A stretch of DNA of 30,539 nucleotides from a virus, in the IMG/VR virus record IMGVR_UViG_3300045283_000072, positions 1 through 30,539 of that record; one strand, 5' to 3'. Each line of letters opens with the position of its first letter. Positions within the stretch are counted from its first letter, which is position 1. The translations under genes and the position numbers were made by a program. Of this stretch, positions 1-30,539 are shown piece by piece. The notes below the pieces were generated by a model that was given only the letters and a program-made list of their open reading frames with translations, searched no databases and was not told the DNA's origin.

Positions 1-124
1 TGGCCACGGCGAGGTCCGCGGCGCTGCGTTGGTTGACGAGCTCCTCCCGCGCGAGCGCGAGCGCGGTGATCTTGTCGTCGAGCGCCTTGATCGCTTTGTC
101 GAGCAGGGTCGGTCGTGTACTCAT
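1..124 (-). CDS. Small helical protein, partial at left edge (duplicate of 30350-30508)
   Basis: The reading frame starts at ATG 124-122 and runs off the left edge without a stop. An AG-rich ribosome site (ggaggg) lies at 128-133, close to the start. The visible residues begin MSTRPTLLDKAIKALDDKIT and are charged and alanine-rich, suggesting a helix or coiled coil. It is the redundant copy of the complete gene at the right end, so it should be counted once. It differs there by one residue (Gln here, His in the other copy). The function is unknown. Confidence 0.7.
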   Translation of the reverse strand, partial: MSTRPTLLDKAIKALDDKITALALAREELVNQRSAADLAVA

Positions 125-155
125 GATCCCTCCGAGTTAGTGCCGCGGGTGCTCG
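1..155. repeat. Terminal direct repeat, left copy
   Basis: These 155 bases are identical to 30385-30539 except at position 29 (t here, a at 30413). A repeat at both ends of a genome-sized phage sequence means either a circular molecule whose assembly overlaps itself or a true terminal redundancy. The mismatch changes one codon, CAA (Gln) here and CAT (His) at the right end, in the small gene lying across the junction. The non-redundant unit is about 30,384 bp. Confidence 0.95.
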
Positions 156-325
156 TCGGCGACGTGCGCGTGGAGCAGCAGCTCGAGAAAGTCCGCAATT
201 TCTTCGTCGTCGTCGCCGGTCATGATCGCGGTCCACTCGCACGTCGCGCACCGCGCGATCCCGCGCCGCACGGGCAACAACCCGTCGCCCGGGGCGGTGT
301 CGAGGATCAGATCGCGGAGCGTCAC
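137..325 (-). CDS. Small putative zinc-binding protein, 62 aa
   Basis: The start is GTG at 325, which overlaps the stop of the upstream RecA-like gene by four bases (GTGA) and indicates translational coupling. The protein has CATC near the middle (residues about 27-30) and an H-x-H-x4-H cluster near the C-terminus (HAHVADEH). These could form a C2H2-type zinc site, although the metal role is inferred. An acidic patch (TGDDDEEIADF) separates the two halves. No family is recognised. It is the last gene before the small junction-spanning gene and belongs to the early operon. It may be a DNA-binding or host-interaction protein, but nothing in the sequence decides this. Confidence 0.7.
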   Translation of the reverse strand: MTLRDLILDTAPGDGLLPVRRGIARCATCEWTAIMTGDDDEEIADFLELLLHAHVADEHPRH

Positions 326-1296
326 GGGACACCGGCCTTGACGGGTTTCGGCGTGACACCGACGTGTCGCAGACACGCCGCGTATGCGTCGCGCAGGATC
401 TTCATGCTGCCGGTGGAGAGCTTGACGCCTTTCAATTCGCGACCGATCCGCGTGATCTCCTCTTTCGTTTTCGCCTCGCTGATTTTCACGAGCCAGTCGG
501 CGGCGGCATCGTGATCGTCGGGGGGCGGCGGCGCCGCCGAGGGGGGTGCGCCGCCCTTCGCCCAGGCCGCGAGCCGTTCGCCGGACGCCTCGGTGATCGG
601 TTGATCCAGCGGAAACAAGTCGCGGTGCTGCTGTTGCAGTTTGATCGGCAGCGGGACGCCGGGCCGATCGCCCATCAGCAGGAAGCTGGCGGTCAGCTCG
701 TAAGGGAGATTTTTTTCGCAGATCGGGATCCAGCCGTTGAGGCCGGTGAGCGATTGCTTCTCGCGGATCTCCATCTTGCCGTTCTCGCCGCGCACCATTT
801 CGATCTTGGGTTCCGCGCGGAAGCAGAGAATCAGGTGGGCGCGGACCTGCAGCAGCCGCTGCACCATGTGCTTGTGCGCCATTTTCGGTTTGATCCACGC
901 GGCCATTTTGCAGGCCTCGCGCTTCTTCCAGTCGTCGCCGGCCATCCGCTGGAGCTCGGCCTCTTGCCAGTCGAGAATGCCGCCTTCGCCGGCCCACTCG
1001 TGCGACATCGAGTCGACGACGATGACGGGATACTTCGCCTGGTCGGCCGCGGCGATCGCGTCGGCATAGCGGTCCGGCGTGAACGGCGGCGTCAGATCGC
1101 CATGATCGAAGCGGAACACATCGGCGTAGTGCTTCGCGCGCGAGGCCTCGGTATCGATGACGGCGAACGGGTGATCGCCGGCGATCCCGTGCGCCAGGCG
1201 CATCGCGGTGTACGTCTTGCCGCTGCCGCTGGCGCCCGACAGGCCGACGAGCAGGCCGACGTTCTCGCGCGTGGCGGGCCGGAAGGTGAAGGCCAT
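322..1296 (-). CDS. RecA/Sak4-like AAA ATPase (phage recombination protein)
   Basis: This is a 324-residue protein with a clear Walker A motif, GASGSGKT, at residues 21-28 and a Walker B-like strand, VIVVDS, at 91-96. The conserved N-terminal core and short variable, proline-rich tail (about residues 240-260) match phage RecA-like ATPases of the Sak4 type. These assist strand annealing or exchange during phage recombination and repair. The start is ATG at 1296, which shares one base with the upstream stop (TGATG). A longer frame back to 1332 exists but overlaps the upstream gene more. Two genes upstream of its neighbour lies a RecE-like exonuclease, so together they look like a two-component recombination set. 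The family call is strong for a P-loop ATPase and moderate for Sak4. Confidence 0.88.
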   Translation of the reverse strand: MAFTFRPATRENVGLLVGLSGASGSGKTYTAMRLAHGIAGDHPFAVIDTEASRAKHYADVFRFDHGDLTPPFTPDRYADAIAAADQAKYPVIVVDSMSHEWAGEGGILDWQEAELQRMAGDDWKKREACKMAAWIKPKMAHKHMVQRLLQVRAHLILCFRAEPKIEMVRGENGKMEIREKQSLTGLNGWIPICEKNLPYELTASFLLMGDRPGVPLPIKLQQQHRDLFPLDQPITEASGERLAAWAKGGAPPSAAPPPPDDHDAAADWLVKISEAKTKEEITRIGRELKGVKLSTGSMKILRDAYAACLRHVGVTPKPVKAGVP

Positions 1297-1796
1297 CACC
1301 GAATCTTCTTTTCCAACCAGCGTTGAGCCCACAGTGCCGCCGCCGTCTGAGGAATCGATCGAGGCCTGGCGCTACTAATCAACGGCGTCGGTTGATCGTC
1401 GGCAAAGGTAAACCACGCACGCACGAACTCCTGCACGGTGCGCAGATCACACGGGATGGCATCATGTGGCCAGATCTGCAGCTGTGTGGGAGCGGGCGGA
1501 TCCTTCTCGAAGGTCGTCGGATTGCCGCAATACAAGCAGCACTGGCGATAGTGTCCCGATTCGCCGTAGAGAATGACGGGGGTGTGATGGCCGAGCTCCA
1601 GATACCGATTCAAGGTTCGGGCAAGACCGGATGAAATCGAAACACCGGGGCCCTTGGCTTCGAGAATCAGGAATTCCGATCGACGCTCAACCTGTCCATC
1701 GATATCCGAGACCCGGCACCCATGATCGAAGCAGTCGTTCAACACGCCCCAATCCCACAAGGCATTCGTGAAGCGATACAAGTTACGGATCGTCAC
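1296..1796 (-). CDS. Putative PD-(D/E)XK nuclease-fold protein, 166 aa
   Basis: Around residues 30-50 the protein reads DIDGQVERRSEFLILEAKGP. The spacing of Asp, Glu and Lys (D-x-D...ExK) fits the active-site core of restriction-like PD-(D/E)XK nucleases, and similar proteins are common in phage early operons. A CCLYC motif near residue 87 could bind zinc. The start ATG at 1796 overlaps the methyltransferase stop by four bases (ATGA), and its own stop overlaps the RecA-like start. The location between a methyltransferase and a RecA-like ATPase suggests a role in DNA processing, perhaps as a small endonuclease or Holliday-junction-type enzyme. That function is inference; the fold call rests on a short motif. 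Confidence 0.72.
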   Translation of the reverse strand: MTIRNLYRFTNALWDWGVLNDCFDHGCRVSDIDGQVERRSEFLILEAKGPGVSISSGLARTLNRYLELGHHTPVILYGESGHYRQCCLYCGNPTTFEKDPPAPTQLQIWPHDAIPCDLRTVQEFVRAWFTFADDQPTPLISSARPRSIPQTAAALWAQRWLEKKIR

Positions 1797-2698
1797 CGCG
1801 CTCGCTCCACGATGGCGCCGAACTCTGAGAACTGCTCAAGAAAGGCGCGACGGTCGGCTCCGAAATACACAAAGACACTGCCGTGCGTGCTGCCGCTGAC
1901 TTCCTCGCCGTTCGGAGCGATGAAATTGATCCGGTGATTCGTGAAGCAGAGCCAGTAGTTCCAGAGCGGTTGAAACCATTGCGCGTCGGTCGAATTCGCG
2001 TTAACGAGCAAGATCGCGGCAGTCACAGCGTTCCCCGTGAATTCCCGCACGAGTTTTTCGGCGAAGGTACCTGACAGCCCTCCGTAGGGTGGGTTGCACC
2101 AGACACGCCCGGACCATGGTTTCTTCAAGCCATTGATTTCGGCGGTGTAGTACTTCGCGGCCTTAACCTCTTTGTTCGCCGTGGCACTCGAGGCCGGATC
2201 GAGGTCGAAAGCGCCGAGCACCTGCCTGGCAGCGTCTAGATACCGCTTCGGCGTATACCATTCATTCGAGAGGCTGGCCTTCAGTCGTTCGTTAAGGTCA
2301 TCGGCAAATTCCAGAATCTTTTTGTACTGGGCCAGCGCTGCCAGCTCGGTCGCATCGAGCGCCTCAGGAGTGCCGACCCGCTTTCGCCAGCGATCGAGAA
2401 CTTTCTGGGTGGGAATTCCATCCCTGCCTGATTTCAAAAAGACAGATCTGTCTTTTTGATTGTTGCTCCGTCTGTCGCCGCCGCGGCGAACCCGTTGCGC
2501 CTGCGTGTCCCACCACGCGACGAACTCGGCTTGCGCTTCGAGCTTCGCGCGGATCGCTTTCTTCAGTTGGGTCACGTCCTTCGCGCGCGCGAAATGTTTT
2601 TCGGCGGCTTCGGTGACCGCGATCGTTTTGAGGCCGCGTTCCGGGTCGTAATGGGCGAGGTCGCCGCGGCCCGCCCGCTGGAGCTTGTCGCCAAGCAT
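1793..2698 (-). CDS. Phage DNA N6-adenine methyltransferase with ParB-associated-like N-terminus
   Basis: The C-terminal half (about residues 145-285) matches the phage Dam family: EWYTP at 146-150, the DLDPAS motif at 165-170 and the catalytic NPPY at 202-205. These enzymes transfer a methyl group from S-adenosylmethionine to adenine N6 in DNA. The N-terminal 130 residues are different. They hold a GGDRRS segment (73-78) followed by a helical region resembling the linker of ParB-like methyltransferase fusions. The protein could protect phage DNA from host restriction or mark it for replication. The start ATG at 2698 overlaps the preceding stop (TAATG). No cognate restriction enzyme is recognisable beside it, so it is probably an orphan methylase. 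Confidence 0.9.
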   Translation of the reverse strand: MLGDKLQRAGRGDLAHYDPERGLKTIAVTEAAEKHFARAKDVTQLKKAIRAKLEAQAEFVAWWDTQAQRVRRGGDRRSNNQKDRSVFLKSGRDGIPTQKVLDRWRKRVGTPEALDATELAALAQYKKILEFADDLNERLKASLSNEWYTPKRYLDAARQVLGAFDLDPASSATANKEVKAAKYYTAEINGLKKPWSGRVWCNPPYGGLSGTFAEKLVREFTGNAVTAAILLVNANSTDAQWFQPLWNYWLCFTNHRINFIAPNGEEVSGSTHGSVFVYFGADRRAFLEQFSEFGAIVERAR

Positions 2699-3567
2699 TA
2701 GCGCAGTTCCTTCTCGAGCCAGCGGGCCTCTTCCCAGGCCGGCAAGATGGCGTAGGCGGTGCGCCGCGGATAGCCGCGCCAGTCATTGCGCGCGCGGGCG
2801 TCGCGCCATTGGTCGAGCGCGTACTCGCACTTTTTTTCGGCCAGGAACATGGCGTCCGGGTTGAGCGCGATCACGCTGACGGCGTACGGCGCATAGGTTT
2901 CTTGCACGCAGAACCGGAACGCAGCCGGATCGTCGAGGCGCTCGCCGGTGATCGCGCGCAGGCCGCGCAGGTACCACGCGGCTTGCAGATCGTGCCCGGC
3001 GCTGAACATCGTCCGCGCCCACGTGTCCGGGTTCGCGCTGGCGCTGGTCGTTTTGTAGTCGTCGATGGCGTAGGGATCCGTGCGGATCCAGTCGAGGCGC
3101 GCGCGGCACCACACGTCGTCCTCGCGCCAGATCACGGTTTGTTCGGCCTCGCCGTTGGTGAACATCAGGCCGCCGCCGTCGGTGTGGTCGTGCAGCTGCC
3201 CGCGCAGCGTCGCTACCATGGCGATCACGTCCTGGTGGACGTGGGCGAGGAGCGGCGTTTTCCCGGCGGCGCGGGCGGCGTCGCGTTGTTCCTTCGCCGC
3301 TTTCGTGCGCCAGTCGGGCGCGTCGATGATCGCGATGGTGTCGCGCCCTTCGAGGACGAGCGCGTGCGCGGCCGTGCCGATGTCGAAGTGATCGCCGTTC
3401 TCAGGTTCGACGGCCGGGTTCAGGCGCGGGTGGGCATGGTGCGCGTGCAGGGCCGAGGAGAAGCAGAGCATCTTGGCAATCGAGCTCGAGAGCGACGGTT
3501 CCGGGCAGGGATCGGCATGGTAGTCGGCCGCGGGGATCGTGTAGATACCAGGACGATCGATCGTCAT
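2698..3567 (-). CDS. RecE-like exonuclease, PD-(D/E)XK superfamily
   Basis: This 289-residue protein has the signature of the phage exodeoxyribonuclease VIII-like family: IGTAAHALVL (63-72), CRARLDW (154-160) and IDDYKTT (168-174). These provide the conserved Asp159, Asp170 and Lys172 of the PD-(D/E)XK site. The downstream QAAWY (195-199) fits the conserved helix of this family. Such enzymes resect double-stranded ends to leave single strands for an annealing protein or RecA-like partner. The RecA/Sak4-like ATPase encoded three genes downstream is the likely partner. The start ATG at 3567 overlaps the previous stop (ATGA). The length is typical of the catalytic-domain-only phage version. Confidence 0.88.
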   Translation of the reverse strand: MTIDRPGIYTIPAADYHADPCPEPSLSSSIAKMLCFSSALHAHHAHPRLNPAVEPENGDHFDIGTAAHALVLEGRDTIAIIDAPDWRTKAAKEQRDAARAAGKTPLLAHVHQDVIAMVATLRGQLHDHTDGGGLMFTNGEAEQTVIWREDDVWCRARLDWIRTDPYAIDDYKTTSASANPDTWARTMFSAGHDLQAAWYLRGLRAITGERLDDPAAFRFCVQETYAPYAVSVIALNPDAMFLAEKKCEYALDQWRDARARNDWRGYPRRTAYAILPAWEEARWLEKELR

Positions 3568-3770
3568 AGCGGTTTCCTCCGCGCGCAGTACCAGCAGCGG
3601 CGGATCCCGTCGCGGCCTTTCATCGTGAAATCACAGCGGCCGAAGGAGGCCGGGCACTTGTCGGCGTCGGAGATCACCATCGGGGGTTCGTTCGGGCGCG
3701 CGGCGGCCAGCTGCTCCTGTGCGAGCTGCTCCTCGGCCTGCCACGCGCGGCGATCGGCGCGCTTACCCAT
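3564..3770 (-). CDS. Small zinc-ribbon-like protein, 68 aa
   Basis: The start ATG at 3770 gives an eight-base overlap with the preceding membrane peptide gene. The N-terminal half is a charged helix rich in Ala, Gln and Glu (MGKRADRRAWQAEEQLAQEQ). The C-terminal half has CPASFGRC and CWYC, four cysteines that could bind one zinc ion. A longer frame extends upstream, but it would overlap most of the membrane peptide gene and lacks support. No function is known. Its position directly before the RecE-like nuclease suggests an accessory role in early DNA metabolism. Confidence 0.72.
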   Translation of the reverse strand: MGKRADRRAWQAEEQLAQEQLAAARPNEPPMVISDADKCPASFGRCDFTMKGRDGIRRCWYCARRKPL

Positions 3771-3906
3771 CGCGCCGCTCCCGCACGTGGGCGTCGCGCC
3801 ACGCGTCCGAGACCTGGTCGGGGCGGTCCTGGGCACCGTGCACCAGCAGGAACGCGACCAAGCCGACGCCCGCCACGGCGAGCAGCATCGCGATCGCCAT
3901 CAGCAT
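3763..3906 (-). CDS. Small single-pass membrane protein, 47 aa
   Basis: The start ATG at 3906 shares a base with the upstream stop (TGATG). Residues 1-24 are almost entirely hydrophobic (MLMAIAMLLAVAGVGLVAFL), forming one transmembrane helix. A charged tail of about 22 residues follows and ends HVRERRDG. It sits among early regulatory genes, so a role in superinfection exclusion or membrane-level host takeover is possible. A holin is less likely given the early position. No family is recognised. Coupling on both sides supports that it is a real gene. Confidence 0.65.
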   Translation of the reverse strand: MLMAIAMLLAVAGVGLVAFLLVHGAQDRPDQVSDAWRDAHVRERRDG

Positions 3907-4208
3907 CACCGCGCCCCTCGCTTCCGGCCGAACGTCGGTTCGTACACTGGGTCTCCGCACAGATGGCGATAGACCTTCACGCCCGAATACCGTTTCGAGC
4001 CGATCGCCGGCTTGAGCAGAAAGATGTCGAACGCGCCCACCTTCGCGAGGTTGTGAAACTGCGCGTGTTTGATGCGGAAGATCGCGGCGAGTTCCTTGCC
4101 GCTCAGAGGCTCGCCCGCCTGCGCGCGATCGATCGCGAGGCGCGTTTCGTCCTCGCTGAGATCGATGGGCGCAATCGGATCGAACGCGCGGACTGGCGTC
4201 TCAGACAT
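3906..4208 (-). CDS. Putative DNA-binding protein (Xis/MerR-like candidate), 100 aa
   Basis: The protein has a central segment, LSGKELAAIFRIKHAQFHNL, that reads as a helix-turn-helix. It is followed by a turn and strand-like stretch (IGSKRYSGVKVYRHL) that could form a wing. This layout is shared by small phage excisionase-type and MerR-like proteins. It is the second gene of the minus-strand early unit, overlapping the Cro-like gene by eight bases. The phage has an integrase and attP but no other obvious excisionase, so this is the best Xis candidate. That role is an inference from context; the fold call itself is only moderate. Confidence 0.68.
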   Translation of the reverse strand: MSETPVRAFDPIAPIDLSEDETRLAIDRAQAGEPLSGKELAAIFRIKHAQFHNLAKVGAFDIFLLKPAIGSKRYSGVKVYRHLCGDPVYEPTFGRKRGAR

Positions 4209-4473
4209 GGGACCCGCCGTTGTCGCCGTCGTCCTCGGGCACCGGCGGATCGATCAGCCGCGGCAACGGCGGCACCAGGGCCGCCACCGGAAACAGATCG
4301 CCCGGCGGCACGCCGAGCGCCTGCGCCAGATGAATCACCGAGCGGTACGGCAGGTCGTAGACGGCGTCGCGATTGGCTTCGATCGCGACCAGGGCACTGA
4401 GATCGATCCCGGCGCGGCGGGCGAGTTCCTGGCGGGAGAGCCGGGCAATCTGTCGCGCGATTCGCAGGTCCAT
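4201..4473 (-). CDS. XRE-family HTH regulator, Cro-like
   Basis: This 90-residue protein has a standard XRE helix-turn-helix over about residues 3-58: LRIARQIARLSRQELARRAG, then an IDLSALVAIEANRDAV recognition segment and a final helix ending LGVPPGDLFPV. A proline- and aspartate-rich tail follows. I chose ATG 4473 over an in-frame GTG six bases upstream because a G-rich stretch (gggg) precedes it. It is the first gene of the minus-strand unit and is divergent from the repressor gene at 4599, the classic Cro position. It would bind operators in 4474-4598 and tip the balance to lytic growth. Confidence 0.85.
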   Translation of the reverse strand: MDLRIARQIARLSRQELARRAGIDLSALVAIEANRDAVYDLPYRSVIHLAQALGVPPGDLFPVAALVPPLPRLIDPPVPEDDGDNGGSHV

Positions 4474-4598
4474 AACCACCCCGTGCGGTCACCGGATGCA
4501 CCAAGCAAACCGCTACGGTAGCCAACGCTCTATACGTTGTCTAGCTGCAAGATCACGCAGTAGCTAAAGTGGATATAATAGGATGTATATGGACAATA
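4474..4598. promoter_or_regulatory. Divergent immunity/operator region between Cro-like and repressor genes
   Basis: This 125-bp gap separates two divergent XRE regulators and is richer in A+T than its surroundings. A perfect TATAAT box lies at 4574-4579 on the plus strand, about 20 bases before the repressor ATG at 4599. I see no good -35 at standard spacing. Two dyads are candidate operators: CAACG-N7-CGTTG (4523-4539), and TAGCTGC facing GCAGTAGCTA (4542-4566, one unpaired base). No convincing minus-strand promoter was found by eye. Confidence 0.6.
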
Positions 4599-5198
4599 AT
4601 GGACGCTAGCGGCATTGACGCGCGAGGGATCCGGCGGAAAACTAGCCGCGTGCCTCCGTTGTCTCAGCAGGAACGAACGCGCGTCGGCCGGCTGTTGCAA
4701 CGCCTGCGCGACGACCAAACGCAAGAACAGATCGCCGACAAGCTTGGGTGTGCCATCGGCACCGTACAGGCCATCGAATACAACAAACACAAAGTGGACC
4801 GCGACACGATTGAGCAGTACGCCGCGCTGTTCAACACCACGACGCAACAACTGTTGCATCCCGAATCCCCGGCGATCGCCGCGTCGGATCCGTTGGTCGC
4901 CGACCTGAATCATGAGCATCTCAAGATCGCGCGGCGGTACATGCGCGCGGTCGATGCCGTTCGGGAAGCCGTCAAATTGTTGTTGACCGACAACGATGTC
5001 AGCGCGGAGGAGGTCGCCGGGATCGTGGTGGGGTTGAAGCAGGCGAGCGAGGCCTCGCCCGAGGACGGCCTCGCCTGGATCCATATCGTGATGCACCGCG
5101 CCGACCTCGTCCAGGATCTCGCCCACCGCCTCGACACCGATCCCGGCTTTGAAGCCAAGCTGCTCGAGCTCCTCAACCTCCCGAAAGGCCAGAAATGA
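4599..5198 (+). CDS. XRE-family repressor, CI-like
   Basis: An XRE helix-turn-helix occupies the N-terminal third, from LSQQERTRVGRLLQRLRDDQ through TQEQIADKLGCAIGTVQAIEY to LFNTTTQQLL. The remainder is an alpha-helical, acidic domain ending NLPKGQK with no LexA-like Ser/Lys protease motif visible. Induction by RecA-stimulated self-cleavage is therefore unlikely. An in-frame GTG at 4569 would lengthen the protein by ten residues, but it lies upstream of the TATAAT box at 4574-4579, so ATG 4599 is preferred. The gene overlaps the integrase by four bases (ATGA), so repressor and integrase would be co-expressed. Its opposite neighbour is the Cro-like gene. Confidence 0.85.
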   Translation: MDASGIDARGIRRKTSRVPPLSQQERTRVGRLLQRLRDDQTQEQIADKLGCAIGTVQAIEYNKHKVDRDTIEQYAALFNTTTQQLLHPESPAIAASDPLVADLNHEHLKIARRYMRAVDAVREAVKLLLTDNDVSAEEVAGIVVGLKQASEASPEDGLAWIHIVMHRADLVQDLAHRLDTDPGFEAKLLELLNLPKGQK

Positions 5199-6436
5199 AA
5201 CGACGGACGAAGATCGCCCCCGGCATCTACCAGGACGCGCACGGCTATAGCGTGATTGCGCGCGTGGGCAGCGGCGATCGTGAGTTGAGCAGTCCCGAAC
5301 TCCGGTTCCCACTCACGGAGAAGATCGCCACGATGCAGGCCGCGTGGCATCGCGAGAAAATGAAACTGCGGGACAGCCTCGCCAAGGCCGGCGATGGCCC
5401 CGTCGTGCGCGGCACGCTGGCCGCGGACGTCCGCCACTATCTCGAGACGGCGAAACTCACGCCACAGCGGTATGCCGAGCGGAAGGATCAACTCGCTTGG
5501 TGGTGTGACGCGTTCGGCACGAGACGGCGCGCCGAGCTCGAGGCGCCCGACTTACGGCGCGCCTTGAACGGCCTAGAGCGCGGCGGCCGATCCGGCAAGT
5601 CGCCGATGGCGGCGTCGACCGTCAACAAGTACCGTTTTGCGTTGTCGCACGTCTTCACGGTCCTGGACGGCCAGGCCGCGGCAAATCCGTTGCGCGACGT
5701 GCCGAAGTACACGGAACCCGATCCCGAGGCGCGTGACGTCCCGTACGAAATCATCGATCGGATCATCGACGAGATCCGCGATCGCGGCCAAGGCCTCTCG
5801 GTGTCACGCACCAAGGCGATCGTCCGTGTCCTGGCCTACTGCCCGGTGACGCCGGCGCAATTGCGCCGCATGCGGCGCTCGGACGTCTCTCTGCACGCCG
5901 GCGCGTCTGGCGAGATCGTCACGCCCGGCCGCAAGAAAGGCCGCGGCACGACGCCGAAACGCAAACCCCTCTCCGCGAAAGGCCGCGAGGCGTTGCTCGC
6001 CTTCGAGGCCGCAGAGTGCTGGACGCCAGACGGCACCTCGGTGCAGTTTTCGCGATCCTCGCTGTACCGGACGTTCACCGATGCCCGAGATCGTGTCGTC
6101 GCCGTGCTGCGCGTCGAGCGGCCGGATCTCGATCTCTCGCGCGTGGCACAGATGCGCCCGTATGACCTGCGCCACAGCTTCGCGACCTTGGCGTCGATCG
6201 TCTTGAACGGCAACGAGGCCGTGGTCGGCGAATTCCTTGATCACCAGGATCCACGCACGACGAAACGCTATACCCGCGGCGCGTTACCCGATCACATGCG
6301 GGCGGCCGGCGACGCGATCGCCGCCGCCTTTGCGATGCCCCACCATCCGGCGACGGCCTTGCCACCCACCCCGCCCGTCCTGCCGCCCACGGTCCAGGCG
6401 GCGGCGCCACGCCTCCGCAAGAAGTCCCACAAATGA
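5195..6436 (+). CDS. Tyrosine-type phage integrase
   Basis: This 413-residue protein is a site-specific recombinase. It has an N-terminal AP2-like arm-binding region, a SAM-like core-binding domain (about 70-170) and a C-terminal catalytic domain. Visible catalytic elements are the basic KKGRGTTPKRKPL segment (about 247-259), YDLRH (323-327, Arg326), LDH (His350) and the nucleophile Tyr359 in TTKRYT. The first catalytic Arg, usually in a GxR-type motif, is not at its place: by eye that site reads CPVTPAQLRRM (216-226), with Thr219 in its stead. The gene ends 28 bases before the first arm-type repeat of attP, so it would act at the adjacent tRNA-Arg site. It overlaps the repressor gene by four bases. 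Confidence 0.95.
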   Translation: MKRRTKIAPGIYQDAHGYSVIARVGSGDRELSSPELRFPLTEKIATMQAAWHREKMKLRDSLAKAGDGPVVRGTLAADVRHYLETAKLTPQRYAERKDQLAWWCDAFGTRRRAELEAPDLRRALNGLERGGRSGKSPMAASTVNKYRFALSHVFTVLDGQAAANPLRDVPKYTEPDPEARDVPYEIIDRIIDEIRDRGQGLSVSRTKAIVRVLAYCPVTPAQLRRMRRSDVSLHAGASGEIVTPGRKKGRGTTPKRKPLSAKGREALLAFEAAECWTPDGTSVQFSRSSLYRTFTDARDRVVAVLRVERPDLDLSRVAQMRPYDLRHSFATLASIVLNGNEAVVGEFLDHQDPRTTKRYTRGALPDHMRAAGDAIAAAFAMPHHPATALPPTPPVLPPTVQAAAPRLRKKSHK

Positions 6437-6461
6437 GCCCCCGCCTTCAGAGCGGGGGCTC
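6435..6461 (+). terminator. GC-rich hairpin at the end of integrase
   Basis: A perfect 10-bp stem (GAGCCCCCGC against GCGGGGGCTC) with a 7-base loop overlaps the integrase stop codon and ends just before attP. No T-run follows on either strand. It could be a factor-independent terminator of weak form, an RNA-stability element protecting int mRNA, or a structural part of attP. Confidence 0.55.
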
Positions 6462-6463
6462 CC

Positions 6464-6737
6464 GACTTCCACGCTCGACTTCCACGCACTTCAGGAATGC
6501 GCGTGGAATAAATCAGAAAATACTAGCAATTTACGCGATCTCTTCCACGCTCAGAAACACGGCTTTACGCTGCAAAGGCAGGCAACAAAAAGCGAATATC
6601 GGTCAATTTGTTGAGTGTTTTGGTGGTGCGCCCGGCCAGAATTGAACTGGCGGCCCCCCGCTTAGGAGGCGCGACATCGATACTATAAATAGCTTATTTA
6701 CAACAGTTTGCTTTGTCTTCCACGCTTGACTTCCACG
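6464..6737. other. attP, phage attachment site with arm-type integrase sites
   Basis: Six copies of a motif with core CTTCCACG surround the tRNA-derived core. On the integrase side they are at 6464-6474, 6477-6487 (both GACTTCCACGC), 6501-6508 (inverted) and 6541-6550. On the far side they are at 6715-6725 and 6728-6737. Both ends carry a tandem pair spaced exactly 13 bases, the arrangement expected of P and P' arm sites bound by the integrase N-terminal domain. The remaining sequence is A+T-rich and could bind a bending protein such as IHF. The core lies at 6624-6668. Confidence 0.85.
6624..6668 (-). other. attP core: 3' half of tRNA-Arg(CCT)
   Basis: Read on the minus strand this is the 3' part of a tRNA: anticodon loop CTCCTAA (6668-6662; anticodon CCT at 6666-6664), 3' anticodon strand GCGGG, a 5-base variable loop, a perfect T-arm (GCCAG, TTCAATT, CTGGC), acceptor strand CGGGCGC, discriminator A and CCA. 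The 5' half is absent. Upstream sequence does not pair fully with the anticodon stem (one G-G clash), so identity with the host gene probably starts in the anticodon loop. Integration would rebuild an intact host tRNA gene. Confidence 0.88.
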
Positions 6738-6796
6738 TGCCACAAAAGCGCTGGAAAAGCGACACCTGGAAGCGGTAGAACCGTGACAATCCCATC

Positions 6797-7378
6797 GTGA
6801 AAAACTGTCCCTACTGCGCGGAAGCGATCCAGGACGCGGCGATCGTCTGCAAACATTGCGGCCGCGACTTGAAAGGCGCGAACGTCGGCGCCGTGACCGT
6901 CCGACCACAGTCGAGCGGGTGGCTGCGCGTATTCGCGCTCGTGGCCGTCGTGAGCCTCATCGCGATCACCGGCATGGTCGTCCTCGGGTTCGTGGCGTTC
7001 CAGCTGAGGCCGAGTCTCCAGAACCGACGCGTCAGCGGCGAATGCCAATTGTCGGGCGAGGCGATCGCCATCCCGCACGAGGCGCGCGTCGGCGGTGACA
7101 CGCTCGAGATCACGAATCGCGATCGCGCGTGGTGGGACAACGCCGAGCTCCGTATTTTCGGCACCACCACCATCGGCGCCCACAAGGAACCCGCCGGCGT
7201 GTACACGCTCCATCGAGACCTCGCGCCAGGCGTGACGAGGGGGATTGCTCTGAGCGATTTTCAGGCGGCCGATGGATCGCGATGGGTGCCGTTGACGATG
7301 CACGCCGAGGGCATGGGGATCACCGCCACACTGCGCGGCGAGCACTGCGAAGTCGAGCTCTCGGTCCATACGCCTTGA
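6797..7378 (+). CDS. Zinc-ribbon membrane protein, probable lysogenic-conversion gene
   Basis: This 193-residue protein begins with a zinc ribbon, CPYC and CKHC (Cys4, Cys7, Cys18, Cys21). One transmembrane helix follows at about 43-69, then a C-terminal region of about 120 residues that looks beta-rich and probably lies outside the membrane. The start is GTG at 6797 with no clear ribosome site. It lies just beyond the P' arm of attP, on the strand of integrase and opposite to all lytic genes, and after integration it would sit at one prophage end. That position is typical of cargo genes expressed from the prophage. The molecular function is unknown; similar ribbon-plus-helix proteins are common in bacterial chromosomes. 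Confidence 0.82.
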   Translation: MKNCPYCAEAIQDAAIVCKHCGRDLKGANVGAVTVRPQSSGWLRVFALVAVVSLIAITGMVVLGFVAFQLRPSLQNRRVSGECQLSGEAIAIPHEARVGGDTLEITNRDRAWWDNAELRIFGTTTIGAHKEPAGVYTLHRDLAPGVTRGIALSDFQAADGSRWVPLTMHAEGMGITATLRGEHCEVELSVHTP

Positions 7379-7433
7379 CGGCCTCGCCGCCGATCGCGCG
7401 TCCTGCGGCCGCCTGACGCGCCGGGCGGGCCGT

Positions 7434-7514
7434 CTAGGGCCCGCGTCGCGCGCCGCGGCCGACCAGCAGCAGGGCCAACAGCGCGACTACGAGCAGCACG
7501 CCCGGCGTCAGCAT
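7434..7514 (-). CDS. Possible membrane micropeptide, 26 aa
   Basis: A short frame starts at ATG 7514, nine bases after the stop of the preceding membrane gene. It encodes MLTPGVLLVVALLALLLVGR followed by a basic end. It is one hydrophobic helix with a positive tail, as in small membrane peptides. No good ribosome site is seen. It is the last possible gene of the minus-strand unit and faces the cargo gene at 7378. It may be chance in high-GC sequence, so confidence is low. Confidence 0.38.
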   Translation of the reverse strand: MLTPGVLLVVALLALLLVGRGARRGP

Positions 7515-7523
7515 GGCGCGCGG

Positions 7524-7676
7524 TCAGATCGACCGGCCTTGCAGCAGCCGCACGACGACGAGCACGACCACGATCAGCAGCAGGACGTGAATCAGCGAGC
7601 CGCCCACCGGCACGACGAACCCGCCGAGCAGCCACAGCACCAGCAGCACGACGATCAGCACTTCGAGCACGCCCAT
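7524..7676 (-). CDS. lmo0937-like small membrane protein, 50 aa
   Basis: ATG 7676 follows a strong ribosome site (aaggagg, six to seven bases upstream). The sequence, with VVLLVLWLLGGFVVPVGG, SLIHVLLLIVVV and a basic LLQGRSI end, matches the short two-helix lmo0937/DUF5670-type membrane proteins. These are widespread in bacterial chromosomes and have no known biochemical role. In a phage it is either an acquired host gene or a lysis-related membrane protein. The position after the tail genes would suit a holin, but nothing specific to holins is present. The strong ribosome site is unusual here, because most neighbours rely on overlapping starts. Confidence 0.72.
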   Translation of the reverse strand: MGVLEVLIVVLLVLWLLGGFVVPVGGSLIHVLLLIVVVLVVVRLLQGRSI

Positions 7677-7793
7677 GACGCCCCTCCTTGGGTTCCGGCC
7701 ACGGGCCGGGCGAGCGCGGGACACACCGCGCCGCCCCGGCGGGATTGTCGGGCCGCGGCGCGCACCAACACCGCACGCCCGCCCGGCCCGTCG

Positions 7794-7952
7794 TCAGCTC
7801 TCGCGCGGCGTCGGGGGCGGCTGCGTCGGCGGCGGCTCGGTAATCGGGTGCGTGGGGTGCGCGCCGCCGTCGTCGGGGCGCGTGGGCCCACCGGGGCGGT
7901 CCGGCTTGGGGTCGTGGCCGGGTTTGTCGTGGTCTGGTTTGCGGTCAGTCAT
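7794..7952 (-). CDS. Small proline-rich hydrophilic protein, 52 aa
   Basis: ATG 7952 is preceded by an AG-rich stretch (gagaggac). The protein is composed mostly of Pro, Asp, His and Lys, starting MTDRKPDHDKPGHDPKP and ending in PPPTQPPPTPRES. It has no hydrophobic segment and is probably disordered. A similar Pro-rich character is seen in many short host proteins. It lies between a large tail-region protein and a small membrane protein at the end of the late unit. The function is unknown, and the biased composition means the coding call rests on start, stop and context only. Confidence 0.55.
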   Translation of the reverse strand: MTDRKPDHDKPGHDPKPDRPGGPTRPDDGGAHPTHPITEPPPTQPPPTPRES

Positions 7953-7999
7953 GGGATCCGTCCTCTCCTTCGGGTGAACCCGATCGGGTCGTCGAGCGT

Positions 8000-9580
8000 T
8001 TAGCACGCCACGCGGAACGCATGCACGATCGGGCGCCACTCGCCTTGCCACTCCGCGTGGATCTCCGAGACAAACAGGGTCGCGCTCGCGGGCTCCCACC
8101 ACGCGCCCCCGAAGGTGCAGATGCCGTGCGCCACCAGCGACGGGAACGGCTGGCCGTCGTGGGCCACCTGATGCAAATTGACGGCATCGGTCGTCGGTGG
8201 CAACAGGATCGGTGAACACGTGCCCTGCGCCACCGTGGCGAGATCCTCGGCCGCATAGATGAACAGGGCGGACGCCATCGTCGTGACACCGGGACCGGTC
8301 GCGCTGTAGCCGTAGCGCGTGTCGTTCTGGCCGTGGGCGCACATCTTTCGGACCCCATAGTCCTGCGCGGGGCCGTACCACACGTGGCACCGACCAAGAT
8401 CCCCATACTCGGCCGCATGGTCGGCCAGGGTCTTCGCCATCTGACCAATCAGCACCAATCCCTGCTTGGCCGGACCCGACACAAACGCGCCAGCGGAAAT
8501 CACATCGACGGAGGTGAACGTCGTGAACGGGCCGTACGACACGCCGCAGAGTTCCCCGTTCACCGTGCACCCCGAACCGTCCTGCACGGGGTTGTTCTGC
8601 GGCTCTGCACCTTTCGAGTCAAACTCGCCGTAGTGCGTCCAGCCGCATTCGTCGACATCGTCCGTGCGCGGCTGACGGTGATCGATGTCCGTGTGGATCA
8701 AGTTCGTGGTGGGGATCGTGACGTGTGCCGGATCGGCCGGACTATCCGGTGGCGTGCCGGCCGGGGGGAGGTCGAAGGCGGAGAAGTACGGCCCCCAGGG
8801 TGAGGTCGCATTGCCGGAACCAATCGGAGCACCTGCGCCCAGCCGCATCCCGCCCAGCAGGGCCTGGAGCGACTCCGGGAGTGCCACCAGATAGCCGCCG
8901 ACGCGCATCGAATGACAGGCCAGCCGCCACGGACCGTCCGCCCGTGGGCCCTCTGGCAGCAGCTGCGAGGCGCCGAGACACGGATCGTGCGACCCAGCTA
9001 CGTTGTATTGGTCCATGTAGGTCCAACACAGACGCTGGCTCGCCTCGTCCCAGAGCAGGCCTTTTATCGGCAGTGAATTGCCGGCGGTGGACACGCGCAG
9101 ACCACACGTCACGTCGCCCCAGGACGTGACCAGCGTGCACCGTGTGCCGACACCGGTCCACGCGAGTTCGTACACCGGATCCATCCACCCCGTCTCCGCT
9201 TGGGCGCCCGTGATGAAGAGATGAATCTGCCCATCGACGACACGGCCCGACAGGGCCCCCGTCGAATACCCGAACCGGGTTTGTCCGCTGATGTCCAGCG
9301 GCAATGTGGCCGATCCTAAGTACGTGAAATCCTCCGGCGTGATCACGGGGTGCGTCGTGGGCGGCGGGATCGGCTCGGGCGGCACGACGCCGGCGAGCTG
9401 CGCCGCCGTCGCGCGCGCCATGCGGATCGCCTGGTCGATGGCGAGCGCCTCGTCCATGTCCGGGTTCGCGGCCATCAGGCCGCCGAGCACGTGGCCGGTC
9501 AGCGCGGCGAGCGTCGGATCGACCTCACGCGCGGCGAGGAGGCGATCGAGTTCGCGCAGCACGTCACGCGGCGTTCGCAC
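8000..9580 (-). CDS. Large tail-region protein of unknown function, 526 aa
   Basis: GTG 9580 has a clear ribosome site (ggagg, six bases upstream) and overlaps the previous gene by 17 bases. The first 60 residues form a helical segment that may anchor it to the tail. A proline-rich linker (PPEPIPPPTTHP) follows, then about 450 residues rich in Gly, Trp, Tyr and Cys, with strand-like repeats such as YLGSATLPLDISGQ, HLFITGAQ and WWEPASATLFVSEI. The pattern suggests a beta-propeller or other beta-fold, as in receptor-binding or carbohydrate-active proteins, but I see no catalytic motif. As the last large late gene after the S74 fibre, it is a good candidate for host recognition or surface degradation. 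Confidence 0.8.
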   Translation of the reverse strand: MRTPRDVLRELDRLLAAREVDPTLAALTGHVLGGLMAANPDMDEALAIDQAIRMARATAAQLAGVVPPEPIPPPTTHPVITPEDFTYLGSATLPLDISGQTRFGYSTGALSGRVVDGQIHLFITGAQAETGWMDPVYELAWTGVGTRCTLVTSWGDVTCGLRVSTAGNSLPIKGLLWDEASQRLCWTYMDQYNVAGSHDPCLGASQLLPEGPRADGPWRLACHSMRVGGYLVALPESLQALLGGMRLGAGAPIGSGNATSPWGPYFSAFDLPPAGTPPDSPADPAHVTIPTTNLIHTDIDHRQPRTDDVDECGWTHYGEFDSKGAEPQNNPVQDGSGCTVNGELCGVSYGPFTTFTSVDVISAGAFVSGPAKQGLVLIGQMAKTLADHAAEYGDLGRCHVWYGPAQDYGVRKMCAHGQNDTRYGYSATGPGVTTMASALFIYAAEDLATVAQGTCSPILLPPTTDAVNLHQVAHDGQPFPSLVAHGICTFGGAWWEPASATLFVSEIHAEWQGEWRPIVHAFRVAC

Positions 9581-9806
9581 GGGGGGCCTCCGGGGCGTCG
9601 GGGATCGTGATCGTCAGCGTGTCGTCGTCCAGGGTGAACGTCGGGGCCGTCGGATCGAACCCCAGCGCGGCGAGCTGCGCGGTTTGTTTTTTGTGCGCGG
9701 TCGCGAGCTCGGCCCGCGCCTGCAGCGCGAGCACCTCGCACCGCGACGCCTCGCTGCAGATGGCGCGCAGCTTCCAATAGTCGACCGCCTCGAGCGTGCG
9801 CGTCAT
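9564..9806 (-). CDS. Small tail-region protein, 80 aa
   Basis: ATG 9806 overlaps the preceding stop (ATGA). Residues 1-48 look helical (EAVDYWKLRAICSEASRCEV and an Ala/Lys/Gln stretch). The rest contains a short acidic beta-like segment (FTLDDDTLTITIP) and an Ala-rich end. It resembles small chaperone or adaptor proteins found beside tail fibre genes, but I cannot name a family. Its coupling with both neighbours makes it part of the tail fibre cluster. Confidence 0.68.
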   Translation of the reverse strand: MTRTLEAVDYWKLRAICSEASRCEVLALQARAELATAHKKQTAQLAALGFDPTAPTFTLDDDTLTITIPDAPEAPRANAA

Positions 9807-10138
9807 TCGATCACGCCCGCCAGCTTGTTCCAATCGGTATGGAGTTGCGATTCGAGATCGGGATCGCCCGCCGCCGTGACCGTCGCGCCGACCTCGAAAC
9901 TGTACGACGTCTCGAACCCGAACACGTTCGGCCGGTTGACGAACGACGGCGCGAGTTGTTGCGCCGTTTGCGCGGGCGAGTTGTTCACGCGTTGGGCGTA
10001 CGCGGCCCGCTCGGCATGGTGCAGCGTGGACGGATCTTCTTCGAGGACTTCCCACGCGACTTTGGCGAGCGCGTTTTGGACGCGCACGACAAACGTCCGA
10101 TCGCTCGCGAGGGCCTGTTGGGTAAACGCATCATTCAT
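9803..10138 (-). CDS. Tail-fibre-cluster protein, 111 aa, unknown function
   Basis: ATG 10138 has a ribosome site (aagga) about five bases upstream and lies seven bases after the S74 fibre stop. The N-terminal 55 residues look helical (FTQQALASDRTFVVRVQNAL and onward). The C-terminal half has a strand-like segment (FGFETSYSFEVGATVTAAG). No family is recognised. It could be a minor tail component or an assembly factor for the fibre. Confidence 0.68.
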   Translation of the reverse strand: MNDAFTQQALASDRTFVVRVQNALAKVAWEVLEEDPSTLHHAERAAYAQRVNNSPAQTAQQLAPSFVNRPNVFGFETSYSFEVGATVTAAGDPDLESQLHTDWNKLAGVIE

Positions 10139-10145
10139 GGTGTCC

Positions 10146-11147
10146 TTATCCTTTCAGGGTCGCGAACGCCGCGCGCAACGCGGCGAGTTCGGCGTCGTGC
10201 TGTTGCCAGCCCGCGATCAAGTCGGGCACGAATTTGCTGTAATCGGTCATCCATGGGCGCGCGAGCAATCCGTCGTCGGTCGTCTCGTCGGTGCCCTCAA
10301 CCACGGCGCGCGGATAAAGCGCGTGCGCTTCCTGCGCGAAGATGCCCCGGTCCCGCACGCCGTCGGCCTTCCACGTGAAGTCATGCACGACGACGCGGCG
10401 CAGGGCGGCGACATCAGTCGCCGGGCCTGCATCGTCTTTCAAGCGCGCATCTGAGGACGTGCCGAAGGTCACGGTCGTCGCACTCGCTTGGCCAATAAAG
10501 CCCGCCGCCTGCCCCGCACTGTTGCCGAACATCATAAAATTCCCGGTATTGCCGGCGTTCGAGTTCTGAATCACGATCGCGTTCGAGGCCGTGAGATCGC
10601 TGACGACGCCGAGGCGCGGGGCAAACGGGATCGTCGAGCCTTGGTTGTTGATCGACACGACCCCAGCGGAATCGATCCGCAGCCGCTCCGTGAGCCCCCC
10701 CGTGTAGCACCGAATCGCGCCGGTCGCGTGTTCGGCGGCGATCGACAGGCCATTGGCCCCCGTCCCGCGCAGGGCCGCGCCCGACGGCAGATAGGGCCCG
10801 CTGGGCGCCCACGTCGAGGCGAAGACTTGGGCGATGCACTGCACGCTGGCGTCATTGGTCACAAACACGGCGGCAAAATTCGCAGCCCCGGCCAGCGTGT
10901 TTTGCACCGTGACCACGGTGCCCCCGGTTGTGCCCAGACTAAATGCAGCGGAGCCGCTGACGGTCAAACTCCCGGCAATCGACTGATTGCCGGTGAAGGC
11001 ATTCCCGCCCGCGAGTTGCGGGACGAGCGCGAGCGCGGCGTCGATCTGGTTGTAGATCGTGGTTTTTTCCGCGTTGTTGATCACGGTCCCGCTCGTGCCG
11101 GTCCCGTCGTCGTCGATCCATGCCGTCCGGGTGATCGTCACTGCCAT
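10146..11147 (-). CDS. Tail fibre with C-terminal S74-type intramolecular chaperone
   Basis: The C-terminal 100 residues carry the chaperone/auto-protease signature: SSDARLKDD at about residue 232, then ALRRVVVHDFTWK, RGIFAQEAHALYP and a final helix WQQHDAELAALRA. In this family a Ser and Lys dyad cuts the chaperone off after it has guided trimer folding. The N-terminal part (AWIDDDGTGTSGTVINNAEK and following beta-rich repeats) is typical of trimeric fibres. The start ATG at 11147 overlaps the hub stop (TAATG). It is probably a receptor-contacting fibre at the tail tip. Confidence 0.9.
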   Translation of the reverse strand: MAVTITRTAWIDDDGTGTSGTVINNAEKTTIYNQIDAALALVPQLAGGNAFTGNQSIAGSLTVSGSAAFSLGTTGGTVVTVQNTLAGAANFAAVFVTNDASVQCIAQVFASTWAPSGPYLPSGAALRGTGANGLSIAAEHATGAIRCYTGGLTERLRIDSAGVVSINNQGSTIPFAPRLGVVSDLTASNAIVIQNSNAGNTGNFMMFGNSAGQAAGFIGQASATTVTFGTSSDARLKDDAGPATDVAALRRVVVHDFTWKADGVRDRGIFAQEAHALYPRAVVEGTDETTDDGLLARPWMTDYSKFVPDLIAGWQQHDAELAALRAAFATLKG

Positions 11148-14100
11148 TACGCAGCCGCCTCTCTGATAACGCGCAACAATTCCTCGAACGTAAACCGCAC
11201 ACTCGACGCCTCGACGGTGTACGTCGGCGGGACATGCGGGTTGCCGAACGCGTTGACGGTCACGCGTTGAATGAGAAAATCGCCGCGCAGATTGATCGGC
11301 GGCCCGAGGTTGATCGTCACGGTCGCGCCCGCCCGCGTGTTGATATCGCGACACGTGTAATGGACGGTGATGATTCCGACCTTGCCCTCGGCGTCGCGTT
11401 CGGCGAGTTGCGCGAGGCGCGCTCGAGCGCGGGCGTGCGCCTCGGTCGCCGACAAGCGCCGATCCTGGATCTCGTCCTCGACGATCCCATCGGCCCCGCC
11501 GCCGAGTTGCGCCGCGAGCGCGGTTTGCGCCGCGACGTCGTCCTCCTGCACGAACAGATCGACCGGGTCGCCTTTGACGATCGGGACGCGGATCGCGCCG
11601 ACGCCGCTCGCGGGAATGCCGCGGATCGTCGGGGCTGCGACGATCGTCGTGTTGTACGACAGGGGCGAGGCGACCGATCCCGGGCCCGACACGGGCACGC
11701 CGGTGAGGGTGTTGCCCGCGATCCCCGTATAGCGGATCACTTGCGACCCGGCGATCGCCCAGCCGCCCGCCGGCGAGAACGCCGCGAGACTTGCGCACGG
11801 GACCGTCGGCGACCCGGCCAGGACGTTCCCCTGTGGTTGGACCAGGGTCGACGTGTCCGACGTCGGGGCATTCGCCCCGAGCACGGCGTCGGCCGCCGTG
11901 TCGACCCACGTCGTATCGACGTTGTTCGCGATCGTCGTCAGGAGTCGCAATTGCGACAGGTTCGCCGCCGTGCGATAGAGCACGCGGGCCGTCACGGTCG
12001 ACGCGCCGACGGGGATCGCCGAGAGGTTCACCTGGGCCGCCGTCGCCGTGTTCGTGCTCGGGGCCGCCGCGCCGAGACTCGCGTCGGGCGTCGTGTCGAG
12101 GTACGTCGTCGCGACGTTGTCGAGCGTCGCGAGGAGAAATAATCCCGAGTTGCCGATCTTCGTGCGGTACAGTTTCCGACTCGTCACGACGGATCCGCCG
12201 ATCGGGATCGCACTCAAAGGGATCTGTTGCAGGTACGCCGTATTCGTCGCGGGCGGCGCGGCCCCGAGGCCCGCGTTTGCCGTCGTGTCGTCGTACGTCG
12301 ACGCCGAGTTGTTCGCGATCGTCGCGACGAGGCGCAACCCGACGCCGCCCGAGCGGCGATAGAGCTTGCGCGCCGAGACGCCTGTACTCCCCGTCGGGAT
12401 CGCGGTCAGGTGCGCCGCCGTCAACACGAGGGCCGTATTCGACCCGGGCGACCCCGGGCCCAACGCACTATCGGCCGTCGTGTCGGTGTAAGTCGACGTC
12501 GAATTGTTGTTGATCGTCGTGAGGAGTTTTTGCACGCCGCCGCCGACGGGGGTCCGATAGATCCGCCGCGCCGTCGTGCCAGCGGGCCCGGCCGGAATGT
12601 TCGTCAGCGGGATCGTTTTTTTCGCGCCTGCGCTGATCGTGTTGTTGCCGCCCGTCGGCGCGAGCGCGCCCGAGGTGTTACTACAATCATCGGTCAACGT
12701 CGACGTCACGTTGGACGACGTCGCCCATTGGCGTTTTTGTCCGCCGCTCACAAACGCGCGATAAAACACGATCGTCGACACGGCCGGATCCGGGGACGCG
12801 TACGCCGTGACCGCGACGTTGTAGTAATTGTTCGGTTGCCCCGGCACGAGGGTCGCCATGACTTCGACCGTCGGTGATTGCAGGGTTTCCCCGCCGCTCG
12901 TTCGATACGCGTACGAGTAGTACAGCCATCCCCCCGTGACGCTGTTTTGTCCGGTCCCGCGCGCGGTCCCCGGGCCCGAGGCCGGATCGGCGACCGGCGA
13001 TTGTGGGAGGGCCGTCCCTTGCGTGAGAGGCCCGACCGTTGTTTCGCCCGACGCCGTCAAAAACGTCATCGAATACCAGTGATCGCCAACGTCCACGTTC
13101 CCGCCCGAGGTCGCCGGGTTCGTCGTGGGCCCGACCGTCGGCGAGGGGATCGGCGTATTCGCGATCACGATCGCCCCGCCGATCGGGCCCGGGGTTGTTT
13201 CCCCGACCGGCGTCACGAACGACACGGCGTAATCATGCGTCCCGGGATCGGGGCCGGCCCCGATCGCGCCCGCCGTCGGCGTCGGGCCCGTCGTCGGCGC
13301 GGGCGTGAGATCGGTGGACGCTGTGAGGCGCGGCCCGGGCGTCGTTTCCCCGGTCGCCACGACGAACGTTACGGCGTAGTCATGCGCGCCCGGGTCGGGG
13401 CCCGCGCCCACCGTCGGCGGCCCCGCCGTCGGCGCGGCGGCGGGCGGCGCGAACACGCCGACCTGCACGGTGGCGACGGGCGAGGGGATCGTTTCTCCCG
13501 CCGCCGTGCGATACGTCACGGCATAGTTATGGGCGCCCGGCGTGACGCCCGACCCAGGGACGACCAGCGCGTTGAGGGCCGAAATCGGCGCTGCGCCCGG
13601 GCCGACGAGCGATCCCCCGCCGCCGAGATCGACGCTGGCGTATTGCACCCGTTGGGGCCCGGCCAGGACGGTGCCGCCCGTCGGCGGGTACCACACGGCC
13701 GTATCGACCGGGATCATGGTCGCGCCCGGGGCGATCGCCTCGAGCGCGTTGGATCCGCCCGCGTCGACATACACGCGCGTCACGACTTGCGAGAGGTCGC
13801 GATCCCAGGTGATCCCCGCCATCGACGGATGGACGGCATTCACGATCGTCGGCGGCGCGGATGCCGTATCGGTGAAAAACAGCCGCACGACTTTGGTGTA
13901 ATCACACTGCCAATCGCCGCCGACGCGCGTCACGAGCTGCCCGATCGCGTTGTCGAGGTTCTGCTCGGTGAACGTGATCTCGTCGATTCGTGCGGCGGCG
14001 ATATCGGCCGCGACCTGCAACGTATACCCGGCGGGCGCGCGCGTCATCAGCGACGCCGCGATCGCGCCGACGGTGGTCGCCGTGAACTTGTCCGACACCT

Positions 14101-14557
14101 TGCGCCGCTGCAGCCCCCACTCGTAGTCGATGAGCGCGCAGTCATACACCATGTTCGCCGCGACGGGTTTATCGCCCACGTAGCGGTGGCGGGTACTGAG
14201 GATCGTCCCGCCGAACGCGCGGTCCGCGTTGTTGGTCGATCCCAACGTGATCACGACGTCGGTCCCCTCGACGGGCACCCACCCGTACGCGATCATCGTG
14301 CCGGTCGTCGGCGTACTGCTGACGGAGTCGTTGATCGTGAGCGAATCGATCAACACGCCGACGCCTGGGACCGTGCCAATGGGCACGCCGCCGATCGCGA
14401 TGAACGGGCGCCCGCTTGTGTAGTTCGAGCGCGTGGCGCCAGAGCGCGCGATCTTGGAGATCGCATACAGCGGGACCTTCGTCCCGAGGAGGACGGGCCA
14501 CCCCGCGCGCGTCGCGCCCGATCGCGCCAGCCCCGATCGCGCAATCGTCAGGGTCAT
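11147..14557 (-). CDS. Tail hub/tip protein with inserted Ig-like repeats, 1136 aa
   Basis: The N-terminal ~330 residues look like a tail hub domain (IDSLTINDSVSSTPTTG; YDCALIDYEWGLQRRKVSDK; TFTEQNLDNAIGQLVTRVGG). The last ~200 residues (VKGDPVDLFVQEDD; EDEIQDRRLSATEAHARARA; TYTVEASSVRFTFEELL) read as the closing hub domain. Between them lie two arrays. First are five copies of a ~50-residue unit with the signature YAVTFVTxxGETTPGP (about residues 340-560). Then come four copies, plus one decayed copy, of a 64-residue unit with ARKLYRT and TYxDTTADAxLG (about 590-905). Such inserted Ig/FN3-type modules usually bind cell-surface sugars. It follows the tape measure directly (ATGA), as expected. 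Confidence 0.87.
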   Translation of the reverse strand: MTLTIARSGLARSGATRAGWPVLLGTKVPLYAISKIARSGATRSNYTSGRPFIAIGGVPIGTVPGVGVLIDSLTINDSVSSTPTTGTMIAYGWVPVEGTDVVITLGSTNNADRAFGGTILSTRHRYVGDKPVAANMVYDCALIDYEWGLQRRKVSDKFTATTVGAIAASLMTRAPAGYTLQVAADIAAARIDEITFTEQNLDNAIGQLVTRVGGDWQCDYTKVVRLFFTDTASAPPTIVNAVHPSMAGITWDRDLSQVVTRVYVDAGGSNALEAIAPGATMIPVDTAVWYPPTGGTVLAGPQRVQYASVDLGGGGSLVGPGAAPISALNALVVPGSGVTPGAHNYAVTYRTAAGETIPSPVATVQVGVFAPPAAAPTAGPPTVGAGPDPGAHDYAVTFVVATGETTPGPRLTASTDLTPAPTTGPTPTAGAIGAGPDPGTHDYAVSFVTPVGETTPGPIGGAIVIANTPIPSPTVGPTTNPATSGGNVDVGDHWYSMTFLTASGETTVGPLTQGTALPQSPVADPASGPGTARGTGQNSVTGGWLYYSYAYRTSGGETLQSPTVEVMATLVPGQPNNYYNVAVTAYASPDPAVSTIVFYRAFVSGGQKRQWATSSNVTSTLTDDCSNTSGALAPTGGNNTISAGAKKTIPLTNIPAGPAGTTARRIYRTPVGGGVQKLLTTINNNSTSTYTDTTADSALGPGSPGSNTALVLTAAHLTAIPTGSTGVSARKLYRRSGGVGLRLVATIANNSASTYDDTTANAGLGAAPPATNTAYLQQIPLSAIPIGGSVVTSRKLYRTKIGNSGLFLLATLDNVATTYLDTTPDASLGAAAPSTNTATAAQVNLSAIPVGASTVTARVLYRTAANLSQLRLLTTIANNVDTTWVDTAADAVLGANAPTSDTSTLVQPQGNVLAGSPTVPCASLAAFSPAGGWAIAGSQVIRYTGIAGNTLTGVPVSGPGSVASPLSYNTTIVAAPTIRGIPASGVGAIRVPIVKGDPVDLFVQEDDVAAQTALAAQLGGGADGIVEDEIQDRRLSATEAHARARARLAQLAERDAEGKVGIITVHYTCRDINTRAGATVTINLGPPINLRGDFLIQRVTVNAFGNPHVPPTYTVEASSVRFTFEELLRVIREAAA
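11847..12790 (-). repeat. Tandem 64-residue repeats in the hub gene
   Basis: Four near-complete units of about 192 bp repeat in register, recognisable on the plus strand by gtcgtgtcg..tacgtcg..gttgt near 11898, 12092, 12283 and 12477. A decayed fifth copy lies at about 12655-12790. The encoded unit is IPxGxxxVTARKLYRT, then LLxTIANN, then TTYxDTTADAxLGAxAPxTNTA. The copies differ by many substitutions, so the duplication is not recent, but the length is conserved. Confidence 0.85.
12880..13540 (-). repeat. Tandem ~50-residue Ig/FN3-like repeats in the hub gene
   Basis: Five units of 140-157 bp share a strand motif encoding YAVTF or a close variant, then GETTPGP. On the plus strand the copies show gtttccccg at about 12890, 13040, 13197, 13347 and 13487. 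Proline/threonine-rich linkers of variable length separate them. Two middle copies also share GAGPDPGxHDYAV, indicating a more recent duplication. Confidence 0.82.
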
Positions 14558-16569
14558 GTGCCGTACGGCAGGCGCATCCCCTGCCCCTTCAGCAGCGCGA
14601 CCTGCGCGTCACCGACGGCGCGCGCGATCGCGTCCGGGGTGCCGAGCGGGTGCGTGATGTAGATGTTCTGCGTGACGCCCCCGCCGCCGCCGCCCCCGCC
14701 TGGCGTCACGAACCCGCTCGCGCCAGGCGTGAAGATTTCCGGCGCCTTGCCGCCGCCGATCAGATACGACGTCCCAGCGACGACCGGCCCGCCGCTGTCG
14801 CGCGTCTGCACCGGGGGCGGCGCGAACCCGGTGTCGATGTAGAACCCGCCGCGGGCGTTCTGGACGTCGCGCATGTCCTTCTGCATTTGCACGTACGCGC
14901 CCGAGTCGTGAAAGCTGGTCAGGCCCGCGATCATCTCGGCGGTGCCGGCGACCACGACGCCTTGGAACTGCTCAAAGGAATCCTTCGCCGCCTTGAAGTG
15001 CGTCGTATACGCGGTGCCGATCACGTCGGCGGACTCGGTGGCCGCCGCGGTCGTCGTCTGGATGCCCTGTTGGATCGCGTCCTGCGCCTGGGCGTCGGCG
15101 AGGTTCGCCTTCAGGAACGCCGCCTCACTCGCCTCCGCGGCCTGCTTCTTCTGGAACTCGGCGAGGATGCGATCGTTGGTCGCTTTCAACATCGCCTGCT
15201 CGATCACCTTGCGCTGGTCCGCTTCCGCTTTCTCGAGGTCCGCCGTCTCGGTGAGCGCCCTTGCGTAGTCCTCGAGCGCGATCTTCACGGCCGCCACTTG
15301 CTGCGCGGTGACCCCGTAGGCCTTCGCCAGATCGCCCTGCGACACGCCCGCCGACAGGTAGTATTGGATCGCTTCGACGACGGTGCCGTCGAGCGTGTCG
15401 AGCGTGGTCTGCCAGCCGACCGTGGACGCGGTGATGGCGTCGGTGGCCTTCTGCCACTCCGCCAGCGCCGCGGCGTCCTTCTTGACCTGCTCCTCGTGCT
15501 CTTTGAGCAGCTTGGTATTGAGTTCCAGGCCGGCGGTGATCGCGGGTAAGGATCCATCCTTGGCCATCTTCTCGAACGGACTCGGCACGGCGGCGGCCAT
15601 CCGCTGCGCTTGCGCCATCGTATTGACACTATCGACATAGGCGTCGATCCCGTTGATCGCGTCGGCCGTCACGTGATCGATGAGGCCGAAATCCGCGATC
15701 AGATCCGGTAACGTTTTGTGCGCGTTCGTCGCGGCGGTATCGGCGTCCTTGGTCGCCGCGGCCATATGATTCAGGGCGGCCGTCACGAGCGGGTCTTCGA
15801 TAATGATCTTGCCGAGCGCCTCCTTCACGTTGTCCCACGCGTTGGCGGCCTGCGCGATCCGGCCCGAGTAGGTCTCGATTGCGGCCGCCGCCTGGCCGCC
15901 AAACTTCTCATTGATGACATCCAGCACCGCGGCGAGGCCGCGGGACTTGACATCGGCCGCATCGACGGTAATGCCGTACCGCCCGAGCGCCGTGGTGTGG
16001 CCTTCGGCGGCCTTGGCGACGAGCATCGTCGCCTGTTGCAGATCGATCCCGAGGCCGGCGGCGAGATCGGTCGAGGCCTTCAGCGCGGCCTGCATCTGGC
16101 TCGGCATCACGTTGCCCACCAGCGTGAGCAACTTCTCCATCGCCTGAATGTCTTCGTCCGCGTACTTGGTCGTCGCCTGAAACGTCGTCGCGAGCGCGTT
16201 GTATTGCTCGATCACCGGCGCCGTCGCCAGGCCATGCGTCCGCAGCGCCGCGGTCAGCTGGACGGTGGCATCTTCCTGTTTGCTGTACGCCGCCACGGAC
16301 TCGCTGACAAATTCCGTGAGCGTGTGAAACGCTTCCGACGTGGCCCCGACGATCGCATCGGCCGACACCATGCCGGTCATGGTCTCGACAATCCGTTGAC
16401 TGAGCCCGCTGAACGCCTTGGCGCTGTCCTCGACGGGCGCCGGGACTTTCGCCATCTGCGCGGCGGCCTGGTCGGCGCCCTGGCCCATCGTCTTCAGGGC
16501 GGCGGTCGAATCCGCGGCCTCTTTCTGAAAGGCGCTGAAATCCGCGAGGAGCGTCCCGGTCAGCGCCAT
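14554..16569 (-). CDS. Tape measure protein, 671 aa
   Basis: The protein is long, Ala-rich and mostly helical, starting MALTGTLLADFSAFQKEAAD, and sits between the tail chaperone pair and the hub gene, the standard tape-measure place. Near residue 60 a FSGLSQRIVETMTGMVSADA segment precedes long helical runs. The C-terminal part has a glycine run (FVTPGGGGGGGGVTQNIYI) before a final IARAVGDAQVALLKGQG segment common in such proteins. At roughly 1.5 angstrom per residue it would set a tail of about 100 nm. The start ATG at 16569 shares a base with the chaperone-extension stop (TGATG). Confidence 0.93.
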   Translation of the reverse strand: MALTGTLLADFSAFQKEAADSTAALKTMGQGADQAAAQMAKVPAPVEDSAKAFSGLSQRIVETMTGMVSADAIVGATSEAFHTLTEFVSESVAAYSKQEDATVQLTAALRTHGLATAPVIEQYNALATTFQATTKYADEDIQAMEKLLTLVGNVMPSQMQAALKASTDLAAGLGIDLQQATMLVAKAAEGHTTALGRYGITVDAADVKSRGLAAVLDVINEKFGGQAAAAIETYSGRIAQAANAWDNVKEALGKIIIEDPLVTAALNHMAAATKDADTAATNAHKTLPDLIADFGLIDHVTADAINGIDAYVDSVNTMAQAQRMAAAVPSPFEKMAKDGSLPAITAGLELNTKLLKEHEEQVKKDAAALAEWQKATDAITASTVGWQTTLDTLDGTVVEAIQYYLSAGVSQGDLAKAYGVTAQQVAAVKIALEDYARALTETADLEKAEADQRKVIEQAMLKATNDRILAEFQKKQAAEASEAAFLKANLADAQAQDAIQQGIQTTTAAATESADVIGTAYTTHFKAAKDSFEQFQGVVVAGTAEMIAGLTSFHDSGAYVQMQKDMRDVQNARGGFYIDTGFAPPPVQTRDSGGPVVAGTSYLIGGGKAPEIFTPGASGFVTPGGGGGGGGVTQNIYITHPLGTPDAIARAVGDAQVALLKGQGMRLPYGT

Positions 16570-16682
16570 CAGCGATCCGCCTCGGCCTGGTTGAGATGAT
16601 CGACGAGCACGTCATAGACGGCACGCGGGAGCGCGTCCACCCACTCGTACCGCCAGCCGCCCATCGCGCGACAGATGTTCAT
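16569..16682 (-). CDS. Tail chaperone T segment (frameshift extension), 37 aa
   Basis: From ATG 16682 the frame encodes MGGWRYEWVDALPRAVYDVL and ends in NQAEADR. This resembles the short W-x-LP-x-x-VY proteins that follow tail chaperones in many siphophages. The frame stays open upstream to the A9 run, so it is most likely expressed as a frameshift extension. Independent translation is also possible, since the ATG overlaps the stop of the first frame (ATGA). Confidence 0.7.
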   Translation of the reverse strand: MNICRAMGGWRYEWVDALPRAVYDVLVDHLNQAEADR

Positions 16683-17050
16683 GGTGGAGAGGACGCGGGT
16701 GCGGAAGTGGGGGTCTTTTTTTTTGCGTCGAGCGCCGCCTCGGCGGCCGCCTCGTGGCGGTCGAGCACCGCGATGATCTCGCGCAGCGTCGCCTTGTCGA
16801 GCGCGCCCAGGGTGGCGCGGCGCGTCTCCTCGGGCAGATCGAGATCGTAGGGCAACGGCCCGCCGTCGAGGCCGACGAGCGACCAGCCGACGATGTAGGC
16901 GAGCGGTTTGGCGAACGTCTTGCGGTCGGCCAGCGCCGTGAGCATCTCGACGTACTGGCCCGCGTTGAGTTCCTTTTGCACGTCGAGATAGTCGCCCTCG
17001 GAGAGCGGCACCCGCACGACTTCCGGGGCGACGACACGGCAGCGACCCAT
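16569..17050 (-). CDS. Tail assembly chaperone GT fusion, made by -1 frameshift
   Basis: The upstream chaperone frame (start 17050) meets a run of nine A at 16724-16716, reading GCA AAA AAA AAG. A slip of one base back leads to an open frame that runs to the stop at 16571-16569. The fusion would be 160 residues: 112 from the first frame, an 11-residue bridge (DPHFRTRVLST) and 37 from the second. Siphophages commonly make a G and a GT-type product this way, both binding the tape measure. The tape measure start overlaps the fusion stop (TGATG), as expected. The frameshift is inferred from the slip site and open frame. Confidence 0.82.
16679..17050 (-). CDS. Tail assembly chaperone, G-type product, 123 aa
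   Basis: ATG 17050 encodes a protein with VVRVPLSEGDYLDVQKELNA, PLAYIVGWSLVGLDG and a DKATLREIIAVLDRHEAAAE helix, the usual layout of a siphophage tail assembly chaperone. The helix ends in the KKK that marks the slip site. After it the frame continues for only 11 residues (TPTSAPASSPP). It lies between a minor tail gene and the tape measure, which fits. Without the frameshift this shorter form is made. Confidence 0.87.
   Translation of the reverse strand: MGRCRVVAPEVVRVPLSEGDYLDVQKELNAGQYVEMLTALADRKTFAKPLAYIVGWSLVGLDGGPLPYDLDLPEETRRATLGALDKATLREIIAVLDRHEAAAEAALDAKKKTPTSAPASSPP
16716..16724 (-). promoter_or_regulatory. Slippery A9 run, probable -1 frameshift site
   Basis: Nine consecutive A on the minus strand follow a GC and give A AAA AAA in the slip register. 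They lie 35 bases before the stop of the first frame. Runs of A of this size are rare in this G+C-rich genome. The overlap of the two tail chaperone frames here makes programmed slippage more likely than sequencing error. Confidence 0.8.
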
Positions 17051-17056
17051 TTACTT

Positions 17057-17329
17057 TTACTTCACCAGGGACTGCGGCGGCCCGAGGGTCGCGGTCAGGC
17101 GACCCTCGTCGCGCGCCAGGGTTTTAATCGGAAACCGCCATTCGCCTTTCGCGTGCTTCGCGGTGAACACGAGCGGCGTCTGCGCCATCTTGAACGGATC
17201 GGCCAGGACCACCGTCGCGGTCAGCGTCCACGCGGTCAGCGTCTTGTCGGTGGGCGTGACCGCGTAGCCGTGGATCGCCGCGGCGGTGTAGTGCCCCCAT
17301 TTGATCGACCCGATCACGCCCGACAGCAC
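17057..17329 (-). CDS. Minor tail-region protein, 90 aa
   Basis: GTG 17329 follows the major tail protein by ten bases, with gaggc just upstream. The sequence (HYTAAAIHGYAVTPTDKTLT, then alternating strands such as TLTATVVLADPF and PLVFTAKHAKGEWRFPI) looks beta-rich. Position between major tail protein and chaperone suggests a tail-associated protein, perhaps a second tube or assembly factor. No family is recognised. Confidence 0.7.
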   Translation of the reverse strand: MLSGVIGSIKWGHYTAAAIHGYAVTPTDKTLTAWTLTATVVLADPFKMAQTPLVFTAKHAKGEWRFPIKTLARDEGRLTATLGPPQSLVK

Positions 17330-17339
17330 GGCGCCTCGT

Positions 17340-17756
17340 TTACGGGTGCGTCCACGGGCCCGCGGCGACGAAGGCGCCGCTGATCGTGACCGCGCCGTTG
17401 GCCGGCACGGAGATCTTGCCGTCGAGCAGGCCGCGCCCGGAGAACTTCGGCGGGGTGGTGCCCAGGCTGGTCGGGAACAAGTCCAACCACGGCGCGACCG
17501 TGCCGAAGATGACCGAGAAGATCACCAGCCCATCGACCGGATCGTACATGCCGCCGAAGGTGCCCTTGAGGTCCGGCAAACCATCGACATACACCTGGTT
17601 GGTGTCGCCGAAGCACGTCACCTTGACGTGATCCTTCGCCATGTCGAGATCCCATTTATCGAGCGAGGCGACGAGCACCGACGCAACGCCCCCGACGCCC
17701 GTGGGGTCCATTTTGATCTGCCCGCTTTTGCCGTGAATCCGATCGATTGCTGCCAT
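17340..17756 (-). CDS. Major tail (tube) protein, 138 aa
   Basis: ATG 17756 has a good ribosome site (gagga, seven bases upstream). The protein starts MAAIDRIHGKSGQIKMD and contains LDKWDLDMAKDHVKVTCFGD and GTFGGMYDP, a pattern common to short tail tube proteins of siphophages. It is beta-rich and the right size for a tube subunit. It follows the tail terminator candidate and precedes the chaperone pair, the standard order. It would polymerise around the tape measure to form the tail tube. Confidence 0.85.
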   Translation of the reverse strand: MAAIDRIHGKSGQIKMDPTGVGGVASVLVASLDKWDLDMAKDHVKVTCFGDTNQVYVDGLPDLKGTFGGMYDPVDGLVIFSVIFGTVAPWLDLFPTSLGTTPPKFSGRGLLDGKISVPANGAVTISGAFVAAGPWTHP

Positions 17757-17779
17757 AGCGTGGTCCTCGTGGTGGCGGG

Positions 17780-18205
17780 TTACGTGACGAGCGGGGCGAC
17801 CATGACGTGCAGATGGCCGCCGCAGCGGTTCCAGCGAATCGACGGATCGATGTCGTCGACTTCGACGGTCTCGATCTCCTCCTCGAACTGCGTGAGCATC
17901 GCGCCGTAGCCGGTCAGCGACAGGACGGCATCGGTCAGCAGGGTCGCGATCCGCGCGAAGGCGCTCTCGACGTCGGCGCCGGTCGTCATCAGCGCCCGCG
18001 CCTCGACCAGGTAGACCGTGTCCTTGAACCCGGGCCCGCCGAAGATCGGGATGTCGGCCGCCGAGACGAGCTGCACGATCCCGAAGCGCGTCGCGCCTGG
18101 CGGCGCTTCGGCGAACCACACGCCGTCAGGCAGGATCACGCGCAACGCGGCGTCCTGCTGCAACACCTGGAGCAGCGCGATCGTGATCGTGGCAACGTTA
18201 AGCAC
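17780..18205 (-). CDS. Tail terminator/completion protein (DUF3168-like), 141 aa
   Basis: GTG 18205 overlaps the preceding stop by eight bases. The protein has an N-terminal helix (ATITIALLQVLQQDAALRVI) followed by strands with FGIVQLVSAADIPIFGG and a central helix AFARIATLLTDAVLSLTGYG. This matches the fold plan of small terminator proteins that cap the tail and join it to the head. Its place between the HK97 gp10-like gene and the major tail protein agrees. Confidence 0.78.
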   Translation of the reverse strand: MLNVATITIALLQVLQQDAALRVILPDGVWFAEAPPGATRFGIVQLVSAADIPIFGGPGFKDTVYLVEARALMTTGADVESAFARIATLLTDAVLSLTGYGAMLTQFEEEIETVEVDDIDPSIRWNRCGGHLHVMVAPLVT

Positions 18206-18632
18206 CGCCCGTCACCTGCAGGCCCATGTCCTCGAGCACGCGCGGAATCGGCCCCGCGTAGAGGCCGCGCCGCGCGCGGATCAGCGTGGCGGAGAACAAC
18301 GGATTCGCGGGCATCGACCCGCGGAACGCGCCGATCGCGGTATGCCGCGCCTGGCTGCCGCGCTCGAACACCGCCGCGTGCGGCGATGTGTTGATGACGA
18401 CCGCCTCGGTGCGCGTCGCGTCCGTGTGCACGACGACCGCCAAGTGATCCTTCAGATTGCCGGTGCGCGTCGGATACCCCGCGTAGATCGTCTGTTTCGC
18501 CGCCTGCGCGGCGCCCTCGACCTCGGGCGCGGCCGTCGCGGTGAGATCCTGCGCGAGCGTCGCGAACTGGTCGACGAGCTCCTGGATCCCGGTCCACTGG
18601 AACCACACCGACGCGCCGCCCGGCCCGCTCAC
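18198..18632 (-). CDS. HK97 gp10-like head-tail/tail completion protein, 144 aa
   Basis: GTG 18632 overlaps the head-closure stop (GTGA). The protein contains FQWTGIQELVDQFATLAQDL, then QTIYAGYPTRTGNLKDHLAV and SPHAAVFERGSQAR, the features of gp10-like proteins. These act at the neck and in tail completion. The order with its neighbours (connector, closure, gp10, terminator, tube) is the normal siphophage one. Confidence 0.85.
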   Translation of the reverse strand: MSGPGGASVWFQWTGIQELVDQFATLAQDLTATAAPEVEGAAQAAKQTIYAGYPTRTGNLKDHLAVVVHTDATRTEAVVINTSPHAAVFERGSQARHTAIGAFRGSMPANPLFSATLIRARRGLYAGPIPRVLEDMGLQVTGGA

Positions 18633-18982
18633 TCGACCACCTCCGCGCAGACGAGATGCAACTGCACGTGGCGCTCTTCGTAGTCGAAGATGCCGAGCAC
18701 CGAGAGGCTGCGCCCGTCATAGAGAAACCGGGTTTTCGTCGTGAGGCCGGTCCGGTACGGGACCGTCACAATGTGCGTCGCCATCGAGATCGTCGTGCCG
18801 GCGGTGATCTGCTCGAGCGAGGCCTGCGACGCCGGCGTGATGCGCGCGAACTCGGGCGGCGGCAAATCGATCCACGACTGCGTGTAGCCGGTCCCGTCGG
18901 GGATCGGCGGGCCGGGTTTCTGGAACAGCCCCTGGTGCAGCCGTTGCCCGCTCGAGACGTAGGCCGCGGTGGTCGGACTCAT
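18629..18982 (-). CDS. Head closure/head-tail adaptor protein, 117 aa
   Basis: ATG 18982 overlaps the upstream stop (ATGA). The C-terminal half, TKTRFLYDGRSLSVLGIFDY and then EERHVQLHLVCAEV, is characteristic of the small beta-barrel head closure proteins (SPP1 gp16-like). These seal the connector after DNA packaging and form the tail joining site. The N-terminal 60 residues are less conserved (SSGQRLHQGLFQKPGPPIPD). Placement after the connector supports the call. Confidence 0.84.
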   Translation of the reverse strand: MSPTTAAYVSSGQRLHQGLFQKPGPPIPDGTGYTQSWIDLPPPEFARITPASQASLEQITAGTTISMATHIVTVPYRTGLTTKTRFLYDGRSLSVLGIFDYEERHVQLHLVCAEVVE

Positions 18983-19311
18983 GCGATCCCCGGATCGTGA
19001 TAGGCGCGCAACAGTTCACGGACCAGCACGTGGAGCTCCTCCGGGTCCTGGCGCGCGGGGCCCTCGAGGTCGTCGCCGCGGAACCGATAGAACTCGCCCG
19101 CCTGCACCAGAATCGCTGCGACGACCACTTGCGGCACGGTCGTCGCGTCGGTCCAGGTGTCGACGATCGCTTTCGTGCGCGTCGTCGTGCTGCACCAGCC
19201 GACGATCTGCGCCTCGGCCTGGTCGGCCATGCTCTGCACGTCGGCGTCATCCGCGGTCGACGTGATCCGCAGCCGCGCCTTGACCTGATCGAGCGTCACG
19301 AACAGCGCCAC
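18979..19311 (-). CDS. Head-tail connector protein (HK97 gp6-like), 110 aa
   Basis: GTG 19311 follows the previous stop by three bases. The protein is mainly helical: LDQVKARLRITSTADDADVQ, then MADQAEAQIVGWC and VPQVVVAAILVQAGEFYRFR. It shows the LxxvKxhLRI-type start and AVLLLVAHFYxxR-type helix of the gp6-like connector family, here with Ala/Gly-rich changes. It would form the ring under the portal. The order relative to portal and head closure is as expected. Confidence 0.86.
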   Translation of the reverse strand: MALFVTLDQVKARLRITSTADDADVQSMADQAEAQIVGWCSTTTRTKAIVDTWTDATTVPQVVVAAILVQAGEFYRFRGDDLEGPARQDPEELHVLVRELLRAYHDPGIA

Positions 19312-19314
19312 GGG

Positions 19315-19896
19315 TTACCGCCGCCTCGTGTCGTCATAGACCTGTTGCCAGTCCTTGCCGGCCGGCCCGATGGGTCCGGGCCCGCCGTCCTTGCCGTCCT
19401 TGCCGTCGCGTCCGCGTTTCACTTTCAGCGTCCACGCCTTTGACCCGTCGCCCGGTTTCGTCGTGGTCGCCGTGTGGCAGTGCCACTCCGAACCGGCCCA
19501 CGTCACGCCGTCGCCGGGCTCGTACGTTTTTCCCTCGAGCCACACGCCGCGGTAGATGTCGAGTGCAAACGACGCGGTCCCGATCTCCTTGACGACGTCG
19601 CCGTGCGCGGCCGTGATGGTGAACGAGCGATCGTCACGTTGCGTCACGCCGAGGTCGTCGAACCCGACGCCGTCGCGGCCGGCCGGGCCGGGCGGGCCCG
19701 GCACGAGCGCGCGGGTCTCGAGCACGGCCAGGCGTTCGCGCATGGTGCCGATCTCGGTCGTCGCCGTGACCAGGCCGGCGAGCTGCGCGTCGAGCACCCC
19801 GAGGCGCGCGGTGACGTCCTCGAACTGGCGCCGCACATAGTCGCGGATCACCGGCGCGATGCCGTCGACGATCGCCGCGAGCTCGTCGGCGGTCAT
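19315..19896 (-). CDS. Collagen-like protein with coiled coil and CBM5/12-like module, 193 aa
   Basis: ATG 19896 overlaps the portal stop (ATGA). Residues about 20-62 are a likely coiled coil. Short Gly-X-Y stretches follow at 66-76 (PGPPGPAGRDG) and 162-182. Between them residues 115-157 read YRGVWLEGKTYEPGDGVTWA and SEWHCHTATTTKP, the aromatic layout of chitin-binding CBM5/12 modules. The protein could be a trimeric head or neck appendage binding sugars on cells or surfaces. Its place among head genes, not tail fibres, is the odd point. Confidence 0.8.
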   Translation of the reverse strand: MTADELAAIVDGIAPVIRDYVRRQFEDVTARLGVLDAQLAGLVTATTEIGTMRERLAVLETRALVPGPPGPAGRDGVGFDDLGVTQRDDRSFTITAAHGDVVKEIGTASFALDIYRGVWLEGKTYEPGDGVTWAGSEWHCHTATTTKPGDGSKAWTLKVKRGRDGKDGKDGGPGPIGPAGKDWQQVYDDTRRR

Positions 19897-21290
19897 GCGG
19901 CTAACGCCTTTGTCAGCAGGTGGCCCATCTGCGCGGCCATCTGTGTCGGGGGCACCTGGTCGGCCGCCGGCGTCGCCATCGGCGCCGGGGTCGGTTTACT
20001 GAACGGGTTCTCGGCGTCGCGCTGCGCCAGCGCCTTGAGCGAGAACATCTGCTGTTGCATGTACGGCGTGTCGCCGCCCTCGACGGGCGGGAGGCCGAAG
20101 TACCGCTCGCGCGCTTCATCGGGCGACATGGCGCCGGCGCCGATCGCATCCGCCGCGGCCTTCGTCTTCGTCGCCGTGTCCATCCAGATCAGGTCGTCGA
20201 TGTCGAACTCGGTCCCGTACGGCGTGCCGTCGAGGCCGAGCCCCTCGTCGAGACACGCCTCGAAGTTCGTGATCAGCGACTGAATGCAGAGCGAGTGGTA
20301 CATCTGCCACTCGGACTCGAGCTGCACCCCGCGCGGCGGTTCGCCGACCCCAATCAGGAACGGCGGCACGTGATAGCAGCTACAAATCGTGGCGGCGGTC
20401 CAGCCCAACTGCGCGATCAGTTCCGCATCGTGGGCATTCACCGTCAATTGCGTGTACTTGAGATCGCCCGTGAACGCCGCGACATTGCCGGCGTTGGGAC
20501 CGCTATAGGCGGCTTTCCATTTGGCCGCGAGATCGGCGAGGGCCGCCTCCGTCACGCCGGGCGGCGTGGTGATCATCGCGCTGGGGCGGCTGGCATTGGT
20601 AAAGAAGGCGGTCGAACTGTTCTGGATCGCCAGCCCCTGCATCGCCGCCGCCGCGCAGGCGTAGATCGGCGACATGCCCACGAGCGGATGAAACAGGCAC
20701 ACCATCCGGTCGTGAATGATTTCGCTCGCCGGGACGATGACCTTGTCGGGCTCGCCGGTCAGCGCCAGGGTGCCCGACAAATTGTCATGTTGGAGCTGGT
20801 AGTAGATCCCGCCATCGGGTGTGATGAGCGGCAGACAGCGCAGCGGGTCGAGCACGTACAGCGCCGTGACGATGCCGCGCGCGTCGCGCTCCTTGAGCAC
20901 GTACGTGTTGCCCCACATCAGTTTCGACGTGATCCACTGCTCGACGAACTTCGTGATCGTCTGGTAGCGGTTCGGTTTGCGGAGGACCGGCGAGAACGCC
21001 GGCGAGGTCGTCTCCTCCCACAGCGCGTCGTCGGTCTGTTCGACCAGGCGCAGGGTCAGCTTCCCCATGTCCTGGGCAATCAGGGTGACGCACGCGAACA
21101 CGGGCGCGTATTGGAGGACCTGGTCGCGGCGGCCTTCGACGTTGACCTGCCAGGCGCCGCTATAGGGTTCGCGCACGACGAGCGGCCACCAGCCGCCGCC
21201 GCTGGCCGCGCCGGGACTATAGGGCGCCGTCAGGCTTTTCGCGGTGAGCTCGAGGCCGCGGCCGAACACCTGCAGCCGGACACTCGCCAT
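19893..21290 (-). CDS. Portal protein (HK97 family), 465 aa
   Basis: The protein carries family features: YAPVFACVTLIAQDMGKLTL, LRKPNRYQTITKFVEQWITS, LMWGNTYVLKERDARG, EIIHDRMVCLFHPLVGMSPI and CSCYHVPPFLIGVGEPP. These match HK97-type portals in order and length. It forms the dodecameric ring for DNA entry and exit and docks the terminase. The start ATG at 21290 shares a base with the upstream stop (TGATG). The C-terminal end is Pro/Ala-rich, as often seen. The order here is terminase, capsid, then portal, with the portal after the fused capsid gene rather than before it. Confidence 0.94.
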   Translation of the reverse strand: MASVRLQVFGRGLELTAKSLTAPYSPGAASGGGWWPLVVREPYSGAWQVNVEGRRDQVLQYAPVFACVTLIAQDMGKLTLRLVEQTDDALWEETTSPAFSPVLRKPNRYQTITKFVEQWITSKLMWGNTYVLKERDARGIVTALYVLDPLRCLPLITPDGGIYYQLQHDNLSGTLALTGEPDKVIVPASEIIHDRMVCLFHPLVGMSPIYACAAAAMQGLAIQNSSTAFFTNASRPSAMITTPPGVTEAALADLAAKWKAAYSGPNAGNVAAFTGDLKYTQLTVNAHDAELIAQLGWTAATICSCYHVPPFLIGVGEPPRGVQLESEWQMYHSLCIQSLITNFEACLDEGLGLDGTPYGTEFDIDDLIWMDTATKTKAAADAIGAGAMSPDEARERYFGLPPVEGGDTPYMQQQMFSLKALAQRDAENPFSKPTPAPMATPAADQVPPTQMAAQMGHLLTKALAA

Positions 21291-21793
21291 CAGCGGCCGA
21301 GGCCGCCGTGCGGCGGATCGGGGGCGTGGCGGGCCGTCCCGCGCGTCGCCGTCACGGTGAACGTCACCGGCTCGGAGAGGTTGCCGCCCGCGCGGACCTG
21401 GATCGGCACGACGCCCTCGGTCGCGGTTGCCATGACGACGTCGGTCGTCACCGCCGTGTCCGAGACGACGGTCGTCGCGCGGTCGGCGCCATTGGCGACG
21501 ATCACGCTGTCGGCCGCGAACCCGGTGCCGGTGACCTGCAGCGTGAAATCCGGCGCGCCGAGCGCCACGGTCGCCGGCGTCAGGCTGGTGATGGTCGGCG
21601 GGACGATCGGCGCCTCGGTCCAGCCGTCGATCGAGACGAACCCGATCCCGCGCAGCGTTTCGGCGAGCGCGCGATCGGTGACGGCGTAGGTCTCGCCCTC
21701 GAGGTGCTCGACGCCGTTCTCGGTGTGGTAGACGCGGGCGACGACGTCGATGGACTCGCCGGCCGCGCGCTCGGCCACGTGTTTACCGCGCAT
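21290..21793 (-). CDS. Ig-like (IPT/TIG) protein, probable capsid decoration, 167 aa
   Basis: ATG 21793 overlaps the previous stop by nine to eleven bases. Residues 1-60 form a small domain (ESIDVVARVYHTENGVEHLE). Residues 64-149 are an IPT/TIG-type immunoglobulin fold: PTITSLTPATVALGAPDFTL, VTGTGFAADSVIVANG and a closing VPIQVRAGGNLSEPVTFTV. Ig domains on heads are known as surface decoration that may bind carbohydrate. Position directly after the capsid and its small partner supports a head role. Confidence 0.8.
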   Translation of the reverse strand: MRGKHVAERAAGESIDVVARVYHTENGVEHLEGETYAVTDRALAETLRGIGFVSIDGWTEAPIVPPTITSLTPATVALGAPDFTLQVTGTGFAADSVIVANGADRATTVVSDTAVTTDVVMATATEGVVPIQVRAGGNLSEPVTFTVTATRGTARHAPDPPHGGLGR

Positions 21794-21977
21794 GTTTCCT
21801 CCCGGTGGTGGCCGTCGGGCCGCCGCGCGGCGGCACCGCGTCCACCGCGCACCGCATCGCAAAGCCGGCGACCTCGAGCTGCTCGACGAGCGCGGCGTCG
21901 ACGGTGATCGTGTCGCCCGCGCGCGGGTATTGGCCGTTCCAGTACCCGTCGCGCAGGACCGTCATCGTGATCGGCAT
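21783..21977 (-). CDS. Small protein after capsid gene, 64 aa
   Basis: ATG 21977 lies three bases after the capsid stop. The sequence, MTVLRDGYWNGQYPRAGDTI then TVDAALVEQLEVAGFA, is like the short beta-hairpin/helix proteins found next to many phage capsid genes, often a head-fibre or decoration anchor. The C-terminal end is basic (TTGRKHAR). It overlaps the Ig-domain gene. Similar VDxxLVEQLExxGFA segments recur in the N-terminus of the following gene (RALAETLRGIGFVS), suggesting shared ancestry. Confidence 0.72.
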   Translation of the reverse strand: MPITMTVLRDGYWNGQYPRAGDTITVDAALVEQLEVAGFAMRCAVDAVPPRGGPTATTGRKHAR

Positions 21978-21979
21978 GA

Positions 21980-23875
21980 CTACGCCGTGTAGGTCGCGAC
22001 GGTGTATTGGACGACACCGGCCCGCGCCTTTTTCCAGTTGATGAAGCGTTCCGCGCGGAGGCCGACGAGGTTCATCTGCCACAACGAGGTGAGCAGCGTC
22101 GTCGCGACCGGCGGATTGTCGAGCGTGGAATCCATCTGCAGCGACGCTTCGCGCGACACGTCGATCGTGACGCCGCCATCGTCGGCATAGAGGATCTGGC
22201 TCGGTTGCACGAGCGCGACGGTCGTGCCGGCCGACTGCGAGGTGATCGCCTTGTAACCCATGATCATCCCGCCGCCCTGCGCCATGCCCGGGAACAACGG
22301 CTGGCCCAGCGGGTTCAGCGCGTTGGTCAACGCCAGCGCGTTGGTCTCGGACAGGATGAGCACCGCGCCCGCACTCGGCAGGTTCAGCGCCGTCATCGCG
22401 TTGGCCAGCGCCTGGATATCGGTCCGGGCGTTGGCGGGCGTCGTGCCGGCGGACGTGATCGGCGTCACCCCGTTGGTCACCGAGCCGGGCGACACGCCCG
22501 CCACCGGCGCTTTCGCCGGGTTGATGAGCTCGCTGTCCAGGAACGCCGAGATGCCGGCGATCATGTCGCGCCGGATGACTTCCTCGGCCGACGGCGTCGA
22601 GGTGCGCGCGAGCTCCTCGGTGATGACGATGATCCCGGCGCACTTCAGGATACCGAGCGTGATCGTCCCGAACTGCAGCGTGCCGACCGGCTTGGGCGCG
22701 CCCTGGCCGACCCACGCATACGTGCCGCCGCCGGTCTGCGACGCGACCGAGACGTTGAACGGCACTTTGAAAAACGTGTCGACCTTCCCGAGAATCGTCT
22801 GCGGGCGCAGCAACGCGAGGAAGTCCGACGTCAACGGCGTGATGGGCGCCAGCGGCCCGGCCCAGGTCGCGTCGGTCGTCGTGCCGGCGGCGACCGCCGC
22901 CTTCAGCACGAGTTCCACTTCGGGCGTCGAGTCGTGCCACTTCTTCGCGTACTCGACCGCCTGCAGGGTCGACCCCTTCGAGACCGCGAGCGCCTGCACG
23001 TAGCGGATGAACGCGGTGCCAGGGGCCAGGTTGCTCTTCACCGAGATGACCGGCAGGGTCCCGCGCTGCGCGCTGCCCTCCTCGGCCGTCGCGGCGGTGA
23101 TCCGTGTCGCCTTCGCCACATTCGTCGCCTCGAGGTCCCGGAGGCGCACGAGGTGCGCGTCGATCGCCTTGAGCTCGGCGGCGAGCCCGTCGTATTCGTC
23201 CGTCTCGGCCTGGTCGAGCGTCGCGCCGGCCTCGGCCGACTTGGTCATGATCGCGGTCATGCGATCGTGCTTGACGACGCGACTGCTCTCGTAACTCGTG
23301 ATCTGTTCACTGATCGTTTTCTTGTCCATGGGCGGCGCGCCCTTGTCGACGCGCACGATCGGCAGGGGGTCCCTGTCGCGGGACGAATGAGGGCCAGACG
23401 CGGCCAGGTCGAGCGATTTGATCGACGAAATCGTCGCGCCGGCGTGGGCCGGAATCGCGACGAGCGAGAGCTCGAGGATCTCGGTCTTGAGAAACCGCAG
23501 GCCGCCGGTGTCTTTGTTCAGGACGTGGCCCAGCGATCGGAACCCGATCGACACACCGGCCAGGAGACCCGCCTTGACGCTCTGCCACGCCTCGTCGATG
23601 CGATCGCGCAGCGCCCCCGACTCGGCCACCGTCGGAAAGGTCGCCGTAAAGGCGAGGCCGTCGACGGTCGGTGTTTGGAACGTGACCTGGCCGACGGGTT
23701 TTTTGGCGTCGTGGTACAGCAGCAGCGGCAGCGGGTTTTTGAAGGCGATACCGAGCGGTTCGACGACGTCGCCCATGCGATCGGGCTCGGGCGTCGAGGC
23801 GATGCCCGCGATCGTCCGCTGGTCGGGGTCGACGGCTTTGATGTGGAGGACGGCGTACGCGCGCGTCAGCGGCAC
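21980..23875 (-). CDS. Prohead protease fused to HK97-type major capsid protein, 631 aa
   Basis: Residues 1-155 are an HK97-type protease: LLLYHDAKKPVGQV with catalytic His55, GLLAGVSIGFR with Ser109 and TEILELSLVAIPAHAGA (130-146). Residues 183-260 form a charged helical delta/scaffold segment (MDKKTISEQITSYESSRVVK). From about 265 the major capsid follows (TAFIRYVQALAVSKG; DTFFKVPFNVSVASQ; NPLGQPLFPGMAQGGGMIMG; WQMNLVGLRAERFINW). One open frame joins all three, where many phages keep the protease separate. The start is GTG 23875. An internal ATG at 23329 could give a capsid-only product of 449 residues. Confidence 0.93.
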   Translation of the reverse strand: MPLTRAYAVLHIKAVDPDQRTIAGIASTPEPDRMGDVVEPLGIAFKNPLPLLLYHDAKKPVGQVTFQTPTVDGLAFTATFPTVAESGALRDRIDEAWQSVKAGLLAGVSIGFRSLGHVLNKDTGGLRFLKTEILELSLVAIPAHAGATISSIKSLDLAASGPHSSRDRDPLPIVRVDKGAPPMDKKTISEQITSYESSRVVKHDRMTAIMTKSAEAGATLDQAETDEYDGLAAELKAIDAHLVRLRDLEATNVAKATRITAATAEEGSAQRGTLPVISVKSNLAPGTAFIRYVQALAVSKGSTLQAVEYAKKWHDSTPEVELVLKAAVAAGTTTDATWAGPLAPITPLTSDFLALLRPQTILGKVDTFFKVPFNVSVASQTGGGTYAWVGQGAPKPVGTLQFGTITLGILKCAGIIVITEELARTSTPSAEEVIRRDMIAGISAFLDSELINPAKAPVAGVSPGSVTNGVTPITSAGTTPANARTDIQALANAMTALNLPSAGAVLILSETNALALTNALNPLGQPLFPGMAQGGGMIMGYKAITSQSAGTTVALVQPSQILYADDGGVTIDVSREASLQMDSTLDNPPVATTLLTSLWQMNLVGLRAERFINWKKARAGVVQYTVATYTA

Positions 23876-23896
23876 GCGGCCGAGGATACCGGCGGC

Positions 23897-24106
23897 TCAG
23901 CCTTTTGTTCGCCGCAAAGCCCCGCGCTCGTCGTAATCGGCCACGAACTCGTTGACCGCTTCGCGGATGATCCCCGAGACTCCCGTCTGATTGTCGCTGG
24001 CGACCCGCCGCAGCTCGAGGCGTTGCGCCGGGGTGACGCGGACATAGATCCGCGCCGTCACCGGCACGTCATGGATCGGCGGGCGTCCGGTTGGCCGTTT
24101 GGTCAT
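23897..24106 (-). CDS. Ribbon-helix-helix DNA-binding protein, 69 aa
   Basis: ATG 24106 is five bases after the terminase stop. The sequence, TARIYVRVTPAQRLELRRVA then VSGIIREAVNEFVADY, is a strand followed by two helices, the CopG/Arc-type ribbon-helix-helix fold, preceded by a basic GRPP segment. Such proteins bind DNA as dimers. Here it lies between large terminase and capsid, an uncommon place. It may control late expression, be an antitoxin without an obvious toxin, or be a small packaging factor. Confidence 0.8.
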   Translation of the reverse strand: MTKRPTGRPPIHDVPVTARIYVRVTPAQRLELRRVASDNQTGVSGIIREAVNEFVADYDERGALRRTKG

Positions 24107-24110
24107 GGTG

Positions 24111-25652
24111 TCACCCCAGGACGATCATGTGATAGTCCGGCCGCTGCTCGGCGGCCATGTAGTCCCGCCGATGGATCGCGTTAACGAGCGCGCTCGCGCC
24201 GTCGATCCGTTCCGTCGAGACTTTCTTCGAGAGTTTCAGGTTCCCGACCGCGTCCTGGTCGACCGCAATGTTCGAGATATTCCAGCGCAGGACCGGGTGC
24301 CCATCATGGCGCAACGCGCGCGACAGGATGGCCGTCTCGAGCGATTTAGTCGGCCCCGACAACGCGGCGAACCCCTGGTCGATCTGAATACACGTAAACC
24401 CGTCCTGCTCTTTCAGCCGCGTCACGAGGTCGATCGCGTTCCACTTGTCGAACGCAATCTCGCGCACGTCGAAGTCGGTCCGCCAGGCGCGCAACGTCTG
24501 GCGCACGTACTCGTAGTCGATGACGTTGCCGGGCGTGGCCACCAGCCAGCCCTCGCGCGCCCACTGGTCGTACGGCACGCGGTCCCGGCGCACGCGCTCG
24601 GCCATGTTGTCGGCGGGCACGAAGAACTGCGCCAACACGTCGAACCCGGGGCCCTCGTCGTCGGGAAACACGGCGACGATCGCGGTGAGGTCGCGCGTCG
24701 AACTGAGATCCATCCCGACGTAACAGCGTCGGCCCCTCAAGCGTGCGCGGTCGAACGCCGGGTCGACACACGCATCCCAGGCCGCCAGCGCGATCCACCG
24801 CGCCGCCTGTTCGGTCCACTGGTTCAGGTACAGCCGGCGAAATGTGTTTTCCTGCGCGGGAATCTCTCTCGCGCGCGCACACACCGTCCGCATCTCCTCC
24901 AGACTGCGGAAATCCCCGAGCGCCGGGTTGGCCTGGTGCCACACCCGCTCGTCGGTCCAGTCCGCGTCGATCGGCGCTTCGTAGAGAATCGGCAGGAACG
25001 TCGGATCGAGCGCCGGCGACTCGGCCACCTTCCGCGCGTGCGTGTAGAGCTCCCAGAGAATCGAATGGCGGTCATACCCGGCGGTCGAGATCGCCAGCGT
25101 GACCGGCTGGAGCCGCGCGCCCTGCGACGTCGTCAACACGTCCCAGAGTTCGCGCGACGGCGCCGCGTGCAGCTCGTCGTAGATCACGGCCGACGCGTTG
25201 AACCCGTGCTTGCTGTAGGCCTCGGCCGAGATGGCGCGGTAGAAACTCCCGCTCGCGCGATGCACGATCCGTTTCTGCGAATCGACGAGTTCGCACTGCG
25301 CCAGCAGTTCGGGATCGTTGCGGATCATCTGCGCCGCCACGTGGAACACGAGCGCCGCCTGGTCCTTGTCGGCCGCCGCCGAGTACACCTCGGCGCCCGT
25401 TTCCCCGTCGAACAGCAAAAAATACAACGCGAGGGCCGCCGCCAGTTCGGTCTTCCCGTTCTTGCGGGGCAACATCAACAAACATTGCCGATAGACGCGG
25501 CGGCCGTCGGGCCCGGTCCGAAACAACTGCTCGAGGATCCGCCGCTGCCACGGGCGCAGGTCGAACGGGTGACCGGCAAACGGGCTTTTGGTGTGCGTCA
25601 GGTTGTTGATCACCCGGATCGCGCGGTGCGCGTGCGCCAGACGGCCTCTCAC
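24111..25652 (-). CDS. Terminase large subunit, 513 aa
   Basis: GTG 25652 overlaps the small-subunit stop (GTGA). The ATPase part has an adapted Walker A, PRKNGKT (62-68), and Walker B with catalytic Glu, VIYDE (156-160). The nuclease domain starts at CYVGMDLSSTRDLTAIVAVF, with Asp315 as the first metal-binding residue, and ends near ASALVNAIHRRD. It packages DNA into the prohead through the portal and cuts it. Upstream in-frame sequence exists, but it overlaps the small subunit and is not like terminase. Order and length are typical of HK97-type siphophages. Confidence 0.95.
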   Translation of the reverse strand: MRGRLAHAHRAIRVINNLTHTKSPFAGHPFDLRPWQRRILEQLFRTGPDGRRVYRQCLLMLPRKNGKTELAAALALYFLLFDGETGAEVYSAAADKDQAALVFHVAAQMIRNDPELLAQCELVDSQKRIVHRASGSFYRAISAEAYSKHGFNASAVIYDELHAAPSRELWDVLTTSQGARLQPVTLAISTAGYDRHSILWELYTHARKVAESPALDPTFLPILYEAPIDADWTDERVWHQANPALGDFRSLEEMRTVCARAREIPAQENTFRRLYLNQWTEQAARWIALAAWDACVDPAFDRARLRGRRCYVGMDLSSTRDLTAIVAVFPDDEGPGFDVLAQFFVPADNMAERVRRDRVPYDQWAREGWLVATPGNVIDYEYVRQTLRAWRTDFDVREIAFDKWNAIDLVTRLKEQDGFTCIQIDQGFAALSGPTKSLETAILSRALRHDGHPVLRWNISNIAVDQDAVGNLKLSKKVSTERIDGASALVNAIHRRDYMAAEQRPDYHMIVLG

Positions 25653-26074
25653 GCCAGCACACCCGCCCACTTGCTCGCCACCTCGCGCGGCGGTGCCGAC
25701 GGCAGCCGCGCGCGGCTCGCCGGCTCGAGGCCGAACAGGGCGTAGAACGGCCGCAGGGAGGCCGCCAGCGCCCGTTCTAGGCGCCCGTCGAACCCGCGGC
25801 GCCCCTTCCGCTGCCCGTTCGCCGTGAAGCTTGCCTGCAGCTCGCAGAGGGTTGCAAACGCCAGCGTATCGGCCGGTGTCAACGTCCCCATACCCTGGCA
25901 GACGGGCGCCCACCCGTCCCACACCTGGGCCGCACCCGGCGATAACGTCGACGGCTTCACGACGGGCCCCTCGGGCGTCGCCACGGCGGCCCGAAACCGC
26001 GCCTTGGACGGGTTGCCCCGCAACGCCCGCAACGTGGCCGGCTGCCGGCGGCGCCCGCTATTGAAATTCCCCAA
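25649..26074 (-). CDS. Terminase small subunit, P27 family, 141 aa
   Basis: The start is TTG at 26074, preceded by an aaggg stretch; no ATG or GTG suits. The N-terminal GRRRQPATLRALRGNPSK and the LSPGAAQVWDGWAPVCQGMG segment are hallmarks of the P27 type, which recognises phage DNA for packaging. It follows an HNH nuclease and precedes the large subunit, the conserved HK97-like order. The intergenic 72 bases upstream may contain a cos or pac site. Confidence 0.9.
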   Translation of the reverse strand: MGNFNSGRRRQPATLRALRGNPSKARFRAAVATPEGPVVKPSTLSPGAAQVWDGWAPVCQGMGTLTPADTLAFATLCELQASFTANGQRKGRRGFDGRLERALAASLRPFYALFGLEPASRARLPSAPPREVASKWAGVLA

Positions 26075-26146
26075 AAATCACCCTTTTTCCCGAAAACACG
26101 TGTCTGGGCCGGAGGGTTTCCCGACTTCGGCTGGCATGGTTCTTGG
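26075..26146. other. Gap between HNH and small terminase, possible packaging site
   Basis: This is the longest gap in the late unit upstream of the terminase. It contains an ACACGTGT palindrome (26096-26103), A/T-run tracts next to it and the TerS ribosome site. In HNH-terminase phages cos often lies in this gap. No experimental end is visible in the sequence, so this is only a candidate. Confidence 0.35.
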
Positions 26147-26449
26147 CTACCCCCCCGTGTCTCGATATCGGCGTTTGGCCTCGCTGGCGGTTTTGGCATC
26201 GTGGCAGATCTGGCACAGCGCTTGGGTGTTGGCCTCGACATCGAGGCCGCCTTCCCACAGGGGCACGATATGGTCGCGAATCGTGGCGACCTCGACCTGG
26301 CAGCGCACACAGAACGGTTGCGTGCGGGCGAGTTGGTACCGCAGCTGCTGCAGGCGACGGCCGCGCACGCGGGCCAGGCGCGGGCCACGATGCGCCTGGC
26401 AACCTGGACGGCCACAGATGGCGCACGCGCGGGGCGGGGCCATCGGCAT
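26147..26449 (-). CDS. HNH endonuclease, 100 aa
   Basis: ATG 26449 shares one base with the upstream stop (TGATG). The protein has the classic motif: CVRC (47-50), DHIVPLWEGG with His60, Asn74 in VEANTQALC and the final CQICHDAKT (79-87). CAIC near the N-terminus gives a second Cys pair. HNH proteins next to terminase genes are needed for cos cleavage together with the large subunit in HK97-like phages, so a packaging role is likely. Its size is typical. Confidence 0.92.
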   Translation of the reverse strand: MPMAPPRACAICGRPGCQAHRGPRLARVRGRRLQQLRYQLARTQPFCVRCQVEVATIRDHIVPLWEGGLDVEANTQALCQICHDAKTASEAKRRYRDTGG

Positions 26450-26718
26450 CAGTCGTCGGCCTCCGGCCGGCAGCGCCCAGGGTAAATCGGTTGCAGCCGG
26501 GCTCGCTGTTCGCCATACGTGGACTGGTAGTGTTCCGCCAGCGGACCTTGGCCGAATCCGGTGATGATTTCCACCCCACATTCGGGGCACTCGTAGAGGT
26601 CCGCATCCCAGAGCTTGTACGGACCCGGCGTCTCGAGGCGCTCCTCGACTGTGACGCTGTTGCGTTTGACGTGCATGAAGCGCCCGCAGCCGCACAACAC
26701 GTTCGAGCCCGTCGGCAT
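26449..26718 (-). CDS. Phage zinc-ribbon protein, 89 aa
   Basis: ATG 26718 overlaps the previous stop (TGATG). The protein contains CGCGRFM, then PYKLWDADLYECPECG and ITGFGQGPLAEHYQSTYGEQ. The paired Cys sites suggest a zinc ribbon. Similar small proteins with the YKLWDADLxxCPxCG pattern occur in many phage early regions. The function is unknown. It sits directly before the HNH endonuclease and could act with it or be a transcription-linked factor. Confidence 0.78.
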   Translation of the reverse strand: MPTGSNVLCGCGRFMHVKRNSVTVEERLETPGPYKLWDADLYECPECGVEIITGFGQGPLAEHYQSTYGEQRARLQPIYPGRCRPEADD

Positions 26719-27590
26719 CACCGCACCATCCGTGTCCCGCTGCGCGTGAAGGTGTACTCCCCGGCCGCGAATGGCACCAGGACGACGTTGGTGCGACCGG
26801 CGCCCATCGGGGGTTGCAGATTCATGCGCCGCGTATCGCCCGTCGTCGCGAAAAAGCCGACCGGTTCGGACGGCTTGGGTTGATACCCGTACATAGGCGA
26901 GGTCGCGAAGTACGTCAGGTTTTGCGGAATCTGCCCAGGGTGGAGGATCGGCCCGAGCGTCAGGTAATCGTGCAAGCCTTCCTTAACCGGGAGGACGTAC
27001 CACGTCCCGCCGATGTATTCGGCGATCCAGAGCGTGTGATTAATTGCGCCTTCCCAACCGGGCGGGACGACGCCCGGCCACGTGTCACGGCCGGGGAAGT
27101 TCATCGCGAAGCCCTGGCCGTCGGCGCCGACGTCCGTGAGCGCGATCGACGCCATCGCGGACAGGATCGGCAGGGACGCGACGGGCGGACAATCGGCCGA
27201 GGCGACGACGGCGGCGGCGAGATCGATCGCGTCCGCGGTGCCGGACGGCGGCGTCGGTCCGGGGTCTGGCGGTTCGGGCGGTTCGGGCGTGGGCGGTGCG
27301 GCGGCCGCGAACGGGATCAGCGCCAGCGTCACCGTCACGTTCGCCGTCCCGTCGAACGGCACGGGGTGACTCGTGCCGTTTTGCGCGGTGGCCTGGACCA
27401 TGATCGGCGACGCCAGCGGCGGCCCGCTGTAGAAGTTCACCGCGCCGTCGGGACCCGTGCGGCGCGGGTTGGGGTTGATCTCGATCCCGGGTTGCGCCCA
27501 ATCGAGCGCGGAGAACGTGTTGATCGTGACGAGTTCATGGGCGACGGGGTGGCCGCTTTGCGCGAGGACGACGACGTCGAGGTTGGCCAT
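26718..27590 (-). CDS. Ig-like/adhesin-type protein, 290 aa, unknown function
   Basis: ATG 27590 has a ribosome site (aaagga) eight bases upstream, one of the few strong sites here. Residues 1-95 look like a carboxypeptidase-regulatory Ig-type domain (LDVVVLAQSGHPVAHELVTI; TVTLALIPF). A Pro-rich linker follows (PPTPEPPEPPDPGPTPPSG). The C-terminal 160 residues have WEGAINHTLWIAEYIGGTWY and then PVKEGLHDYLTLGP, which looks like a beta-sandwich binding domain. Structural proteins are not expected upstream of the HNH and terminase genes, so it may be a secreted, cell-surface or virion-attached protein. No family is recognised for the C-terminal part. Confidence 0.78.
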   Translation of the reverse strand: MANLDVVVLAQSGHPVAHELVTINTFSALDWAQPGIEINPNPRRTGPDGAVNFYSGPPLASPIMVQATAQNGTSHPVPFDGTANVTVTLALIPFAAAAPPTPEPPEPPDPGPTPPSGTADAIDLAAAVVASADCPPVASLPILSAMASIALTDVGADGQGFAMNFPGRDTWPGVVPPGWEGAINHTLWIAEYIGGTWYVLPVKEGLHDYLTLGPILHPGQIPQNLTYFATSPMYGYQPKPSEPVGFFATTGDTRRMNLQPPMGAGRTNVVLVPFAAGEYTFTRSGTRMVR

Positions 27591-27768
27591 GTGCGGGTCC
27601 TTTCGGGTTGGGATTGGTCCGAGGGGGCGTCGTCGCGCGGATCGCCTCGCGGCGCCATTTCAGGAGATCGTGCGCGAGTTGCGCGAGCGCCTCGGAGCAG
27701 ATCCCCTGCTCGAGCTGCTCGACGGTCTCGAGCGTGAGATCGATGCGATACATCGGCGGGGCCGTCAT
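27535..27768 (-). CDS. Small early protein, 77 aa
   Basis: ATG 27768 overlaps the preceding stop (ATGA). The gene ends inside the following gene, overlapping its start by 56 bases. The N-terminal 48 residues are helical (LTLETVEQLEQGICSEALAQ and onward). The end is strongly basic, PRRRRPRAKRPPRRP, and could bind nucleic acid. The end region may look basic only because it shares DNA with the next gene. The function is unknown. Confidence 0.62.
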   Translation of the reverse strand: MTAPPMYRIDLTLETVEQLEQGICSEALAQLAHDLLKWRREAIRATTPPRTNPNPKGPAHGQPRRRRPRAKRPPRRP

Positions 27769-28091
27769 CGGGCTTTCTTTCGAGTGGCGCGCGCAAGGCG
27801 CTCGATGCGCCGGATCGCGCGCCACATTTTGATGATCTCGCAACGCACACACGGACACGCGGCGAGGGCCGCTTTCGCGCGCTGCGTGCTGGAGTAACCC
27901 GTTGCATTTCGTGTCCAGACGCCATCGTCGCCGAGCGTTTCAATTTGGAAGATCGGATTGGCGTGTAGATTGCCGTGTTGATCGTGGACTGGACCCGCAC
28001 TGACCTGGCCGCTGATGTGAATGCGATGGTGTTTGGGAATCGCCGCGAGCTCGCGCGGCGACCACGGCGTGATGTCCGTTCGCGTGGTCAT
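27765..28091 (-). CDS. Early protein with CPCVRC motif, 108 aa
   Basis: ATG 28091 overlaps the previous stop (ATGA). It begins MTTRTDITPWSPRELAAIPK, then has beta-like segments (HRIHISGQVSAGP; PIFQIETLGDDGVW). It ends with a Cys cluster ACPCVRCEIIKMWRAIRR and basic helices. The CxCxxC could hold a metal or a disulfide. No family is recognised. Confidence 0.68.
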   Translation of the reverse strand: MTTRTDITPWSPRELAAIPKHHRIHISGQVSAGPVHDQHGNLHANPIFQIETLGDDGVWTRNATGYSSTQRAKAALAACPCVRCEIIKMWRAIRRIERLARATRKKAR

Positions 28092-28255
28092 CGGCGTGAT
28101 CCTCCGCGTCGGGAACGGCGGGCCGCGCAGAGGCGACACAGCCAGCGATAGGCATACACCCGGCGCACGCACGTCAACACGAGCGTGACATCGCCGCCCG
28201 GGCGCGGGGGTTTGCCGCACTGGTCACACACGCGCTGCCGTCGACGGGTCGTCAT
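28088..28255 (-). CDS. Small zinc-ribbon protein, 55 aa
   Basis: ATG 28255 overlaps the previous stop (ATGA). Cysteines are arranged as CDQCGK at the start and C...WLCRLC toward the end, a C4 or C5 zinc ribbon, with a highly basic tail (RRSRRGGSRR). It is one of several consecutive small Cys-rich early proteins. The likely role is nucleic-acid or protein binding. Confidence 0.7.
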   Translation of the reverse strand: MTTRRRQRVCDQCGKPPRPGGDVTLVLTCVRRVYAYRWLCRLCAARRSRRGGSRR

Positions 28256-28389
28256 CGCAGCGGCAGACTCTGCAACAGCAACACGACGACGACGAGGATC
28301 ATCGCGACCCACAACGGCGCTTTGTTCAGCGCCGACAGCAACGTGACGACGAACGCCGACAACAACAACAAGAGCGCAATCGTCAGCAT
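28252..28389 (-). CDS. Two-helix membrane protein, 45 aa
   Basis: ATG 28389 is three bases downstream of the previous gene and its stop overlaps the next start. The sequence is MLTIALLLLLSAFVVTLLSA, then NKAPLWVAMI and LVVVVLLLQSLPLR. These are two hydrophobic helices joined by a short charged turn, a holin-like plan. It lies in the early region between two small soluble genes, so superinfection exclusion or host membrane modulation is also possible. No family is recognised. Confidence 0.65.
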   Translation of the reverse strand: MLTIALLLLLSAFVVTLLSALNKAPLWVAMILVVVVLLLQSLPLR

Positions 28390-28391
28390 GA

Positions 28392-28631
28392 TCAGCCTTT
28401 CGGTTCGGGTTCACGGTCACCAGCCATCCGCACCGCGAGAAACGTCTGCCGTACGTCCCGTAACCGCGCGGCATAGACCTGGTCGCGGTCCTCGTGTCGG
28501 GCGAGGCGCGCGGCGGCGAGCGCCAGGCGGTGCACGCGCCGCTCGAGCCGGGCCGCACCCGTCGGTCCGGGCCCGCGCTTGTACTGCTTGCGTCCGCCTT
28601 TCAAGCGAATCTTGTCGAAACTGTCAGTCAT
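28392..28631 (-). CDS. Small basic helical early protein, 79 aa
   Basis: ATG 28631 overlaps the previous stop (ATGA). The protein is rich in Arg, Lys and Ala (GGRKQYKRGPGPTG, then RLERRVHRLALAAARLARHE) and predicted almost fully helical. It may bind nucleic acid. No family is recognised. Confidence 0.68.
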   Translation of the reverse strand: MTDSFDKIRLKGGRKQYKRGPGPTGAARLERRVHRLALAAARLARHEDRDQVYAARLRDVRQTFLAVRMAGDREPEPKG

Positions 28632-29032
28632 CGTCCGGCGCTTTCGACAGCAGGAGGACCGACAAAGATGGGCGGCGGCAGCGGGATCGACGCCTCGGTC
28701 GGTCGCCACAAATGCAAGACATGCGGATGCAGATTCACGTAGTCGACCTCACGCGGATGGAGTTGCATCACGACGTCGTCGCCATCCCAGAACAACCGTT
28801 TGACGTAACACATTTCGACCCACTTCGGGACGCGCTGCTTCGTGCGGATCGTGTTGTAGGCGTGCACACTGACGTGCTCCCAGCCGTCACCATCACTCGC
28901 CACACACGCGAGCCGCCACCCAGATTCCGGTGACGGCACGTCGAATGCGCCGTTATTGCCGTCTCGGGCCGTGCCGTGCCATGACGGATCCGTCAGCGGC
29001 CCACCGCGCGAGAGTTCGGGTACGTGAAACAT
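28628..29032 (-). CDS. Conserved phage protein with Trp/His-rich C-terminus (DUF7694-like), 134 aa
   Basis: ATG 29032 shares a base with the upstream stop (TGATG). The C-terminal half contains GWEHVSVHAYNTIRTKQRVP, KWVEMCYVKRLFWDGDDVVM and YVNLHPHVLHLWRP. This follows a pattern I know from many phages as a family of unknown function (from memory DUF7694; not checked). No catalytic motif is evident. It may be an early regulatory or DNA-metabolism protein. Confidence 0.78.
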   Translation of the reverse strand: MFHVPELSRGGPLTDPSWHGTARDGNNGAFDVPSPESGWRLACVASDGDGWEHVSVHAYNTIRTKQRVPKWVEMCYVKRLFWDGDDVVMQLHPREVDYVNLHPHVLHLWRPTEASIPLPPPIFVGPPAVESAGR

Positions 29033-29193
29033 CACCGCTCCTCGCCATCATCTGGTGGTGTAAGGACACTCGTCGCGTCCTCGCGCAGAGTGCGCGGGAT
29101 ACATTCCGGGCAGACGCAGACCGCACGGACGATCGTCTCGTCTGGCACCTCGGTCGAAACGGACTTTCCACAGAAAAAGCAGAACAGGCGCAT
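29032..29193 (-). CDS. Small zinc-ribbon protein, 53 aa
   Basis: ATG 29193 shares a base with the previous stop (TGATG). It has CFFCGK near the N-terminus and CVCPEC in the middle, fitting a C4 zinc ribbon, and an acidic C-terminal tail (TPPDDGEER). It is flanked by coupled genes on both sides. The function is unknown. Confidence 0.7.
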   Translation of the reverse strand: MRLFCFFCGKSVSTEVPDETIVRAVCVCPECIPRTLREDATSVLTPPDDGEER

Positions 29194-29495
29194 CAGCCCT
29201 CCTCTCCGGGGTCACGATCGCCGGCGGCGCGCATCCGCCAGTCGGCGAGCGTCGTACGAAATGGCAGGACGGGCGCGACTCGCCGTAGCGGCGTCGGCGT
29301 GATCGTGGTCGATCGCTCAATCAGCGCGGGCAAATCAGGCGGCGCAGGACCATTGCACCGATCGCAGCGCCAGCAATGGATCGGTTTCCCGCCGAGGAAC
29401 ACAAACTCGATCTCGAGGATCGGATCGCCGCGGTGGAGTTCGCGGTTGCATCCGCCGCATAGCGTCGGCACGGTGACGCGCCGCCAGGTCCTCAT
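29193..29495 (-). CDS. Zinc-ribbon-like protein, 100 aa
   Basis: ATG 29495 overlaps the upstream stop (ATGA), and I prefer it to an extended frame that begins near 29792. The protein has CGGCNREL (residues 13-20) and CWRCDRC (41-47), which can bind zinc. The rest is Pro/Thr/Arg-rich, with LPALIERSTTITPTPLRRVA then ADWRMRAAGDRDPGEEG. No specific family is recognised. Confidence 0.72.
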   Translation of the reverse strand: MRTWRRVTVPTLCGGCNRELHRGDPILEIEFVFLGGKPIHCWRCDRCNGPAPPDLPALIERSTTITPTPLRRVAPVLPFRTTLADWRMRAAGDRDPGEEG

Positions 29496-29998
29496 AGCTG
29501 AATCCCGAGGCGCTCGAGGATCGCCGCGGCCTCGGCATGCGAAAAGGCGTGAGACGACTGAGTCGACACTCGTGATAGGCCTGAGAGGCCTGGTAGCGGC
29601 GTGTTCGAGGCGATCAGTCGATAAGCGCCGTTGAGGTCTTCGTTGGTCCACGGAATGTGTAGGCGAGCGCACCGGAACTTGAGCGCGTCCGTGAGATCGG
29701 CCAGTGAGTCGAAGTGTTCCGACGCCAACAATGAGCGCACGAGCCGCGCGAGCAGGCGCACGTGGTGCTCGTCGTGGTTGAGGTTTTTCCACATGTGGAC
29801 GGTTCGCGCGTTTTCGCGCGAGGTTCTAATTGGTGGTACTAAGACGGACGGTACGAACGCACAGAGACGGGCCCTGGTCCCGGTACGGGATGGGTACGGG
29901 ATCGCGGGCGCGCGCGCGCGCGCGAGACGTGGAATCCGCGCGGACTCCGCGTGGAATCCACACGGAATTGTCGACGGAAGCAAGGCGGGTGCCGTCAT
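29492..29998 (-). CDS. Early protein next to the iteron region, 168 or 100 aa
   Basis: Two starts are possible. ATG 29998 overlaps the preceding gene (ATGA) and gives 168 residues, but the first ~68 are low-complexity, Arg/Pro-rich and lie over the 11-bp repeats. ATG 29792 gives 100 residues that look like real protein: MWKNLNHDEHHVRLLARLVR, SLLASEHFDSLADLTDALKF, then helices up to AAAILERLGIQL. I think the short form is more likely, with the upstream part being regulatory DNA. It has no ribosome site, but a palindrome tccacatgtgga spans its start. The function is unknown; a helical regulator or replication factor fits. Confidence 0.6.
   Translation of the reverse strand: MTAPALLPSTIPCGFHAESARIPRLARARAPAIPYPSRTGTRARLCAFVPSVLVPPIRTSRENARTVHMWKNLNHDEHHVRLLARLVRSLLASEHFDSLADLTDALKFRCARLHIPWTNEDLNGAYRLIASNTPLPGLSGLSRVSTQSSHAFSHAEAAAILERLGIQL
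29788..29820. promoter_or_regulatory. Palindrome and hairpin before the short start at 29792
   Basis: A perfect 12-bp palindrome, tccacatgtgga, spans 29788-29799 and contains the ATG at 29792. A hairpin cgcgcg-tttt-cgcgcg follows at 29805-29820. Both are consistent with a protein-binding or RNA-structured control element for the next gene. Confidence 0.45.
29881..29961. other. Contiguous 11-bp repeat array, candidate origin or operator
   Basis: Two direct repeats (CGGTACGGGAT at 29881-29891 and GGGTACGGGAT at 29892-29902) adjoin with no gap. A (CG)n tract at about 29907-29924 follows. Then come three contiguous 11-bp dyads: GTGGAATCCGC (29929-29939), GCGGACTCCGC (29940-29950) and GTGGAATCCAC (29951-29961). 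A period of 11 bp is about one helical turn and not a multiple of three, so it is not explained by codon repetition. The gene just upstream encodes a replisome-organiser-type protein, which makes an origin plausible. An operator is the alternative. Confidence 0.6.
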
Positions 29999-30342
29999 GC
30001 CTCCGCCCGTTTTCGCGCGCGATCTTCGCGCCGCTTTTTCTTCACGTCCGCCGCTGACGGGTTGAAGTGATCGAAGTCGTGGATCTGAAAGCCGCTTCCG
30101 CCATTCTTGTCCCAGAGTCCAGCCTTCACGAGCGCGTCAGCGACGGCGGCCGGATTCGCAACATGACGAAAACTTCTCACCACGGCCATCGGCAAAAACC
30201 CATCCGTTAAATGTTTGTTCGCCCACATCAGGCCGACCGCGTAGAACCCGAGCGCAATCGCCGGCCCGTTCTTGCCGATCACTTCCCCGGCCGCGAAGAG
30301 CTTGGCGTGATCGATCAGTTCGTCATCGAGCCGGGACCACAT
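29995..30342 (-). CDS. Replisome-organiser-type winged-helix protein, short form, 115 aa
   Basis: ATG 30342 begins MWSRLDDELIDHAKLFAAGE. The body has IALGFYAVGLMWANKHLTDG, FLPMAVVRSFRHVANPAAVA and a C-terminal GFQIHDFDHFNPSAADVKKK, the pattern of the winged-helix domain at the N-terminus of phage replication-initiation proteins. Those are normally longer, with a helicase-loading part. Here the protein stops after a basic RREDRARKRAEA tail. It may be a minimal initiator or a transcription factor. It ends at the iteron array and lies eight bases after the junction gene. Confidence 0.8.
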   Translation of the reverse strand: MWSRLDDELIDHAKLFAAGEVIGKNGPAIALGFYAVGLMWANKHLTDGFLPMAVVRSFRHVANPAAVADALVKAGLWDKNGGSGFQIHDFDHFNPSAADVKKKRREDRARKRAEA

Positions 30343-30349
30343 CGCCGCC

Positions 30350-30508
30350 CTACTTGCTGCTGACGGTTTTGAGGCTGGGGCGTTTGGCCACGGCGAGGTC
30401 CGCGGCGCTGCGATGGTTGACGAGCTCCTCCCGCGCGAGCGCGAGCGCGGTGATCTTGTCGTCGAGCGCCTTGATCGCTTTGTCGAGCAGGGTCGGTCGT
30501 GTACTCAT
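30350..30508 (-). CDS. Small helical protein spanning the circular junction, 52 aa
   Basis: ATG 30508 has a nearby AG-rich ribosome site (ggaggg). The protein is MSTRPTLLDKAIKALDDKIT with Ala/Leu/Glu-rich continuation (LALAREELVNHRSAADLAVA) and a basic end RPSLKTVSSK. It looks like one long helix or coiled coil and has no known family. The gene is only complete at this end of the window because of the terminal repeat. It is followed eight bases later by the replisome-organiser-type gene. Confidence 0.72.
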   Translation of the reverse strand: MSTRPTLLDKAIKALDDKITALALAREELVNHRSAADLAVAKRPSLKTVSSK

Positions 30509-30539
30509 GATCCCTCCGAGTTAGTGCCGCGGGTGCTCG
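30385..30539. repeat. Terminal direct repeat, right copy
   Basis: This 155-bp copy matches 1-155, with one difference at 30413 (a, against t at position 29). It should be counted once in the genome length. Gene order continues without break from 1 into this end on the minus strand, which supports circularity of the assembled molecule. Confidence 0.95.

Follow-up and report, generated by a model that had tools for sequence, protein, structure and literature searches.

The window analysed here, that is, the whole stretch of 30,539 bases of a virus record, has 155 bp common to both ends: the terminal direct repeat (1-155 and 30385-30539) shows a single mismatch (T/A, position 29), so that the genome is circular or circularly permuted, with a size of about 30,384 bp. 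The phage genes found in the window code for a terminase, a portal, head and tail proteins, a Sak4-like ATPase, a Dam methylase and an exonuclease VIII, and an integrase gene is located at 5195-6436; the phage is tailed and probably temperate. No near-identical phage DNA was found in GenBank, nor were any close relatives found among bacterial genomes. A search with the initiator provided seven viral contigs, further ones being gathered via a profile.

The initial annotation had placed 11-bp dyads, a CG tract and a second repeat block near 29881-29961, and all these elements are present. They belong to a longer series of features, given below in their 5' to 3' order on the minus strand.

29995-30342, minus strand: putative initiator gene (stop at 29995), 115 aa, winged helix and C-terminal basic helix (KKKRREDRARKR)
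29964-29974, minus strand: degenerate fourth iteron TCGACAATTCC, in register with the array
29931-29963, minus strand: three contiguous 11-bp iterons, hyphenated dyads of the GGANTCC type with 4 bp between them; candidate initiator sites
29963-29953, minus strand: iteron GTGTGGATTCC
29952-29942, minus strand: iteron ACGCGGAGTCC
29941-29931, minus strand: iteron GCGCGGATTCC
29924-29908: alternating CG run of 17 nt, spacer between the iterons and the C-rich tract
29902-29881, minus strand: C-rich tract ATCCCGTACCC-ATCCCGTACCG, i.e. CCCGTA/CCCAT/CCCGTA
29879-29889, minus strand: short CCCG-TAC-CGGG stem where the C-rich tract ends
29830-29822, minus strand: distal element ATTAGAACC, present once in the window, before the next gene
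29820-29805: hairpin CGCGCGAAAACGCGCG, before the next gene
29794-29492, minus strand: downstream gene of about 100 aa, a probable detached C-terminal domain of the initiator

Iterons, CG run and C-rich tract

The three gapless 11-bp dyads reported initially were confirmed as GGANTCC-type sites at 29931-29963 on the minus strand. Three such sites at 11-bp spacing occur once in the window and in none of 300 order-2 Markov sequences, while GGTACGGGAT is the only 10-mer of the window exactly repeated at lag 11 (0.14 expected) and GGAATCCN4GGANTCC, with up to two mismatches, is found in the window only at 29931-29970. At the place of the degenerate iteron, a TTCC half-site is present in the aligned relatives L004-L006.

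Conservation of the 11-bp spacing in related phages had been proposed as a check on the array, and both the repeats and their spacing are indeed retained: GGA/TCC sites lie 11 bp apart, at the same place, in 20/20 relatives having such sites. Among these 20 relatives, GGA or TCC pairs number 34 and 52 at 11 bp, 23 and 30 at 22 bp, and 11 and 16 at 33 bp, vs. 0-3 at the spacings neighbouring 11 bp. The copy number ranges from about 2 to 7 across relatives (L005 and L035 have more copies) and, like the sequences between the sites and the downstream gene, it varies, while the spacing and place of the iterons are constant. Tandem, conserved and regularly spaced repeats, as expected of an iteron origin, are thus found adjoining the initiator gene. 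Concerning the interval between the initiator stop and the iterons, stand-alone relatives (e.g. L006, L007, L024 and L031) have a conserved GGCAC-N(7-8)-TATGCCGTCC element, which is weak in the window (GGCACCCGCCTTGCTTCCGTC, about 29993-29973).

The 17-nt CG run exceeds all others in the window; 60 simulated sequences gave at most 15 nt and, being just above this simulated maximum, the run is only marginally unusual on its own. Runs of at least 9 nt are a feature of almost every stand-alone relative whose iterons are of the GGA type, and are absent from relatives with GCAAA iterons; the CG run, for which a Z-form had been suggested initially, is class-specific.

As for the two 11-bp direct repeats (GGTACGGGATG) described initially, both copies are present, but they are not iterons. 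They are part of a CCCGTA-CCCAT-CCCGTA series on the minus strand and, the middle unit being CCCAT, the period of 11 in this block is 6 + 5, by accident; the 11-bp spacing of the GGTACGGGATG copies is unrelated to the true 11-bp iterons. The counterpart of 29881-29902 is CCCGTACCCGTACC, with 6-bp units, in relatives, and CCCGACCCGACCCGACC, with 5-bp units, in actinophages, and by sequence comparison the block of the window is a mutated version of the tract that its relatives have as (CCCGTA)n or (CCCGA)n. When counted up to 350 nt from the end of the DNA-binding domain in 129 non-redundant relatives, a C-rich tract follows this domain on the coding strand in 83/129, vs. 1.4% of control windows, and on the opposite strand in 1/129. 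Named prophages, a further set almost entirely from Actinomycetota, have it in 51 out of 62 cases.

Across 107 relatives, the folding energy shows a local stem-loop signal at the 3' end of the C tract (mean z of about -1.1, against a background close to 0), and the AT content rises mildly beyond the tract (0.40-0.46 vs. about 0.33 in the background). The AT profile revealed no clear classical AT-rich unwinding element beside the iterons, where the C-rich tract is found instead. Further along, TTAGWRCCNCGC, a longer core of ATTAGAACC, is present once each in L024, L028, L032, L034, L042, L047, L068 and others, at the same place before the next gene, and a stem-loop was seen by eye at the position of the hairpin in many relatives. 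The distal ATTAGAACC and the CG-rich hairpin could either belong to the origin or be associated with a start.

The initiator, its tail motif and the downstream gene

The 115-aa protein matches the replication initiation protein family PHROG 2447 (E 3e-22) over the N-terminal ~108 of 295 positions, and was aligned with 24 relatives. It possesses the homologous N-terminal winged-helix domain of PHROG 2447-type initiators, and is shorter than their single chain of about 295 aa with its C-terminal part. The AlphaFold2 model (pLDDT 88) has wHTH-like elements and a helix at residues 97-114. Fold matches in the PDB were weak (E of at least 0.2), several of them being winged-helix proteins, and no significant relatives were found in Pfam or among solved structures. 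Relatives carry a replication-initiator annotation or classification, with many genes of the family still labelled 'hypothetical protein'.

The initial annotation had described this neighbour as a minimal initiator. The protein is short probably because its C-terminal domain is encoded by the next gene. Compared with the C-terminal domains of fused initiators, the downstream gene gave an hhalign probability of 95% (E 3e-8), vs. 4.6% for the control comparison; as the A7 profile used comprises three sequences only, this match is good, not conclusive. Used alone as a query against viral contigs, the downstream domain gave no match. The downstream frame is open back to 29998, with an ATGA overlap with the initiator gene. 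The comparison suggests that the downstream gene is probably the separated C-terminal domain of the initiator, and the simplest reading of the sequence is an initiator probably split into two genes around the origin.

The basic segment that follows the winged helix, and that is modelled as helical (residues 97-114), carries a tail motif that is paired with the type of iteron: KRxxDRxRK with GGANTCC/GGAC, AGxxG with GCAAAC, RMxxLR with GTTCG and RQxRxR with TAACGG. These four classes were set by eye once the discovery set had been seen, and their scoring was a simple count; tail and iteron agree at 57/63 loci of that set. The rules were fixed before the held-out loci were examined, and agreement there reached 20/20 of the loci with both calls (permutation mean 6.3, maximum 16 in 100,000), followed by 16/21 in a third set, where four of the five misses have, by eye, GAAGCA-type repeats misread by the fixed scoring. 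About half of the loci in the two test sets lie outside the four classes. Kinship is only partly controlled, via pairs with less than 40% domain identity: among these, the iteron class is shared in 32/52 pairs with the same tail class vs. 14/134 with a different one. The basic motif after the winged helix would thus appear to predict the iteron sequence.

The same order of elements is found in actinophages. In those with initiators of 220-330 aa, the iterons and then the C-rich tract are embedded in the initiator gene itself, at the linker that follows the winged helix, as exemplified by L010 and L012-L015; the iterons in this linker are of other sequence and are accompanied by CCCGACCCGACC. 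In Propionibacterium phage B22, a 121-aa initiator is followed by non-coding AAGCAAACGGGT iterons and CCCGTACCCGTACCCGTACCC, which is the stand-alone layout of the window with a different iteron. The putative origin is located between the DNA-binding and C-terminal parts of the initiator, within the gene in fused relatives and, in the window, between the initiator gene and the gene of the probable C-terminal domain. As a whole, the actinophage initiators of PHROG 2447/1882/3926 (B22 gp53, Arthrobacter phage 1191A, Gordonia phage Schmidt) resemble that of the window in their homologous N-terminal domain and in the iterons and C-rich tract directly after it, and differ from it in being mostly fused (220-330 aa) and in having other iterons. 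No origin annotation was found in the initiator regions of the named actinophages examined.

The origin reading and its alternatives

Based on these comparisons, the region is very probably an iteron-type replication origin, with the 115-aa winged-helix protein as its initiator. The initial annotation had hesitated between an origin with its initiator and an unusual cooperative operator; the comparative evidence sides with the origin, with the restriction that only one of the two arrays consists of 11-bp iterons. In the proposed mechanism, the initiator would bind the 11-bp GGANTCC iterons along a single face of the DNA, each helical turn being occupied by one molecule or one dimer, with contacts made by the winged helix as well as by the basic C-terminal helix. 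This nucleoprotein array would then open or mark the C-rich tract and the modestly AT-enriched hairpin stretch beyond, and host DnaB would be recruited to it. No DnaB was found in the window or in 15 relatives, hence the presumed recruitment of the host helicase. The C-terminal part of lambda O has a role in partner binding and, by analogy, the downstream C-terminal-domain protein would be the probable bridge to DnaB. The iterons of such an origin could in addition have an autoregulatory role.

Two other types of signal were considered. The cumulative GC skew, proposed initially as a check, shows no turn at the repeats over the circular 30,384-bp unit and lends the origin no support: its extremes are at 3.7 and 26.1 kb, and its range is not unusual, 38/300 block shuffles being as large. 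The window has one perfect TTWTNCACA DnaA box (29785-29793); since the enrichment of DnaA-box-like sites in relatives is slight (7% vs. 4%), they were not used as origin evidence. At the start of the downstream gene, TTTTCCACATGTGGACGG (29785-29799) forms two overlapping inverted DnaA-box-like sites, which are not clearly conserved.

It is improbable that the repeats are a cooperative operator, through which a winged-helix regulator would act on its own operon or on the downstream gene, in which case there would be no origin. Iterons can serve autoregulation, but the array lies 3' of or inside the initiator gene and not at its promoter, and no sigma-70-like promoter was found in 29700-30539. 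The array does precede the next gene; however, that gene differs between relatives, while the iteron array and the C tract remain. Similarly, the 115-aa protein, taken alone, is without a known helicase-binding domain, yet its relatives are, as stated above, annotated or classified as replication initiators.

Less probable still is a coding by-product, in which the DNA repeats would derive from protein repeats in the N-terminal linker of a 168-aa protein (29492-29998, with the ATGA overlap). In the window, as in L003, L004 and L006, this frame runs uninterrupted through the region, whereas in L025, L026, L028, L032, L037, L041 and L069, which have the same downstream domain, it opens only 113-218 bp after the initiator stop. 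The initial annotation had set aside a coding derivation on the grounds that 11 bp is not a multiple of three, an argument that holds, although the iterons do sit in coding sequence in the relatives with long initiators. In these fused genes each of the three reading frames is represented among the iterons, which indicates that the constraint acts on the DNA, and the coding-repeat reading is largely refuted. A partition (parS-like), packaging or attachment site is equally remote: tandem repeats are typical of parS and the phage is probably temperate with an integrase, but no ParA/ParB was found among the ORFs searched, the terminase and integrase genes are elsewhere, and the conserved linkage is to the initiator domain.

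Known origins and the proposed class

Iteron origins inside or beside initiator genes are already known from lambda and from iteron plasmids. In lambda ori, hyphenated-dyad iterons lie in the middle of the initiator gene O and adjoin a tract of special composition (PMC7466680, PMC6022878, PMC3985674). The likeness is one of layout, the origin being embedded, as here, between two initiator parts; by contrast, the lambda iterons measure 18-19 bp vs. 11 bp in the window, the adjacent tract is a 39-bp AT-rich one vs. the C-rich CCCGTA tract, and O is one gene vs. an initiator probably split in two. The iteron plasmids RK2, F and R6K also share the layout of the window, with tandem initiator sites beside a repeated element; the single-strand element of the plasmids is AT-rich, whereas its putative counterpart in the window is C-rich. 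Rep proteins of iteron plasmids bind one strand of the DUE (PMC4081077). In mycobacteriophage Miko, repA and its flank are sufficient for replication, and its authors suspected an origin within or beside repA and found no repeats (PMC7157519). Miko RepA was considered as an experimental anchor and rejected, having no similarity to the window initiator and a gene without the iteron and C-tract module.

Within the open-access literature searched, no description of the iteron and C-tract signature was found. As far as searched, the new aspects are the presence of this signature in the large actinophage initiator family, with a C-rich tract replacing the AT-rich element, the apparent code linking tail motif and iteron, and the probable splitting of the initiator. 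Well over 100 phages of soil and actinobacteria share the layout, and no description of their origins had apparently been given before. A wider reading can tentatively be put forward, namely a large, previously undescribed class of origins in actinophages, where a winged-helix initiator might read 11-12 bp iterons via an interchangeable basic motif, and where a strand-specific C-rich (CCCGA)n/(CCCGTA)n tract, and not an AT-rich element, might be the single-strand site for opening and helicase loading, the initiator having been split in two genes around the origin in the window lineage.

Few actinobacteriophage origins appear to have been mapped, and iterons with a C-rich tract right after a winged helix provide a two-part signature by which origins can be predicted by inspection. 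With the apparent link between basic motif and iteron, initiator specificity becomes directly testable and, should opening take place at the C-rich tract, the concept of an AT-rich DUE as a requirement of iteron origins would be extended.

Finally, an HNH-nuclease-like segment lies after the winged-helix domain of the initiator in L060, L089, L103 and L107, before or replacing the usual linker. L005, L007, L035, L039, L061 and L065-L067 have, downstream of the origin and in place of the C-terminal domain, a FDRAF-motif protein of about 190 aa, with a conserved GHWAHGEELxRWYxAR near its end and no significant PHROG match (best E 0.029), which is possibly a helicase loader or an alternative partner.
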